The translations under genes and the position numbers were made by a program. The notes under the pieces were generated by a model that saw nothing but the letters and a program-made list of their open reading frames with translations, ran no database searches and had not been told where the DNA came from. Of a stretch of 64,000 bases of DNA, positions 1-64,000 are shown piece after piece (position 1 is the first letter of the stretch; the number at the start of each line of letters is the position of its first letter). This DNA is from Bacteroidetes bacterium OLB10 (GTDB taxonomy: Bacteria > Bacteroidota > Bacteroidia > AKYH767-A > OLB10), in NCBI GenBank assembly GCA_001567275.1, contig LNBX01000008.1, forward strand, positions 1 to 64,000, read 5' to 3'.

Positions 1-485
1 TTTTTTTTGATAGGATGCGTAGATGCACCGGCAAGTCTTATCCAGATAAGCCACTCTACATTGTGAGCGCGCAAAATCATTTTTGCTTTGCTGTACTTGC
101 GTGCTGTTTGGAGATAAGGACTCAGAAAAAGTCCTTCGAACTGGATGATGTCGAATGATTGAGCCTGCAGTATTGTTTTCAGTTTGTGATGAAAAACATC
201 AGAGTCGAAGCGAATGATATTATAACTTTCGTTTTTGCGGAAAAGATTTTTTATGGCACCTGAAATTTTTACGGATGCATCGAGATAAACAGTTTCCAGT
301 TTATATTTTTCGAGCAGTTCAGCTTCAATAGTTGATAGATCAATAAAATGTTTTTTAGTGTTGAAAGAAAGCATTTTTACTTCAGCACCGCTGAGCGTGA
401 GCGATTCGGCAAGGTTGTACATGGCAATGGTGGCCCCGTCATAAGGAGGCAAAGGAACCCGCAGACAAAGTTGAAGTATTTTCAA
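1..485 (-). CDS. Glycosyltransferase family 4-like protein, 5' part only
   Basis: The minus strand reads open from a TTG at 485 to the window edge, about 161 residues. The N-terminus (LKILQLCLRVPLPPYDGA) and a later RAHNVEW motif are typical of Bacteroidota GT-B glycosyltransferases, which move a sugar from a nucleotide donor to a glycan or lipid on the cytoplasmic face. The donor-binding C-terminal half lies outside the window. The TTG start is chosen because an in-frame TAA lies two codons upstream and the Rossmann strand begins directly after it. A TAnnTTTG box lies about 38 bases upstream. The substrate cannot be told. Confidence 0.75.
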   Translation of the reverse strand, partial: MKILQLCLRVPLPPYDGATIAMYNLAESLTLSGAEVKMLSFNTKKHFIDLSTIEAELLEKYKLETVYLDASVKISGAIKNLFRKNESYNIIRFDSDVFHHKLKTILQAQSFDIIQFEGLFLSPYLQTARKYSKAKMILRAHNVEWLIWIRLAGASTHPIKK

Positions 486-522
486 AATTTATGGGTGTTG
501 AATGGAATGCAGTGCATAATTG

Positions 523-530
523 CAAACGTA
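523..530 (-). promoter_or_regulatory. Promoter -7 box of the glycosyltransferase
   Basis: On the minus strand this reads TACGTTTG, a full match to the Bacteroidota -7 consensus TAnnTTTG, 37 bases before the TTG start. No clear -33 TTTG is visible. Confidence 0.4.
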
Positions 531-552
531 GCAAATTAATTTTTCTGAAAAA

Positions 553-1992
553 TCAGCTGACCTTTCTGCGGAATAACTTTCTGAAAAAAGATTTGTATGC
601 ATCCATATCGAAAAGTGCAGAGTCGTGAGTGGCCTTATACACCAGAAACAAACCTATAGGCAGCAACACAATTGACGATTGCCACATGCCTCGTTCGACA
701 CTGATGACGCCTTCTTTTGCAAACTTCTCGCCTGTGATGGAGATGATATGATAGCAGAGAAAAAATGCAATAGAAATAACGATAGGCAATCCAAGTCCGC
801 CTTTGCGGATGATGGCACCGAGTGGTGCACCAATGAGAAACAACAACAGACAGGCAATGGATAAAGTAAACTTGCGATGCCATTCAATGTTGTACTTGAT
901 GTATGCACGGTTTCGTGAGTCGAGATCGTCTTTGGTAGATTCAATATATGATTTAAGGGTACGCGCTTGAGCTGTAGCAGTTTCGAAAAGAAGAGAAGCC
1001 TTTTTAGAATCGGATTTTAGTATAGGCCATTTTGCAACAGTAGCAGACGAAGCAGCTGCCATCAGCGAGCTGTTTTTTAAGAATTGATAATATGGTATTA
1101 AATCTTTTTGGAAGCGATATTTGCGCATGTTCATCTGCATCTGAAAAGTGTCAATCATGGCATTGAGCTGATAGATATTCAGCATCTGATAATTGTCTTT
1201 GAAAAGATCTTCGTTGGTGCGGTTGAGTTCGAAAGATGAAAGATCGAAGCGGATGATTTCTGACTGAAAAGTAGTGCGCAGCAACGGACGAGTATCATAA
1301 TTTCTTCTCCGGTTTTGCTGTTCTTCGTAGGAGTGGCCATTAAACAGTGTAAGAATCAGATAACGCTTGTCGTCTGTCATCACCATGCTTCCACTGTCTG
1401 CAACAACCACTTTATGATTGCCCATGTTGTTGGTGTGATCATAAATCATGATGTTGCGTATGGATTTACCATCGCTGAGTTTCTTTCCGATTTTGATGCT
1501 GTAGCCATCAATGCCATTATAAAAAATACCTTCTTTGATAAACAATGCAGGCTTTTGCTGTCGCACATCGTAGAGCAGCGATCCCATTTTCAGATTACTG
1601 TAGGGTAATACATAATTAGAAAAGAAAAAGGCACCCACAGAAATGCAAATTGCCACTACAATGAGGGGGCGCATCAGCCGTTGCAGCGAAATGCCTGCTG
1701 ACTTTGCAGCCACAATTTCGTAATGCTCTGCCAGGTTACCAAAAGTCATGATGGATGAAAGCAGAATTGCAAGAGGCAATGCCAGCGGAACAAGTGTGGT
1801 GGAAGTGTAGGAAAGAAGTTTGGTAATAGTCCACCAGTCTAATCCTTTGCCAACAAGGTCGTCAATGTATTTCCACAGAAACTGCATCAGCAACACAAAC
1901 AGGGCAATAAAAAACGTCATGATAAACGGCCCTATAAATGACGTTAATACTAATGATGTAAGTTTCTTAACAGGAAGCTTCAAGTACTGCAA
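553..1992 (-). CDS. LptF/LptG family permease (YjgP/YjgQ)
   Basis: 479 residues. A membrane segment near residues 16-38 and two more near 60-83 and 103-125 are followed by a long periplasmic domain and three C-terminal membrane segments (about 377-455). This is the layout of LptF/LptG, the inner-membrane permease subunits that with LptB pass lipopolysaccharide to the Lpt bridge. The segment after the second helix (MTFGNLAEHYEIVAAKSAGI) is the family's conserved coupling region. The protein is longer than the roughly 360-residue Escherichia coli proteins, the extra length lying in the periplasmic part. TTG is the start, three bases after the restored guaD stop, so it is probably the last gene of recN-osmC-guaD-lptG. 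F and G paralogues cannot be told apart here. Confidence 0.88.
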   Translation of the reverse strand: MQYLKLPVKKLTSLVLTSFIGPFIMTFFIALFVLLMQFLWKYIDDLVGKGLDWWTITKLLSYTSTTLVPLALPLAILLSSIMTFGNLAEHYEIVAAKSAGISLQRLMRPLIVVAICISVGAFFFSNYVLPYSNLKMGSLLYDVRQQKPALFIKEGIFYNGIDGYSIKIGKKLSDGKSIRNIMIYDHTNNMGNHKVVVADSGSMVMTDDKRYLILTLFNGHSYEEQQNRRRNYDTRPLLRTTFQSEIIRFDLSSFELNRTNEDLFKDNYQMLNIYQLNAMIDTFQMQMNMRKYRFQKDLIPYYQFLKNSSLMAAASSATVAKWPILKSDSKKASLLFETATAQARTLKSYIESTKDDLDSRNRAYIKYNIEWHRKFTLSIACLLLFLIGAPLGAIIRKGGLGLPIVISIAFFLCYHIISITGEKFAKEGVISVERGMWQSSIVLLPIGLFLVYKATHDSALFDMDAYKSFFRKLFRRKVS

Positions 1993-1995
1993 CGT

Positions 1996-2470
1996 TTAAT
2001 ATTCAGTTTTGTCTGTTTTGTTTTTCCATGCATCAAAAAATTTCTGATGCACGTTGATGTGGCAGATGAATCATTTTTAGTTTTCTCTCTGAAGGATCAA
2101 CCGGAATTTCATCATAGATAAAGGCATCATCAAATCCGATATTGGCAGCATCCTTGCGCGTGTTGGCATAATACACTGCTTCCGGCCGCGCCCAGTAGAT
2201 AGCTCCCAAACACATGGGACATGGCTCGCAGGAAGTATAAATTTCGCATCCAGTAAGCTGAAAAGAATTCAGGTTTTTGCATGCTTCGCGAATGGCTACA
2301 ACTTCGGCATGAGCAGTAGGGTCGTTGGAGGAAGTAACCTTGTTGTTTCCGCGCGCAATTATTTTTCCGTCTTTCACCACTACACAACCAAAAGGGCCGC
2401 CTTCGTTTTGTTCAATTGCTTTAAGTGAAAACTCCACAGCTTCAGTCATAAAATCTTTTGCGTTGCTCAT
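1996..2470 (-). CDS. guaD: Guanine deaminase-like nucleoside deaminase, frameshifted near the C-terminus
   Basis: Cytidine-deaminase fold with the zinc and proton-shuttle motif HAE (near residue 53) and PCPMC (near residue 83). The segments YWARPEAVYY and IGFDDAFIY are typical of guanine deaminase GuaD, which turns guanine into xanthine for purine salvage. As sequenced the frame stops after ...ASEIF at 2033. If one base is removed from the six-A run (plus strand 2035-2040), it continues as DAWKNKTDKTEY and stops at 1996, giving 157 residues, the usual GuaD length and ending. I take the longer form as the real gene. Its start is one base from the osmC stop. A tRNA-adenosine or cytosine deaminase is less likely because of the GFDD motif. 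Confidence 0.85.
2035..2040 (-). other. Frameshift site in guaD (A6, expected A5)
   Basis: Six A on the plus strand. Five would join the main frame to the conserved C-terminal tail. Confidence 0.75.
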
Positions 2471-2471
2471 A

Positions 2472-2876
2472 TCAGAAATGGAGTGTTATATTTTGTTTTA
2501 AATCAGGATGCAGACTCAGTGCAACAGGGCAGGTGTGTGCAATATGGTCAATGATTTTCTTTTCTTTATCGGAATAATTATTCGGAGGAAAATATAGTTC
2601 AATTTTTACTTCGGCAATGCGTCTTGGGTCGGATGCCATTATCTTGGTAACTTCTGCCCGGGTGCCATCAATGCTGAACTGATGTGTGCGCGCTGCAATG
2701 CCCATGATGGTAAGCATACAATTGGCCAACGATGTTGCCATAAGATCGGTAGGAGAGAAATAAGCTGCCTGCCCCTGATTGTCGAGAGGTGCATCAGTAA
2801 ATATGTCGGTGCCCGAATATAAATGAGTGGATTTACATCTTAAATCTCCTGTATAAATCACTTCTGAGGTAGCCAT
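2472..2876 (-). CDS. OsmC family protein
   Basis: 134 residues, the usual length of a short OsmC/Ohr-family protein. The central segment SPTDLMATSLANCMLTIMGIA carries the family's first catalytic cysteine (LANCML). The second, in HTCPVALSLHP, lies near residue 115. The family reduces organic hydroperoxides with a cysteine pair in the cytoplasm. This one is closer to the YhfA-like general OsmC branch than to Ohr, judged by NCML and CPVALSLHP. It lies between recN (11-base gap) and guaD (1-base gap) in one operon, next to a DNA repair gene. Substrate unknown. Confidence 0.88.
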   Translation of the reverse strand: MATSEVIYTGDLRCKSTHLYSGTDIFTDAPLDNQGQAAYFSPTDLMATSLANCMLTIMGIAARTHQFSIDGTRAEVTKIMASDPRRIAEVKIELYFPPNNYSDKEKKIIDHIAHTCPVALSLHPDLKQNITLHF

Positions 2877-2887
2877 GTTTTTAAAAT

Positions 2888-4543
2888 TTAATTCAGTAAT
2901 AAATCTTTGGCATTTTCTATACTTGCTTCGGTAATGCCTTCACCGCTTAACATTTTTGCAATTTCTTGAATGCGTTCTTCTTTTGAGAGTAGTTTCACTC
3001 GTGTTTCGGTGTTGCTGCCCAGGGTTTGTTTGTAAACGAAGTAGTGCATCTCACCTTTACTTGCCATCTGTGGAAGATGTGTAATAGCAATAACCTGTCT
3101 TTTCTTTGCAAGTGCTTCAATCATATTGCCCACTTTAAATGCAGTTTCGCCTGAAATTCCTGTATCTATCTCATCAAAAATAATGGTAGGCATGGAGGTA
3201 ACTTCAGCAAGAATAGCTTTGAGGCATAACATCAGTCGCGACATTTCACCTCCCGAAGCTACTTTCGAAAGCTCCTGCGGCTGCACACCTTTGTTTGCAG
3301 AAAAAAGAAAACGTATTGCATCCATTCCTGAATGGCTGAAATGCTGAAGCGCAGTAAGTGAAACTTCAAACTGTGCATCAGGCAATGAAACCTCATGAAG
3401 CAGTTTCAAAATTTTTCGTGTAAGTTTTTTCGCTGCATCTCTGCGGTTTTCTGAAAGGGTTGATCCCTGCTTATTCAGTGTGGATTCTATTGTGGCTATT
3501 TCTTTTTTTACCTTCTCAATATCTTCTGCCACTGAATTGAAACCACTGAGTTTTTGTTCGAGAGAATCTTTTAGCTGAATCAGGCTGCTTACTTCATTCA
3601 ACCGGTGTTTCTGAAGCAGATGATTGATTACCGAAAGTCGCTCCGAAATAATTTCGATTCTCTCCGGATTATACTGAATACTGTTTTGTACCAAATCCAT
3701 TTCTGAGGCAATATCTTTTAACTCGATATTGCATGACATCAGCCTTTTGAGAATACTTTCTGTTTCGGGATGATATTTTGCTGCCTGTTGCAACTGTTGT
3801 ATGCTCTGATGAATCAGCTGGACAACATTTTGCTCATCTTCGGAAATTAGATGACGGGCTGTTTCAACTGACTTTAAAATGGATTCTGAATGGGTCAGTA
3901 TTTCAAGTTCTTTTTCCAGAGATTCCGTTTCACCGTCTTTCAGTGCGGCAGCTTTCAGCTCTACATACTGAAACTGTATGAAATCAAATTCAGCAGAAGC
4001 CTGCTTTTCTTTTTCAAGCAAATCGTTCAGTGTGTTTTGCAGTTGCCGGTAGTGATTGAAATTTTCGCGATAGGAGTGAAGCAGTTCACTGTGGTTGGCA
4101 AGTGCATCTGTTACGTTAAGCTGAAAGGATGAATTGCCTACAGTGAGCGTCTGATGCTGTGAGTGAACATCCACAAGTGTGCTGCTGAGGGTTTTCAGTA
4201 ACGAAAGATTTACGGGAGTATCATTTACAAATGCGCGAGACTTTCCTTCTGCATTTATCTCGCGTCTGATAATGGTCAGAGTTTCGTAATCAATTTCATT
4301 TTCGTTGAAAAACTGCTGGAGAGGATATTCGCTGATGTCGAACTCAGCTTCGATGATGCATTTTTTGTTTTTATCGGAAAGTGTTTTTGCATCAGCACGT
4401 TCGCCCAATACCAGTCCGAGTGCACCCAGCAGGATGGATTTACCCGCACCGGTTTCGCCTGTGATAATGCTCAATCCCTTTGTAAAATCTACATCCAGTT
4501 CTTTTATCAAAACGTAATTGGATATGTGCAGTTTTTTCAGCAT
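2888..4543 (-). CDS. recN: DNA repair protein RecN
   Basis: 551 residues, full length for RecN. An SMC-like ATPase: Walker A GETGAGKS at residues 29-36, a long coiled-coil middle (about 150-370), an ABC signature ASGGEMSRLMLCLKA and Walker B IIFDEIDTGISGETA near the C-terminus. RecN holds broken DNA ends together during recombinational repair. The ATG at 4543 lies 23 bases downstream of a TAnnTTTG box and begins with the conserved MLKKLHISNYVLI. It is the first gene of recN-osmC-guaD-lptG. I see no LexA-type box upstream. Confidence 0.96.
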   Translation of the reverse strand: MLKKLHISNYVLIKELDVDFTKGLSIITGETGAGKSILLGALGLVLGERADAKTLSDKNKKCIIEAEFDISEYPLQQFFNENEIDYETLTIIRREINAEGKSRAFVNDTPVNLSLLKTLSSTLVDVHSQHQTLTVGNSSFQLNVTDALANHSELLHSYRENFNHYRQLQNTLNDLLEKEKQASAEFDFIQFQYVELKAAALKDGETESLEKELEILTHSESILKSVETARHLISEDEQNVVQLIHQSIQQLQQAAKYHPETESILKRLMSCNIELKDIASEMDLVQNSIQYNPERIEIISERLSVINHLLQKHRLNEVSSLIQLKDSLEQKLSGFNSVAEDIEKVKKEIATIESTLNKQGSTLSENRRDAAKKLTRKILKLLHEVSLPDAQFEVSLTALQHFSHSGMDAIRFLFSANKGVQPQELSKVASGGEMSRLMLCLKAILAEVTSMPTIIFDEIDTGISGETAFKVGNMIEALAKKRQVIAITHLPQMASKGEMHYFVYKQTLGSNTETRVKLLSKEERIQEIAKMLSGEGITEASIENAKDLLLN

Positions 4544-4566
4544 TCGGAAGGGTGTTGATATGGTGA

Positions 4567-4574
4567 CAAAAATA
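4567..4574 (-). promoter_or_regulatory. Promoter -7 box of the recN operon
   Basis: The minus strand reads TATTTTTG, a full match to TAnnTTTG, 23 bases before the recN ATG. The -33 region is weak. Confidence 0.45.
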
Positions 4575-4593
4575 TTTTCCTGAAAAAACCGTA

Positions 4594-5823
4594 TTATTTC
4601 ATTGACTGTGTAATCAGATGTCCCATTTTATCTCTCTTGGTCTGAAGATACAGTTTGTTATGTTCGTTCGATGCAATTTCCAAAGGCACTACTTCGACAA
4701 TCTCCAACCCGTAGCCAATTAATCCTGCACGTTTGGTTGGGTTGTTGGTCATGAGTTTTATTTTGGAGACTCCCAAGTCACGAAGAATTTGTGCACCTAC
4801 ACCATAGTCGCGTTCATCAGGTTTAAATCCCAGAGCCTGATTGGCTTCAACGGTATCTTTGCCGCCTTCCTGAAGTTTGTAGGCTTTCAGTTTGTTGAGT
4901 AAGCCAATTCCTCTTCCTTCCTGATTCATATATACAATCACACCTTTACCTGCTTCTTCAATCATCTCCATTGCTTTATGCAACTGTGGCCCGCAATCGC
5001 AGCGGCACGAGCCGAAAATATCGCCTGTCATGCAGGACGAGTGTACTCTAACCAGAATAGGTTCGTCTTTTTCCCAGGCACCTTTTATCAGCGCAAGGTG
5101 CTCCTGACCGGAAGTAACCTGACGGTAAGCAATCAGTTCAAAATTGCCATGACCGGTAGGCAGTTTCACTTCCACTTCTTTCTTAATAAGGCTTTCAGTT
5201 TTCAGGCGGTACGAAATCAAATCTTCAATTGAAATTATCTTCAGGTTGAAACGTTGAGCAATTTTTATCAGGTCGGGCAGTCTTGCCATGGTGCCATCTT
5301 CATTCATTATCTCTACCAGTACACCTGCTGGTTCAAAACCTGCCAACCGCGCCAGATCCACTCCGGCTTCGGTATGTCCTGCTCTGCGAAGTACACCACC
5401 GTTTTTACTTTTAAGTGGAAAAATATGTCCCGGGCGGCCCAAATCTTCCGGTTTGGTAGCGGGGTCTATCAATGCTTTTATCGTTTTGGAACGGTCGGAA
5501 GCAGAGATGCCTGTCGTGCAACCATTCCCCAGCAGATCAACGGAAACGGTGAAAGGTGTTTCGTGAGAGGAAGTATTGGTGCTGACCATCATCTCCAGAT
5601 TCAGTTCGTTGCAGCGTTGCTCGGTAAGTGTGGCACAAATCAGTCCGCGGCCATGACTTGCCATAAAGTTTATCATTTCGGGAGTAGCATTTCGCGCTGC
5701 CGTTATAAAATCGCCTTCATTTTCCCTGTCGGTATCATCTACAACAATCACAGCTCTGCCCGCTTTTATCTCGCTGATAGCTTCTTCAATGCTGTTGAGT
5801 TGTATGTTTTTGTCAGTATTCAT
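4594..5823 (-). CDS. ribBA: Bifunctional 3,4-dihydroxy-2-butanone-4-phosphate synthase / GTP cyclohydrolase II
   Basis: 409 residues, two enzymes of riboflavin synthesis fused. Residues 1-205 are RibB, which makes the four-carbon unit from ribulose 5-phosphate, with the acidic motif DRENEGDF (32-39) and [16 protein letters not shown]. Residues 206-409 are RibA, which opens GTP, with zinc ligands in the C-x10-CxC pattern (C264, C275, C277), then GRGIGL and the C-terminal [10 protein letters not shown] motif. Both active sites look complete. It stands alone, with its own -7 box 19 bases upstream. I see no FMN riboswitch in the leader. Confidence 0.97.
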
Positions 5824-5842
5824 CTTTAAATGACTGTTTTTG

Positions 5843-5850
5843 CAAATTTA
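5843..5850 (-). promoter_or_regulatory. Promoter -7 box of ribBA
   Basis: Reads TAAATTTG on the minus strand (full TAnnTTTG), 19 bases upstream of the ATG. The -33 position holds only ACAA. Confidence 0.45.
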
Positions 5851-6049
5851 CAACATGGAGCGTTATGATTTGTTTATTTCTTACAGATGAAAAAAGCATT
5901 TTTCTGATGATTGGTATGCATGTTAAGAATGTATGAACATGTAAACAGTTGCATAATCTTACAATGGTATTAAACGTTATTAATGATGTAACAAAAGGCT
6001 AAACAGTCACGTTAAATTAGCCATATCGTTCTTAAAGAAATTGAATAAA

Positions 6050-6270
6050 GATAGTTTGGTTTTAGGTTAGTTTTTCGAAACTGATTCAGTGCTAAGCCCT
6101 GTAAGGCTTAATTCTGAATCGCCTGAACCGCAGAAGAAACAGTTTAAGGTTGGTTTCAGGTGGGGGCTGCCCCGTAAGGCAGCCCGGCATCTGTTCAGTA
6201 AAATTGAGATTTGGTTTTAGGGTTATACTTTTAGAAATCACCGCCAACGTGGCGGTGATTTTCTATTTTT
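6050..6270 (+). ncRNA. Structured RNA candidate with several hairpins and a strong intrinsic terminator
   Basis: No ORF fits this 547-base gap. Four stems can be read. P1: GATTCAG 6083-6089 with CTGAATC 6114-6120, enclosing AAGCC 6094-6098 with GGCTT 6105-6109. P2: CCTGAACC 6122-6129 with GGTTTCAGG 6152-6160, one bulge. P3: GGGCTGCC 6164-6171 with GGCAGCCC 6178-6185. Terminator: a 12-bp perfect stem 6235-6246/6250-6261 followed by T-rich sequence. Three copies of a motif close to TTGGTTTYAGGT lie between or within the stems (about 6056, 6151, 6211). The 5' end is estimated. The arrangement is not the single long hairpin of 6S RNA. It could be a free small RNA or a leader of the next gene, though that gene has its own promoter beyond the terminator. 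Confidence 0.55.
6235..6270 (+). terminator. Intrinsic terminator of the RNA candidate
   Basis: A 12-bp perfect stem (AAATCACCGCCA with its complement), ACG loop, then TCTATTTTT. Confidence 0.85.
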
Positions 6271-6311
6271 AAAGCGTTAACAATTCTAAGTTAAAAACTT
6301 TAAATATACAC

Positions 6312-6342
6312 TTTGTTATTCGGGTCGTTTCTTGTATATTTG
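6312..6342 (+). promoter_or_regulatory. Full Bacteroidota promoter (-33 TTTG, -7 TATATTTG)
   Basis: TTTG at 6312-6315 and TATATTTG at 6335-6342, separated by 19 bases, the ideal spacing for the primary sigma factor. The start codon of the lipoprotein follows 28 bases later. It is the best promoter match in the window. Confidence 0.8.
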
Positions 6343-6370
6343 CCCCCGAAACAAATAAATATTATTAATA

Positions 6371-6796
6371 ATGAAAAAATTAAACTTAACAAAAACGCTC
6401 TTAACAGGTGCTGTATTAGCCCTTATGACTGTAGGATTCACTTCTTGTAAGAAAGACAGTGATCCTGATCGTGAAAAATTTTTAGGTAACTATACCGTTA
6501 CTACAGGAACAATTGCTTGTGGTGTTACCGGTAATGGTACTATCGCTGCAGGAACTGCAGTAGTAATTACAGAAAACTCAGGTGGTGATGAAAAAGTAAG
6601 TGTAAACATTGGTGGCCAGTTGTCACTTGTTGCTACTGCTGATGGAAATACCATTACAATTGATAACCAAACTTTGAATGGTTTTACCTATACCGGTTCA
6701 GGAAATCTTAGCAGCAACACTTTAACTCTTTCTATCAATGAGTTTGATGCAAGTGTTCCTGAAAATTGTGTTTACAGTATCACTGCAAATAAATAA
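6371..6796 (+). CDS. Small secreted lipoprotein of unknown function
   Basis: 141 residues. A type II signal peptide ends in the lipobox GFTSC (Cys near residue 26), followed by KKDSDPD, as in many Bacteroidota outer-membrane lipoproteins. The rest is Thr/Gly/Asn-rich with alternating hydrophobic residues, suggesting a small beta-sandwich or lipocalin-like fold. I recognise no family. Flanked by an ideal promoter and a strong terminator, it is a single-gene unit and may be well expressed. Its terminator hairpin resembles stem P3 of the RNA candidate just upstream. Confidence 0.8.
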   Translation: MKKLNLTKTLLTGAVLALMTVGFTSCKKDSDPDREKFLGNYTVTTGTIACGVTGNGTIAAGTAVVITENSGGDEKVSVNIGGQLSLVATADGNTITIDNQTLNGFTYTGSGNLSSNTLTLSINEFDASVPENCVYSITANK

Positions 6797-6815
6797 TCAG
6801 AGATTAATAAAAATT

Positions 6816-6846
6816 AAAAGGCTGCCCGATAAGGCAGCCTTTTTTA
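6816..6846 (+). terminator. Intrinsic terminator after the lipoprotein gene
   Basis: AAAAGGCTGCC pairs with GGCAGCCTTTT around a five-base loop, then a T run. Same stem sequence as P3 at 6164-6185. Confidence 0.85.
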
Positions 6847-6912
6847 TTTCAGACATTCAAAAAATCAGAGTATATTTTGAATAGTTCCTGTTTGATATTA
6901 ACCGGCACGAAT

Positions 6913-6950
6913 AAAAAAAGCCGTCTGAATTTCTCCGGACGGCTTTTTAA
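6913..6950 (-). terminator. Bidirectional terminator, serving the minus-strand lipoprotein
   Basis: GCCGTC (6920-6925) pairs with GACGGC (6938-6943), flanked by an A run on the left and a T run on the right, so it can end transcripts from both sides. Confidence 0.8.
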
Positions 6951-6964
6951 TTTTTATTGAATGA

Positions 6965-7381
6965 TTATTTCAATTTATCTTTCAGCTTTTGAGGCTTATT
7001 GGGATCTGACTGTGTTCCCCCTTGATTTTGTTGTTCAGCACCAATTTTATCTTTCAAAGATCCTGAACCTTTTTTAGGTTCTTCTTTCTTAGGCTCTTCA
7101 GTCTTCTTAGGTGTAGTTGCTTTTCCACCTTTTTTATTCTTTGCAGCTTCTTCAGCAGCAGTAATAGAATCTTGCTTAGCTTTTTCAGCAGCAGCCATTT
7201 GTTCCTGTACTAACGCTAATGAATCCTGTGTTGCTTTTTCAGCAGCAGCAACAGCAGCATTGGCTGCATCAATAGAATCCTGTACTCGTTTTGCCTCAGC
7301 AGCTTTCTCTTCTGCACTGGGGCCACATGCGCTCATCAGGAATAATCCTGCAACAGAGAGAGCAATTAGTGATTTTTTCAT
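6965..7381 (-). CDS. Alanine/lysine-rich coiled-coil lipoprotein, function unknown
   Basis: 138 residues from the ATG at 7381, chosen because it opens a lipoprotein signal peptide (MKKSLIALSVAG...) with lipobox LMSAC. A possible in-frame start at 7444 lies upstream of the -7 box and is rejected. AAAAGGATT before the ATG resembles a ribosome site. After the Cys come three imperfect repeats of AAxxAKQDSI-type heptads (about residues 25-85, coiled coil), then a Lys/Pro/Glu-rich linker and a basic tail. It probably spans or tethers within the periplasm, somewhat like Lpp or TolA-type linkers. That is inference only. Confidence 0.75.
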   Translation of the reverse strand: MKKSLIALSVAGLFLMSACGPSAEEKAAEAKRVQDSIDAANAAVAAAEKATQDSLALVQEQMAAAEKAKQDSITAAEEAAKNKKGGKATTPKKTEEPKKEEPKKGSGSLKDKIGAEQQNQGGTQSDPNKPQKLKDKLK

Positions 7382-7411
7382 AATCCTTTTACTTGTAATT
7401 GATTTATGGCG

Positions 7412-7419
7412 CAAATGTA
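7412..7419 (-). promoter_or_regulatory. Promoter -7 box of the coiled-coil lipoprotein
   Basis: Reads TACATTTG on the minus strand. A TTTG lies 22 bases further upstream (plus 7442-7445). Confidence 0.5.
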
Positions 7420-7535
7420 ATATAATATTAACCTGTTTTAACAAATCTTGCTATCAATAAATATTAACAACTTAAAGTTAGCACATCGGCATTTTCCAAG
7501 CATCCTCATTTAAGGACTGAACAAATGCTAAACTC

Positions 7536-7543
7536 TATCTTTG
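7536..7543 (+). promoter_or_regulatory. Promoter -7 box that decides the start of the LTA-synthase-like gene
   Basis: TATCTTTG is a full TAnnTTTG match. It lies downstream of an in-frame ATG at 7525 and eight bases before the ATG at 7552, favouring the latter as the true start with almost no leader. Confidence 0.4.
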
Positions 7544-7551
7544 TGAGGCGT

Positions 7552-9390
7552 ATGAAATGCAACCTCTCGCCATCATTCCGGCTGTTATTTCTGTTAGTCT
7601 GCAATTATTTTCTGCTAAGGCTGATATTTATTGTGGCCAACTACAAACTGCTGAATATAGCATCTGCCGGAGATATTTCAACCATTTTTCTTTCAGGATT
7701 TCGTTTCGATTTTGCTGCTATAGCTTTCACCAATGGTATTTTTTTCTTAATTTTCAACTTGCCTTTAGACTTTAAATCAAGACCGATAAAAAACTTAATA
7801 TCAATACTATACATATTTGTAAATTTGTTTTTTATTTTATTGAACCTCATTGATACAGGTTATTACCCTTTCACTCAAAAAAGGCTAACGGCAGACTTTT
7901 TTGAGATGGCAACCATGGGTGATGATTTTGTAAACATGATTCCTTCTTTAATCAGGGATTACTGGATTTTGCTTCTGCTGTTTGTTGTGTTTGTCATTCT
8001 TAATTTCAAATTGATTAAGGGAATCACCGGCAGGCTTCAGAAAATCAGCGGCAGGACATCCTTTATCTCAACAATTATAGTGGTGGCTTTGCTGATATTT
8101 TTTGGCAGAGGAGGACTTCAGTACAAACCTATCAACATCTTGTCGGCTGCTCCTTACACATCAGCTCAAAATGTAGGGGCAGTACTTAATTCAACTTTTA
8201 CCATCATAAAAACAGCAGGTAAGGATGATCTGCAGGAAATTGAACTCTCCATACCTGATCCTCAGTCTTATTTTAATCCGGTAAAGAATTTTGCCAATGA
8301 TACACTTGCATTTAAGCCAATGAATGTGGTCATCATCATCATGGAAAGTTTTGGGAAGGAATATACAGGATATTTTAACCAAGGGCATGGTTACACACCG
8401 TTCCTGGACTCACTCATGCAGGAAGGGTTGATATGTACGGATGCTTATGCCAATGGGAAAAAGTCTATTGAAGGGATTCCTGCTGTTGTATCCGGAATTC
8501 CTGCTCTGATGACTTCACCTTACATTTCAGGGTCGTATAATGGCAATAAATTACTGAGTATTGCATCTCTTCTGAAAACACATGGTTATATTTCTTCTTT
8601 TTTTCATGGAGGCAACAACGGAACCATGGGTTTTGAAAATTTTACTAAGATGGCAGGATATGACAAGTACATAGGCCGAAAAGAATATGGTACGGATGAT
8701 TATGACGGCACATGGGGTGTATATGACCAACCTTTCTTCAGGTATTTTTGTCATGAGATGAACAACATGAAACAACCATTTCTAACTACGTTCTTCTCCT
8801 TATCATCACATCATCCTTACAGTGTGCCCGACTCTTTGCAAAATCGTTTCAAAGGTGGCGACCAGCCGGTTTATAAATCGGTAGAATACGCAGACTATTC
8901 ATTGAAAGAATTTTTTTCTATGGCAAAAACTCAACCCTGGTATAAGAATACTGTTTTTGTGATAACAGCTGATCATACCGGGCCTTCCTTTAATAGCAAA
9001 TACCAAAGCCGTACCGGTATTTACGAAATTCCTGTACTTTACTTCATACCTTCAGACAGTACCATTAAAGGCATTTATTCTTACACCACACAACAAACGG
9101 ATATTGTTCCTTCTGTTTTGGATTATCTGCATTATCCTGAAAAATTTAAAATTTTTGGAAACAGTATTTTCAGAAAATCTGATTCAAAATGGGCAATTAA
9201 TTATCTGGATGGGATGTATCAGCTCATTACACCGCAGGCTACAGTGAGAACAGATTTGGTGAATGATACAGAGTATATTGCACGAGATGGCCATACTCCT
9301 GACAGTACCATGCTGATGAACCGTTTAAAAGTGATTGTCAGTGATTACAACAACAGTATGATAAAAAATAAACTTACGGATGTTGAATAG
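7552..9390 (+). CDS. LTA synthase family protein (membrane phosphoglycerol/phosphoethanolamine transferase-like)
   Basis: 612 residues from ATG 7552. About five membrane segments in the first 200 residues, then an extracytoplasmic alkaline-phosphatase-fold domain. Visible motifs: metal ligand region VVIIIMESFG, putative nucleophile in NGKKSIEGIPAVVSGIP (Ser where LtaS has Thr), FFHGG and the C-terminal metal site ITADHTG. Such enzymes transfer a phosphoglycerol or phosphoethanolamine head group from a phospholipid, releasing diacylglycerol. The stop overlaps the start of a diacylglycerol kinase by 11 bases, supporting that chemistry. Bacteroidota make no classic lipoteichoic acid, so the acceptor is unknown. 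An alternative start at 7525 adds nine residues. Confidence 0.85.
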   Translation: MKCNLSPSFRLLFLLVCNYFLLRLIFIVANYKLLNIASAGDISTIFLSGFRFDFAAIAFTNGIFFLIFNLPLDFKSRPIKNLISILYIFVNLFFILLNLIDTGYYPFTQKRLTADFFEMATMGDDFVNMIPSLIRDYWILLLLFVVFVILNFKLIKGITGRLQKISGRTSFISTIIVVALLIFFGRGGLQYKPINILSAAPYTSAQNVGAVLNSTFTIIKTAGKDDLQEIELSIPDPQSYFNPVKNFANDTLAFKPMNVVIIIMESFGKEYTGYFNQGHGYTPFLDSLMQEGLICTDAYANGKKSIEGIPAVVSGIPALMTSPYISGSYNGNKLLSIASLLKTHGYISSFFHGGNNGTMGFENFTKMAGYDKYIGRKEYGTDDYDGTWGVYDQPFFRYFCHEMNNMKQPFLTTFFSLSSHHPYSVPDSLQNRFKGGDQPVYKSVEYADYSLKEFFSMAKTQPWYKNTVFVITADHTGPSFNSKYQSRTGIYEIPVLYFIPSDSTIKGIYSYTTQQTDIVPSVLDYLHYPEKFKIFGNSIFRKSDSKWAINYLDGMYQLITPQATVRTDLVNDTEYIARDGHTPDSTMLMNRLKVIVSDYNNSMIKNKLTDVE

Positions 9391-10261
9391 CCGCAGGAAG
9401 ATATTGTTCATACTGAATCCTAAAGCCGGACATGGCAAAGCAGGAAATATTGTGAGGGAGGCAGAGCGTTTATTGGATCAGTCGAAATTTGAAATACATT
9501 TTTCTGAAACGGAGTATGCAGGTCATGCCAAATTGCTTGCTAAAAAAGCTGCTGACGAACATGATGATTATGTTGCCTGCGTTGGAGGAGATGGTACTGT
9601 TAATGAAGTAGCCTCCTCTCTGAAAGATACAGAAACTACATTACTGATTATTCCGGCAGGTTCAGGAAACGGGCTTGCACGTCATCTGCAAATTCCAATG
9701 AATGCTGCAAGTGCCATTGCACTTTTGAATAAGGGAAAAACTGTAAGTATTGACACTTTCAGTATCAACAATCTGTTCACCATCAATGTAGCAGGCGTGG
9801 GCTTTGATGCGCTGGTAGCTCACCGTTTTGCTGAAAAGAAAAAACGTGGACTTAAAACCTATATCAAAACGATCCTTGCAGAATATTCAGCTTCTAAAGA
9901 GTTTGAAGCAGAAATAAACGGAACTGTTTATAAGGCCTGGCTCATTTCCATAGCCAACTCCGGGCAGTTTGGCAACAATGCATGGATTGCACCTGTAGCA
10001 TCGTGTACAGACGGTATGCTCGATATTATTGTTTGCAAAAAACAAAAAGGTGTGAAACTGTTGACATTTGCAGTCAACCTTTTTTCAAAAAGACTGTCAT
10101 CGGCAGATTATACTGCTTTGCGTAGCAACCAAATGACCATTAAGCTTTTTTCCAAGCAACCACTTCATCTGGATGGAGAACCTGCTGGTTTCACTGATGA
10201 GCTGAATATTTATTGTAAGCCTTTATCACTAAAAGTAATTGTTCCGCAACATGTCGAATAA
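9380..10261 (+). CDS. Diacylglycerol/lipid kinase family protein (YegS/DgkB-like)
   Basis: 293 residues, full length for the family. N-terminal ILNPKAGHGKA nucleotide-binding motif, the hallmark GGDGT at 69-73 followed by VNEVASSL, then PAGSGNGLARHL, and a C-terminal LHLDGEP motif. It phosphorylates diacylglycerol or a related lipid with ATP at the cytoplasmic membrane. Its ATG lies inside the last codons of the LTA-synthase-like gene (11-base overlap), so translation is likely coupled. The pairing fits recycling of diacylglycerol left after head-group transfer, as known for DgkB in Gram-positive bacteria. That role here is inference. Confidence 0.92.
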   Translation: MLNSRRKILFILNPKAGHGKAGNIVREAERLLDQSKFEIHFSETEYAGHAKLLAKKAADEHDDYVACVGGDGTVNEVASSLKDTETTLLIIPAGSGNGLARHLQIPMNAASAIALLNKGKTVSIDTFSINNLFTINVAGVGFDALVAHRFAEKKKRGLKTYIKTILAEYSASKEFEAEINGTVYKAWLISIANSGQFGNNAWIAPVASCTDGMLDIIVCKKQKGVKLLTFAVNLFSKRLSSADYTALRSNQMTIKLFSKQPLHLDGEPAGFTDELNIYCKPLSLKVIVPQHVE

Positions 10262-10592
10262 AAATAAAAACCGCTCCGGAATTGTTTATTCCACCAATCC
10301 TGATTTCAAACCACAGCAGGAAGAAACTCAACAGGAAACATTACCTCCTTCACAACAGGATTTGCGTGTATTACGCGATTCCAAACAACGCGGAGGAAAA
10401 ACGGTGACGCTCATTCGCGGATTTGTTGGCAGTGAAGATGATTTGGAAAAACTAACCAAACTTTTGAAAACAAAATGCGGAACAGGAGGAAGTACGAAGG
10501 ATGGCGAGATAATTATTCAGGGCGATAAGCGCGAACAGGTGATGGAAATACTCCTGAAAGAAGGATACAGAGCAAAAAAAGCAGGAGGCTGA
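10251..10592 (+). CDS. SUI1/eIF1-like translation factor (YciH family)
   Basis: 113 residues from the ATG at 10251. A disordered Lys/Gln-rich N-terminal third is followed by the SUI1 fold: VTLIRGFVGSEDDLEKL, CGTGGSTKDGEIIIQGD and VMEILLKEGYRAKKAG. Bacterial YciH proteins bind the small ribosomal subunit and affect start-site selection in vitro. Their role in cells is little known. The start overlaps the lipid kinase stop by 11 bases, in the same pattern (ATGTCGAATAA) as the previous junction. An ATG 12 bases upstream in the same frame is possible. A terminator follows. Confidence 0.9.
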   Translation: MSNKNKNRSGIVYSTNPDFKPQQEETQQETLPPSQQDLRVLRDSKQRGGKTVTLIRGFVGSEDDLEKLTKLLKTKCGTGGSTKDGEIIIQGDKREQVMEILLKEGYRAKKAGG

Positions 10593-10597
10593 AAAAG

Positions 10598-10630
10598 AAA
10601 AAACCGCCTTGTATAAGACGGTTTCTTTTC
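10598..10630 (+). terminator. Bidirectional terminator between the SUI1 gene and tRNA-Cys
   Basis: AAACCG (10601-10606) pairs with CGGTTT (10619-10624), with CTT/AAG inside. T-rich on the right and a longer T run on the opposite strand, so it also ends the tRNA transcript. Confidence 0.75.
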
Positions 10631-10636
10631 TGTTTG

Positions 10637-10707
10637 AGGTCGAGAGTAGATTCGAACTACTGTAGAAAGTCTTGCGGACTTTTGCCTCTTCTCTCGGCCA
10701 CTCGACC
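10637..10707 (-). tRNA. tRNA-Cys (GCA) with atypical D loop and C33
   Basis: 71 bases folding as a class I tRNA: acceptor stem GGTCGAG/CTCGACC (7 bp), D stem GCC/GGC, anticodon stem AAAGT/ACTTT (5 bp) with loop CCGCAAG, a four-base variable region, T stem AGTAG/CTACT with loop TTCGAAT, and discriminator U73. Anticodon GCA and U73 both point to cysteine. CCA is not encoded. Two things are odd: position 33 is C instead of the near-universal U, and the D loop lacks the G18-G19 pair that normally docks with the T loop. All stems are intact, so it is folded, but it might be a divergent or non-decoding copy. Confidence 0.8.
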
Positions 10708-10827
10708 TTATTTTGTTGTTTGGTTTAACGAGAACAAATTAAAATAGTTTCATTTGATTGACAAAATCATATTTGGCGAATGGCATTTTACTGAGGGTGA
10801 AAGTTTTCAACAAAAAAATCTTTGTTG

Positions 10828-11124
10828 TTAACTTCTCAGAAAGCCGGGAAGAATATCATTTGATACAGCAGCCATTTCTGATTGCATTAGTTTTTCTGAC
10901 GATTCCAAAGCTCTGTTCACAGCTACTGTAAGTAATTCTTCAATCTCTTCGCGTTGACCTATTTTAAATAACGAATCATTGATGTGAATGGATTTGATTC
11001 TATTGGTTCCGGTGGCTTCCACTACAATTTTTCCGCCTTCCGATTCGCCTGTCACGGTAATATTGTCCAGACGTTTCCTGATTTCTTCCATCTTTTTCTG
11101 TGCTTCTGCAAATTTTCCGAACAT
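10828..11124 (-). CDS. ybaB: YbaB/EbfC family nucleoid-associated protein
   Basis: 98 residues, typical length about 100-110. N-terminal helix FGKFAEAQKKMEEIRKRL, then the beta region VTGESEGGKIVVEATGTNRIKSIHIND and a C-terminal helix ending ILPGFL. YbaB proteins form dimers that bind DNA and coat the nucleoid. The gene is often near dnaX or recR in other phyla, but here it stands alone between tRNA-Cys and a divergent DUF922 gene. Start from the conserved MFGKF. The upstream box TATCTTCG is a seven-of-eight promoter match. Confidence 0.92.
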   Translation of the reverse strand: MFGKFAEAQKKMEEIRKRLDNITVTGESEGGKIVVEATGTNRIKSIHINDSLFKIGQREEIEELLTVAVNRALESSEKLMQSEMAAVSNDILPGFLRS

Positions 11125-11253
11125 GATTTTAAATTTTTACCCGAAGATATTAAAAATTTCCATTGCAGGATTTGATGTTTTAATATGTAAGATTTTGAGA
11201 AAATCGTTGAAGAAAAACATCGCATTCAGCGTAAACCATCCTGAATTTAATGA

Positions 11254-11826
11254 ATGGGAATATGCGTATTTTTTCAGTTTTACTTTTTGTTTTTTTTACT
11301 CTCCTCGGCCACCACTTTCGCTCAGCGCGATTTGATTGAATGGAATGATACTTTGCAGTTGTCTGTAGAAGATTATAAAGGAGCAATTACCTCTAAAGAT
11401 ACGAGTCAGCATATATCATCCAGTTGCGGACTTTATTGTATCCCTCAAATCACCGGTGATACAGCTTCGGTAACCATCATAGCTTATTTCGACAGAAATA
11501 AATCCTGGGCAAAACGCAAAAGAGTGACACCCCTGTTGCTGCAACATGAATTGGGCCATTTCGACCTGACTGAAATTTTTGCCCGCAAAATGAAAAAACG
11601 CATTCTCGCGATGAAGACAAAGAAAAGTACTTTCATCAAAGACGTACAGAAAGTGTATGAAAAGACCTGGGAAGACCTGCAGAAGCAAAATGCAGCTTAC
11701 GACAGGGCAACCGATTTTTCGAATGTGGAATTTGCACAGCGTACATGGCAGAATTATATCAAGGAAAATCTGGTACATTATCACATGTATTCCTCTCAAA
11801 CCATTCGTTTTCCGATACGCGATTAA
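11254..11826 (+). CDS. DUF922 family putative secreted zinc protease
   Basis: 190 residues: a hydrophobic signal peptide ending near ATTFAQ, then a domain with the motif HELGHFDL (near residue 93), an HExxH-like site, and a Lys-rich helical C-terminal part. This matches DUF922, predicted secreted zinc-dependent peptidases of unproved activity. The N-terminus is uncertain. The ATG at 11254 gives a signal peptide without basic residues, whereas an ATG at 11262 opens MRIFSVLLFVF in another frame, which would join the main frame if the eight-T run at 11290-11297 had one T fewer. Either start gives the same mature protein. Confidence 0.75.
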   Translation: MGICVFFQFYFLFFLLSSATTFAQRDLIEWNDTLQLSVEDYKGAITSKDTSQHISSSCGLYCIPQITGDTASVTIIAYFDRNKSWAKRKRVTPLLLQHELGHFDLTEIFARKMKKRILAMKTKKSTFIKDVQKVYEKTWEDLQKQNAAYDRATDFSNVEFAQRTWQNYIKENLVHYHMYSSQTIRFPIRD

Positions 11827-11843
11827 AGAACCATTGGGATTTT

Positions 11844-11851
11844 TACTTTTG
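11844..11851 (+). promoter_or_regulatory. Promoter -7 box directly before the wcaF-like gene
   Basis: TACTTTTG, a full match, only five bases before the ATG at 11857. A transcript from here would be leaderless. Confidence 0.45.
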
Positions 11852-11856
11852 CACCG

Positions 11857-12420
11857 ATGGAGCAACGCCTTAAAACCGATTTGTCAAAATTTGATCCGCG
11901 TGAATTTGACCGTGGTGCATCATCTCTGAAATTTTTTATCTGGCATTGGGTGAATGTTATTTTTTTCATCAGCCCTTTTTGTCCTTCCAGTGCAATACGA
12001 TGTTTTTTGCTGAGGTTGTTTGGTGCCAAAGTGGGTAAGGGTGTTGTTATCAGCAAACCGGGTGTCAATATTAAATTTCCATGGCGGCTGCACATTGGCG
12101 ACCATGTGTGGATAGGAGAGGGGGCATGGATTTATAATCTCGATGAGGTAACCATCGGCAATCATGTAAACATTGCACAGGGAGCAATGATTCTGACAGG
12201 AAACCATAACTATAAAAGTGTACGCTTCGAAACCATTTTCGGGCCGGTAACCATTGAAGATGGCGTTTTTATTGGAGCCAAATCAATTGTTTGTCCGAAT
12301 GTAATTTGCCGTTCTCATAGTGTACTGGCAGCAGGCTCGGTGGCAACATCCACATTAAAAGAATACGGAATTTATCAGGGCAATCCTGCAGAGTACAAAA
12401 AGGAAAGAATTATTTCCTGA
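11857..12420 (+). CDS. WcaF-like acetyltransferase (left-handed beta-helix)
   Basis: 187 residues. The N-terminal part SPFCPSSAIRCFLLRLFGAKVG is typical of the WcaF branch of hexapeptide acyltransferases. Then follow I/V-G-x-x-x-x repeats (IGDHVWIGEG, IGNHVNIAQGA, IEDGVFIGAKSIV) that form the beta-helix, with the acetyl-CoA-site motif GNHNY. The C-terminus is YGIYQGNPAEYKKER. WcaF-type enzymes put acetyl groups on exopolysaccharide sugars. No sugar-pathway gene is adjacent, so the substrate is open. Confidence 0.85.
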   Translation: MEQRLKTDLSKFDPREFDRGASSLKFFIWHWVNVIFFISPFCPSSAIRCFLLRLFGAKVGKGVVISKPGVNIKFPWRLHIGDHVWIGEGAWIYNLDEVTIGNHVNIAQGAMILTGNHNYKSVRFETIFGPVTIEDGVFIGAKSIVCPNVICRSHSVLAAGSVATSTLKEYGIYQGNPAEYKKERIIS

Positions 12421-12449
12421 TCAGCAAGAATTTCTGAATCACTTTACAA

Positions 12450-13454
12450 TTATTTCAGAGGGCGCGACAGCCTTTCAAGTCCTTCTTTTGCCGGAGGATA
12501 ATCGTTGTGACGCAGTTCCAGTGCCTTTGAATAATCATCTTTGGCAGCAGGCACATTACCAAGATACTCATAACACATACCTCTGTTGTAATAAGCCTGT
12601 GAAAAGTTTGGATCCACCTCTATGGCCTTGGTGTAATGCTTAATGGCTTCGTGATATACTTTAAGGTATTCGTGATGGATATATCCAAGATTGAAATAGG
12701 CATCTTTATTCTTCGGGTTGATTTGAATTATATCAGTGTATAGCTGAATGGCTTTATTGTAATCGCTGTGATCCTGATACCAAAGTGCAAGCCCATACAT
12801 GGCTTCTTCGCTGTTGGGTTTTATACTAAGCGCATTATTGAAATAGTCCACACACAGTTTGTTATTCTGTGCATACATAATGATGCCTAACTGCATTTGT
12901 GCTTCGTAAAACTTAGGGTCAACTTCTATTGCCTGACGAAATGTATTAACGGCTGCAGCAGTATCATGCTTTTCTTTCAGATTAAAACCTTTCATCAAAA
13001 GTGCTTTGGTATTTTTAGCATCTTTCTGCAATACGGTATCAAGATATTTCAATGATAAATCCTGGTTGTTGGTGTATAATGATATCTCTGCAAGTTTAAA
13101 AGCAGCATCATAATTTCCGGGGTTTAGTTCTCTCACTTTCAGCAACACATCGCGCGAAGCTTTTACTTTATTCATTCTGAAACTAAGGTCGGAGTAAAGC
13201 ATCATATACTCTGTGTTGAGACTGTCCAATGACATCACTTTCACCATATCAAAATAAGCTTTGTCGAACATGGATTTCTGATAATAGGCATTTGCACGGT
13301 CAAAGTATAATTTCGGATTCATGCTGTCGGAAGCTATTTTATCGGTCAGCAATGTGATTTTATCCTTTGTTTCAGCCGTGTTTTCAGTGCTTTTAGGTTT
13401 GCATGCGTAAATCAGGAGGGCAAACGCTGCAACGGCAAATAATTGTTTTATCAT
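12450..13454 (-). CDS. TPR-repeat lipoprotein
   Basis: 334 residues from the ATG at 13454, chosen because it opens a lipoprotein signal (MIKQLFAVAAFALLIYAC, Cys at 18) and because longer in-frame starts would run through the recA terminator. After a short linker there are about eight tetratricopeptide repeats (for example PNFSQAYYNRGMCYEYLGN and PKNKDAYFNLGYIHHEYLK) covering residues 50-325. TPRs bind protein partners, so it is probably a membrane-anchored scaffold in the periplasm or cell surface. No partner is evident from the context. Confidence 0.82.
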   Translation of the reverse strand: MIKQLFAVAAFALLIYACKPKSTENTAETKDKITLLTDKIASDSMNPKLYFDRANAYYQKSMFDKAYFDMVKVMSLDSLNTEYMMLYSDLSFRMNKVKASRDVLLKVRELNPGNYDAAFKLAEISLYTNNQDLSLKYLDTVLQKDAKNTKALLMKGFNLKEKHDTAAAVNTFRQAIEVDPKFYEAQMQLGIIMYAQNNKLCVDYFNNALSIKPNSEEAMYGLALWYQDHSDYNKAIQLYTDIIQINPKNKDAYFNLGYIHHEYLKVYHEAIKHYTKAIEVDPNFSQAYYNRGMCYEYLGNVPAAKDDYSKALELRHNDYPPAKEGLERLSRPLK

Positions 13455-13521
13455 TATGGATGAAGTATGCTTAATAATCTTTTGGATGATTGTATGGCAA
13501 AAGTCTGTAATTGTTTCTACA

Positions 13522-13562
13522 AAATGAAAGAAGCCACCGGAAATCCGGCAGCCTCTTTCTTT
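13522..13562 (-). terminator. Intrinsic terminator of recA
   Basis: GAAGCCACCGG (13530-13540) and CCGGCAGCCTC (13545-13555) form an 11-bp stem with three wobble pairs and an AAAT loop. On the minus strand it is followed by TTTCATTTT. Confidence 0.75.
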
Positions 13563-13589
13563 TACCAATAAACAAATAAGTATTTTTAA

Positions 13590-14597
13590 TTAAGTTTTAA
13601 TATGCATTGTTTCTTTGATTTTGTGTTCAATCTCATCGGCAAGTTCAGGATTGTCGGCAAACAGTTGCTTTACGGCATCACGTCCCTGTCCGAGTTTGGT
13701 GTCGCCATAGCTGAACCATGAACCACTTTTCTTAATGATATTGAGTTCAACACCCAAGTCAACCAGTTCACCGGTTTTAGAAATTCCTTCGCCATACATA
13801 ATGTCAAACTCTGCCTGACGGAAAGGCGGTGCAACTTTATTCTTCACCACTTTCACGCGTGTGCGGTTGCCTACAATATTATCAGCATCTTTTATTTGTC
13901 CAATTCTACGGATGTCCAGTCGTACAGAAGCATAATACTTCAGTGCATTACCTCCGGTAGTGGTTTCAGGATTTCCGAACATCACTCCGATTTTTTCGCG
14001 CAGCTGGTTGATGAAAATGCAACAACATTTGGTGCGGCTGATGCTTGCAGTAAGTTTGCGAAGTGCCTGTGACATCAGTCGTGCCTGAAGTCCCATTTTC
14101 GAATCGCCCATTTCACCTTCGATTTCACTTTTAGGAGTGAGGGCGGCTACTGAGTCAATCACAATAATATCTATGGCTCCTGAGCGGATGAGGTTGTCAG
14201 CAATTTCAAGTGCCTGCTCACCATTGTCGGGTTGTGAGATGAGTAAGTTCTCAATATCCACACCCAGTTTCTGAGCATAGAAACGGTCGAAAGCATGTTC
14301 AGCATCTATATATGCAGCAATGCCGCCATTTTTCTGCACGTTTGCAATAGCATGAATTGCCAGTGTTGTTTTACCGGATGATTCAGGTCCGTAAATTTCA
14401 ATCACACGTCCTTTGGGAAGACCGTTAATTCCGAGAGCTATGTCAAGAGAAATACTTCCTGTTTCAATAGCTTCAACGGGTTCAACAGCTTCTTCACCCA
14501 TGCGCATTATGGTTCCTTTGCCATAGGTTTTGTCTATACGTTCTATAGCCGCTTGCAATACTTTCAGTTTCTCTTTGTCGGGTGCTTGTGTGCTCAT
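13590..14597 (-). CDS. recA: Recombinase RecA
   Basis: 335 residues, full length. N-terminal polymerisation helix ([19 protein letters not shown]), Walker [10 protein letters not shown] at 70-78, Walker B region [12 protein letters not shown], the L1 loop [15 protein letters not shown] and L2 loop region [18 protein letters not shown]. It forms filaments on single-stranded DNA for strand exchange and stimulates self-cleavage of S24-type repressors. One such repressor (15035-15859) is the next gene upstream. The C-terminal tail is short and mildly acidic. A near-consensus -7 box (TTACTTTG) lies about 30 bases upstream. A good terminator follows. Confidence 0.98.
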
Positions 14598-15034
14598 TAC
14601 AGTAGAATATTATCTGTTTTGTTGACACAAAGTAATGCTTTTAGCCCAAGCAAAAGTTTGATTTTTTGAAATTTTGTTTTCAACAATGCCCAGACCGTTA
14701 CTTTATACTCTGAAAATGCGTGATTTATAAAGTTTTACAAGAAAAAAATAAACAATCGGAAAGATTGTAATATGGTCATTTTGGATGGTATTATTATCGT
14801 CAAAACATAAAAACCGGAGGTCAAAACCCGAGGTTCATAGCAGATTGAATGAAATCAACTGCATGAATTAAACTTAAAATGGAAAAGGATTAAATTTTTT
14901 GTCAATGAAAAACCGGTTTGAAGTATGTATGATACTTCATGCTATACTAAATGCAACACTGAACAATAAAAAATGCAGATTGAATAAGTTCAAAAAAATG
15001 ATTGCTGAAAAATTTAATTTAAGACCTGAGCATC
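14598..15034. other. 437-base gap between recA and the S24 repressor: no gene seen
   Basis: AT-rich, with no convincing ORF or RNA. It holds a near-perfect tandem repeat of 13 bases (AAAACCGGAGGTC 14810-14822, AAAACCCGAGGTT 14823-14835), a palindrome AACCGGTT at 14911-14918 and an inverted repeat GAAGTAT/ATACTTC at 14920-14938. A short open frame at 14899-15162 overlaps the repressor antisense and has no family features. Confidence 0.5.
14810..14835 (+). repeat. 13-bp tandem direct repeat
   Basis: Two adjacent copies of AAAACCNGAGGTY differing at two positions, within the recA/repressor gap. Could be a protein site or chance. Confidence 0.45.
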
Positions 15035-15859
15035 TTAGTTCTTATCTTCTTCCTGTGTTACGCCCAGCAGGTCTTTTATTTTATTCATTTCATTCTGTAT
15101 GCGGGCTACCGTATTGGATAATTTTGGATTATTTGTCACCGGTTCAGGAAACTCATTGCTGATGTAGTTTACAAACCGCCAAATTTCTTTTACATCATTA
15201 ATGTTTACTTCGTAAGGTTTGTAAGCAGGGTTGAGCGATTTAAGCAACAACTTTTTCATATTGCTGATGTGGTTATATACCACTTTGAATACAATGCCAT
15301 CGTCATGAGTGAGGATGATGTAGGCATTGCCGTCTTTTACTTCCATCCAGTTTTCTACAAACTCTGCAGTTACATACGACTTGTCGGGGATAGGCAGCAT
15401 GCTGTCGCCACTGATCTGGAATGTCCTGAATTTTTTATCAGACGAAAGAAAAGGCAGCTGAAAGGTGGGAAGGCTTCGGATAAATTCAGTGTCATTATAG
15501 CCTGCTGTATATCCGGCCTTGGCTTTGGCAGGTACCAGCTCAATGTTTTCGCGGTTTTTACTGTCAACGGTAGTGGCCAGCACACGCAACTTGGTGCCGC
15601 GCACGTAGGAGTCGTAGCCTAATTCCAATTCGCGCAGCTGCAAATCCGACAGCTTGCTCATATCAACACGCAGAAGGGTGTCAATAGATATTTTAAAGTA
15701 GTTCGAAAAATTTATCAGGGCCTCCACCGTAGGGTTGGTAATGGCACCGTTCTCATAACTGTTAAGTGTGGAACGTGAAAATCCTAAGGCTAATGCAGCC
15801 ACTTCCTGAGTGCGTTTTTTGCGTTTACGCAGAAGTCTGATGTTTGAACTGAAATACAT
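15035..15859 (-). CDS. XRE-family repressor with S24 (LexA-like) peptidase domain
   Basis: 274 residues. Helix-turn-helix at about 5-60 (TQEVAALALGFSRSTLNSYENG), then an S24 domain with the serine in SGDSM (S153) and the lysine in GIVFKVVY (K192), the catalytic dyad of LexA/UmuD. Ala-Gly bonds in AKAKAGYTAGY (A115-G116, A119-G120) are candidate self-cleavage sites. Such repressors release their operators after RecA-stimulated cleavage. The gene is divergent from purN across a 140-base region with overlapping promoter signals and repeated GATTGTAAT. It is not adjacent to phage genes, so it is more likely a host stress regulator than a prophage repressor. Confidence 0.88.
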   Translation of the reverse strand: MYFSSNIRLLRKRKKRTQEVAALALGFSRSTLNSYENGAITNPTVEALINFSNYFKISIDTLLRVDMSKLSDLQLRELELGYDSYVRGTKLRVLATTVDSKNRENIELVPAKAKAGYTAGYNDTEFIRSLPTFQLPFLSSDKKFRTFQISGDSMLPIPDKSYVTAEFVENWMEVKDGNAYIILTHDDGIVFKVVYNHISNMKKLLLKSLNPAYKPYEVNINDVKEIWRFVNYISNEFPEPVTNNPKLSNTVARIQNEMNKIKDLLGVTQEEDKN

Positions 15860-15881
15860 ACCGTGTGTTTATTAGAGGAAA

Positions 15882-15889
15882 CAAATATA
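15882..15889 (-). promoter_or_regulatory. Promoter -7 box of the S24 repressor
   Basis: Reads TATATTTG on the minus strand, 22 bases before the ATG. TTTG (RC of CAAA 15911-15914) lies 21 bases further upstream. Confidence 0.55.
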
Positions 15890-15890
15890 A

Positions 15891-15933
15891 TACTGCGATT
15901 GTAATTTAACCAAATACATGATTGTAATACTGC
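15891..15933. promoter_or_regulatory. Candidate operator: repeated GATTGTAAT between repressor and purN
   Basis: GATTGTAAT occurs at 15897-15905 and again at 15920-15928, 23 bases apart (about two helical turns). TACTGC also occurs twice, just left of the first copy (15891-15896) and just right of the second (15928-15933). It overlaps the repressor's -33 region, a good place for autoregulation. Confidence 0.4.
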
Positions 15934-15968
15934 CAAAAAAATAACTAAGTATATCATTGACAGTTCAC

Positions 15969-15976
15969 TATTTTTG
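15969..15976 (+). promoter_or_regulatory. Promoter -7 box of purN
   Basis: TATTTTTG, a full TAnnTTTG match, 23 bases before the purN ATG. Confidence 0.5.
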
Positions 15977-15999
15977 CATCCTTCAATCATCCGTTTTTT

Positions 16000-16581
16000 A
16001 TGATCAGGCACATAGCCATTTTTGCTTCAGGCTCGGGAACCAATGCCGAAAATATCATTGCTTATTTCAAAGACCGAGAGTATGCGCGGGTGCAGGTAGT
16101 GCTCACCAACCATGCTCAGGCAGGTGTGATTGCACGTGCTCACCGCTATCATGTGCCTTGCGAAATATTTACGGGAGAAGACCTTGCACAGCCCGGAAAA
16201 ATTCTTTCGCTGTTGCAAAAGCATAAGACCGATTTTGTGGTGCTTGCCGGATTTCTGAAGCTGATGCCTGTTGATGTGGTGAAGCATTATGAAGGCCATA
16301 TCATCAACATTCATCCTGCACTGCTGCCTGCCTTTGGCGGCAAAGGCATGTATGGCGAGCGCGTTCACAAGGCAGTGATTGCATCAGGAGCCACAGAGTC
16401 GGGCATCACCATTCATTATGTGAATGAGAAGTTTGACGAGGGCAAAATTATTTTTCAGGACAGGGTACCTGTGTCAAAGGACGATACACCGGAGACGCTG
16501 GCCGATAAGATTCATCAGTTAGAGTATCGCCACTATCCGACAGTGATTGACAGGCTATTGCAAAACATGCCGGATAATTAA
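16000..16581 (+). CDS. purN: Phosphoribosylglycinamide formyltransferase
   Basis: 193 residues, full length. It transfers a formyl group from 10-formyl-tetrahydrofolate to GAR in purine synthesis. Motifs: N-terminal FASGSGTNAENI phosphate loop, LAGFLKLM, the catalytic core INIHPALLPAFGGKGMYG (Asn/His of the active site) and the downstream SGITIHYVNEKFDEGKII with the conserved Asp. A single gene with its own promoter, not in a purine operon. EVE protein follows after 57 bases. Confidence 0.95.
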   Translation: MIRHIAIFASGSGTNAENIIAYFKDREYARVQVVLTNHAQAGVIARAHRYHVPCEIFTGEDLAQPGKILSLLQKHKTDFVVLAGFLKLMPVDVVKHYEGHIINIHPALLPAFGGKGMYGERVHKAVIASGATESGITIHYVNEKFDEGKIIFQDRVPVSKDDTPETLADKIHQLEYRHYPTVIDRLLQNMPDN

Positions 16582-16638
16582 CATCCGGTAACATTAGCCG
16601 TTTGATTATTTTTTTTCTTTGTCGGGCTCTTAAAAAAT

Positions 16639-17048
16639 ATGAATTATTGGTTAGTTAAGTCGGAACCTTCGGTGTATGCATGGGAGCAGTTAGTAGCTGA
16701 TGGCAAAACCTGCTGGGATGGTGTGCGCAACAATGCTGCACGGCTTCACCTGCTGGCTATGAAAAAAGGAGACCACGTAATGTTTTATCACAGCAACGAA
16801 GGGCTTGCAGTAACAGGCATTGCCAAAGTAGCAGCCACTGCTTATCAGGATCCAACAACCGATGATGAAAGATGGGTAGCTGTAGATTTGGTACCATACA
16901 AAGCTTTGAAGAAGCCTGTGACGCTGACACAGATTAAAGCTGAGCCGGGTCTAAAAACATTGCACTGGTGCGCATCGGTCGGTTGTCGGTGATGCCACTC
17001 AGCAAAAAAGAATATGAAATAATAATTGAATTAAGCAGACAGAAGTAG
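16639..17048 (+). CDS. EVE domain-containing protein, frameshifted near the C-terminus
   Basis: The N-terminus MNYWLVKSEPSVYAWEQL and WDGVRNNAAR are diagnostic of EVE (PUA-like, thymocyte nuclear protein 1 type) proteins, which bind modified bases in nucleic acid. As sequenced, the frame leaves the family after GLKTL and stops at 16992. In another frame the expected ending LVRIGRLSVMPLSKKEYEII follows, to a stop at 17048. Adding one A to the five-A run at 16953-16957 gives a continuous protein of about 136 residues, the normal size. The break is more likely sequence error than decay. Confidence 0.85.
16953..16957 (+). other. Frameshift site in the EVE gene (A5, expected A6)
   Basis: One missing A would restore GLKN joined to the conserved C-terminal segment. 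Confidence 0.75.
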
Positions 17049-17051
17049 TTT

Positions 17052-19355
17052 ATGTGGATTAAAAAAAGTTTTCTCACCATGCTGTCAGTGGCAGCAGTGT
17101 GTTTTGTTCAGGCACAAAATGCCAGCATTAAAGGATTTGTGTATGATGCAGGTAATGGAGAGCCTATGCCTTTTGCAAGTGTGTTTCTTAAAGGAACTTC
17201 GCTGGCATCATTTACCGACCTTAACGGATATTACTCTATTGTAAAAATAAAGCCGGGGAAATATACACTGGCTGCAACAACACTGGGTTATGACTCCACC
17301 TTTGTAGAGATAGAACTGAAGGAAGATGAAGTCATCAATAAAAAAATTGTTCTGAAGAAGAAAAATGTAGAACTCACACAGGTTGAAATTTCTGCGGAGA
17401 GAGAAACCAAAAAAACAGAAGTGAAAATTGCTGTTGAATCGGTAACACCCAAGGAAATAAAATCATTGCCAAGCCTCGGTGCCGAAGGGGATATTGTTCA
17501 GTACATGCAGGTGGTTCCGGGTGTGGTATCAAGTGGCGACCAGGGCGGACAACTTTACATACGTGGTGGAACACCGGTGCAAAACAAAGTGTTGCTGGAT
17601 GGAATGGTTATTTACAATCCGTTTCACAGCATCGGACTTTTCAGTGTGTTTGATACCGACATTCTTAAAAATACAGATGTTTACACAGCAGGTTTTGGCG
17701 CACAATATGGCGGACGAATCTCGTCCGTGATGGACATCACCACGCGCGATGGAAATAAGAAACGTTTCGGAGGAAAAGTTTCTGCAGGAACATTTATGTC
17801 CAAACTCTTACTTGAAGGACCTATCAAAAAAGCAAAAGACGAGAATGACGGAACAGCATCATTCATTTTCTCAATAAAGAATTCTTATCTCGATCAGACT
17901 TCCAAGTCACTTTACAAATATGCTTCTGATGATGGCTTGCCTTACTCTTTCAATGATGTGTATGGCAAAATTGTGGTGAACAGTGCCAGCGGAAGCAAGG
18001 TAAGTTTCTTTGGTTTTAATTTCAGAGACAAGGTTGACTACAGTGGTGTGGCACGTTACGACTGGAGTTCGTCAGGCGGAGGAATGAACTTTGTGCTCGT
18101 ACCCGGTTCATCCAAAGTGTTACTGAGGGGTAATCTTGCTTTTTCAAGTTATAAAATAAAATTGGATGAAGGAGATGACAGGCCACGCAGCAGTCTGGTA
18201 AATGGATTTAATTTGGGCTTTAACTGGCTTTACTTCCTGAATAATGATGAAATAAACTATGGTATAGAAGTGCAGGGTTTCAAAACAGACTTTGAATTTT
18301 ACAATTATGCCAACAGACATATTTCGCAGGCTGATAATACTACAGAGTTTGGAATTTTCTTCCGCTATAAAAAAATCATCAACAAGTTAATTATTGACCC
18401 GTCATTTCGTGTGCAGTACTATGCATCTATCTCAGAGTTCTCTCCAGAGCCACGCTTAGGGCTAAAATATAATATCAGCGACAGAGTAAGACTGAAAGCA
18501 GCGGGAGGATATTATGCACAGAACCTCATAGCAGCCAACAGCGACCGTGATGTGGTGAATTTCTTCTATGGATTTCTTTCTGCACCTGATGATTTGCCTA
18601 CCACTTTTGATGGCAAAACCATTAAGAAAAAATTGCAGCTTGCACGTCATGCAGTAGCAGGAGTGGAGGTTGATATCAACAAACATCTTGATCTGAATAT
18701 AGAAGGATATGTAAAAGATTTTTATCAGCTATCCAACATCAACCGCGACAAAGTGTATGATGATGTAGCAGATAATTACGACAAACCTGACTCCACCAAG
18801 AAAAGTTTTATTGTAGAGAAAGGTTTTTCGCAGGGAGTGGATGTGGTATTGAAATATGAGTACAGAAGGTTTTATGCATGGTTGGTATATTCCCTCGGCT
18901 TCAACACACGAAACACAGGGAACTATACCTATGCTCCGCACTTCGACCGCAGACATAACCTGAATGTTGTGTCCAGTTATAAGTTTGGAAAGAAAGTGGA
19001 CTGGGAAGTGGATTTGCGCTGGAATTTCGGAACAGGCTTTCCATACACACAAACACAGGGATTTTATCCTTATCTGAATTTTCAGGATGGCCTGGCAACA
19101 GATTATCCTCATGAAAACGGACAGATGGGAATTATTTACGGACCGTATAACAACAAAAGATTGCCTACCTATCACCGCCTGGATATTTCTGTAAAAAAAC
19201 TTTTCCAGATAGCGCGCAACAGCGAACTGGAAGTGGTAGCAAGCGTGGTGAATGTGTATAACCGTAAAAATGTTTTCTACATTGACCGTATGCGGTATAA
19301 AGTAATTAACCAATTGCCCATCATGCCATCGCTGGGTGCATCGTTGACATTTTAA
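17052..19355 (+). CDS. TonB-dependent receptor with carboxypeptidase-like N-terminal domain
   Basis: 767 residues. Signal peptide to about residue 21 (FVQAQ), then a carboxypeptidase-regulatory-like beta-sandwich (26-105: IKGFVYDAGNGEPMPFASVF), a plug domain (115-225: LYIRGGTPVQNKVLLDGM) and a 22-strand barrel ending LPIMPSLGASLTF with a terminal Phe. It imports a ligand across the outer membrane using TonB energy. No partner lipoprotein (SusD) is next to it, so it is not a classic Sus pair, and the ligand is unknown. It starts four bases after the restored EVE stop. Confidence 0.92.
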   Translation: MWIKKSFLTMLSVAAVCFVQAQNASIKGFVYDAGNGEPMPFASVFLKGTSLASFTDLNGYYSIVKIKPGKYTLAATTLGYDSTFVEIELKEDEVINKKIVLKKKNVELTQVEISAERETKKTEVKIAVESVTPKEIKSLPSLGAEGDIVQYMQVVPGVVSSGDQGGQLYIRGGTPVQNKVLLDGMVIYNPFHSIGLFSVFDTDILKNTDVYTAGFGAQYGGRISSVMDITTRDGNKKRFGGKVSAGTFMSKLLLEGPIKKAKDENDGTASFIFSIKNSYLDQTSKSLYKYASDDGLPYSFNDVYGKIVVNSASGSKVSFFGFNFRDKVDYSGVARYDWSSSGGGMNFVLVPGSSKVLLRGNLAFSSYKIKLDEGDDRPRSSLVNGFNLGFNWLYFLNNDEINYGIEVQGFKTDFEFYNYANRHISQADNTTEFGIFFRYKKIINKLIIDPSFRVQYYASISEFSPEPRLGLKYNISDRVRLKAAGGYYAQNLIAANSDRDVVNFFYGFLSAPDDLPTTFDGKTIKKKLQLARHAVAGVEVDINKHLDLNIEGYVKDFYQLSNINRDKVYDDVADNYDKPDSTKKSFIVEKGFSQGVDVVLKYEYRRFYAWLVYSLGFNTRNTGNYTYAPHFDRRHNLNVVSSYKFGKKVDWEVDLRWNFGTGFPYTQTQGFYPYLNFQDGLATDYPHENGQMGIIYGPYNNKRLPTYHRLDISVKKLFQIARNSELEVVASVVNVYNRKNVFYIDRMRYKVINQLPIMPSLGASLTF

Positions 19356-19361
19356 ATTTTA

Positions 19362-20265
19362 ATGATGCGAATTCTCCTCACAGGCAGCAATGGTTTGTTA
19401 GGGCAAAAAATAATTTACGCCCTCCGAAATAAAAAAAGAAGTGGAACTGATAGCTACTTCCAAAGGAGAAAACCGTACTGCAGCAAAAGATGGTTACACT
19501 TATATTTCGATGGATATTACCAACCATGACGAAGAAAGTGCAGTTATCATCCGACATCAGCCTGATTGTATTATTCACACAGCAGCCATGACCAATGTGG
19601 ATGCCTGCGAAATGCACCGGGAAGAATGTTACAGAATGAATGTAGATGCAGTAAAAAATTTGGTAAGCCTGTGCAAGCAGCAGCAGATACACCTGGTACA
19701 TCTCAGTACCGATTTTGTTTTTGACGGCACTGCAGGACCTTATCGCGAAGAAGATAAACCCAATCCGCTGAGTTATTATGCATGGAGTAAACTGGAATCT
19801 GAGAAAATTGTCTTACAGTCAGGAATTGAGGCAGCCATATTGCGTACCATCATCATTTATGGAGTGGTGGACGACAAACAACGCAGCAATGTTATTGTGT
19901 GGACTGTAAATTCATTACGTCAGAAAAAAACAATGAATGTAATCAGTGATCAGTTTCGTTCGCCCACATTGGCAGAAGACCTTGCAGATGCATGTATGCA
20001 GGCTGCACTGAAAAAAGCAACAGGAATTTATCATGTTTCGGGAGCAGAAACTTTCAGCATTCTTGAAATTGTGAACCGCACTGCAGACTTTTTCGGATTA
20101 GATAAACAATATATTCATCCTGTTACAACTGCCGAATTAAATCAGCCGGCAAAAAGACCACTGGTGACAGGTTTTGTCATTGACAAAGCAATCCGCGATT
20201 TGGATTTTCATCCTCACTCATTGCAGCAAGGACTTGAAATAGTGAAACAACAATTAGAAAAGTAA
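19362..20265 (+). CDS. RmlD-like SDR (dTDP-4-dehydrorhamnose reductase family), frameshifted near the N-terminus
   Basis: The first 25 residues (MMRILLTGSNGLLGQKII, an NAD(P)-binding GxxGxxG loop) are read from ATG 19362 in one frame. The rest, from VELIATSKGENR onward, is in another. Seven A at 19431-19437 separate them, and six would join them, giving 300 residues, the normal RmlD length. Later motifs are HTAAMTNVDACE, VHLSTDFVFDG and the catalytic YYAWSKLESEK (YxxxK). The family reduces nucleotide-sugar ketones such as dTDP-4-keto-rhamnose. No rmlABC genes lie nearby, so the exact substrate is open. Confidence 0.85.
19431..19437 (+). other. Frameshift site in the SDR gene (A7, expected A6)
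   Basis: Removing one A fuses the dinucleotide-binding loop to the rest of the enzyme. Confidence 0.75.
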
Positions 20266-20278
20266 TCAGTATCTCCGA

Positions 20279-21814
20279 TTAGAACGGATCATCATCCGAC
20301 ATTTCATTCATGCGCGAACCACGTGTGTAACGATGTTCGGCTTCAATTTCGGGATTGGGCATTTTTACAGTAAGACTTTCATCAGAAAACTCATAGTCTT
20401 CCAAATCTGCGAACTTGGTATATTGTCCGATAAACTTGAGATTAACTGTTTTCAAAGAGCCATTTCTGTTTTTTGCCACAATAATTTCAGCAGTGTTTTG
20501 TGTTGACATTCCGCTCTCATCTTCCGTGAGCCCGTAATATTCCGGACGGTAGATAAACATAACCATATCGGCATCCTGCTCTATGGCTCCGGATTCGCGA
20601 AGGTCGCTCAGTTGTGGTCTTTTTACACTGCCCCGTTTTTCAACTTCACGGCTTAGCTGCGACAGACAGATGATAGGTACTTCCAACTCTTTTGCAATAG
20701 CTTTCAGCGAGCGTGATATGGTACTGATTTCCTGTTCGCGGTTTCCCGAGCGGTTGTCAGTACCTGCAACCATCAGTTGCATATAATCAATGATGATGAG
20801 TTGCACTTTTTTCTCAGCAACTAATCGTCTGCACTTAGCACGCAATTCAAAAATGGAAAGGGCAGGAGTGTCGTCAATATAAATAGGGGCGTTGGTAAGA
20901 GGAACAATTTTATTATTCAGTTGCTCCCATTGATAATCGGCAAGCTGACCTTTTTTAATTGTTTCTGATGAAATTTCAGTTTGTGATGAAATCAGACGAT
21001 TCACCAACTGAATACTCGACATCTCAAGAGAGAAAAATGCAACAGGTATATTAAACTTTACAGCAGCATTGGAAGTGAGAGAAAGTACAAAAGCTGTTTT
21101 TCCCATACCGGGGCGCGCTGCAATGATGATGAGGTCAGACTTTTGCCATCCTGCAGTAACGCGGTCGAGTTCGGTAAATCCACTGGGCACACCGGTGATA
21201 CCCTGTGTTTGTTTGGAAGCCACTTCAATTTCTTTAATTGCTTTCAGAATCAAAGAACTCATACTTTCATAATTTCTGCGGATATTACCTTCGGCAATGG
21301 CAAATAAATTTCGTTCGGCATCGTCAAGCATCTTCAATACATCTGAAGTATCTTCGTATGCAGTTTTAATGGTTTCGCTTGAAATACGTATCAATTCACG
21401 CTGAATAAATTTTTGCAGAATAATTCTTGCATGAAATTCAATATTAGCAGCTGATGCAATTCTGTTGGTAAGCTGAGTGATATAAAAAGCACCGCCTACC
21501 AGTTCCAGTTCACCGGCTTTTTTCAGAGCATGTGTTACGGTGAGAATGTCAACCGGTTCGGCACTGTGAAATAACTGATGTATGACTTTGAAAATTTTCT
21601 GATGTGCTTCTTTATAAAAACTTTCAGGGTGAAGTATATCAATAACAGCAGTAAGTGCATTTTTCTCAAGCATCAGCGCACCCAACACTGCTTCTTCCAT
21701 ATCTATAGCCTGAGGTGGTATTTTACCTAACCCTAATGCTATCTGCTGATTTGTTAAAGTTTTGGGAGTGGTTTTTTTACGATGACTCCGGCCTGCATCC
21801 ACATTTTCTTCCAT
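20279..21814 (-). CDS. dnaB: Replicative DNA helicase DnaB
   Basis: 511 residues. N-terminal helical domain about 25-180 (PPQAIDMEEAVLGALMLEKNAL), linker, RecA-like ATPase with Walker A ARPGMGKT at 233-240, Walker B LIIIDYMQLM, and the ENR-type motif VAKNRNGSLKTVNLKF. A hexamer that unwinds DNA at the replication fork. The N-terminal basic tail and a C-terminal Arg/acidic tail are usual. A -7 box ends five bases before the ATG, so the mRNA may be leaderless. Convergent with the SDR gene (13-base gap). Confidence 0.97.
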   Translation of the reverse strand: MEENVDAGRSHRKKTTPKTLTNQQIALGLGKIPPQAIDMEEAVLGALMLEKNALTAVIDILHPESFYKEAHQKIFKVIHQLFHSAEPVDILTVTHALKKAGELELVGGAFYITQLTNRIASAANIEFHARIILQKFIQRELIRISSETIKTAYEDTSDVLKMLDDAERNLFAIAEGNIRRNYESMSSLILKAIKEIEVASKQTQGITGVPSGFTELDRVTAGWQKSDLIIIAARPGMGKTAFVLSLTSNAAVKFNIPVAFFSLEMSSIQLVNRLISSQTEISSETIKKGQLADYQWEQLNNKIVPLTNAPIYIDDTPALSIFELRAKCRRLVAEKKVQLIIIDYMQLMVAGTDNRSGNREQEISTISRSLKAIAKELEVPIICLSQLSREVEKRGSVKRPQLSDLRESGAIEQDADMVMFIYRPEYYGLTEDESGMSTQNTAEIIVAKNRNGSLKTVNLKFIGQYTKFADLEDYEFSDESLTVKMPNPEIEAEHRYTRGSRMNEMSDDDPF

Positions 21815-21819
21815 GGCAG

Positions 21820-21827
21820 CAAAATTA
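21820..21827 (-). promoter_or_regulatory. Promoter -7 box directly before dnaB
   Basis: Reads TAATTTTG on the minus strand with five bases to the ATG. A start about four bases past the box would give a leaderless message. Confidence 0.45.
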
Positions 21828-21911
21828 GTTTATTGCACCTCCTGAATTCAGAAAATAATTTTAAATAATTTTCAACATGCTATTCACAAATATTTTTTGT
21901 ATGGCATGCGT

Positions 21912-23837
21912 TTAATGCACACGTAAGATTGTAATTTCAGTTCTTCTGTTTTTGGCTCTGCCATCCTCCGTAGTGTTATCGGCTACAGGTTTTGTTTCAC
22001 CATATCCTTTTGAAGTGAGTCGCAAAGCTTCAATTCCTGATTTAATCAAATAATCGTAAACCGCTTTGGCACGGTTCTCTGACAGTGTCTGATTCGATTT
22101 GTCATCACCAACATTGTCGGTATGTCCGCCTACTTCAATCTTGGCTATTGCATTGCTTTTGATAAACGCAACTAATTTGTCTAACTCAGCTTTTGATTCC
22201 GGCTTAAGTGTAGCGGAGTTGGTATCGAAGAAAATATTATTCAAATCCATGGTACTACCTTCTTTCAAAGGTTTGAGTTTTACATTCAGGTGAACGGGAT
22301 GTTGCAAGTCAGCAGCTTCTGTCATCGAAAAATGGTCGGAGTAAAACAGGTAATTTCTTTTTGAAACATTCAGCGCATAATTTTTCCCTGAAGGAAGTGT
22401 AAGCAGAAATTCCCCCTTGCTTTTATCTGAATAAGATTCAACAACGGTTTGCCCGCTTTCCAGATCAATCACTTCAAACTTAGCATCAACAGGTTTGTTG
22501 GTTTCAGCATCTGTCACAGTTCCCTGAGCATAACTTACAGGCACAGGTTTGGCATTGTCATACAGGTTGAATGAATACACATCAAGCCCACCATAACCTC
22601 CTTCGCGGTTGCTGCTGAAATATGCTTTGTTTCCATCAGGGCTTACTATCAATCCTGTTTCATTTGCAAATGTGTTGATGGGATAACCAAGGTTCACAGC
22701 TTTTCCCCAGCTGCCATCGGCTTGTTTTCTGCTCATATAAATATCAGTTCCTCCCATGCCCGGCCATCCATCAGAAACAAAATACAAAGTTTGATTGTCG
22801 GGATGGATAAACACTGCTTCTTCTTTGCCTGTCGTATTGATGTTGTCGCTGAGTTTTACGGGAGTGCTCCAGCCTTTTTCACCCACCTGCGACATATAAA
22901 TGTCCTGATCTTTTTCGTCACGCATTCCGCTGCCTCTTACAAAATACAAAGTCTTGCCATCGCTCGAAAACGAAGGTTGCGATTCCCATGCACCGGTGTT
23001 CACAGGAGAACCAAGATTAATAGGTCGCCCCCAGGTGTTGCCAAACTTACGGGCATAGTAAATATCACATGAGCCTTTTCCTTCAGGGCGATCACAGGCA
23101 GTAAAGAATATGAGCTGACCATCGGCACTGAAAGAGGGTGCACCTTCATTCAATTCGGTATTTACAGGCGTGCCTACATTTTTCGCTTTCTGCCATTTTC
23201 CGTTTTCACTGTTGCTGATATAAAAATCTTCCTGCCATTCAAATCGGTCACTTTTTATTTTTCGTGTAAACAACATTTGTTTGGAGTCAACTGTAATAGA
23301 AGGAAAATATTCGTCATACTCTGAGTTGATGCCGTCACCTAAATTTTCAGGAGCAAAAGGAACGGGATGTTTCAATGCATCGAGTGCAAAATTGCAGGAT
23401 GTTATCATCAATCCGGCAGCTTCTTTTTTTTCGGGTTGTGCATTGGGCAGTTTCACAAATGCATTAAGATGCTCAAGTGCATTTTCATATTGTCCTAATT
23501 CAAGCTCGTAATTTGCAAGTGCAAAATAGGTGTTTGGAAAAAATCCCGGATTAATAGCAATTGCTTTTTTATAAGCATCAATTGCCGCAGGAAGGTTGTT
23601 GTTGTCGGCTTGCAAATCGCCCAACAGCATCCAGGCTTCAATGAAGTTCGGGTCAATTTTGGTGGCATTTTCAGCTTCTGAAATAGCTTTGATATTCTGA
23701 CGTGAATCGTAATATTTCATGGCACTTTCCAAACTTTTTATCGCTCTGGAAGAAGTACTGGTGTAAGTTCGTTTCTGAGCCGTAACAGTGGCTGCCGACA
23801 GAAGAATGATTAAACTAAATGCTGCAAAGCGAATCAT
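21912..23837 (-). CDS. OmpA-family protein with TPR, PD40 propeller and CRD domains (PorE-like)
   Basis: 641 residues. Signal peptide to about 20, TPR repeats about 26-140, PD40/WD40-like beta-propeller about 190-425 (repeats of the type SPDGNKAYFSSNREGGYGGLD), carboxypeptidase-regulatory-like domain about 435-520, and an OmpA C-terminal peptidoglycan-binding domain about 535-640 (IEVGGHTDN and NRRTEI). This is the domain order of PorE, a periplasmic part of the type IX secretion machine, but several paralogues with the same order are usual in this phylum. Two proteins with sorting domains lie elsewhere in the window. Single gene with a full -7 box upstream. Confidence 0.85.
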   Translation of the reverse strand: MIRFAAFSLIILLSAATVTAQKRTYTSTSSRAIKSLESAMKYYDSRQNIKAISEAENATKIDPNFIEAWMLLGDLQADNNNLPAAIDAYKKAIAINPGFFPNTYFALANYELELGQYENALEHLNAFVKLPNAQPEKKEAAGLMITSCNFALDALKHPVPFAPENLGDGINSEYDEYFPSITVDSKQMLFTRKIKSDRFEWQEDFYISNSENGKWQKAKNVGTPVNTELNEGAPSFSADGQLIFFTACDRPEGKGSCDIYYARKFGNTWGRPINLGSPVNTGAWESQPSFSSDGKTLYFVRGSGMRDEKDQDIYMSQVGEKGWSTPVKLSDNINTTGKEEAVFIHPDNQTLYFVSDGWPGMGGTDIYMSRKQADGSWGKAVNLGYPINTFANETGLIVSPDGNKAYFSSNREGGYGGLDVYSFNLYDNAKPVPVSYAQGTVTDAETNKPVDAKFEVIDLESGQTVVESYSDKSKGEFLLTLPSGKNYALNVSKRNYLFYSDHFSMTEAADLQHPVHLNVKLKPLKEGSTMDLNNIFFDTNSATLKPESKAELDKLVAFIKSNAIAKIEVGGHTDNVGDDKSNQTLSENRAKAVYDYLIKSGIEALRLTSKGYGETKPVADNTTEDGRAKNRRTEITILRVH

Positions 23838-23854
23838 GTTAAAAATATTTCAGG

Positions 23855-23862
23855 CAAAAATA
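23855..23862 (-). promoter_or_regulatory. Promoter -7 box of the PorE-like gene
   Basis: Reads TATTTTTG on the minus strand, 17 bases before the ATG. Confidence 0.45.
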
Positions 23863-23931
23863 AAATAAACTGCTTACTGCATGAGAATATAAAAGTCAGT
23901 AACGCTGTTTTAACAGCAGAAAGTTTACCAA

Positions 23932-24903
23932 TCAGCGAAGGTTGGACAATGCCTTGTTGTTATTCATTTTAATATCATGAGCAAGTTCACTGCTGAACCG
24001 TTCAGCACCGGTTTGGTTAAGGTGCATGGAATTATAAAACAGATTTTTGTCGAAGCAGATGCTGTCATTTGAGTAATCGAAAAATGGGAGGTGATATTTT
24101 TCGGAAAAATTCCTGAAGGTGTCAAGAACTTCTTTCCTGTTGCCAATATATTTTTGACCTTCGATGTATTCAGGGGCGTAAACAAGAATCAATGAAATGT
24201 TTTGAGACTTACATTCCTCAATAAACTGTTCAAAAAGATGAATGGTTGCAGTATCAAATTTTACGATGTAATGTTCCTGCTTCTTTTTGGCTGCGGCAAG
24301 ATCTTCGTTCCATTTGCTGTTTTCAGGTCTGTAGCCATGATCTCTGTATTTGTGCGCAGGTTTTCCTTTGATTAAAATTTTAAGACAGTTATTGAGTGCA
24401 CTTGTTTTACCTGCATAACGGATTAAAGGAAGCATGTAATCCGTAGAAGTAAAGCCTTCGTAGTTGGATGTGTATTTCTGAACATTTTTATTCCAAAGCA
24501 TAAAGGGCAGAAACTGTTCGAACTGGTATAAGTCTTTTCTTTTTTGGAGAGTAAAAATATCAACAGAGAAAATAATAGTTTTTGGTTTATTGTTATGCTT
24601 CAAAAGTTCAAGATGTCTCAGATATTCCAGTCGGAAGTTATGTCCGTCCACACCGAAATTGTAGGCACTTCCTCCAAGCGTATCAGCAATAATTTTCGGG
24701 TCTATCTGAACCCAGGCACGTGAAGAACCATAAATAGCAATATCACAGTTTGCATTGGAGTTGTATATATCATTCCACACTTCCAGTTCTCCGGGATACA
24801 AATCAGACTGTCGCAATAAATATGAAAGTCCGTAATCCAGTGGAACTGCAAGAAGAATTACCGGAGCTATGAATAAGATTACTTTGATGAGAAATTTCTT
24901 CAT
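23932..24903 (-). CDS. SGNH-fold hydrolase-like protein paired with MBOAT (AlgJ/DltD-like role)
   Basis: 323 residues. One N-terminal membrane segment (about 5-28) anchors an extracytoplasmic domain. IAIYGSSRAW (Ser60/61) resembles block I of SGNH esterases, and FYNSMHLNQTGAERFS near the C-terminus holds the catalytic-type His. It follows the MBOAT gene by three bases, the usual arrangement in which the MBOAT protein moves an acyl group across the membrane and the SGNH partner transfers it to a polysaccharide or wall polymer. The acceptor is not known. Confidence 0.8.
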   Translation of the reverse strand: MKKFLIKVILFIAPVILLAVPLDYGLSYLLRQSDLYPGELEVWNDIYNSNANCDIAIYGSSRAWVQIDPKIIADTLGGSAYNFGVDGHNFRLEYLRHLELLKHNNKPKTIIFSVDIFTLQKRKDLYQFEQFLPFMLWNKNVQKYTSNYEGFTSTDYMLPLIRYAGKTSALNNCLKILIKGKPAHKYRDHGYRPENSKWNEDLAAAKKKQEHYIVKFDTATIHLFEQFIEECKSQNISLILVYAPEYIEGQKYIGNRKEVLDTFRNFSEKYHLPFFDYSNDSICFDKNLFYNSMHLNQTGAERFSSELAHDIKMNNNKALSNLR

Positions 24904-24906
24904 GGC

Positions 24907-26355
24907 TCAGAATTGAAAATAAATAAACTGTTGTTCTTTTCCGCCAAACCAGAATATGGCTATGATGATTGCATAATACAATGCATAGCGCAAAGGCCAT
25001 TTCCATTTAGCTCCAGTGTGTGCTATGGCATATTGATTTTCACGTCCTGTCCATTCTATTATCATAAACAGGAAAATGAGAATGGATAAAATAACCGCTC
25101 TGCCCATGCCTGTAAACCTGGGCGCGCTGAAGAGTGATGCTGAAAACATTTCAGCCAGATATTGAAAAGCATGTTCTAAGCTGTTGGCTCTGAAAAACAC
25201 CCAAGCTATTACGGTGAGGAAAAAAGTAATAGCCATCATGATTACTTCTTTAAGATTTGGGAGTAATCGCCCCTGAGCAACTATTTCAAGATTGTTTCTG
25301 TTGCGATGAGTAAGCAACAATGGAAGAAAGTACAACGCATTCAGTGCACCCCAGACAATGAATGTCCAGTTGGCACCATGCCAGAAACCGCTTACGATAA
25401 AAATGATAAACGTATTCCTCACTCTTGTCCATGTGCTGCCACGGCTTCCACCTAAAGGAACATAAAGATAATCTCTGAACCATGATGAGAGTGAAATATG
25501 CCATCTTCGCCAGAACTCGGCAATATCTCTTGAAAAATATGGAAATGCAAAGTTGCGCAGCAACTCAATTCCAAGTAAACGTGCAGTTCCTAAAGCAATA
25601 TCAGAGTAACCTGAGAAATCACCATAAATCTGAAAAGTAAAAAACAATGCACCCAACAACAATGTGCTTCCATTGTAATCAGCAGAATTGTTAAATATTT
25701 GATTGGCATATTCTGCACAGTTATCAGCAATGACGATTTTTTTGAATAACCCCCACAAAATCTGCCTCAGCCCGTCAATGGATTTTGCATAATCAAACTG
25801 CCTTGGTTTTTTAATCTGAGGCAGCAGGTGTGTGGCACGCTCAATTGGTCCGGCAACGAGTAATGGAAAGAAACTTACGAAGACTGCATACTCTACAAAA
25901 TTTCTTTCAGCTTTAATTCTCTTATGGTAAATATCCAAAACGTAAGATAAACCATGAAACGTGTAAAAGGAAATTCCTACAGGCAAAATAACCTGAATGG
26001 TGTAAGGGTTTATTTTGAAACCAAGCTGAGCGAGTGCAGTTGCAAAACTGTCGGCAAAAAAATTGTAATATTTAAAAACACCAAGAAATCCTAAATTAAT
26101 AATGACACTCAGCCACAGCCAGAACTTTCTGTTTTTGGAGTCGGGTGCGTCACACATTTTAATCCCTGTATAAAAATCGAGCAGGGTAGAGAACATGAGC
26201 AGAAACAAAAAGCGCCAGTCCCAGCAGGAGTAGAAAAAATAACTTGCCGCAAGCAACAATATATTCTGCAGATTGAGGTTACGATTAGTAACAAACCAGT
26301 AAAGAATATAAACAACCGGTAAAAAAAACGCAAAGTCAATGGTGTTGAAAAGCAT
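24907..26355 (-). CDS. MBOAT family O-acyltransferase (AlgI-like)
   Basis: 482 residues, about 11 membrane segments. MBOAT signatures: LPVGISFYTFHGLSYVLDIY, the segment EFWRRWHISLSSWFRDYLYVPLGGSR, and the catalytic His in SGFWHGANWTFIVWG. It transfers acyl (often acetyl) groups to a carrier across the cytoplasmic membrane, working with the SGNH protein encoded three bases downstream. AlgI of alginate synthesis is the best-known relative, but no alginate genes are present, so some other surface glycan is more likely. Confidence 0.92.
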   Translation of the reverse strand: MLFNTIDFAFFLPVVYILYWFVTNRNLNLQNILLLAASYFFYSCWDWRFLFLLMFSTLLDFYTGIKMCDAPDSKNRKFWLWLSVIINLGFLGVFKYYNFFADSFATALAQLGFKINPYTIQVILPVGISFYTFHGLSYVLDIYHKRIKAERNFVEYAVFVSFFPLLVAGPIERATHLLPQIKKPRQFDYAKSIDGLRQILWGLFKKIVIADNCAEYANQIFNNSADYNGSTLLLGALFFTFQIYGDFSGYSDIALGTARLLGIELLRNFAFPYFSRDIAEFWRRWHISLSSWFRDYLYVPLGGSRGSTWTRVRNTFIIFIVSGFWHGANWTFIVWGALNALYFLPLLLTHRNRNNLEIVAQGRLLPNLKEVIMMAITFFLTVIAWVFFRANSLEHAFQYLAEMFSASLFSAPRFTGMGRAVILSILIFLFMIIEWTGRENQYAIAHTGAKWKWPLRYALYYAIIIAIFWFGGKEQQFIYFQF

Positions 26356-26567
26356 GTGATGACTCTATATTATTGCCGAAACCGGAAGCACAAGTTTGAA
26401 AAAATATTTAATGATAGAATAAAACAGAAAAGCAAAAATAGCCAATTGAATTGTTAAATGATATAGCAGTGATTAAAAAAAAGAACGCTGACAGGCTGAT
26501 GAAATCAAAAATAGAATTAATAATAAAAAGTGTAGTTATACTTCGTCATAAAATGTGTATAAAAACA

Positions 26568-26600
26568 TTTGTGGTTTTAAAAATAATCCCGTTAACTTTG
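26568..26600 (+). promoter_or_regulatory. Promoter of the primary sigma factor gene
   Basis: TTTG at 26568-26571 and TAACTTTG at 26593-26600, spacing 21 bases (ideal 19). ATG follows 19 bases later. Confidence 0.55.
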
Positions 26601-26619
26601 TAAGACAAACCAAAGACGT

Positions 26620-27483
26620 ATGAGACAACTTCGCATACAGAAATCAATCACTAACAGAGAAAGTCAGTCACTTGACAAATATCTGCAGGAAATAAGCCGT
26701 GAAGGAATGATTACAGCTGAGGAGGAAGCTCAGTTAGCGCGAAGAATCCGGGAGGGAGATCAGAATGCATTGGACAAACTTACACGAGCCAATTTACGTT
26801 TTGTGGTGTCGGTAGCCAAGCAATATCAGAATCAGGGTTTAAGTTTGCCCGACCTTATCAACGAGGGAAATGTAGGACTGATAAAAGCTGCATCACGTTT
26901 TGATGAAACGCGGGGTTTTAAATTTATCAGTTATGCAGTTTGGTGGATACGTCAGTCTATTTTGCAAGCCATTGCTGAGCAGGCGCGGATTGTTCGTTTA
27001 CCCCTCAATCAGGTGGGGTCATTAAGGCGAATCAATAAAGTTTTTGCAAAACTTGAGCAACAATATGAAAGAGAACCATCAACGGAGGAGATTGCTGAAA
27101 TTATGGAAGTGCCCATTGAGAAAATAGCCGAAACACTGAAAGCACCGGGTAAACACATCAGCATGGATGCTCCTTTTACGGGCAATGAAGAGTCAACCCT
27201 GCTTGATGTGATTGAAAATACAGATTCTCCTGAAGCCGATTATGGCCTGATGAATGAGTCGCTCAATAAAGAAATAGAACGCTCTCTGCGCACGCTGAGT
27301 GAACGCGAACGTGAGATAGTAAAAATGTTTTATGGTATAGGAATTAATCACAGCCTTTCAATGGATGAGATTGGTGTTTTATTAGGGCTAACACGTGAGA
27401 GGGTGAGACAAATAAAAGAAAAAGCCATTCGAAGACTGAGAAACAACTCTCGTAAAAAATTGCTCAAAGACTATCTTACGTGA
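26620..27483 (+). CDS. rpoD: RNA polymerase primary sigma factor (RpoD/SigA, Bacteroidota type)
   Basis: 287 residues, the short housekeeping sigma factor of this phylum without a long region 1.1. Region 1.2 ([27 protein letters not shown]), region 2 ([27 protein letters not shown] and [21 protein letters not shown]), region 3, and region 4.2 helix-turn-helix ([27 protein letters not shown]). It directs polymerase to the TTTG/TAnnTTTG promoters found throughout this window. Monocistronic, with its own promoter. Confidence 0.96.
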
Positions 27484-27509
27484 AGATATTAACCAACTGT
27501 CAATAATCT

Positions 27510-27517
27510 TATTTTTG
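27510..27517 (+). promoter_or_regulatory. Promoter -7 box of the glycosyltransferase pair
   Basis: TATTTTTG, full match, 20 bases before the TTG start at 27538. Confidence 0.45.
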
Positions 27518-27537
27518 CGGGCATAAACTGCTCACTT

Positions 27538-28674
27538 TTGTCTAAGCGCGTAATTATTTCCGTAATTAATGACCTGGCTACTGATCAGCGTGTGAAGCGT
27601 ACAGCTTTGACTTTTGCTGAAATGGGATATAATGTCATTCTTGTTGGAAGGCGCTTGCCCGAAAGTCTTCCTGTATATAACCATCCTCAAATTAAACCGG
27701 TACGATTTAAATTTTGGAAAAACAGAGGTGCTGTTTTTTATGCATTATACACTATTCGGCTTTTTTGGTTCTTGCTTTTTAAAAGAGCTGATATCCTGTA
27801 TGCAAATGATCTGGATACCTTACTTCCAAATTTTGCCATTGCTAAACTGAAAAACATACCTCTGATATACGACAGCCATGAATATTTTACGGGAGTACCC
27901 GAACTAAAAAATAACCGCTTTGCAAAATCTGTCTGGCTGACAGTTGAGCGTTTCATATTTCCGAAGTTGCAACACATTATTACCGTTAACGAATCCATTT
28001 CTGAATTGTATTTCCGCCTCTACAACCAAAAACCGGTAGTAGTCAGAAATGTACCTATTACTAAAGTTACATTGGGAGTTGATAAGGAATCAGTAAAAAA
28101 TAAATATGCTTTACCGTTAGATGAAAATGTATTTATTCTTCAGGGCTCAGGTATCAATATACAGCGTGGTGCCGAAGAGGCAATTGAAGCCATGCAGTGG
28201 GTAGAAGCAAAACTATTGATTGTTGGTGGTGGAGATGTATTTGCTATGCTGCCTGAACTGGCACAGCGATTTAAAGTTCAGCATAAAATAATTATACATC
28301 CCAAAGTTAAGCAGGAGGAACTTAGGAAAATAACTTCAGTTTGTTTTGCAGGATTAACGCTTGACAAAAGTACGAACATCAACTATCGTCTGAGCCTGCC
28401 GAATAAATTATTTGACTATATTCATGCAGGTATTCCGGTAATTGCATCGCGCCTTCCTGAAGTAGAAGCCATTGTTATGGACTATGAAGTAGGAATAGTG
28501 CTGAGCGATTTCAGAGCTGAAACTGTTGCTGCAGGTATGAACAGAATGTTAGGAAATAAAGAAGAGTATAATCTGTTCAGCAAGAACTGCAAACGTGCTG
28601 CAGAAGAACTTTGCTGGGAAAAGGAAAAAGAAAAATTAATTAGTGTAATTTCGTCAGCAGTTAAAAACAATTAA
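27538..28674 (+). CDS. Glycosyltransferase family 4-like protein
   Basis: 378 residues, complete GT-B protein. Starts at a TTG (MSKRVIISVINDLATDQRVKR, the phylum's usual N-terminus for this group). Acceptor half with YDSHEYFTG, donor half with GSGINIQRGAEEAIEAM and the nucleotide-sugar-binding segment SLPNKLFDYIHAGIPVIAS (E replaced in the usual EAMACG site, as in many relatives). Cytoplasmic, probably in surface polysaccharide or glycolipid synthesis. It forms an operon with the next glycosyltransferase (9-base gap). Confidence 0.88.
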   Translation: MSKRVIISVINDLATDQRVKRTALTFAEMGYNVILVGRRLPESLPVYNHPQIKPVRFKFWKNRGAVFYALYTIRLFWFLLFKRADILYANDLDTLLPNFAIAKLKNIPLIYDSHEYFTGVPELKNNRFAKSVWLTVERFIFPKLQHIITVNESISELYFRLYNQKPVVVRNVPITKVTLGVDKESVKNKYALPLDENVFILQGSGINIQRGAEEAIEAMQWVEAKLLIVGGGDVFAMLPELAQRFKVQHKIIIHPKVKQEELRKITSVCFAGLTLDKSTNINYRLSLPNKLFDYIHAGIPVIASRLPEVEAIVMDYEVGIVLSDFRAETVAAGMNRMLGNKEEYNLFSKNCKRAAEELCWEKEKEKLISVISSAVKNN

Positions 28675-28683
28675 CCGAAGGTT

Positions 28684-29805
28684 GTGAAGCATAGCGGAAA
28701 GCATTTACATATTGTCAGTTTCGATATTCCATATCCTGCCAATTACGGAGGTGTTATAGATGTATTTTATAAACTGCGTGCATTGGCTTCCATAGGCATC
28801 AAGATACATTTGCATTGTTTTCAGTATGGAAGGCAACCGAGTAAGCTTCTTGAAGAGCTTTGTCACAAAGTATATTATTATCCTCGCGATGTTTCAAAAT
28901 CGCAGCTCTTTTTGCGTATTCCTTATATTGTTGTGTCACGCTCTACCATGGAGTTGTATCACAACCTGCTGAATGATGAGCACCCTGTGCTTTTTGAAGG
29001 AATCCACAGTACATTTTTTCTTTCGGAAGAGAAATTGCAGAGGCGAAAACTGATAGTGCGCACTCACAATATTGAACATGAGTATTATAAAAATCTGGCT
29101 AAAGCAGAGAGCAATATTTTTAAAAGATATTACTTTTATAATGAAGCAGCCAAACTCGAAGGATATGAAAATATTTTATCCAAAGCTGATGTAATTGCAT
29201 CCATTTCACCCAATGACACGAGTTATTTTAACGAGCGTTATAAGAAAGCACATTACATACCGGCTTTTCATGCCTATTCGAAAGTAAACAGCAAAACAGG
29301 AAAAGGCACCTATGCATTTTACCATGGAAACCTTGCCATAGGCGAAAACGATATGGCTGCACTTTATCTGGTTGATGTTTTCAGATCATCACCACTGACT
29401 TTGATTATTGCAGGCAGTAAGCCAAGTGTAAATTTGAGATCGGCAGTGCAGAAAAGAAATAACATTACCCTGCTTAGTGATTTAAATACACGACAAATTA
29501 ATGAGCTGATAATGGATGCACAAATTAATGTGCTGCCTACCTTTCAGCCCACAGGGATAAAACTTAAACTGCTTTCAGCATTATTCAACGGAAGGTTTGC
29601 TCTCGTTAACACGCCTATGATTGAAAATACAGGGCTTGAAGAATTATGCACAGTTGCAGATACAGAGTCATCCATGCGCGATGCCATGAACAGAATGGTA
29701 CGTTCAGATTTTACGCAGTTGGACATTACTCACAGAGAAGAAATTTTGATGGAAAACTTCTGCAACAAAACCAATGCTGTTAAACTGGCTGGACTTATAT
29801 ACTAA
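28684..29805 (+). CDS. Glycosyltransferase-like protein
   Basis: 373 residues from a GTG at 28684 (MKHSGKHLHIVSFDIPYPANYGG, typical opening of the family). GT-B-like layout: N-terminal half with RTHNIEHEYYKNLAK, C-terminal half with FYHGNLAIGEND and a donor-site region VLPTFQPTGIKLKLLSALFNG. Such proteins often accompany a second GT in the same operon, as here. The substrate is unknown. Weaker catalytic motifs than the neighbour, so its activity is less certain. Confidence 0.83.
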   Translation: MKHSGKHLHIVSFDIPYPANYGGVIDVFYKLRALASIGIKIHLHCFQYGRQPSKLLEELCHKVYYYPRDVSKSQLFLRIPYIVVSRSTMELYHNLLNDEHPVLFEGIHSTFFLSEEKLQRRKLIVRTHNIEHEYYKNLAKAESNIFKRYYFYNEAAKLEGYENILSKADVIASISPNDTSYFNERYKKAHYIPAFHAYSKVNSKTGKGTYAFYHGNLAIGENDMAALYLVDVFRSSPLTLIIAGSKPSVNLRSAVQKRNNITLLSDLNTRQINELIMDAQINVLPTFQPTGIKLKLLSALFNGRFALVNTPMIENTGLEELCTVADTESSMRDAMNRMVRSDFTQLDITHREEILMENFCNKTNAVKLAGLIY

Positions 29806-29879
29806 TGGATGAATAGTACTGTTTCCTGATGCAGGCGCAGAAATTTTATTGTTGATAAGTTTGAGTAAAGATTTATTTA

Positions 29880-29887
29880 TACTTTTG
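29880..29887 (+). promoter_or_regulatory. Promoter -7 box of the DUF3127 gene
   Basis: TACTTTTG, full match, 14 bases before the ATG. A TTTG lies 16 bases upstream. Confidence 0.5.
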
Positions 29888-29901
29888 AAAAAAAATAAAC
29901 T

Positions 29902-30276
29902 ATGCTACAAGTAACCGGAACCATTAAAGTAAAGTACGACACCAAGAATGTGAGTGATAAATTTCGTAAACGTGAATTTGTACTTACCATAGACGAAAAG
30001 TCATCATTCCCCCAAACAATATTAATGCAGCTTACTCAGGATAAATGCGCATTGCTTGATGGATTTAAAGAAGGTGAAACAGTTACAGTTTCATTTAATC
30101 TGAAAGGAAGAGAATGGAAAAGTCCGCAGGGTGAAATTAAGTTTTTCAATTCTATTGATGCATGGCGGATTGAACGGGCAGGCATGGAAGCACCCGCTTC
30201 ACCTGAAAATGAAATTCCACTACCTTCGTCTTCCGATATGCCACAGGAAGAATATAAAGATGATTTACCCTTTTAA
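29902..30276 (+). CDS. DUF3127 domain-containing protein
   Basis: 124 residues. The first 95 fit the DUF3127 pattern (TGTIKVKYDTKNVSDKFRKR, FVLTIDEKSSFPQTILMQ, KEGETVTVSFNLKGREW), a small OB-fold-like domain common in Bacteroidota and phages of the phylum. The tail is acidic with a final PQEEYKDDLPF, which resembles the acidic C-terminal tip of single-stranded DNA-binding proteins used to recruit partners. A DNA-binding role is plausible but unproved. Confidence 0.85.
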   Translation: MLQVTGTIKVKYDTKNVSDKFRKREFVLTIDEKSSFPQTILMQLTQDKCALLDGFKEGETVTVSFNLKGREWKSPQGEIKFFNSIDAWRIERAGMEAPASPENEIPLPSSSDMPQEEYKDDLPF

Positions 30277-30318
30277 TTCAATTTATATTTTAAAACCCGA
30301 ATGCTGGTAATTTAAAAT

Positions 30319-31123
30319 TTGCTGACAATGAATAATGATTTCAGAAACGAGAAATGGGTGGTTGTAACGCCTCCGTTTAAATTCACCAATAATCTTAAAA
30401 TTGAAATTTCAAATCATGGTCGAATCCGTACCACTACCAAAATTGCGGAAAAGCGTATTCTCAAAGGGACTCTGATTAACGGTTATCCCATTGCAAGGTT
30501 TAAACTGTTTGAGAAACGAAATAAGCAGGCAGAAGGTGTTCTGGAGTTATATCGTAACAAACTGAATAAACTCTCAGAAAAACTAAAATCATCTAAAGTT
30601 GCATTAAAGGCAGCTAAAAGAAACTCGCCTGAATATAACGCACTGAAGAAACAAATCGAGAATCAGAAAATTCAATTAACAGAGCAGAAGAAACGATATC
30701 AGAGTGAGTCGAGAAATGATGAGTTGGGTCGTACCATAAATTATGCACCTCTCATTCACAGGTTAGTGGCAGAAAATTTTGTGCGTCAGCCTTCAAAAAA
30801 TCATTCTATTGTTGCTCATCTCGATCACAATAAAAAGAACAACCACTATACCAATCTGAAATGGATGACGCTGGAAGATAATATCGAGCATCAGAAAAAA
30901 AAGTCCTCATGTAATTAAAGAGAAAAAGAAAAGAATAGGGAAACGCCCTGAAAATGTTTCAGGATATAAATTAAATGAGAGAAAAGTAATTGAGATTAAA
31001 AAACGAATCAATAAAGGCGATTCACTTGCAAATATTGCAAACACATTTAAAGTTTCAGAAACACAGTTACTGCGCATCAAACGTGGAATAAACTGGGGTG
31101 ATATTAAGGTTTCGAAGCGTTAA
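30319..31123 (+). CDS. NUMOD4/HNH endonuclease-like protein, frameshifted
   Basis: N-terminal NUMOD4-like segment (LKIEISNHGRIRTTT), a Lys/Glu-rich coiled coil (about residues 75-135), an HNH region (LIHRLVAENFVRQP, VAHLDHNKKNNHYTNLKWMT) and, in another frame after 30902, a helix-turn-helix-like tail (YKLNERKVIEIKKRIN, LANIANTFKVSETQLLRIKRG) to a stop at 31123. Seven rather than eight A at 30895-30902 would join the parts into about 267 residues. Relatives are homing-type or phage HNH proteins, but stand-alone host copies are common in the phylum. No intron or phage gene is next to it. Confidence 0.75.
30895..30902 (+). other. Frameshift site in the HNH gene (A8, expected A7)
   Basis: Removing one A continues HQKKSPHVIKEKKKR into the conserved DNA-binding tail. 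Confidence 0.7.
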
Positions 31124-31173
31124 AACTTTCTGAATAGTCAGGTGATGCAGGAAAAGCCCTAATTTCGTTCACA

Positions 31174-31950
31174 ATGCAGCATCTGTTTTTTATTGCCTCC
31201 AAAATTTTTGATTTCCTGCTTTCGCCACTAAGTTGGATTATATTGCTATTGCTGATTGCATTATTTACCAAAAACAAACACAGAAAAAGAAGATGTTATA
31301 GGTGGGCTGTCATCACACTGATTTTTTTCAGTAACCCACTCGTACTTCACTTTGCCATGCATAGTTGGGAAACACCTGCTGTGCGAACGAGCGATTTGCA
31401 AGGCACTTATGATGCAGGCATTATGATGGGTGGAGCTATCCGTTATATCAACGGTGATATGGATCGTCCGGTTTTTGGTTCGGGTGCTGACCGTTACATG
31501 CAAACTATGGAGTTGTATTATGCGCATAAAATCCGGCATATTATTATCACCAGCGGGTCGGGGAGTTTGTATATGACCAAACTTAAAGAAGCAGATTTGT
31601 TGGCAGCGCAACTCAAACGAACAGGCATTCCTGACAGTGTGGTTTTAGCTGAAAGTAATTCGAGGAATACCTATGAAAATGCATTATACACTGCCGCTCT
31701 GATAAAGGAAAAGAAACTAAAACCTCCTTTTGTTTTGGTAACTTCTGCCTTGCACATGCGCAGATCACTGATGTGTTTTGAAAAGCAAAATATTTCTGTC
31801 ATTCCATTTCCTGTTGATCAACACTCGGGAAAACTGATGTTTACACCGGATAAGCTGTTTATTCCATCCATTGAAGTTATGCTCGACTGGGATTTACTTT
31901 TTCATGAGTGGGTTGGAGTGATAGTTTATAAGGCAATGGGTTATGCCTGA
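31174..31950 (+). CDS. YdcF family membrane protein (DUF218, SanA/ElyC-like)
   Basis: 258 residues. Two N-terminal membrane segments (about 10-28 and 46-62), then a DUF218 domain: DAGIMMGGAIRY, IIITSGSG, the SRNTYENALYTA motif with conserved Asn/Glu, and LVTSALHMRRSLMCFE. Relatives (ElyC, SanA) affect cell-envelope polymer assembly and vancomycin sensitivity, but no reaction is established. A weak promoter-like TAATTTCG lies just upstream. Single gene. Confidence 0.88.
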   Translation: MQHLFFIASKIFDFLLSPLSWIILLLLIALFTKNKHRKRRCYRWAVITLIFFSNPLVLHFAMHSWETPAVRTSDLQGTYDAGIMMGGAIRYINGDMDRPVFGSGADRYMQTMELYYAHKIRHIIITSGSGSLYMTKLKEADLLAAQLKRTGIPDSVVLAESNSRNTYENALYTAALIKEKKLKPPFVLVTSALHMRRSLMCFEKQNISVIPFPVDQHSGKLMFTPDKLFIPSIEVMLDWDLLFHEWVGVIVYKAMGYA

Positions 31951-32058
31951 ATTTTCTTAGTTTAAAAATCAGTTGATAAAACCATAAAACATAAATCAAT
32001 CCTTTGGAGAAAATTTTGTTGCTTTGATTTATGTTCATCGCAAAAATCAAAATGGGTT

Positions 32059-33942
32059 TTGTTGGGTTTCTTTGTTATTGTCATTTGCATGATGCAATTT
32101 TCTTTTGTTGAAGTACAGCAAAGCGAATTCAACAGAACAGGATTAGAGCAATATCTTTCTTCAAATGCAAATACATTGAAATATGAATTCATCCGGCTCA
32201 GGCAGTTGGTTGAAGTTGCTAACCCAAACCGTAAGTCTCTCATCAATCAACTTAAGAAATGTCGCATTCAATATAAAAAGTTAGAAGGCTTCACCGGTTA
32301 TTATTTTTCTTACAGCGAACGCGATTTAAACGGCCCTGCCATCCCTGTGGTAGAGGAAGAACCTGAGAGTAAATTCGTAAGACCACCACATGGATTGCAA
32401 GTGATTGAAGAAATGATTTTTCAGAAGGAAATACCTAAAAAAGAGTTGACAGAAGAAGTCGATTTTGTCATTAAGCTGACTGAAAAATTAGCCCAGACAT
32501 TTACTACCCTCCGGCCTTACGAATATCAGTTGTTCGACATACTTCAGTTGCGCACGGTGAAGGTTTATACCATAGGAGTGAACCATTTTGATTGCCAAAG
32601 CCTTAAAACAGGACATGCAGAAACTATAGCATCGTTAAACAGCCTTAAAGAAATTTTAAAAGCAAGCTACGCTCATGCAGATTTCAGCAAACTATTTGCA
32701 ACAATTGACAGTACAACAAATTTTATTAAGGAACAGGAAAAACACACGGGCAAAGAGAAGGAATTTGATTATTTCACATTATATAAAAACTACTTCATCC
32801 CCCTGAATACACAGCTTATTGCCGTAAGAAATGCAACATTAAAATCAGGTGCAAAAAATATCAGAGCATTAAACCTGAATGCACGTACCATATTCGAGAA
32901 GGATGCTTATAACACTTATTTTTTTACAAAAATGCAGTTGAATAAAAGTAATGCTTATCTGCCTCTGCTTGGTAAAATATTATTTTTTGATCCTATTTTG
33001 TCAAAGGACAATTCAGTTTCATGTTCCTCTTGTCATAAACCGGAGTTGGCATATACAGATGGAATGCCGAGAGCCATTGGTTTTTTGTTGCACGATACAT
33101 TACCACGAAATACACCTACCTTGCTGAATGCAGCATTACAACGCAATCTTTTTCATGATGCCAGAGCTTTGGTTCTTGAAGATCAGGCAAAGACTGTAGT
33201 ACAGAACGAACGCGAAATGCATGGAGATTTTGGCGAGGTCGTAAAAAAGTTGCGGCAGTCTGACGAATACAGAAAACTTTTTGCAAAAGCATTTTCGGGT
33301 ACTAAAGATACATCAATAACAGAAGGCGGAATACTTACAGCACTGGCCGAGTTTCAGAGAACTTTGTTGTCATTTGATTCAAGATTTGATAAGGCCATCA
33401 GAGGACAGGAAAACGATCTTTCTGCAGATGAAATTAATGGCTACAATCTTTTTATGGGAAAAGCAAAATGTGGTCATTGCCATTTTGCAGGACTTTTCAA
33501 TGGAACCACTCCACCTTTATATACCGAAAGTGAATTTGATGTCATAGGAGTTCCGGCACAGAATAAAAAGCCCTATACTCTGGATGCTGACCCTGGAAGG
33601 TATTCGGTATTTAAAAATGCTGAATTGTTTTATGCCTTTAAGACGCCTACCATACGTAATACTGAAGTTACCGGGCCGTATATGCATAATGGTGTTTTTA
33701 AAACGTTAGAAGAAGTAATAGATTTTTATGATGTTGGAGGCGGGGTAGGATTAGGAATAAATCTTCCGGGACAAACCTTGCCATCGGATAAGCTGAACCT
33801 GACTGCATTGGAAAAAAAACAGTTAATCCTGTTTATCAAATCACTCACTGACACCTCTGAAGTAGTTTATTTTAATCAGCCTCTTCCTGCAATGGATGAT
33901 ATTAACTCACCGTTGAATAGTAGAAAATCACGTGGCTACTGA
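32059..33942 (+). CDS. Di-heme cytochrome c peroxidase (MauG/CcpA family) with a long N-terminal domain
   Basis: About 627 residues. The last 330 form the di-heme peroxidase unit: first heme motif CSSCHKPE (near residue 321), PRNTPTLLNAALQRNLFHDARA, second heme motif CGHCHFAG (near 471), and a C-terminal FKTPTIRNTEVTGPYMHNG. It reduces peroxide in the periplasm using c-type cytochromes. The first 290 residues are mostly helical and not part of the usual 330-350-residue enzyme. The start is unclear: TTG at 32059 gives a hydrophobic leader, but ATG at 32052 would lead into the same leader if GGG at 32054-32056 were GG. Confidence 0.87.
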   Translation: MLGFFVIVICMMQFSFVEVQQSEFNRTGLEQYLSSNANTLKYEFIRLRQLVEVANPNRKSLINQLKKCRIQYKKLEGFTGYYFSYSERDLNGPAIPVVEEEPESKFVRPPHGLQVIEEMIFQKEIPKKELTEEVDFVIKLTEKLAQTFTTLRPYEYQLFDILQLRTVKVYTIGVNHFDCQSLKTGHAETIASLNSLKEILKASYAHADFSKLFATIDSTTNFIKEQEKHTGKEKEFDYFTLYKNYFIPLNTQLIAVRNATLKSGAKNIRALNLNARTIFEKDAYNTYFFTKMQLNKSNAYLPLLGKILFFDPILSKDNSVSCSSCHKPELAYTDGMPRAIGFLLHDTLPRNTPTLLNAALQRNLFHDARALVLEDQAKTVVQNEREMHGDFGEVVKKLRQSDEYRKLFAKAFSGTKDTSITEGGILTALAEFQRTLLSFDSRFDKAIRGQENDLSADEINGYNLFMGKAKCGHCHFAGLFNGTTPPLYTESEFDVIGVPAQNKKPYTLDADPGRYSVFKNAELFYAFKTPTIRNTEVTGPYMHNGVFKTLEEVIDFYDVGGGVGLGINLPGQTLPSDKLNLTALEKKQLILFIKSLTDTSEVVYFNQPLPAMDDINSPLNSRKSRGY

Positions 33943-33990
33943 TAATATCATTTGTTCATTTTTCTTACTTTAGCCCGAAATCAAATTGCT

Positions 33991-34803
33991 ATGTATAATC
34001 TGTTGAAAGGGAAAAAAGGAATCATATTCGGAGCACTGGATGAAAATTCTATTGCATGGAAAACAGCTAAGCGCGCTCATGAAGAAGGTGCTGTATTTAC
34101 ACTGACCAACGCTCCTGTTGCAATGCGTATGGGCGAAATAAACAAACTTGCTGCAGAGTGTAATGCTCAGGTAATTCCTGCCGATGCAACCTCTGTAACT
34201 GATTTGGAAAATTTGTTTACCAAGTCAATGGAAATTCTGGGAGGTAAACTGGATTTCGTTTTGCACAGCATCGGTATGTCACCCAATGTGCGAAAAGGAA
34301 AACCTTATACTGCACTCGACTATGATTTTTTTGTAAAAACATTAGATGTTTCTGCAATGAGTTTGCACAAAACTTTGCAAACGGCTGTAAAACTAGATGC
34401 CATGAATGAGTGGAGCAGTGTAGTTGCATTAACTTACATTGCTGCACAACGCGTGTTTCCTGATTATAATGATATGGGCGATGCCAAGTCTCTTCTCGAA
34501 AGTATTACGCGCAGTTTCGGTTATCATTATGGAAAAGCAAAAAAAGTTCGTATCAACACAATTTCCCAGTCACCAACCATGACTACAGCCGGAAGCGGAA
34601 TCAAAGGATTCAATGCATTTTATAATTATGCTGATTATATGTCTCCTTTGGGAAATGCATCATCAGAAGAGTGTGCCAATTATGTTGTAGTGATGTTCAG
34701 CGATTTAACAAAGAAGGTTACTATGCAGAATTTGTTTCATGACGGAGGATTTTCATTTACCGGTGTAAGCACTGAGGTAATGAATAAATTTATGGAAGAC
34801 TAA
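33991..34803 (+). CDS. fabI: Enoyl-[acyl-carrier-protein] reductase (FabI type)
   Basis: 270 residues from the ATG at 33991, the conserved MYNLLKGKKGIIFGALDENSIAW; a possible TTG 39 bases upstream adds an unlikely tail. A short-chain dehydrogenase with the FabI-style active site Y-x6-K in DYNDMGDAK, preceded by VVALTYIAAQRVFP, and HSIGMSPN for the nicotinamide region. It makes the last reduction in each round of fatty acid synthesis. The substrate-loop region SPTMTTAGSGIKGFN replaces the common SGIRTLA form, as in the phylum's variant. Confidence 0.93.
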   Translation: MYNLLKGKKGIIFGALDENSIAWKTAKRAHEEGAVFTLTNAPVAMRMGEINKLAAECNAQVIPADATSVTDLENLFTKSMEILGGKLDFVLHSIGMSPNVRKGKPYTALDYDFFVKTLDVSAMSLHKTLQTAVKLDAMNEWSSVVALTYIAAQRVFPDYNDMGDAKSLLESITRSFGYHYGKAKKVRINTISQSPTMTTAGSGIKGFNAFYNYADYMSPLGNASSEECANYVVVMFSDLTKKVTMQNLFHDGGFSFTGVSTEVMNKFMED

Positions 34804-34869
34804 CAGTACAATACTGTAGTCAAAGTTATTCCTTCTGCCATAAGGTAGTTTTTAGAAAAGTTATAGAGC

Positions 34870-37017
34870 ATGATTGAGTTTTTTCGACATTTACTCGAGG
34901 AGTTTGCCTTGCCGCTAAAAAATCCTGTTTTGGTTTTTTCGCTGATATTGCTGATCATACTCCTTTCTCCAATCTTGTTGCGAAGGTTGAATATTCCGGG
35001 GATTATAGGACTTATAATTTCAGGAGTAATCATTGGCCCCTACGGATTAAATATCCTTGAGAAAAATTCAGCTATTGACCTGTTCTCAACAATAGGTCTT
35101 CTTTACATTATGTTTATTGCAGGTCTGGAACTGGATTTAAATGAATTTAAGGCTAATCGAAACAAAAGCTTGTTGTTTGGGCTTTTAACATTTATTATCC
35201 CTTTAGCAATTGGTTTCCCGGTTTGCCATTACTTACTGCATTACGATTTTAATGCAAGTTTTTTAACTGCAAGTATGTTTGCCACACATACACTTGTAGC
35301 TTATCCAATAGTAAGCAAACTGGGGGTTTCTAAAAATCAGGCTGTAGCAGTTACGGTAGGAGGTACCATCCTTACAGATACTGCTGTTTTGATAATACTT
35401 GCAGTGATTTTAGGAAACAAACAAGGCAATTTAGGTCAGGAGTTTTGGATAAAACTTGGAATTTCTCTGACAATCTTTTCAGCAATTATGTTTTTAATTA
35501 TTCCGAGAATTGCTAAATGGTTTTTCCGAAAATTAGAAAGTGAAAAACATTCTCACTATATTTTTGTACTTGCTGTAGTCTTTTTCGGAGCATTCTTAGC
35601 TGAAGTTGCAGGTGTTGAAGCTATCATAGGTGCTTTCGTGGCAGGACTTGCATTGAATAAACTTATTCCACATTCATCAGCATTGATGAACAGAATTGAA
35701 TTTATTGGCAACTCACTTTTCATTCCTTTTTTTCTTATCAGTGTAGGAATGTTGGTTAATGTAAGGGTTTTGCTTAGTGGCCCCACAGCATTAATAGTTG
35801 CCGGAGCACTAACTGTTGTTGCACTTTCAGGAAAATGGTTGGCTGCATTATTCACTCAGTTAGTATTCAGATATTCAGGTGCGCAACGACAATTAATTTT
35901 TGGACTTAGCGGGGCACATGCAGCTGCTACCCTTGCCGTAATACTTGTTGGATATAAAGAAAAAATATTAGACGAGAATATTCTTAATGGAACAATTATT
36001 CTTATTCTCATTACATGCATTGTGGCTTCGTTCGCAACTGAACGTGCAGCCAAAAAAATCATTGTTCAGACTGATGATGATGTTTCTGATTTAATGCGTG
36101 TTAATGGTTTTGACAATGAACACATACTGTTGCCGATAGCCAACATTGACCGAATTGAAAAATTACTGGAATTTACCATATTCATCAAAGACAAAAAGTC
36201 TGTCAATCCCATTTCTATTCTTTCTGTAGTTTCCAACAACGATGAGGCAGAAGTAAATATTCTTAAAACCAGAAATAAGCTTGAAGAATTTGTAAGACAG
36301 GCATCAGCATCTGAAACAAAAGTAAATGTAATCACTACAATTGACCATAATCCGGCCAGCGGAATAGCCCGAATTTCGAGAGAGATTATGGCTGATATAA
36401 TTCTTCTTGGCTGGCCAAGAAAGGTTGGTTTAATTGACAGATTGATTGGCGAAAAGATGGATAATATTCTGAACAGTACTGATAAATGCACTTTCATCTG
36501 TCATATTGAAAAGCCTTTGGTGTTACATAAAAGAATTGTGATTGCTGCACCACCTTTAGCAGAGCATGAAAATGGTTTTGAGCAATGGCTGCAGAAAATG
36601 TCCAAGCTTGCTCAGGAATTGAGTATTCCCATTCAGTTATTTTGTAATCAGCATACTGAAAGGATGGTTCATAAAGCAGCAAAAAGATTAAAGCTGTCAA
36701 CGCCTTTTTCAGTTTCATTATTTGATGCATGGGATGACTTTTTGGTATTGTCAAGAGAAATCAAAAACGATGACCTTTTGGTATTAATATCTGCACGTAA
36801 AGGAGCAGCATCTTATATGAAAGCACTTGATGGCCTACCTGTAAAAATTGAAAAATATTTTTCGAGTATCAGCAGAATAGTAATTTATCCGCAACAGTTC
36901 ACTCAGAGTAATAAAATAGAGGGTTTTGAGGATATCACAGTTGAGCCATTGAGTAAGAGTATTGAGACTATACAGAAAATCAGTAAGGGAATTGGAAGTA
37001 TTTTCAAAAAGGAATAA
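34870..37017 (+). CDS. Kef-type cation:proton antiporter with cytoplasmic UspA-like domains
   Basis: 715 residues. A CPA2 exchanger domain of 12-13 membrane segments (about 15-395: IPGIIGLIISGVIIGPYGLN, LYIMFIAGLELDLNEFK, GVEAIIGAFVAGLALNK), followed by two universal-stress-like domains (about 420-570 and 575-715; LLGWPRK and PLVLHKRIVIAAPP). It exchanges Na+ or K+ for H+ at the inner membrane, and the soluble part may sense a nucleotide. No TrkA-N domain, unlike KefB/C. Single gene, followed by a two-component pair. Confidence 0.9.
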   Translation: MIEFFRHLLEEFALPLKNPVLVFSLILLIILLSPILLRRLNIPGIIGLIISGVIIGPYGLNILEKNSAIDLFSTIGLLYIMFIAGLELDLNEFKANRNKSLLFGLLTFIIPLAIGFPVCHYLLHYDFNASFLTASMFATHTLVAYPIVSKLGVSKNQAVAVTVGGTILTDTAVLIILAVILGNKQGNLGQEFWIKLGISLTIFSAIMFLIIPRIAKWFFRKLESEKHSHYIFVLAVVFFGAFLAEVAGVEAIIGAFVAGLALNKLIPHSSALMNRIEFIGNSLFIPFFLISVGMLVNVRVLLSGPTALIVAGALTVVALSGKWLAALFTQLVFRYSGAQRQLIFGLSGAHAAATLAVILVGYKEKILDENILNGTIILILITCIVASFATERAAKKIIVQTDDDVSDLMRVNGFDNEHILLPIANIDRIEKLLEFTIFIKDKKSVNPISILSVVSNNDEAEVNILKTRNKLEEFVRQASASETKVNVITTIDHNPASGIARISREIMADIILLGWPRKVGLIDRLIGEKMDNILNSTDKCTFICHIEKPLVLHKRIVIAAPPLAEHENGFEQWLQKMSKLAQELSIPIQLFCNQHTERMVHKAAKRLKLSTPFSVSLFDAWDDFLVLSREIKNDDLLVLISARKGAASYMKALDGLPVKIEKYFSSISRIVIYPQQFTQSNKIEGFEDITVEPLSKSIETIQKISKGIGSIFKKE

Positions 37018-37115
37018 AGCAATTAAATAAATTGAACCTCCATCAGGTACTTTAAAATGAAATCTAAAGTGTTTAGGAATTTCGGAGTCTTTAATATTAA
37101 TCGGTTTAAGAGAAA

Positions 37116-37816
37116 ATGAACTGTATAATTGTTGATGATAATAAGCTTGCCAGAACAGCCATGAAACATTTGGTTGAACAGGTAAATTTCCTGACCTTAA
37201 TACAAGAATGTGAAAACTCTACAGAAGCTTATAATGCTATTAACAATGGAAATATAGATTTGGTGTTTCTTGATGTTGAGATGCCTGATATGACAGGCAT
37301 TGAGTTGATAAGAAATATTGATAAAAAACCAATAGTCATTCTTATTACTGCAAAAACAGATTATGCGGTAGAAGCATTTGAACTAAATGTTGCAGATTAT
37401 TTAGTGAAACCTGTTACACTTCAGAGATTCTTGACTTCTGTTTCAAGAGCAAAAGAGCTTTATGACAGCCATGGTGGTCAGGTTGAAACCAATGCTTCAG
37501 AAAATGATTTTATTTTTATCAGAAACAAAGGCGTATTGAATAAAATCAATTTACAGGATATAGAGTACCTTCAGGCATTGGGTGATTATGTGAATATCTA
37601 TACTGCAGAAAGGAAATTTACAGTCCATATTACACTTACAGGTATTGAAAAAAAAGTTGTCGTCAGCAAAGTTTTTTAAGAATCCACAGGTCGTATATAA
37701 TTTCCTTATCAAAAATTGATCATATTGAAGGCGAAACACTTTATATTAATCATCATCCCATACCGGTAGGAGAGCAGTATAGACAAATATTACTTAAGAA
37801 GATTAATTTTATCTGA
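37116..37816 (+). CDS. LytTR-family response regulator, frameshifted in the DNA-binding domain
   Basis: Receiver domain 1-120 with acidic pair VDDN, phosphate acceptor D53 in LVFLDVEMPD, Thr/Lys in LITAK and VKPV. LytTR DNA-binding domain begins near 130 (DFIFIRNKG, IEYLQALGDYVNIYT). As read it stops at 37679, but the missing half of LytTR (LRIHRSYIISLSKIDHIEG...) follows in another frame to 37816. One more T in the six-T run at 37672-37677 makes a normal 233-residue regulator. Probably works with the hybrid kinase 110 bases downstream, though LytTR regulators usually pair with LytS-type kinases. Confidence 0.85.
37672..37677 (+). other. Frameshift site in the LytTR regulator (T6, expected T7)
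   Basis: Adding one T continues VFLRIHRSYIISL, the conserved LytTR core. Confidence 0.72.
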
Positions 37817-37925
37817 ACCTGAAATATTCCGTTTCAACTAAGGTTATCACTGCTTCATCGAATTAATTTCAGAGAAAAACAAGTTTCATAATTATCTTTG
37901 AGGAAACTTTCTGAAGAGAAACTGC

Positions 37926-40118
37926 ATGAAGAGATTTCTACTGTCCAACATTAGCATCAAAATAGGTATAGGCTTTTTTCTTGCACTTATTGCCATAATT
38001 ATTGTGCAGTACCTTACAGATAATAGTATTGAAAATCTTAAAACCTCTCAGCAGGAAATGTTGCGAAGTAATTATCTGACATCAAAAGTCAGCCTGATAG
38101 AGTCATCGGTTTATGCGTATGATAATAAGATTTCCGATTTCGTCTGCACCGGTAATTCCTACTTTTTAAAGAATAACGAAGTTAATCTGAAGCAGGCTAT
38201 TGTTAATATGCAATTTCTCCTAGATCAAAACCTGAGTGGTGATCAAAAGATATTGGTAATAAAACTCGACTCACTTGTGAAGATGGAAATTAATGCGGCT
38301 CAACAAACTTTGGCAGACTATCATAATGAGAGTAAGAGTGATGCCATCGCACAGGTGAGTTCAGGGATTGGTGAAAGAATACTTGATGACATTTCCTATG
38401 TTGTATCTTCTTTTCAAAGAATGGAATCAGAAAACCTGAGCCGGATTATTGAAAGACGTAATCAGCACACACGCGAAGTTGAAATGATGAATAATATGGC
38501 AACAGGCTTTGCCATCGTTGTAATAGTTATTTCTATCATGGTTTTGTTTCGTGATATTAAAAGACGTAACAAAGTTGAACTTGAATTGCGTAATGCAGAA
38601 AAGCAAGCTTATAAAGTAGCCGAAATGAAAGAACAGTTTATGGCCAATATGAGCCATGAAATCAGGACGCCTATGAATTCGATATTAGGTTTTGCTAATT
38701 TTCTAAGCCATACAGAGCTTAATAAAGACCAGCAAGATTATATCCGCGCTATTCAGGCGTCAGGTGAAAATTTGTTGACAATCATCAATGATATTCTTGA
38801 TTTTTCAAAAATTGAAGCTGGGATGCTGCATATTGAGAAAGTAGCTTTTAATCCCGCTGAGCTTTTTCACTCTTTACAGGTAATGTTTCAGCAAAGAGCT
38901 GACGAAAAAAATTTATCATTGAATTTTAATGTTGATGATATTCCTGTTACACTTATTGGTGATCCAACACGATTAACTCAAATTCTGGTCAATTTAATTA
39001 ATAATGCCATTAAGTTTACCAAACAGGGTGGAGTATCTGTTACTGTCAGAAAACTGACAGAGAATGATGATGAGATTTTTCTTGATTTTCAGGTCAAAGA
39101 CAGCGGAATTGGAATTCCACATGAAAAGTTGGATGCAATTTTTGATAGATTTAATCAGGCTGACACAGATACAACCAGAAAATTCGGTGGAAGCGGACTT
39201 GGCTTATCTATTGTGAAAAAGTTAATAGAATTGCTGAATGGTAAAATAAAAGTTGAAAGTAATGTTGGAATAGGCACGGTTTTTATTTTTCAGTTACCTT
39301 TTAAGAAAAATAGTGTAGCATTTAAAGAAAATTTATCTGATAATAAAATTGAATCTCCTAAACCCGCGACTTCTGCTGCTGTTTTAGTTGTGGAAGATAA
39401 TATTATGAATCAAAAACTGGCTCAGTCATTATTGCAATATTGGGGATTTAAATTTGAAATAGCAGAAAATGGAAATGTTGCAATAGAAAAACTTAAAGTA
39501 AAATCTTTTGATCTGATATTAATGGATATTCAAATGCCGGAATTGAATGGTTATGATACAGCTTTCTTTATCAGAAACAATTTAAAACTTGATACACCAA
39601 TAATTGCCATGACGGCACATGCCTTACAGGGTGAAAGAGATAAGTGCATCAGATATGGCATGAATGACTATATTTCAAAACCGATTCATGAAAAGGAACT
39701 GCTTAAACTTATTGAGAAATACCTGAATATTGGACAGCCTGAGTTAAGCAGTAATCAAAACCATTATAAATCTTCGCAATCAAATAATAAAATCACCAAT
39801 CTCCAATATCTTAATGATTTGTCCAATGGGAAGCCTGAGTTTGTAAGACAAATGGTTGATCTGTTTATACTGGAAGCACCTGAAGAAATTGCAAAGCTGG
39901 AACAAGCTATTAATCAAATGCAATATGAAGATATTTATTCCATAGCACATAAATTTAAATCTACGGCATACTTTGTTGGAATAGATTCTGCGAAAAGTGA
40001 TCTTATAACGATTGAACGTTGCGCTTCGGAAAAGTCTAATCCTGAACTGATAAGGAGTTGTTTTATAAAAGTTAAAGATGTTTGCAATAGAGCTGTTGAT
40101 GAATTAAAGAGCCTGTGA
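37926..40118 (+). CDS. Hybrid sensor histidine kinase with receiver and HPt domains
   Basis: 730 residues. Membrane segments about 12-30 and 190-208 enclose a CHASE3-like periplasmic helical sensor. HisKA with H244 in MSHEIRTPMNSILGF, HATPase with NLINNAIKFT (N box), DSGIGIP, GGSGLGLSIV. Receiver domain about 480-600 with D534 in LILMDIQMPE. HPt domain at the C-terminus with H675 in AHKFKSTAYFVG. It carries a whole His-Asp-His relay and would pass phosphate to a separate regulator, possibly the LytTR protein just upstream. The signal is unknown. Confidence 0.93.
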   Translation: MKRFLLSNISIKIGIGFFLALIAIIIVQYLTDNSIENLKTSQQEMLRSNYLTSKVSLIESSVYAYDNKISDFVCTGNSYFLKNNEVNLKQAIVNMQFLLDQNLSGDQKILVIKLDSLVKMEINAAQQTLADYHNESKSDAIAQVSSGIGERILDDISYVVSSFQRMESENLSRIIERRNQHTREVEMMNNMATGFAIVVIVISIMVLFRDIKRRNKVELELRNAEKQAYKVAEMKEQFMANMSHEIRTPMNSILGFANFLSHTELNKDQQDYIRAIQASGENLLTIINDILDFSKIEAGMLHIEKVAFNPAELFHSLQVMFQQRADEKNLSLNFNVDDIPVTLIGDPTRLTQILVNLINNAIKFTKQGGVSVTVRKLTENDDEIFLDFQVKDSGIGIPHEKLDAIFDRFNQADTDTTRKFGGSGLGLSIVKKLIELLNGKIKVESNVGIGTVFIFQLPFKKNSVAFKENLSDNKIESPKPATSAAVLVVEDNIMNQKLAQSLLQYWGFKFEIAENGNVAIEKLKVKSFDLILMDIQMPELNGYDTAFFIRNNLKLDTPIIAMTAHALQGERDKCIRYGMNDYISKPIHEKELLKLIEKYLNIGQPELSSNQNHYKSSQSNNKITNLQYLNDLSNGKPEFVRQMVDLFILEAPEEIAKLEQAINQMQYEDIYSIAHKFKSTAYFVGIDSAKSDLITIERCASEKSNPELIRSCFIKVKDVCNRAVDELKSL

Positions 40119-40352
40119 TACCGGAAATGATTTACATTTCTTCAGAATCCGGATTCAATTTTCATGGTTTCAACATTTAAAATGACGGTTTAGTCTAAAA
40201 GTTTGTCATTCCTGTCCTGTTAAATTTAACTTTAACATAAGTTATAAAAAATCAATCGCAATTGAACTTAATTTGTATTAGATACAAGAAGCTGAAAAAG
40301 AAAGCATAAAAAGACACCGGAGAATTGTTTTCATTAGTTTAGAGTTGTTTTT

Positions 40353-40387
40353 CACCTCACATTTATTTTAAGTGTGAGGTGTTTTTT
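40353..40387 (+). terminator. Strong intrinsic terminator in the intergenic region
   Basis: CACCTCACA pairs with TGTGAGGTG (40373-40381) around an AT loop, then TTTTTT. Confidence 0.82.
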
Positions 40388-40549
40388 AATAAAGCAATCT
40401 GCCGGCATCTGAATGTTGTATCACATAGCGGGATAAAGATTTGGTTTTTCATATAAATGAAAAATGTAAATACAAACAAATTATACTTCAATTCGGCAAA
40501 GAGAAACTGGCTTTCATCGAAAATTACAATACTAAAGTTATTGCGATTG

Positions 40550-40557
40550 TACATTTG
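40550..40557 (+). promoter_or_regulatory. Promoter -7 box of the DUF6438-like lipoprotein
   Basis: TACATTTG, full match, 44 bases before the ATG. Confidence 0.42.
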
Positions 40558-40601
40558 AATTACAATTTCAACAAAAGTTAAACAGTTAAATAGAAAAGAA
40601 A

Positions 40602-41228
40602 ATGAAAACCTCAGTATTAAACATTACTACTTTAAACCTGACAGCCCTGGCTATTATTTCATTATTGACTTTGTCAAGTTGTGATAAAACTGAAGTGCCG
40701 ATTCCGGGACTAAATGAAGCACATAAAACTGAAGCCAATTTAACTAAAGCACCGGTATCCGGTTCAAACAGTGATATTGCCCCACCATTGATGAACCAGA
40801 ACCGATATGCAATTGTGTCAATACAACATCAACCCGGATATACAGCAAATCCAACACCTGACTATATTGTTACGCTATATAATAATGGTGATGTAATATT
40901 TCAGGGATTGAATGGTGTTACTAAATTAGGAACCTATAAATATAATGTTTCACTTGATGTTGTCAATAATGTACAGAATTTGTTAAGCCCGGTTTTTTAT
41001 AAAATAAAAGATGTGTTAACAGATGTACCGGATGTTCCTGATGTAATTACAACCTATCAGATGGCAGAAGATATTGCTCCAATGACACTTATTGATAACG
41101 GACAGAATTATCCTGTTCAGTTAATTCAGCTTAGAAAAAATGTTGAGAGTATGATTAAAGATCAACCTTATGTTGGAATTTTAAACGAACAAGTAAACCA
41201 TATTGAAACACTGACCGGGGCAAATTAG
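40602..41228 (+). CDS. Lipoprotein with a DUF6438-like domain
   Basis: 208 residues. Lipoprotein signal ending in LTLSSC (Cys 27), then a low-complexity linker and a domain around 67-195 with the pattern of DUF6438 (IVSIQHQPGY..., DYIVTLYNNGDVIFQGLNGVT, LGTYKYNVSLDVVNNVQNLL). The family has no known function and usually sits in the envelope. A strong terminator follows, so it is its own unit. Family assignment is from remembered pattern only. Confidence 0.7.
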   Translation: MKTSVLNITTLNLTALAIISLLTLSSCDKTEVPIPGLNEAHKTEANLTKAPVSGSNSDIAPPLMNQNRYAIVSIQHQPGYTANPTPDYIVTLYNNGDVIFQGLNGVTKLGTYKYNVSLDVVNNVQNLLSPVFYKIKDVLTDVPDVPDVITTYQMAEDIAPMTLIDNGQNYPVQLIQLRKNVESMIKDQPYVGILNEQVNHIETLTGAN

Positions 41229-41255
41229 AAGTAATATTCAACAGAGGTTTGTACA

Positions 41256-41297
41256 ATGCCTGCTGCGATAATAAGCAGCAGGCATTTACTTTTTTAA
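41256..41297 (+). terminator. Intrinsic terminator after the DUF6438-like gene
   Basis: ATGCCTGCTGC pairs perfectly with GCAGCAGGCAT (41275-41285), then TTACTTTTTT. Confidence 0.85.
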
Positions 41298-41466
41298 GTA
41301 TTATGTGAATAAAACATTAATAAATTTAATGAAATATTGAACCCGAAAGGCAGCAAGATGATTTCAACGAGGATTTTATCCATTTTGTCGAATAAACAAA
41401 TTATCCGGAATGGCTCATATTAATTTTGAATTGAAAAAGCAATTGATAACTATTAAAACAAAAAAA

Positions 41467-42840
41467 ATGAAAAATCTAAAGTTTAAATATGTAACTGCAG
41501 TTTTAGCTTCTTTGGCTTTTGCAGAAACTACTCATGCACAAACATGGGATTGGGCAAAATCATTTGGAGGAAAAGAAGTGGACTATGTATCAGGAATTAC
41601 AAATGACGCTGCCGGAAATATTTATATGGTAGGCAACTTCAAGGGCACAGCATCTTTCGGAAATAAGAGTCTTACCAGCAAAGGATATTATGATATATTT
41701 CTTGCTAAATATAATCCGGAAGGTCAGTTGATATGGATACAGCAGGAAGGTGGTTCAGATTTGGATGAAGCCAATGGAATTGTCCTTGACAAAAAGGGTA
41801 ATATATACATAACCGGATATTTTACATCCGAAGCTGATTTCGGAGGAGTGAAAATGAAAAGCAGTGGCGACCGTGACTTTTTTCTTGCAAAGTTTGATAA
41901 TAACGGAAAAATAAATTGGATTCAAGCAAGCGAGGGAGTTAATTCAGAGTATGGCAAAGCACTGGCATTGGATAATAACGGGGATATTTTGGTGACAGGC
42001 ATATTCTCCAAAGAGGTCAAGTTTAGAACCAACACCCTTAAATCCAAAGGGAATACTGATGTATTTGTTGCAAGTTATAATGCCGATGGTGCACTCAATT
42101 GGATAAAAACATTAGGAGGAAACGGTAAAGACGAAGCTACGGCAATTACATGCGACAGTAAAGGCAATGCTATTATCACGGGTTGGTTTAGCGGCTCAGC
42201 TGAATTTGGAGAAATAAATTTAATAAGTTCAGGAGATGATGACATTTTCATTGCAAAAATAAATCCTTCAGGTCGTGTTGAATGGGTTGATCAAGCCGGA
42301 GGAAGTGAAAGCGTGGATCGCTCTTACGGAGTTGCAGCCGACTCTCAGAACAATTATTACATAACAGGGTCAATTAAAGGAGAAGCTAAATTTAATGATC
42401 AGATAATTAAAAGTGTAGGAACAGATGATTGTTTTCTGGCTAAATACAATGACAAAGGTGTTCTGTTATGGGTAAAATCATCCGGAGGAAAAGGTGGTGA
42501 AATCGGAAGAGCAATAGCTTTGGATAAATCAGGAAATATTTATGTATGTGGTGATTATAATTCAACTTTCGCAGCCAATTCCAATTCAAGTTCCTATGAT
42601 GACTGGGATATTTTTATTATAAAATATAACGATAAAGGTTTTGCCCTTTCAGCAAATAGCGCTGGTGGTAATGGTTACGACCGCCCTATAGCAATGAGTA
42701 TTGACAATAATAATAATTGTTATATCACAGGCGTGTATGAAAGAGATTGCTTTTTTGGAAAACAGGAAATTATCAGCCAGGGAGACTCCGATATTTTCGT
42801 AGCAAAAACCAAATCCTTTGAACCATTGCGTAACAATTAA
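41467..42840 (+). CDS. Secreted SBBP-repeat beta-propeller protein
   Basis: 457 residues from the ATG at 41467, which opens a signal peptide (MKNLKFKYVTAVLASLAFAE...HAQ); the longer frame from 41410 lacks one. Seven or so repeats of about 55-60 residues follow, each with GNIYxxGxF, a DxFLAKY strand and a W near the end (for example DIFLAKYNPEGQLIWIQQ). These are SBBP/beta-propeller blades. Unlike many relatives it lacks a C-terminal sorting domain. Function unknown; followed after 22 bases by a DUF6600 gene, probably in one operon. Confidence 0.82.
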   Translation: MKNLKFKYVTAVLASLAFAETTHAQTWDWAKSFGGKEVDYVSGITNDAAGNIYMVGNFKGTASFGNKSLTSKGYYDIFLAKYNPEGQLIWIQQEGGSDLDEANGIVLDKKGNIYITGYFTSEADFGGVKMKSSGDRDFFLAKFDNNGKINWIQASEGVNSEYGKALALDNNGDILVTGIFSKEVKFRTNTLKSKGNTDVFVASYNADGALNWIKTLGGNGKDEATAITCDSKGNAIITGWFSGSAEFGEINLISSGDDDIFIAKINPSGRVEWVDQAGGSESVDRSYGVAADSQNNYYITGSIKGEAKFNDQIIKSVGTDDCFLAKYNDKGVLLWVKSSGGKGGEIGRAIALDKSGNIYVCGDYNSTFAANSNSSSYDDWDIFIIKYNDKGFALSANSAGGNGYDRPIAMSIDNNNNCYITGVYERDCFFGKQEIISQGDSDIFVAKTKSFEPLRNN

Positions 42841-42862
42841 ATAACTTTAAATATTTATTTTT

Positions 42863-43726
42863 ATGAAAACAAGAATTAAAATCCGATTTATCCTGATGTT
42901 TATGTTGATGATAAGCATCAACAACAGAAATTTTGCAAGTAACATTCATGTAAGCCGTCCTTCCGGAACGATTACAGTTCAGTATTTTTATGATTACCTT
43001 TCGCCATTCGGAAGATGGGTTGAAATACCTGATGAAGGTTACTGCTGGATTCCTGATGTACCTGCAGGTTTTGTGCCTTATAACACTAATGGTCATTGGG
43101 TTTTTACTGATGAAGGAACTGCATGGGTAAGTTATTACGACTGGGGATGGGCTCCATTTCACTATGGAAGGTGGTTTTATGACGATTTTTATGGATGGGT
43201 CTGGCTACCCGATACCGAATGGGCACCGGCTTGGGTTTGCTGGCGACATGGCGGAGGTTACTTCGGATGGTATCCATTAGCCCCTGGCTGGTCAATCAAT
43301 ATAAATTTTGCATTCATTAATAAAATTCCTGATAACAGATGGATGTTTTGCAGAGAAAATGATTTGTTTCATCCAAGGATAAACAAAGTAATATTGCATA
43401 GCAGTGATAATATTAAAATTATTCATCAAACAACTGTAATCAATCACATAACAACTGTCCATAATGTTACCTATGCATCAGGACCGGAGCGTCAGGAAAT
43501 AAGGGATACAAAATTCAAAGAAGTCCCTGTATATAAAATTCAGAAAATGGAAAAACCGGGAAGACATGTTATAGTAAATAATAACATTAAAATGTATCGG
43601 CCTGAGATTATGAAACCCAGAGAAAATGAACCGGCCCCAATGCCGCAACGGATTTTTAAACGTGAAGAATTTCATCCTGCGATGAGCCCTGTACGTTCTA
43701 ATGAAATAAGAAGAACGACTAAGTAA
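42863..43726 (+). CDS. DUF6600-like secreted Trp/Tyr-rich protein
   Basis: 287 residues. Signal peptide to about residue 25. A Trp/Tyr-rich domain at about 35-150 (YFYDYLSPFGRWVEIPDEGYCW, WVSYYDWGWAPFHYGRW, GWYPLAPG) matches the DUF6600 pattern. The C-terminal half is basic and rich in His, Pro and Arg, probably disordered. Function unknown. It ends in a strong terminator, so SBBP plus DUF6600 form a two-gene unit of secreted proteins. Confidence 0.8.
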   Translation: MKTRIKIRFILMFMLMISINNRNFASNIHVSRPSGTITVQYFYDYLSPFGRWVEIPDEGYCWIPDVPAGFVPYNTNGHWVFTDEGTAWVSYYDWGWAPFHYGRWFYDDFYGWVWLPDTEWAPAWVCWRHGGGYFGWYPLAPGWSININFAFINKIPDNRWMFCRENDLFHPRINKVILHSSDNIKIIHQTTVINHITTVHNVTYASGPERQEIRDTKFKEVPVYKIQKMEKPGRHVIVNNNIKMYRPEIMKPRENEPAPMPQRIFKREEFHPAMSPVRSNEIRRTTK

Positions 43727-43744
43727 TGTATCAGTTTGAATGTA

Positions 43745-43776
43745 TGATGCCCCTGTTTTTCGGGGCATCATTTTTA
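43745..43776 (+). terminator. Intrinsic terminator after the DUF6600-like gene
   Basis: TGATGCCCC pairs with GGGGCATCA (43762-43770) around TGTTTTTC, then a T run. Confidence 0.87.
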
Positions 43777-43797
43777 ATAGCTAAGATTAATCTATTT

Positions 43798-43805
43798 TAA
43801 CTTTG
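43798..43805 (+). promoter_or_regulatory. Promoter -7 box before the small membrane protein and mprF
   Basis: TAACTTTG, full match, ten bases before the ATG at 43816, giving a very short leader. Confidence 0.42.
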
Positions 43806-43815
43806 AATTTTGTCT

Positions 43816-44127
43816 ATGTCCGAAAGACGATCACGAAATAATAACTCACCCTATATTCTTAATGCAAGTTCAAACCTGGTAGGTCTTTGCTTTATAGTAT
43901 TAACTTCTATACGCATGCTGAAAATCGGAGAAGCAACGTTGGTTGATGAATTTACGACCATAGCATTTCTGATTTTTATGGTAAGCACTATTTTAAGTTT
44001 CTTAAGCATGAGACATAACGGTGCTTATGCTGAAAGACTGGAATTGTTGGCCGATTATATTTTCATGGCAGGACTTTTTCTATTGTTTGTTTCTGCATTA
44101 CTTATTACTTTTAAAGTAATTTCCTGA
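43816..44127 (+). CDS. Small membrane protein of unknown family, first gene of the mprF-acvB operon
   Basis: 103 residues from ATG 43816 (a TTG six bases upstream is possible). Three membrane segments (about 17-38, 48-65, 76-98) and a basic N-terminus (SERRSRNNNSP). I recognise no family. It lies 14 bases before mprF and shares the promoter at 43798, so it may belong to the same lipid-modification unit, but its sequence alone gives no function. Confidence 0.65.
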   Translation: MSERRSRNNNSPYILNASSNLVGLCFIVLTSIRMLKIGEATLVDEFTTIAFLIFMVSTILSFLSMRHNGAYAERLELLADYIFMAGLFLLFVSALLITFKVIS

Positions 44128-44141
44128 ATAAATATTAAGAT

Positions 44142-46806
44142 ATGTCTATACCTTTGAAGCCAAAGAATCAAGGAACAACAGGAAAAGGTTCAATGCAAAG
44201 CTCAAAGTTGCAAATATTAAGAGTGAAATTGTTTCCTTATCTCCGCGAAAATGGGAAGATGATTATTCAATCTGTTTTCACCATATTTTTTATTGGAGTT
44301 GGTATTTGGTTTTTCGAGCATGAGCGTACAGAACTTGGTCAGATAAGAAGCACTATTGAATGGTCCGATAAATACTGGATTGGCGCGGGAATTCTGTTAT
44401 TTCTGTTTTATGTTTTATTGCAGGCTCTGATGTACAATATGGCGTTCAGGTCAGTTAATTCAAAAATTAATTTTACTGATGCCATTCTATTGTTCCTTAA
44501 GAGAAATTTTATTAGTGTTTTTCTTCCGGCCGGAGGTGTTTCATCTCTGGCATTTTTCAGTGGTGCACTGGAGAAGAAAGGGATTAAACAAACGCATGTT
44601 CATTTAGCGTCTTCTATTTATGGCTTTGTAGGAATACTCACAGTTGTAATGGTAGCCATTCCTGTTTTTATCATTTTTCTTTTCAATGGAAATTCATCTG
44701 CGGGGGTTTGGTTAATGCTCATTGTTGTTTCTATGCTACTTGCAAGCATTATTTTTATATATCGCTCTATACTTATACAAGGTTCTGTTTATAAAATTGC
44801 ATCAGTGCGATTTCCTTCATTGATTTCTCTGTTGGATGAAATAAAAGAGAACAGAATCAGTAAGCGTTATGTCTTTTTAACAATATTAATTTCTCTTGTC
44901 ATTGAGTTGACAGGTGTTCTTCACATTATAATAGCAGCACGTGCATTGCAATTGAATATTGGCTGGCTGGCAGCTTTCGACAGTTATGTGGTATCTGTAT
45001 TGTTTCTGATTATTTCACCATTTCTCAGAGGGTTAGGAGCAATAGAGTTTTCAATGTCATATTTGTTAGTTCATTTCGGACTGTCGAATGTAGAAGCTGT
45101 ATCTACAACATTGCTATACCGTTTTTTTTGAATTCTGGCTTCCGTTAATATTGGGTGCATGTTCATTTCTCATTAAAATAAACAGGTTGTTGATGCGGAT
45201 TTTCCCGGCATTGTTATTACTTGGAATGGGAGCAGTGAATATCATTTCAGCAATAACGCCTGCCATACATGAACGATTTGTATGGGTAAAGAATTTTATA
45301 CCATTAGAGCTGATGCATGTTTCAAATTATTTTGTATTGATTTCAGGGATGCTGATGCTGATAACTTCTGCTTTTTTGCTCAAAGGATTAAGATTGGCGT
45401 GGTGGTTTGCTGTTATACTTTGCATCATTTCTGTAGTTGGAAATATTTTTAAGGCATTCGATTATGAAGAAGCATCTTTTGCTGTTTTCATCATTGCAGG
45501 TTTAATTATTACACGAAAAGAATATGTAGTGAAAACTGACCCTTCGCTCAGAAACTTTGGATTGCAGACTTCACTGATAAGTATGGGTGCTGTTATTGTT
45601 TATGGGGTAATTGGTTTTTATTTTCTGGATAAGAAGTATTTCAATATAGATTTCAGTTTTCTTCAGTCTCTGAGATACACCATCGAAAATTATTTTCTGA
45701 TTGGAAGTTCTGACCTCGTTACTACTCACCCATTTGCCGAGAACTTTATTTTATCCATTAAAATATGTGGCTTTTTGTCAATATTGTTTCTTGTAGTTAC
45801 ATTGATCAAGCCGTTTTACATGAAACAGGAAAATTTGGAAGAAATTGAACATCACTCCAGGCAGCTCATTAAGAATTATGGAACATCAGCACTGGATTAT
45901 TTTAAATTATACTCTGATAAACAGATTTATCTTGCACAAAACAAACAGGCTTTCCTTTCTTATCGAATTGTAAATAATTATGCTGTAGTACTTGAAAACC
46001 CTGTTGCAGAAAATGCTGATGAGCTGAAGAACTGTGTTGTAGAATTTGATAAGTTTTGTATTACTTCAGGCTTAAGAAGTATTTTTTACCGGGTACCCGA
46101 AGAGACTCTGAAGCTTTATACCAATTTAAAGAAGAAAACAATTTTGTTAGGGCAGGAGGCTGTTGTCAATCTGGATACCTTCAGCCTGGCTGGTGGAAGT
46201 AAAAAATCAATTCGCAATGCTATCAAGAAGCTGGAGGAATCAGGATACAAATCAAAAGTATATCAGCCACCTGTAATGGATGGTGTATTGCAGAAAATTA
46301 AATCAGTGAGTGATGAATGGCTTTTTTCAAAGGGAAGAAATGAAATAGTTTTTTCACAGGGAATGTTTGTCTGGGATGAATTAAAACAACAAACTATTAT
46401 TACTGTAGAGAATAGTGAGGAAAGAGTTATTGCATTTCTCAACATTATACCTGATTATGCTGAAGGTGAAGCCACCTATGATTTGATGCGTAATATTAAT
46501 AATGCACCAAATGGCACCATTGATTTCCTGATGATTAAAATGTTCGAAAACCTTAAATCACGTAATTGTCATAAAGTAAACCTTGGATTTGTAGCTATGA
46601 GCGGAATTCAGCGACCAGAAAATATTTCGGAGAAATCAATGAAGTTTGCCTATGAGAAAATCAAATCGTTTTCTCACTACAAAGGGATGAGAGAATATAA
46701 AGATAAGTTTGATCCTGAATGGTTCAATAAATATTTGGTTTACTCGCATGACTATGATTTATTGCAATTACCTTTGATTATGTCAAAAGTTATTAAGCCA
46801 TATTAA
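44142..46806 (+). CDS. mprF: MprF-like lysyl-phosphatidylglycerol synthase/flippase, frameshifted in the middle
   Basis: First part (44142-45131) is the flippase domain with the UPF0104 pattern (LKRNFISVFLPAGGVSSLAFFSGALEKKG, SPFLRGLGAIEFSMSYLL). Second part (to 46806) adds six more membrane segments and a DUF2156 catalytic domain (KKSIRNAIKKLEESGYKS, TYDLMRNINNAPNGTIDFLM, KFDPEWFNKYLVY). One T fewer in the eight-T run at 45122-45129 gives LLYRFFEFWLPLILGACSFL and a single protein of about 887 residues, the size of MprF. It charges phosphatidylglycerol with an amino acid from aminoacyl-tRNA and flips it outward, lowering surface charge. acvB follows. Confidence 0.87.
45122..45129 (+). other. 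Frameshift site in mprF (T8, expected T7)
   Basis: With seven T the flippase domain runs directly into the second membrane block and the catalytic domain. Confidence 0.8.
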
Positions 46807-46831
46807 TTTGATTTTATAAACTTAAAAAATT

Positions 46832-48289
46832 ATGCCGGTTATGTTCAAGAAAGTTGTTATAAAAAATATGTTTAATTTTTTGTTTATGGTAATGGTCTGC
46901 ATTCCAGAGTGGTCTCATGCATTAACAGTAGATACTTTAACATATGGTTCATTTGGGAAAGTTGTTATTTATCATCCTGAAACTGCACCTAAGGCAGTGG
47001 TGTTATTCGCTTCAGGAGACGGAGGATGGAATTTGGGAGTAGTGGCAATGGCCAAACAAATTGTGAAAGAGGGAGTGATGGTAGCAGGATTCAATATCAG
47101 ACATTATTTTAAGTCATTGCAAAAGCAGAAGGTTGGTTGTTATTATCCTGCAGGTGATTTGGAAACACTAAGTATGACGCTTCAAAAAAAATATAAGTTT
47201 AAGCAATATATGAAACCGATATTGGTAGGCTATTCTTCAGGTGCAACTTTGGTATATGGTGCACTTTCACAGGCTCCAGCCAATACGTTTAAAGGGGCTA
47301 TATCATTAGGATTCTGTCCTGATATTGAACTGAACAAAACATTGTGCAATGGATCAGGACTGAGTTCACATGTATTAAAAGAAAACAAAATGTATTATCT
47401 GGAAGAAAGCAAAAAGCTGACTGCACCATTTATAGTTTTGCAAGGCGTGGCAGACAGTGTATGCAGCCATAAAACATCATTGGATTTTGTGCAGAATTGC
47501 GGACAGTTTGCAGAAATGGTATCTCTGCCTAAAGTAGGTCATGGTTTTTCTGTACCTAAAAACTGGATGCCACAGTTCACGGCAGCGTTGAATAAAATTG
47601 TCAATTCTCCCTCGTATGCCGAAAGAATGAACGGTACTCCTTTGATTCGTGATTACAACAATCCTGAAGAATCAGCATCAGAGAATCTTCCTTTAACAAT
47701 AATTCCTTCTGCTGAAAAAGATGCTAAGTCGCTTTTGTTTTTTATTTCAGGTGATGGAGGTTGGACCGGGTTTGATCAGTCACTTTGCAAATCTGTAGCA
47801 AGCAAAGGAGTTTCTGTTGTTGGGCTCGATGCTCAAAAGTATTTTTGGAATTCTAAAACACCTGCACGGGCTGCAGCAGATATTGGCGGTGTTATTGAAC
47901 GCTATATGCAACTCTGGAAAGTAAATAAATTTATTATTGCAGGATACTCCTTTGGTGCTGACGTTTTACCTTTTATTATATCTGATTTACCGGCTGAACT
48001 AAGTCAAAAAATTGAGCATTCATATATGATTTCACCTTCTGAAAACGCAGATTTTGAAATTCATATTTCTGATATGCTCAACTTTGGAAGCAGCAGTGAT
48101 ACTTATGATGTAATTGCACAACTTAAAAAAATGGCAAACCTGAAACCGGTATGTATTTTTGGAGATGAAGAAGAGGAAAGTACTAAACTGAATTTTATAA
48201 GAGCAGGTGCAGAGATAGTGGTACTCCCGGGATCGCATCATTATAACAATGATTTTGAAAAACTGTCAAACGTGTTATACAAAAAATAA
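46832..48289 (+). CDS. acvB: AcvB/VirJ-like lysyl-phosphatidylglycerol hydrolase
   Basis: 485 residues. Signal peptide near the N-terminus, then two alpha/beta-hydrolase-type VirJ domains: the first (about 40-255) with FASGDGGW and the nucleophile elbow GYSSGATL, the second (about 290-480) with FISGDGGWTGFD, GYSFGADVLPF, and a terminal His in LPGSHHYNNDF. AcvB of alpha-proteobacteria cleaves lysyl-phosphatidylglycerol in the periplasm and lies next to the lpiA/mprF gene. The same pairing here (25-base gap) supports that function. The first domain's other catalytic residues are less clear. Confidence 0.83.
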   Translation: MPVMFKKVVIKNMFNFLFMVMVCIPEWSHALTVDTLTYGSFGKVVIYHPETAPKAVVLFASGDGGWNLGVVAMAKQIVKEGVMVAGFNIRHYFKSLQKQKVGCYYPAGDLETLSMTLQKKYKFKQYMKPILVGYSSGATLVYGALSQAPANTFKGAISLGFCPDIELNKTLCNGSGLSSHVLKENKMYYLEESKKLTAPFIVLQGVADSVCSHKTSLDFVQNCGQFAEMVSLPKVGHGFSVPKNWMPQFTAALNKIVNSPSYAERMNGTPLIRDYNNPEESASENLPLTIIPSAEKDAKSLLFFISGDGGWTGFDQSLCKSVASKGVSVVGLDAQKYFWNSKTPARAAADIGGVIERYMQLWKVNKFIIAGYSFGADVLPFIISDLPAELSQKIEHSYMISPSENADFEIHISDMLNFGSSSDTYDVIAQLKKMANLKPVCIFGDEEEESTKLNFIRAGAEIVVLPGSHHYNNDFEKLSNVLYKK

Positions 48290-48336
48290 ATGAAGAGCAG
48301 CTTGCAGAACAAAAACATGAATAAGAATTAAAAAAC

Positions 48337-48366
48337 AAAAGGCTTCAGTATTTCCGAAGCCTTTTA
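48337..48366 (+). terminator. Bidirectional terminator between acvB and serC
   Basis: AAAAGGCTTC pairs with GAAGCCTTTT (48356-48365), serving both convergent genes. Confidence 0.82.
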
Positions 48367-48387
48367 AAATATCAGCAATATTATTTT

Positions 48388-49452
48388 CTAACCTTTCTTT
48401 CTGGCAAATTCTTTCATTACATCCACCAGCACTTTTACACTCTCCACAGGCAAAGCATTATACATACTTGCTCTGAATCCACCCACGCTGCGATGACCTT
48501 TAATGCCAACAATGTTGGCTGCCTTAGTCATTGCCAAGAACTCTTCGTCAAGAGCACTGTCTTTAAGCAGGAAACAGGCATTCATGGGTGAGCGGTCCTC
48601 AGCGGCAGCAGTGCCGGTAAACATTGGATTGCTATCCACTTCATTGTAAAACAAATCATATTTCTGCTGATTGATTTTTTGCATGGCATCTACACCGCCA
48701 ATGGATTGCAACCATTCCAACACATGCATGCACACGAGAATTGCAATAACAGGAGGAGTGTTGTAAAGCGAATTATTTTCCAGATGGGTTTTATAATTCA
48801 ACATAGTTGGTTTTACTCTGTCGGTTCTGTCAACAGAATCTTTTTTAATAATTACCAGTGTAACACCTGAAGGCCCCATGTTTTTCTGTGCACCTGCATA
48901 AATCAAATCAAATTTGGATACATCAACAGGACGAGAAAAAATATCGCTGCTCATATCACAAATCAATGGAATAGGAGAGGAGGGGAATGTCTTCACCTGT
49001 GTACCATGAATAGTTTCATTGGAACAAATGTGCAGATAGTCGCAGTCAGTTGGTATGGTATATCCTTTTGGCTGGTAGCTGTAGTTTTTATCCTTACTTG
49101 AAGCAATTACATTTACTTCACCAAACAGTTTAGCTTCCTTAATGGCTTTTCCGCTCCATGCACCCTGATCAATATATGCTGCTTTTTTATTGAGGTAATT
49201 CATAGGTTCCATAGCAAACTGTGTGCTGGCACCTCCTTGCAAGAAAAGTATATCATGTGTATCGGGAACCTCCAGTAATTCTTTTACAAGTGATTTTGCT
49301 TTGTTCAACACGGCTTCAAAATCTTTGCTGCGGTGCGATATTTCCATCACACCCATACCAATTCCGTTAAAGTCTAACAGTGCTTCCTGAGTTTTCTTCA
49401 ATGCATACTCGGGTAATATTCCCGGGCCTGCTCCAAAATTATGTTTGCGCAT
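48388..49452 (-). CDS. serC: Phosphoserine aminotransferase
   Basis: 354 residues, full length. Fold-type I PLP enzyme of serine synthesis (3-phosphohydroxypyruvate plus glutamate). Motifs: HNFGAGPGILPEYAL at the start, LQGGASTQFAMEPMN phosphate-binding region, PLP lysine in YAGAQKNMGPSG, and the C-terminal GHRSVGGFRASMYNA. In many Bacteroidota serC lies close to a ferredoxin and an acyl-CoA reductase gene, as it does here with one hypothetical gene between. Confidence 0.96.
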   Translation of the reverse strand: MRKHNFGAGPGILPEYALKKTQEALLDFNGIGMGVMEISHRSKDFEAVLNKAKSLVKELLEVPDTHDILFLQGGASTQFAMEPMNYLNKKAAYIDQGAWSGKAIKEAKLFGEVNVIASSKDKNYSYQPKGYTIPTDCDYLHICSNETIHGTQVKTFPSSPIPLICDMSSDIFSRPVDVSKFDLIYAGAQKNMGPSGVTLVIIKKDSVDRTDRVKPTMLNYKTHLENNSLYNTPPVIAILVCMHVLEWLQSIGGVDAMQKINQQKYDLFYNEVDSNPMFTGTAAAEDRSPMNACFLLKDSALDEEFLAMTKAANIVGIKGHRSVGGFRASMYNALPVESVKVLVDVMKEFARKKG

Positions 49453-49517
49453 AGTATTTTATTTTATTTTTTAATATTCAATTTAAGAGTGCTAAGGTAA
49501 GGGTTTAACGACAAATT

Positions 49518-50394
49518 TCATTTGTGTAGCTCAGAATCTTTTATAGGCGCGGTTTTCTTTCCGTCCGTATTGTTTTTATTCCTTATATCAATATCGGCTA
49601 TACCATTCCATTTCCCTTTTTTCCATTTGAAAGCATCATAGCTCATGTCAGGCCCGTAAAATTCTTCAAGTCCTTTAAGAGATTCTTTGGAAGGGCTGAT
49701 ATGGTCAAAAACAATCTGCTTTTTATTCGGATAATATTTAAGACTCATCACTGCATTAGCGTTGTATTCAAAAATTATTCTGGCACACTTATTTGCCGGT
49801 AAAACAGGTAACATCTTGGGTGGTGATGTAAATATTTTTTTGCCGAAAACCGGTTTGTTATTTTTAAAAGTTAAGACATCAATCACTTTCAGACTGGTAC
49901 GCGGAGTATTTCCCCGCCATCCTAATAATGTATAGATGGTCTTTTTTCCTGACTTAAGAGGAATGATGCTGTAATATACCGCTGCGTAATAATTATCTGG
50001 TGTCAGAATTTTTTCAGAAACACTGTATTTGTCTTCATTGATATCAGTTAGCTGCCAAACATTCAGGGTTTTTGTTTTCTTATCCTGAACCTGCATAAAC
50101 CCATAAATCTGAAATGTATTACTTTCCATTAACGGCATAGCCCACTGATAAAACCTGATAAGTCCGTCAGATGATTTGATGGTGGAAATTGATTTTACAG
50201 AGTCAAAAGAAGTAGTAAATGATTTATCTGCTTTAAGAAATTCCGACATCTGTTGAATGAGTATGTTATTGGATGAAATGCGCACCGAGTCAGTGCTTCC
50301 TCTGAGCACACTGTCGGCCAGTTGCCTTATTTGTGCCTGTAATGGCAGCGTAAAGGTAACGCACAATATCAGGTTCAGAATTTTTTTTCATCAT
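49518..50394 (-). CDS. Secreted protein of unknown function, frameshifted in the signal peptide
   Basis: About 291 residues when repaired. The main frame (to 49518) begins without a proper start. Upstream an ATG-ATG at 50394 opens a signal peptide in another frame, and reducing the eight-T run at 50381-50388 (plus strand) to seven gives MMKKILNLILCVTFTLPLQAQ, a normal Sec signal. The mature part is Lys/Ser/Tyr-rich with WQLTDINEDKYSV, YYSIIPLKSGKKTIYTLLGW and FKWKKGKW. I recognise no named family, but it looks like a conserved Bacteroidota periplasmic protein. It lies between serC and the ferredoxin gene. Confidence 0.7.
50381..50388 (-). other. Frameshift site in the secreted hypothetical gene (run of 8, expected 7)
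   Basis: One base fewer fuses the ATG-ATG-AAA start to a complete signal peptide. Confidence 0.72.
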
Positions 50395-50405
50395 GCTACA
50401 TAAAC

Positions 50406-50440
50406 GAAAAAATCCGCCAAAAGTATTTCAGGCGGATTTA
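50406..50440 (-). terminator. Intrinsic terminator of the ferredoxin gene
   Basis: AAATCCGCC (50410-50418) pairs with GGCGGATTT (50431-50439), with a T run on the minus strand. Confidence 0.78.
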
Positions 50441-50459
50441 TATTTTTAGAAGTGAAAGA

Positions 50460-50807
50460 TTAAAAGTGCATTCTGTTTTTCTTTGCCAGAAGTTCTTCTT
50501 TTGTCTCTCGTACATTTTCGTCATCCACACAGCAATCTACCGGACAAACCGAAGCACATTGCGGTTCGTCATGAAATCCAACACACTCAGTACATTTATC
50601 CGGAACAATATAATAGTGATCCATATTAACAGGGCCTTGTGCAGCATCACTGTCAATTTCTGTTCCATCCATTTTCTTAAAAGGGCCTCTCAAAGAAGTA
50701 CCATCAGAAAAACGCCATTCTGCACCACCTTCGTAAATTGCATTATTCGGGCACTCGGGCTCACAGGCTCCACAGTTTATACATTCATCGGTTATGATAA
50801 TTGCCAT
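50460..50807 (-). CDS. 4Fe-4S dicluster ferredoxin
   Basis: 115 residues. Two cluster motifs: CINCGACEPECP at residues 9-20 and CTECVGFHDEPQCASVCP near 72-89, the second with the longer spacing of Allochromatium-type ferredoxins. A small electron carrier in the cytoplasm. Divergent from an acyl-CoA reductase gene (108-base gap), a pairing seen widely in Bacteroidota, so it may supply electrons to that enzyme. That link is inference. Own promoter and terminator. Confidence 0.92.
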   Translation of the reverse strand: MAIIITDECINCGACEPECPNNAIYEGGAEWRFSDGTSLRGPFKKMDGTEIDSDAAQGPVNMDHYYIVPDKCTECVGFHDEPQCASVCPVDCCVDDENVRETKEELLAKKNRMHF

Positions 50808-50836
50808 AATTTTGTTGTTTTTAAAAAGTGTTGGGG

Positions 50837-50844
50837 CAAATATA
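50837..50844 (-). promoter_or_regulatory. Promoter -7 box of the ferredoxin gene
   Basis: Reads TATATTTG on the minus strand, 29 bases before the ATG. Confidence 0.5.
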
Positions 50845-50915
50845 ATAGATACAGAATAAGAAAAAAACGTTTATTTATTTGTTTTTAACAAACATTAGTT
50901 AACTAATATTCGAAT

Positions 50916-51947
50916 ATGCTTACATTATCAGAGCGGCTAAAGGCGTTCGCCCACTTGGGAATTTACCTCGATAAAACGTTAAAGGAGCCTGATCATTTTC
51001 AAAATGACTTTGATTCAGTAATACAAAAAGCTGAAAAAATGAACCCCTGGTTTACGAAAGAAAACCAAATTATGGCACTAAATGCTATTGCTCAGATGCT
51101 TAAGCCTGATGTGCTTCAGCATTGGACAGAGAAGTACCTGATGAACGAAAAAACCGGATCTGTGGGGTTAATTATGGCAGGCAACATTCCGGCTGTAGGT
51201 TTTCATGATTTACTTACCGTTTTAATTGCAGGCAGAAAGGCTATTGTTAAACCATCCTCATCAGACACTGTGCTGATTGAATTTCTGGCCGCCAAGCTTG
51301 CAGCATTTGAGCCTCAGTTAAAAGACTACATTGAATTTGTGGATAAACTTCAGAAACCCGGAGTAGTTATTGCAACCGGTTCGGATAATTCAGCTATGTA
51401 CTTCGAACATTATTTTAAAAATATCCCCCATATCATCCGCAGAAACCGAAACAGTGTAGCCATACTCTCAGGAGATGAGACTAAAGAAGAATTATCACTT
51501 TTAGGAAAAGATGTTTTTTCTTATTTCGGGTTGGGATGTCGCAATGTATCTAAACTGATGGTACCTGAAGGTTATGATTTCAAGAATTTTTTTGAAGCAA
51601 TTCAGCAGTATGGTGACACCCTGATGCAGCATACCAAATACATGAATAACTATGATTATTACAGGGCCATATTCCTGATGGAACAAAAACCTTTTCTTAC
51701 AAACAATTTTCTGCACCTTGTGGAAGATGCAAAAATTGCTTCACCCGTTTCAACGCTGCACTATCAGTATTATCATTCACCGGATGACTTAAGGCAATCG
51801 CTTACCTTTAATCTTGAAAAAATTCAATGTATCGTAAGTCATAAACCTCTGCTGGGCGATGAAGTAGCTTTTGGCCGGTCACAATATCCTTCAGTTACCG
51901 ACTATGCCGATGGCGTTGATACGCTGGAGTTTTTACTGTCAGTTTGA
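50916..51947 (+). CDS. Acyl-CoA reductase (LuxC family)
   Basis: 343 residues. Aldehyde-dehydrogenase-like fold: SVGLIMAGNIPAVGFHDLL (nucleotide-binding region), AIVKPSSSDTVL, GSDNSAMYFEHYF, and the catalytic cysteine region YFGLGCRNVSKLMVPEG. LuxC-type enzymes reduce an acyl-CoA or acyl-enzyme to aldehyde. The C-terminus (VAFGRSQYPSVTDYADGVDTLEFL) is complete. Its physiological product in non-luminous Bacteroidota is not established. Divergent from the ferredoxin gene. Confidence 0.87.
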   Translation: MLTLSERLKAFAHLGIYLDKTLKEPDHFQNDFDSVIQKAEKMNPWFTKENQIMALNAIAQMLKPDVLQHWTEKYLMNEKTGSVGLIMAGNIPAVGFHDLLTVLIAGRKAIVKPSSSDTVLIEFLAAKLAAFEPQLKDYIEFVDKLQKPGVVIATGSDNSAMYFEHYFKNIPHIIRRNRNSVAILSGDETKEELSLLGKDVFSYFGLGCRNVSKLMVPEGYDFKNFFEAIQQYGDTLMQHTKYMNNYDYYRAIFLMEQKPFLTNNFLHLVEDAKIASPVSTLHYQYYHSPDDLRQSLTFNLEKIQCIVSHKPLLGDEVAFGRSQYPSVTDYADGVDTLEFLLSV

Positions 51948-51957
51948 TAAAGCCTTT

Positions 51958-53345
51958 TTACAGGTGAATCACTTCACCATAGGCAGCTGCTGCAGCTTCC
52001 ATAATAGCTTCGCTCATGGTAGGATGCGGGTGTACAGCTTGATAATTTCATGACCTGTAGTTTCCAGTTTGCGGGCAAGTACAAGTTCAGCAATCATCTC
52101 TGTAACGTTGGCACCAATGAGGTGAGCACCTAACAACTCACCGTATTTTGCATCAAAAATCAGTTTTACAAAACCATCGCTGCTACCTGCAGCTTTTGCT
52201 TTACCTGATGCACTGAATGGGAATTTACCAACCTTTATTTCAATGCCGGAATCTTTAGCAGCTTTCTCAGTCATACCTACCGAAGCAATTTCAGGAGAGC
52301 AATAAGTACATCCGGGAATGTTGTTGTAATCAAGTGGCTGCGGATGATGTCCTGCAATTTTCTCAACACAAATTATTCCTTCAGCTGAAGCTACGTGTGC
52401 CAGTGCCTGACCTTTTACAATATCACCAATTGCGTAAATGCCCGGTATGTTGGTTTGATAATAATCATTCACCACTACCTTGCCTTTGTCGGTGATGATA
52501 CCACAGTCTTCCAAACCTATGTTTTCGATGTTGGGAGTGATACCTACGGCAGACAGTACGATATCACATTCTATGGTACTTTCTCCTTTGGCAGATTTAA
52601 CTTTCACCTTGCACATTGCACCTGTAGTATCAACTGCTTCTACCGAACTGCCTGTAAGAATTTCCATACCGTACTTTTTGAAAGTGCGCTCCAATTGTTT
52701 GCTCACTTCCTCATCTTCCACAGGAACAATGTTAGGCATGTATTCCACAATGGTAACCTTGGTGCCCATTGCATTATAGAAATATGCAAACTCAACTCCA
52801 ATAGCTCCTGACCCAACTACAACCATTGATTTAGGTTGGGAGGGAAGATTCATCGCTTCGCGATAACCAATAATTTTTTTGCCATCCTGTTTCAGGTTAG
52901 GCAATTCCCTCGAACGGGCACCTGTTGCCAGTATAATATGTGGTGCACTGTAATTCGTTTTCTTTCCATCAGCACCGGTCACTTCCACTTGTTTTCCGGG
53001 TAACACTTTACCTGTTCCTGTGATAACATCAATCTTATTCTTTTTCATCAGGAACTGTACGCCTTTACTCATTCCCTCTGCTACACCGCGACTGCGTTTG
53101 ATTACTGCACCGAAGTCTGTCTTTGAGCCAGAAACAGTAATTCCATAATCAGCAGCATGATTGATATATTCAAAAACATTGGCACTTTTTATCAGGGCTT
53201 TGGTAGGAATACATCCCCAGTTCAGGCATATTCCACCTAAGTTTTCACGTTCAACTATTGCTGTCTTAAGGCCTAACTGTGAAGCTCTTATGGCGGCTAC
53301 ATAGCCACCGGGGCCACTGCCTATGATGATTAAATCGTAATTCAT
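51958..53345 (-). CDS. lpdA: Dihydrolipoyl dehydrogenase, frameshifted near the C-terminus
   Basis: FAD-dependent E3 subunit of 2-oxoacid dehydrogenase complexes. FAD site IIIGSGPGGYVAAIRASQLG, redox disulfide GGICLNWGCIPTKAL, NAD site VVGSGAIGVEFAYFY, and YAIGDIVKGQALAHVASAEG. As read it ends oddly at 52014 after HEIIKLYTRILP. With one more G at the AAGCTG near 52038, the frame gives HEIIKAVHPHPTMSEAIMEAAAAAYGEVIHL, the family's C-terminus with the catalytic His-x-His-Pro, stopping at 51958 (about 462 residues). The enzyme is normally indispensable, so error is likelier than loss. Confidence 0.94.
52035..52040 (-). other. Frameshift site in lpdA (one G missing)
   Basis: Minus strand AAGCTG, expected AAGGCTG. 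Restoring G recovers the active-site His segment. Confidence 0.8.
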
Positions 53346-53515
53346 TTTACTTGTTAATTTGTGTGCGAATTTAACGACTTATTGGATATTTTTCATACGC
53401 ACAATAAAAGTAAGAAATTCGAGGTTAAACTTTTGATTTATTAAGATTGTTAAATTCCTTGTTCACAAGGGATTGATAAATCTTAGAAATTTAGAAATTT
53501 GTTGAACTATTTAGT

Positions 53516-53977
53516 ATGCATTTAAAATTATTACTGTGTGCAGTTATGGCGGCAACGATGTCGTGTAATGCTCAAAATTCAAAAAAGATGGAATATAATA
53601 AACTTACTCCTCAGGAAGAACGTGTACTGCTGCATAAGGCTACGGATATGCCATTTACGGGGGCTTATTATAAAAAAACGGATGCAGGAACTTATTTATG
53701 CAGGAGATGTAATGCACCGCTTTACAAAAGTCAGGATAAGTTTGATTCAAGTTGTGGCTGGCCCAGCTTTGATGACGAAATAAAAGGTGCAGTGAAAAGG
53801 GTGCCTGATGCTGATGGTATGCGTACTGAAATTATTTGTGCCAACTGTGGTGGTCATCTCGGTCATGTTTTTACAGGTGAAGGATTGACAGATAAAAATG
53901 TTCGTCACTGTGTAAATACCAGCTCATTGCGATTTGTACCTCAGGGCGCAGTTTTGCCTCCTGTGATTAAACCATAG
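53516..53977 (+). CDS. msrB: Peptide-methionine (R)-S-oxide reductase, lipoprotein form
   Basis: 153 residues. Lipoprotein signal ([17 protein letters not shown], Cys at 17), so the enzyme is exported. MsrB domain with two zinc CxxC pairs (CRRC, CANC), [18 protein letters not shown] and the catalytic cysteine in [11 protein letters not shown]. Reduces R-methionine sulfoxide in envelope proteins. A separate reductant supply is needed in the periplasm and is not encoded nearby. Confidence 0.93.
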
Positions 53978-53985
53978 CAGATTAA

Positions 53986-55400
53986 TCACAAACTGTGATT
54001 TTTTTTAGTGAGAATAAACCTGTCCGTAATTATTCTGATGATATAGGTGCTATTGGCTAATTTAACAGGCAACTTAAATTGATTATTCCCTTTGTGCAGA
54101 CTTGAAAATTGATTTAATAACTGACGGCCATTCATGTCTGATAATTCAACCTGCATATTATTTGCATCGGTGTTTTGTATAGAAAGATTAATTGTATTTT
54201 CCTTAACAGCGTAACTCACATTTGCTGATGGATTATCATCATTCACTCCTGTGGGTGACCACACAATCTTATAAAGCGTTCCATTATTGTTGTCTCCCAG
54301 ATAAAGTTCACCGCTCTCATCTTCTCCGAAAGTGCCGAAAAATCTTCCGGGAAATGTTCCTGCAGTGACAACAGTATTTTGGTTGTTGGGATCCAAGGCA
54401 TAGACTGAGCCATTACAATAATCAGCAAAAAATAAATTCCCTGTACCGAAGGATTTACTGTTCCTCTGTAAACATACCCACCGGTTACAGCACAACCTCC
54501 TGTTGCTGTATGGCTGTAATCATACACCGGAGAAGTATAGGAGCCATTGCAACCTGCAGAAGTATTAAATGGGGCATTACCCTCATAACATCTCCAACCA
54601 TAGTTTTCTCCTCCTGATGATGATGCCGGTTGAAAATCTATTTCTTCCCATGTTGTTTCACCTACATCACCAATCCATAAGTCGTGTGTGAGTTTATCAA
54701 AGCTGAACTTCCATGGATTTCTGAAACCTGAAGCCCAGATTTCCTGTTTTGCTCCAATTACACTGTAGAATGGATTTGTTGGAGGAATGGTATATCCAGT
54801 AGGTTGCGAACTGACATCTATTCTCAGAATTTTTCCAAAATACTCATTCATATTTTGAGCAAGGTTGCCCGGGTCACCATTGCTGCCACCATCACCCAGA
54901 CCTAAATACAGAAAACCATCATTTCCGAACTTAAGACAACCTCCGTTATGATTGGTATATGGTTGTTGAATATCCAACAATATTTCTTCGCTAAGTGAGT
55001 CTGCAATATCAGGATTGGAGGTCACTTTATATCGTGCCAGAATACTGTTTCCTATGCCTGATTTGTTGGTGTAATAAATATAAAATGTCTGATCGTTTGC
55101 ATAATCAGGACTGAATGCAAGACCCAATAAACCTTGTTCACCGGTATTGTTTACTGAAGTAGGAGTAACTTTTGGTTGTATGTTTAAAAATGGTACAGGA
55201 TTCAGCACACCACCCTGACTGATAATATAAATAGATCCCATTTGAGTAGTAACATAAAGTCTTCCGTCACCATTGGTGGCAATATCCGAAATTCTTCCTG
55301 CTAATCCTGTGGCGTAGGGTGTGATATAAACCTGTGCTTTGGCAGAATATAAAAGCACGCAGCATAAAAAAGTTAAACCAAAAAATTTAAGTTTTAACAT
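53986..55400 (-). CDS. PQQ-type sugar dehydrogenase with C-terminal sorting domain, frameshifted
   Basis: Signal peptide to about 22, then a GSDH-family six-bladed propeller: TGEQGLLGLAFSPDY, HNGGCLKFGNDGFLYLGLGDGG, ASGFRNPWKFSFD, WEEIDFQP and NYGWRCYEG. The frame breaks after VNPSVQGIYF; the rest (ADYCNGSVYALDPNN...) and a C-terminal beta domain (MQVELSDMNGRQLLNQF...) follow in another frame. Seven instead of six bases in the run at 54427-54432 join them into about 471 residues. The tail resembles a type IX sorting domain. Oxidation of aldoses is the family activity; PQQ dependence here is not proved. Confidence 0.85.
54427..54432 (-). other. Frameshift site in the sugar dehydrogenase gene (run of 6, expected 7)
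   Basis: One more base continues GIYFFADYCNGSVYAL across the break. Confidence 0.78.
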
Positions 55401-55427
55401 CCTGAAGAAATTAGTTTATAAAAATAA

Positions 55428-55457
55428 CAAAAGCCATGATGTACACCATGGCTTTTG
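55428..55457 (-). terminator. Intrinsic terminator of the M36 peptidase gene
   Basis: CAAAAGCCATG (55428-55438) pairs perfectly with CATGGCTTTTG (55447-55457), followed on the minus strand by TTATTTTT. It separates the peptidase from the sugar dehydrogenase unit. Confidence 0.83.
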
Positions 55458-55482
55458 CAAATAGTTCAGTTTATATGCAACT

Positions 55483-58398
55483 TTATCTGATTACAGAAAT
55501 TTTTTCTGATTTGACAAATTTTTCTCCTTTAAGCTGAAGAGTGTATATTCCATCTGCAATATTTCTTAATGAGACAGTTTCATTTACTGACTGTCCGTTA
55601 TAAGTTTGTTGGAATACCACTTGTCCTGCGTAGTTAATTAAAGTTACTTTCACTTGCTGATCATTACCTTTCCATCCGAAACGAATGTAATCTTTAGCAG
55701 GATTTGGGTATGCATACCATGATTGTAATGAAGGTTGATTCAATCCTGTTGGTTCTGCACTCCATATTTCAATATCGTCAATCATCGCTTCAATTAAACT
55801 GCCTGCATTGGCATCTTCGGCTACAAATTTTAATCTGACATTTGCTGTTGGTGTCAGGTGATCTGCAACACGAAATGCAAACCTGCGCCAGTCATGATCG
55901 GATACATCAGTGTTTTCCAAAGGTATGTAGGTAGCTCCGCCATCATTACTTAAATACACTTGCCAGAAATCGGTTCCAGGAGTTGCTCCCTGATCATTGG
56001 AATACATCCTCCAGTAGCTGATAGCAGGATTGCTATATCCCGACAAATCAAAGATTGGTGATACAAGAGAAGTCTTACCATCATCCACATCGTTTGTACC
56101 TGCCGGATCATTTGATCCTGCATTGCCTGTTACAGCACAGATATTGTTATTGGTTGGTGTATGATCAACCGGTAGCTGAACATAATTAGGAGGGGGGAAG
56201 CCCTGGTTTAAATCAGATCCTACTGTTGAAGCTATTTCCCACATTCCGGTAGTGGCATTGTCGCCCGGCAGTGAGGTAGTCCATCCCTGACTGTTTCCTG
56301 TATCAAAATAATCACTGTGCATAAGACTATAACCAACCAATGTGTAATATGGAATATTAGGGTTACTTGCATTTGCAAGGCTTGGCATCACATTAAAATG
56401 TGTTCCGCACTGATCATTTGCATCAATATAATACTCAATAATAGTTCCATTAGGTTGTGCAGGAATGTTTCCCTGAAATACAGTTCCGTTATAGGTAAAT
56501 GTAAAATTGTTCCATGAACCGGTACCATTGAGACGATAGTACCCATTAACTGCTGAACCTGCTGCAGTAGCAAATGAAGCAGGAGTTGTTACATTTAAAG
56601 TAACCTGTTGTTGTCCTGCTGCACTTAGCAATGGAGTATGGGTCAGTAAAGTTCCTGCACCATACATCACTATTCCATGAATGGCAAATGCAGAAGTTAT
56701 ATCACAGTAGTTAGGAGTACCATTGGTAAGGTCTCCATCATTGTCATCATCAGTAAGTGCTTCAATCAGTATGTCAGTATATAACTGTCCTTCCTGTCCG
56801 TCAGGATACATTATGGTAGCTGCAAATGTTTCGAAGAATAAATCCTGACGTTGCTGAACACTGTTGAAGTTTAATGCAACATCCCACCAAGCACCGGCAA
56901 TAATTTCACCGTCAGCATGAGGCTCACCCATGATGTCCTGAGGATATACTTTTTTGTCAATATCATATCGTCTTACATATCCGTTAGGATCATTTGAAAA
57001 AAATCCTATTCCTAAAACAGCGTCTTCAGTCAGTCCGTTAGCCCAGGTATCTGCATAACCTTCATGCAATGCGCCATTATTAAAAAATCCTCCGTAATAG
57101 TCATACAAATATTCGTTCACACCATGGCCGTATTCATGATATACAACATCATTGACAGTGGATGTGGCATTACAGTTTCCTCCGGCTGCATAAAAGTTAA
57201 GGTCGCCATCATAGTAGGCATTACAAGTACCGGCAACATCAATATGACTCTGCATCTGAAAGTCCATGATAGCTTCAGCTCCTGAACCCATTGCTTTCAT
57301 CACATAATAGTCGTGAATTTCATTCACAAAATTGTAAGCGGATAACTCACGGATATTGGCATTTGAAAAGGTGATATTATTTACACCAGGATTTAAAGTT
57401 GCCGTAAATTGTGGAGTATTATTGCCTGTGATAATTTTTGCCCAGGTTCCCTCTAATTTGAAATTTGCACTTGTAGATGAGGTATTGGCTAATCCGAGAT
57501 ATCCGTTGGCATCGGTTACAAACTGCACACTTGAAGAAGTTACATATAGATTTGGTAATGGCTTTACTGCAGTTGGCTGATATGGATTGGTAGGATATAC
57601 AGTGGCAGTGAGGTTGATGTCGGTATTGGCAAAATAACTTACATTATTATGTCTGTATAAAACTTCTCCGTTATGAGCATCCACAAGGGTATAATATTCT
57701 CTTGGGAATCCTTCGCTGTCTGTAGCTTTTACGGTTACTTCATACACCAGATGATAAATATTTTTTCCGGTTGAAGGTACAGGTAAAATTTTTAAATCGC
57801 TGTTTGCCGATGTAGAATTAATGGAAAGATTCAATCCGTTGGTAGCTGAAGAAATTGCAGCCTGAGAGCTTAATGTTGGATTAATATTTACATGGATATC
57901 TTTATAAGCATCACACAAAAACTGATTGACTCTTCCGTCTTTGGTAATTTTAATCTGCACTTTTGACCAAAGTACTTCCAGGTTATTGTATTTCTGTGTG
58001 TAATTCACATAATAATACTTTTTGTTCTGAGCTGTATTTCTGAAATACAATTCGTTCAGCGGAAGCTGAAACGGAGTAAGTTTGCTGCTGATGAATGCCC
58101 AAGCTGTAGATTGTGGGTCGAGCGGAAGACCCATCATCACAGGCTTGCCATAAGCATTATGCGGAAGTCCTGTTTCCTCATTGAAAATAGCTGTCCATCC
58201 TCCGTTTTGTTCAGAGAATTGTTTCCAAACCTGACTCTCGGAAAGTTGTAATTGTCGTTTTGCATCAGGCACACGTTTAATGTCCTTTACAAAAACTTTT
58301 AAGTAGGGATCTTCATTGTGATTGAAGCGATTGAAATCATGGGATGCCATTAGCATCAGAGGCGCTAAAAGCGCCATAAGTAGAAATCTAAATTTCAT
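55483..58398 (-). CDS. M36-family (fungalysin-like) metallopeptidase with type IX sorting domain
   Basis: 971 residues from ATG 58398, chosen because it opens the signal peptide MKFRFLLMALLAPLMLMAS. A propeptide of FTP/PepSY type covers about 30-240, the M36 catalytic domain follows with zinc motif HEYGHGVNEY (about residue 420) and a downstream EGYADTWANG glutamate, then a long beta-rich region with a jelly-roll-like part (SPIFDLSGYSNPAISYWRMYS) and a C-terminal sorting domain (YAYPNPAKDYIRFGW, ending in EKISVIR). An exported protease, perhaps for feeding on proteins. Confidence 0.92.
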   Translation of the reverse strand: MKFRFLLMALLAPLMLMASHDFNRFNHNEDPYLKVFVKDIKRVPDAKRQLQLSESQVWKQFSEQNGGWTAIFNEETGLPHNAYGKPVMMGLPLDPQSTAWAFISSKLTPFQLPLNELYFRNTAQNKKYYYVNYTQKYNNLEVLWSKVQIKITKDGRVNQFLCDAYKDIHVNINPTLSSQAAISSATNGLNLSINSTSANSDLKILPVPSTGKNIYHLVYEVTVKATDSEGFPREYYTLVDAHNGEVLYRHNNVSYFANTDINLTATVYPTNPYQPTAVKPLPNLYVTSSSVQFVTDANGYLGLANTSSTSANFKLEGTWAKIITGNNTPQFTATLNPGVNNITFSNANIRELSAYNFVNEIHDYYVMKAMGSGAEAIMDFQMQSHIDVAGTCNAYYDGDLNFYAAGGNCNATSTVNDVVYHEYGHGVNEYLYDYYGGFFNNGALHEGYADTWANGLTEDAVLGIGFFSNDPNGYVRRYDIDKKVYPQDIMGEPHADGEIIAGAWWDVALNFNSVQQRQDLFFETFAATIMYPDGQEGQLYTDILIEALTDDDNDGDLTNGTPNYCDITSAFAIHGIVMYGAGTLLTHTPLLSAAGQQQVTLNVTTPASFATAAGSAVNGYYRLNGTGSWNNFTFTYNGTVFQGNIPAQPNGTIIEYYIDANDQCGTHFNVMPSLANASNPNIPYYTLVGYSLMHSDYFDTGNSQGWTTSLPGDNATTGMWEIASTVGSDLNQGFPPPNYVQLPVDHTPTNNNICAVTGNAGSNDPAGTNDVDDGKTSLVSPIFDLSGYSNPAISYWRMYSNDQGATPGTDFWQVYLSNDGGATYIPLENTDVSDHDWRRFAFRVADHLTPTANVRLKFVAEDANAGSLIEAMIDDIEIWSAEPTGLNQPSLQSWYAYPNPAKDYIRFGWKGNDQQVKVTLINYAGQVVFQQTYNGQSVNETVSLRNIADGIYTLQLKGEKFVKSEKISVIR

Positions 58399-58482
58399 GT
58401 TATGATAGATTTGATTTTTTGGGAAGACAAATTTATTCATAAAAAGTTTAGTTGCAAGAGTATTTAAGTCAACCGTTAAACT

Positions 58483-58490
58483 TATTTTTG
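58483..58490 (+). promoter_or_regulatory. Promoter -7 box directly before the DUF4159 gene
   Basis: TATTTTTG, full match, six bases before the ATG at 58497, implying a leaderless transcript. Confidence 0.45.
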
Positions 58491-58496
58491 GGCTTT

Positions 58497-59180
58497 ATGA
58501 AATTCATCAAGAGCATAGGTTCCGGCAGGGTGATTTTAATGGCAGGATTGCTGTTATTAATCAGCTCATTCAAGCCTGTGGACTACACCATTAAACTGGC
58601 AAAACTCAAGTATGCAGGTGGGGGCAACTGGTATGTAAGCCCTACGGCATTGCGCAATCTGGCTCAGTTTTGCAACCAGAATCTTGGTACCAATATCAAT
58701 CCTGAAGAGGCAGTTGTTGAGCCGGGAAGCCCTGAAATATTTAATTACCCATTTGTGCACATGACAGGCAACGGTCGCTTTGTGTTTAGCAATGCAGAAG
58801 CAGAGAACCTTAGAAAATATCTCATCGGAGGAGGGTTTTTAAACATCAACGATAGCTATGATATGGACAAATATGTTCGCCCGGAAATGAAAAAGGTATT
58901 TCCCGAACTGGATTTTGTAGAACTGCCTTTTAACCATCCGATTTATCATCAAAAATTTGATTTCCCTAATGGATTACCCAAAATTCATGAGCACAATGGC
59001 AAACCTCCTCAGGGTTTCGGGTTAATTTATAATGGCAGGCTGGTGTGTTTTTATGAGTACGAAAGTGATATTGGCGATGGCTGGGAAGATCCCGAAGTAC
59101 ACCACGATACCCCTGAGTTAAGACTCAAAGCTTTGCGCATGGGAGCCAATATTATACAGTATGTGTTTTCAAGTGATTAA
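58497..59180 (+). CDS. DUF4159 domain-containing secreted protein
   Basis: 227 residues from the ATG at 58497 (MKFIKSIGSGRVILMAGLLLL..., a signal peptide). The mature part fits DUF4159 (YTIKLAKLKYAGGGNWYVSP, NLRKYLIGGGFLNINDSYDMD, PEMKKVFPELDFVELPFNHPI), a class I glutamine-amidotransferase-like fold of unknown activity, commonly found with gliding or surface genes. The stop is followed directly by the convergent stop of the next gene. Confidence 0.85.
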   Translation: MKFIKSIGSGRVILMAGLLLLISSFKPVDYTIKLAKLKYAGGGNWYVSPTALRNLAQFCNQNLGTNINPEEAVVEPGSPEIFNYPFVHMTGNGRFVFSNAEAENLRKYLIGGGFLNINDSYDMDKYVRPEMKKVFPELDFVELPFNHPIYHQKFDFPNGLPKIHEHNGKPPQGFGLIYNGRLVCFYEYESDIGDGWEDPEVHHDTPELRLKALRMGANIIQYVFSSD

Positions 59181-59453
59181 TTAACGGCCCATACCCAGAT
59201 TCATCAGGCTGTCAATCTTAATATCTTCGAGGTAAGGAGCAAGCAAAGCTGAATTTTCAAAGGCTTTTATTCTCTTAATGCTGTTTTCCTGAATGCTGTA
59301 CCATAACTCAATATAATAACCGTTGAACGAGAAAAGGTTTACACGATAACCATATACTTCGCGCACATGGAGATGTATAGCACCATTCCAGATATACCAG
59401 GTTTGTTCATCATGGCTCAGGCTGTTAAATTCTTTGCAGGTAATCATTGACAT
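59181..59453 (-). CDS. Conserved hypothetical cytoplasmic protein
   Basis: 90 residues with ordinary composition (ITCKEFNSLSHDEQTWYIW, VNLFSFNGYYIELWYS). The pattern of a short mixed alpha/beta protein without signal peptide or membrane segment. I have seen similar small Bacteroidota proteins but can name no family. Start ATG at 59453 or the ATG two codons later. Convergent with DUF4159 with no gap; a 149-base gene-free stretch separates it from the stress protein. Confidence 0.6.
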   Translation of the reverse strand: MSMITCKEFNSLSHDEQTWYIWNGAIHLHVREVYGYRVNLFSFNGYYIELWYSIQENSIKRIKAFENSALLAPYLEDIKIDSLMNLGMGR

Positions 59454-59602
59454 AATTTCTTCGATTTAAATTTCTTGTGTTGTTATGTAAACAAGATGCA
59501 TAATTGGCAATGACACTTTGCAAACCTTTTGGCGAATAGCATTTTTATTGTGGTAAATTGTTTCTAAAAGTTGCTGAGGGTAAAAGTACCATTCTTTTGC
59601 AA

Positions 59603-60419
59603 TTATTCAGTCATGGCAAACTGATCGGTAGCTGATGAAAAGTGATATATGTTGACACAAAGCACAGGCAACTGCAATTCATTGGCTAATAGTTTTTGTT
59701 CTTCAACACCCATGATATAATCTGTAATGCCTTTATCAGGATCAATGGTAGTAACAATGATGTCGGCATTGGTTTCGGCAGCTTCTTTGGTAACAACTTC
59801 ACATTTGTCATCGAGCGAAAATTCTTTTTTAACGATTTTGAAAACAATTTTTTCGTCATTCAACACTGAGGTGAAATAATTCAGATTGTTTGTGATTCGG
59901 TGTTGGATAAAGCTATCCCTGTTCAGCTGTTCAAATAATATTACCTCAGCATTAAACAAATGTGCATACCGTATAACTACCGATAAAACCTGTTTGACTT
60001 CACGTGTAAAATCAACCGGAATAATCATTTTTTTAACGGGGCGATAAGGTTTGCTCTGCACAACTATGTAAGGTGTTTTTGAATGGGTGATAACCTTCAT
60101 GGCATGGCTGCCTGCAATATGCTGCCAGCCTTTTACTCCGTGAGTAGCCATCACTATGAGTTCGGCATTTTATTTCAGTGGCTGTTTCTCCAATCAGGTC
60201 GTAAAAGTCTCCTTGTTTGATGAGTGTACTTACAGTAATTTGTGATGGAATCTTAAAATCATTTCGGATTTTGTTCAGTTGCTCCATGGCTGATGTTTTC
60301 TCTTTTTCGGTAGCTGTTGCGTGAAACAAAACAATTTCATTTACGAAAGGTAGTTGCAATGCATAACTGTAAGCATTTTCAGTGAGGGAAGTAAAGTCAA
60401 CGGGAATTAATAATTTCAT
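59603..60419 (-). CDS. Tandem universal stress protein, frameshifted
   Basis: Two UspA domains. The first (MKLLIPVDFTSLTENAYSYAL...) is read from 60419. It breaks at ETATEIK and resumes in another frame as VMATHGVKGWQHIAGSHA, the ATP-binding glycine motif region, then a second domain (KKMIIPVDFTREVKQVLSV) to 59603. Three instead of four T at 60168-60171 restore a protein of about 271 residues with TEINAELIVMATHG. Cytoplasmic stress protein, nucleotide binding likely in the first domain. Confidence 0.83.
60168..60171 (-). other. Frameshift site in the stress protein gene (run of 4, expected 3)
   Basis: One base fewer gives ATEINAELIVMATHG, the family consensus. Confidence 0.75.
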
Positions 60420-60466
60420 GATTTGCAGAATTTGATACCTACCAAATCTACAACAAACAAAATCAA

Positions 60467-61379
60467 TTACAAACCATTGCCTGCATTACCCCACCAACCT
60501 TTACGTCCTGAAAACATTTTTTTGAAAGCACCCGGCCCACGATAACGCGTAGGGTTTTGCCTTTGTGGGTTGTAAACAATGCCAATACCGACATGAATGT
60601 AATTGTCGTTGCGGGTAGCATTGGAGCGGTTGTAACCCTTGGGGTTAGGAGGTGATTTAGTTTTTCTTCTGTCTGAAAAATACACTGCAAGTTCACCTTT
60701 TGGAGTTTGTGCCAATGCATCCATGTCAGGATATTTTCCACTGGCATCATCCAGATAATCAGTAAAGGTAAAATGTTCTGCAAATTCTACCTTAATTCTC
60801 CATTTCTGATTTATTCTGAAATAAGTTCCGATACCAATCGGAATTACTGCCTGATAAAGTTTATAAGGTTCAGGATGTTCACCTTCGGTCAGGTATTGTC
60901 CTTCGGTGCCCAAAGGCTGCAGTGCAATTAACTGACCGTAATAGTCGGGATTACTTCCATAGTAACGTGCTTTAGGGTTGAAGAAGAATATTCCTCCACC
61001 TGCAAATACATAAGGTATAGCAAGCCGTTTGGTACGGTTTGAAAAAAGACTTAATGAAAACAACATGGATATTTCATCAATCCGTGATTCGAAACTGAGG
61101 TTACGCTTTTTATTATCACTTTCCTTGGTCAGTGAATCAATTCCTTCTACACTGCCATGATAATAATTCAGCTGCACATTCAGATGTCTTGTAATATGTG
61201 CACCAATGGAAGCATTGCCATAGTTTCTGAAAATTTTGGTTGACGGAACAATACTTTTATCATTCAAATCACCATTGTAGTAGAGTATCCCTCCCGACAA
61301 TGAAAAAAAACATTCTGCTCTGACTATGTGATGAGAAACCGGCAGAAACTAAAATCAGAATAATAATGATTCTTTTCAT
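60467..61379 (-). CDS. DUF6089-like outer-membrane protein (PorG-like), frameshifted after the signal peptide
   Basis: About 303 residues when repaired. ATG 61379 opens a signal peptide (MKRIIIILILVSAGFSSHSQ). The main frame begins SGGILYYNGDLNDK and reads as a beta-barrel (GNASIGAHITRHLNVQLNYYHG, PYVFAGGGIFFFNPKARY, NDNYIHVGIGIVYN). A run of eight at 61303-61310 should be seven to join them. The pattern matches DUF6089, related to PorG of type IX secretion, but several paralogues exist in most genomes. Confidence 0.78.
61303..61310 (-). other. Frameshift site in the DUF6089 gene (run of 8, expected 7)
   Basis: One base fewer gives SQSRMFFSLSGGILYYNGD. Confidence 0.75.
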
Positions 61380-61481
61380 GTTTGTCAATCAGTACAAAAG
61401 TAACAAGTTGCACCGATTCTACAGAGTCTCCAATCTTGAAAACGCTTATGTTATAAACATAACCGTGTTAACTCAACAGAG

Positions 61482-63002
61482 CTAATCCAGCAGTGATTGT
61501 CCTGTCATTTCAGAGGGAGCCTGCACGTTCATCAGTTTTAAAACAGTAGGAGCAAGGTCAGCAAGAATTCCGTTTTTGAGTTTGTGTGTTTGAGTTTTCT
61601 CAATCAGAAATAATGGAACAGGGTTGGTAGTATGCGCAGTATTAGGAGTACCGTCATCATTAATCATAAAATCAGCATTGCCGTGGTCGGCAGTTATCAG
61701 GAAGGAATAACCGTTTTGCAAACCACATTCCACGATTTCTTTTACGCAACTGTCAACAGTTTCAACAGCTTTCACCGCAGCACTGAAAACTCCGGTATGT
61801 CCAACCATATCGGCATTGGCGAAATTGATACAAACAAAATCTGTTTCACCTTTTTTGAGTTCAGCTACCAATGCATCTTTCACCGAATAAGCACTCATCT
61901 CCGGTTGCAAATCGTAAGTAGCCACCTTGGGTGATGGTATGAGAATTCGTTTTTCTCCTTTGAATTCATTTTCTCTTCCTCCCGAAAAAAAGAAGGTTAC
62001 GTGAGGATATTTTTCAGTCTCTGCAATTCTTATTTGTTTTTTGCCTGCATTCTGCAACACTTCTCCAAGTGTATTATTCAGGTTGTCTTTGGTAAATATC
62101 ACCTGAACATTTTTGTATTTGTCATCATAAACAGTCATGGTAACATAATGCAAATTCAGTGTATGCATGTCTTGTTCAGGAAAATTCTGCTGAGTGAGTG
62201 CCATGGTGATTTCGCGGCAGCGGTCGGTACGGAAATTGAAACAGATAACGGCATCACCATCTTCAATCACTGCCACCGGTTTTCCGTCATTCACAATGCT
62301 GATGGGCTTAATGAATTCATCGGTAACATTGTTTTGATACGAAGATTCAATACCATCTTCAGCTTTTGAAAATGGTTCGCCTTTGCCATGCACCAGCAAA
62401 TCGTAAGCAAGTTTTACACGCTCCCATCGTTTATCTCTGTCCATGGCATAATATCTTCCTACAACAGATGCTATTTTTCCTCCTGTTTTCTTCAGATGTT
62501 TTTCCAAATCATTTATAAAACCTTTTCCGCTCTTTGGGTCGCAGTCGCGCCCATCGGTAAATGCATGTACATAAAAATCACTCACTCCGTTTTTCTGAGC
62601 AATGCTACACAGTCCTTTCAAATGTTCAATGTGTGAATGTACGCCTCCGTCACTCACCAAACCAATGAAATGTAACTTGCGTTGATTTGATTTTACATAA
62701 TTGAATGTATCTGACAAAACAGGATTGGTGTCTATGGTATGTTCTTCAACTGCTTTATTGATAAGAGCCAGTTCCTGATAAACTACACGACCGGCACCTA
62801 TATTGAGGTGACCTACTTCGCTGTTGCCCATCTGACCGTCAGGCAGCCCTACATATTTACCGGAAGTCAGCAGTTCGCTGTGTGGATATTTGTTGTAACA
62901 CGAATCAATAAAAGGTGTCTGTGCATTGAAAATTGCATCGGATTTATCTTTGCGGCCCTCTCCCCAGCCATCCATAATTATCAGAACTACTTTGTTGCTC
63001 AT
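61482..63002 (-). CDS. gpmI: 2,3-bisphosphoglycerate-independent phosphoglycerate mutase
   Basis: 506 residues, full length. Alkaline-phosphatase fold: IIMDGWG metal ligand, phosphoserine nucleophile Ser61 in QMGNSEVGHLNIGAG, HAFTDGRDCDP and the second metal site TADHGNAD, plus HTTNPVPLFLI. Interconverts 3- and 2-phosphoglycerate in glycolysis, using manganese. Starts one base before the end of the sensor kinase, probably the same transcript. Confidence 0.96.
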   Translation of the reverse strand: MSNKVVLIIMDGWGEGRKDKSDAIFNAQTPFIDSCYNKYPHSELLTSGKYVGLPDGQMGNSEVGHLNIGAGRVVYQELALINKAVEEHTIDTNPVLSDTFNYVKSNQRKLHFIGLVSDGGVHSHIEHLKGLCSIAQKNGVSDFYVHAFTDGRDCDPKSGKGFINDLEKHLKKTGGKIASVVGRYYAMDRDKRWERVKLAYDLLVHGKGEPFSKAEDGIESSYQNNVTDEFIKPISIVNDGKPVAVIEDGDAVICFNFRTDRCREITMALTQQNFPEQDMHTLNLHYVTMTVYDDKYKNVQVIFTKDNLNNTLGEVLQNAGKKQIRIAETEKYPHVTFFFSGGRENEFKGEKRILIPSPKVATYDLQPEMSAYSVKDALVAELKKGETDFVCINFANADMVGHTGVFSAAVKAVETVDSCVKEIVECGLQNGYSFLITADHGNADFMINDDGTPNTAHTTNPVPLFLIEKTQTHKLKNGILADLAPTVLKLMNVQAPSEMTGQSLLD

Positions 63003-63003
63003 T

Positions 63004-63964
63004 TTATGCGTTTAATGGAAATTTAATTTCGAAAATACTTCCTTGCGGATAATTGTCTTTAACAGCCATAGTTGCTTTATGTTTTAAAGCAATGAAGCGG
63101 CAAATATACAACCCTAATCCTGTACCCTTGGAACTTCGGGTTTCTTCGTTGCCAATACGATAAAATTTCTCGAAAATTTTTCTCTTTTCGCTGTCAGGAA
63201 TTCCGGGTCCCTGATCACATACCTGAAGAAACACATCGTTATTTATTCGGCTGAGTTTTATTTCAATGGGAGTAGTGGCAGGAGTATATTTTTCTGCATT
63301 TTCCACCAGATTCATCACCAGAGAAATTACAGCATTCTTATCGGCCATGATATGTATATCAGGATCTATCATTCCACTGAAAGTGTGATTTGCTTCAGAA
63401 GTTTTTTTTTGTCTGAAGATAATCTGTAATGGTTTTTGATAAGTCAATATCGGTAAGATGCAGCTCCATGTTGGCTGCTTCTATACGTGTTGCAGTAAGA
63501 ATATTTTCTACTAAAAAATTGATTCTGTCAGTTTCGTTCAATGCCCGTTGCAAAACAGTGGTTTGCTTTTCTCTTTCCATATCCCGTTTCAGCAAGGTTT
63601 CCACACTTAATCTGATTCCTGCAATTGGCGATTTAAACTCATGTGTAATGCTCATCATAAAGTTTTTCTGTTGCTGCGCTACCTGAAATTCTCTCAGATA
63701 AGCTTTTCGCGCCTGATAAATTCCAAAACCGAGAAGCGATAGAAACACAATTCCTTCACCGGCAACCATCAGATATTTTTCGTTCAGTCGTTTTTTCAGC
63801 CAGGCAATTTCACTTACGGTTTCAGAAGTTTGCTCCTGAGTAAGAATATGGTTGATCTTGGTTTCATAGTAATCTTTATTCAGGTCAACCAGCAGATATG
63901 ACCACCATCCTAATTGCAGAACAACATATAAAACGAGTAAATAAAATATATTAATGGGTTTCAT
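63004..63964 (-). CDS. Sensor histidine kinase, frameshifted between HisKA and ATPase domains
   Basis: Membrane segments about 6-26 and 66-84 flank a short periplasmic region. HisKA with SITHEFKSPIAGIRLSVETLL (His near residue 110). Frame breaks at QTKKNF and resumes as TSEANHTFSGMIDP..., with NLVENAEKYTPA, DQGPGIP and GTGLGLYICRFIALKH. Eight rather than nine bases in the run at 63402-63410 give LQTKKTSEANHTF and a protein of about 319 residues. No response regulator is in the window. Start ATG 63964. Confidence 0.87.
63402..63410 (-). other. Frameshift site in the sensor kinase gene (run of 9, expected 8)
   Basis: Longest homopolymer among the breaks. One base fewer joins phosphoacceptor and ATPase domains. 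Confidence 0.8.
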
Positions 63965-64000
63965 CAGCGGTGCTTTTTAATTTTTGAAAATAAGAATGTA

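Follow-up and report, generated by a model that had tools for sequence, protein, structure and literature searches.

A rare C33 variant of tRNA-Cys that recurs in Bacteroidota and may be set aside from translation

Within the window, a stretch of 64,000 nucleotides from Bacteroidetes bacterium OLB10 (contig LNBX01000008.1), a variant tRNA-Cys gene was found that may be a dedicated, expressed paralogue, charged by the single CysRS of the cell and kept off EF-Tu and the ribosome, a reading of the sequence to which we give a little less than an even chance. More tentatively, it could belong to a recurrent Bacteroidota class of non-proteinogenic Cys-tRNA, recognised by C33, G38 and a 51-63 pair that has lost its guanine, that feeds a novel non-ribosomal reaction or a cysteine sensor. 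Few amino acids are known to have a tRNA withheld from translation, the best known case being glycine in staphylococcal cell walls, and to our knowledge a cysteine tRNA withheld in this way would be the first of its kind; no description of a C33 tRNA-Cys class was found in the literature searched, a search whose scope mostly lay outside subscription journals. The variant offers a handle for finding an unknown Cys-tRNA-consuming reaction in named isolates, such as those of Solitalea, Mucilaginibacter and Niastella. Moreover, a gene that looks unfit for decoding may, with its intact cloverleaf and right anticodon, receive an ordinary tRNA annotation, so that tRNA gene counts may overstate decoding capacity.

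The variant gene, tRNA-Cys(GCA), lies on the minus strand at 10637..10707 and spans 71 nt including U73, the CCA end not being encoded (ARAGORN, cmscan). ARAGORN reports it as the single tRNA of the window (tRNA-Cys(gca), 10636-10707, minus strand), and it scores 47.7 bits against the Rfam tRNA model over 10637-10707 (gathering threshold 29); the gene was missed in a whole-window Rfam scan run with fast filters, and it is absent from the RF00005 list of its own genome, for which 150 of 190 candidates were scored. The cloverleaf is intact, with pairing stems, a 7/5 fold and a 4-nt variable loop, and the initial annotation, which had described a tRNA-Cys with GCA, U73, C33 and stems that pair, is borne out by ARAGORN, the Rfam score and the fold. 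The discriminator U73 (10637, minus strand), placed by sequence and alignment, is a CysRS determinant according to portions of PMC9976931. The anticodon loop (10671..10677, minus strand), read from sequence, fold and alignment, is C32 C33 G34 C35 A36 A37 G38, with C33 at 10676, the anticodon at 10675-10673 and G38 at 10671, and in the lowest-energy fold C32 and G38 are paired, which gives a 6-bp anticodon stem and a 5-nt loop. Alignment with the canonical tRNA-Cys of the same genome places G at the G18 position (10691) and A at the G19 position (10690) of the D loop GAGAGAAGA (10687..10695, minus strand); the GG pair, earlier described as lacking, is broken but not wholly missing. In the T arm (10645..10661, minus strand), pair 51-63 is U51-A63 (10659, 10647) and the canonical gene has C51-G63; this change and G38 are additional to what had been observed before. 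The features of a canonical translating tRNA-Cys are accordingly divided, GCA and U73 being present and U33 and G18-G19 being lost, and the earlier view that decoding is impaired agrees with these changes in features that decoding needs. Among 33 distinct tRNAs (31 loci) of the genome, U33 is found in 32 and the variant is the sole C33, in a tally where 9 of the 39 RF00005 rows lacked a separate locus and entered only when inside the stretch of a neighbouring locus.

Signals expected of an independent gene surround the variant. A putative -7 element, TTAATTTG (10735..10742, minus strand), lies 27 nt upstream of the tRNA and is similar in four genomes of the genus, and a putative -33 element, TTTTG (10762..10766, minus strand), lies 19 nt from it and is identical in the same four; we take the two to fit the -33/-7 promoter of Bacteroidota. 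Directly downstream there is an intrinsic terminator (10598..10627, minus strand), between the variant and a convergent gene of the SUI1 family (10254..10592, plus strand; Pfam PF01253, E 4.8e-20). The upstream neighbour is of the YbaB/EbfC family (10828..11124, minus strand; Pfam PF02575, E 6.4e-21), and neither neighbour gives any hint of a special use for the tRNA. Since the gene ends in a terminator ahead of a convergent gene, a cis-acting leader role is ruled out at this locus. A terminator was likewise found within 90 nt downstream in 18 of the 28 variant genes tested, with 1.8 expected from shuffled sequence, in a set that included the A33 member and was drawn from outside the Solitalea and Mariniradius arrays, g6, the Actinobacteria and the Porphyromonadaceae. 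No common gene neighbourhood emerged, the most widely shared neighbour, folB-like by eye and beside tandem tRNA-Cys genes, being present at only 5 of 32 loci.

The canonical tRNA-Cys of the same genome is located on another contig (G000:C35:20208-20279), with loop CTGCAAA, GG and U73, and the variant is 81% identical to it. Three further genomes of the genus carry the variant, at 100, 99 and 94% identity, with an unchanged anticodon arm; the occurrence of the same C33 and G38 in these three assemblies excludes sequencing error, in line with the earlier argument against an indel. In one of them, G002, the upstream gene differs (25-47% identity in aligned windows) and identity on the downstream side is 53-80%; despite these diverged flanks, similarity is retained in the tRNA and in an upstream block (28-60 nt away) that contains TTTTG and a TTAATTTG-like element. 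The initial annotation had proposed either a degenerate second copy or a tRNA with a use other than translation. A second copy it is, and a canonical partner would make it dispensable, as expected of a pseudogene decaying after duplication; the D loop also varies within the genus, and G57 is A in G002. Decay is nevertheless very unlikely, the least probable of the readings weighed here, given 94-100% conservation across the four genus genomes, intact stems, a terminator, a promoter-like block and the recurrence of the same changes elsewhere, a pattern that does not resemble the absence of purifying selection. The use other than translation, although we infer it, is the better supported half of the earlier proposal.

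In the window's family (24 genomes), seven genomes have two tRNA-Cys genes, the second copy always with C33 and G38, twelve have one, always with loop CTGCAAA, and in the other five none was found; in two other genera of the family, g6 and g9, the variant lies near the canonical copy on the same contig. Pattern matches in a 395-genome sample of the class were confined to this family, apart from one match in G185 that was judged by eye to be due to chance and was dropped. A scan of one genome per species over 84,980 species used a pattern that fixed G23-C25, C32, C33, GCA, A37, three variable-loop bases and most of the T loop, and that left free position 38, the D loop, pair 51-63 and most stem bases. 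It returned 33 stretches, 31 of which are tRNA-Cys genes with C33; the stems of the remaining two (L097 and L099) do not pair, and these are chance matches. Bacteroidota titles stand on 27 of the 31, with carriers that include Adhaeribacter, Terrimonas, Maribacter, Pedobacter, Solitalea, Mariniradius, Robiginitalea, Mucilaginibacter, Niastella and Lutimonas, the remaining four belonging to Embleya (two), Actinomadura (one) and a WWE3 bacterium (one). The variant is therefore rare and scattered. Viral contigs held no exact match to the C33 pattern, which disfavours a phage origin.

To define the changes that accompany C33, variants were set against the canonical copy from the same genome in 19 clades, one representative being taken per clade, with G38 members preferred; the set comprised 33 variants, the copies of G421 and G425 (RYN_302, RYN_314) and the A33 member L161 standing outside it. 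Position 33 is changed in 19 of 19 clades because the set was chosen for C33. Position 38, in contrast, was free in the search, and G38 is nonetheless found in 24 of the 33 distinct variants and in 13-14 of the 19 clades, against none of 22 canonical genes, all canonical genes compared having A38; in a wider variant set, 30 of 39 C33 rows have G38. The guanine of pair 51-63, present in all canonical genes compared, is lost in 13 of 19 clades, mostly by a C-G to U-A change that keeps the pairing, whereas guanine loss amounts to 41/269 at all other stem pairs and 3/53 at the other T-stem pairs. This loss is associated with G38, the 51-63 guanine being absent from 12 of 13 clade representatives with G38 versus 1 of 6 with A38 (Fisher p 0.003, a guide only, as p-values are overstated for clades not shown to be independent). 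U73 is kept in 28 of the 33 distinct variants and is replaced by A73 or G73 in Adhaeribacter, Terrimonas and part of the Chitinophagaceae. The package is not uniform across the class: C51-G63 is kept in some members (g9, Adhaeribacter, Pedobacter, Porphyromonadaceae), and the C33/A38 members with unchanged 51-63 (Embleya, Actinomadura, Pedobacter, Porphyromonadaceae) may be something else.

Taken as a whole, the package appears to keep what charging needs and to alter what delivery and decoding need. The one base-specific contact of EF-Tu is said, after Sanderson and Uhlenbeck 2007, to be the guanine of pair 51-63. MiaA needs A36-A37-A38, and G38 would also block the usual modification of A37. 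By the accounts in parts of the cited sources, GCA and U73 are major CysRS determinants, as demonstrated in E. coli and yeast (PMC9976931), EF-Tu reads pairs of the T stem, 49-65 and 51-63 among them (PMC4052509, PMC9976931), and U33 lends stability to the turn by which the anticodon is positioned (PMC11415595). The variant would thus be charged with cysteine by the ordinary CysRS, GCA and U73 being kept; it would bind EF-Tu less well because the 51-63 guanine is gone; and it would be poorly accepted by the ribosome since the U-turn would be impaired by C33 and the loop narrowed by C32-G38, with the broken D-loop GG presumably weakening the elbow as well in the window's genus. The predicted outcome is a distinct Cys-tRNA pool that serves an acceptor other than the ribosome, or else a means of sensing cysteine supply.

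The closest parallel is found in the non-proteinogenic tRNA-Gly of Staphylococcus aureus, used for peptidoglycan bridges, which are likewise extra isoacceptors beside a normal one, with 51-63 changed to an A-U type and G18-G19 changed (portions of PMC4052509 and PMC9976931); three such tRNA-Gly have both 49-65 and 51-63 changed and G18-G19 replaced, as told in part of PMC4052509. This likeness, together with the charging features kept and the delivery and decoding features altered, argues for a Cys-tRNA set aside from translation. The variant differs from the staphylococcal tRNAs in that the amino acid is cysteine, U33 and A38 are changed too, pair 49-65 is A-U in both tRNA-Cys paralogues of the window's genome, and no FemAB-type partner tracks the variant.

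The main rival to this reading, which we consider possible but doubtful, is a slow or conditional decoder, in which the variant would read UGU/UGC, with C32-G38 partly compensating for C33, and would tune cysteine decoding or serve under stress. The retention of GCA and U73 is consistent with this, as are natural mistranslating tRNAs with A33 or G33, where G33 curtails rather than abolishes decoding (in the part of PMC11415595 that treats them). The copies found within carriers bear on the matter in both directions. The 30 carrier genomes were searched with a covariance model of tRNA-Cys and the sequences then compared, and a canonical U33, U73 tRNA-Cys was found in 27, the three exceptions being metagenome assemblies; this speaks against a decoding role, and with it fails the case raised earlier of a lineage whose only tRNA-Cys has C33. 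Of the exceptions, Adhaeribacter RYN_302 yielded neither a canonical tRNA-Cys nor cysS, Mucilaginibacter RYN_316 yielded no canonical copy, and Sphingobacteriales RYN_314 (G425; L135, L151-L155) has six C33 tRNA-Cys at separate places, whose T stems are mismatched at 50-64 and 51-63, and yielded no canonical copy either. This six-copy state favours the slow decoder and, if real, would mean that C33 copies translate. Against it, three separate features of decoding and delivery change together, and the G19 position is also lost in the window's genus.

A second CysRS as the partner of a set-aside tRNA was rejected, one cysS being found in each Bacteroidota carrier examined, RYN_302 excepted; the window's genome has one PF01406 match (cysS). 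Candidate users of Cys-tRNA fared no better. PF04738 (lanthipeptide dehydratase/PEARL) is found in 6 of 30 carriers and in none of 18 genomes of the window's family, and does not track the variant, nor does cyclodipeptide synthase (CDPS, PF16715), found in 2 of 30 carriers. FemAB-like genes (PF02388) are present in 7/7 carriers and 10/12 non-carriers of the family and in 0/15 other carriers, so that a FemAB-like user may still exist within the window's family. As a separate observation, the FemAB-like stretches G000:C48:95462-95962 and G001:C13:122143-122640 of two genomes of the genus lie within a 748-aa open frame, possibly a fusion, the FemAB-like frames of other family genomes being 335-445 aa long.

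Anticodon nucleases offer a further explanation, in which the variant is a spare or decoy tRNA-Cys that escapes or soaks up such an enzyme. VapC4 of Mycobacterium tuberculosis cuts tRNA-Cys, the changes here surround the anticodon loop and are found repeatedly in scattered lineages, and tandem variants are found in Solitalea agri (five), S. longa (three) and Mariniradius (four, plus two cut by contig ends), the five copies of S. agri being what a decoy might look like. PIN/VapC genes are present in 8 of 15 carriers outside the window's family, but within the family they occur in none of 7 carriers and in 4 of 12 non-carriers. Since the viral contigs also lack an exact pattern match and the 51-63 change, far from the loop, is left unexplained, we regard a decoy as improbable.

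Only slightly less improbable is a non-charged regulatory or structural tRNA-like RNA, comparable to tRNA-Other of Bacillus cereus. The latter, a pseudo-tRNA, is also a retained tRNA-like gene, without a function in translation, and is poorly charged and proposed to be part of a larger regulatory RNA (parts of PMC3399842), whereas the variant of the window keeps the CysRS determinants and has its own terminator. The A73 and G73 members from Adhaeribacter, Terrimonas and Chitinophagaceae would suit a non-charged RNA, and so would three Adhaeribacter copies (L166, L165, L142), C33 tRNA-Cys-like genes with a degenerate acceptor end. Each of these copies is followed after 74-76 nt by an AhpC/TSA-type gene (assigned by Pfam for one of them), no terminator was found in the intervening sequence, and the three could be tRNA-like leaders. 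It is the U73 of the window's member and of most distinct variants that weighs against such an RNA, as does GCA, kept as well, though the search pattern required it for most.

Two other systems resemble the set-aside tRNA-Cys proposed here in part. As described in portions of PMC7609411, selC* tRNA-Cys is a second tRNA-Cys with U73 and anticodon GCA or UCA, has a tRNA-Sec-like 8/4 fold, and in some groups is accompanied by a second SelB and CysRS*; the variant, in contrast, has a 7/5 fold, no long variable arm, and one cysS. The mistranslating tRNA-ProX, as presented in part of PMC11415595, is also an extra bacterial tRNA with U33 replaced, but it has A33 and combines Pro identity with other anticodons, while in the variant both identity elements and anticodon are those of cysteine.

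The package is likely to have arisen more than once. A tree built without the anticodon loop (64 columns, with little resolution) needs 14 changes of C33, at least four of them forced by well supported branches, and the order of the copies differs between lineages, the canonical gene being first in Maribacter and Robiginitalea and the variant first in g6 and g9; both disfavour a single ancient origin. Even with a single origin, the retention of the package while other positions changed would point to selection. C33 is not a consequence of duplication alone, as seen in a control in which an open tRNA-Cys pattern was run on 247 class genomes and rows from 70 genomes were picked by eye: among the matches listed, U33 is retained in both copies in 5 of 9 two-copy genomes. 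The 79 tRNA-Cys among these listed matches comprise 73 with loop CTGCAAA, two with CTGCAAC and four with CCGCAAG, all four of the last in g1 and g6. The class-sample genomes G172 and G062 have loop CTGCAAC, with C38, so that position 38 is not always A with U33.

Some further paralogues were noted in the carriers. In Mucilaginibacter, L158 and L160 contain at 1001-1071 another tRNA-Cys paralogue with a normal U33 and an A1/G72 mismatch, which begins about 12 nt after an AhpC/TSA-type gene ends (Pfam assignment made for the L160 copy). L145, L146, L161 and L167 (Niastella, Chitinophagales, Terrimonas) form a paralogue group of their own, in which the acceptor is A/CGTTACG, the discriminator is A or G, and position 33 is C or A; a downstream ATGGCAA stretch is common to L145, L161 and L167.
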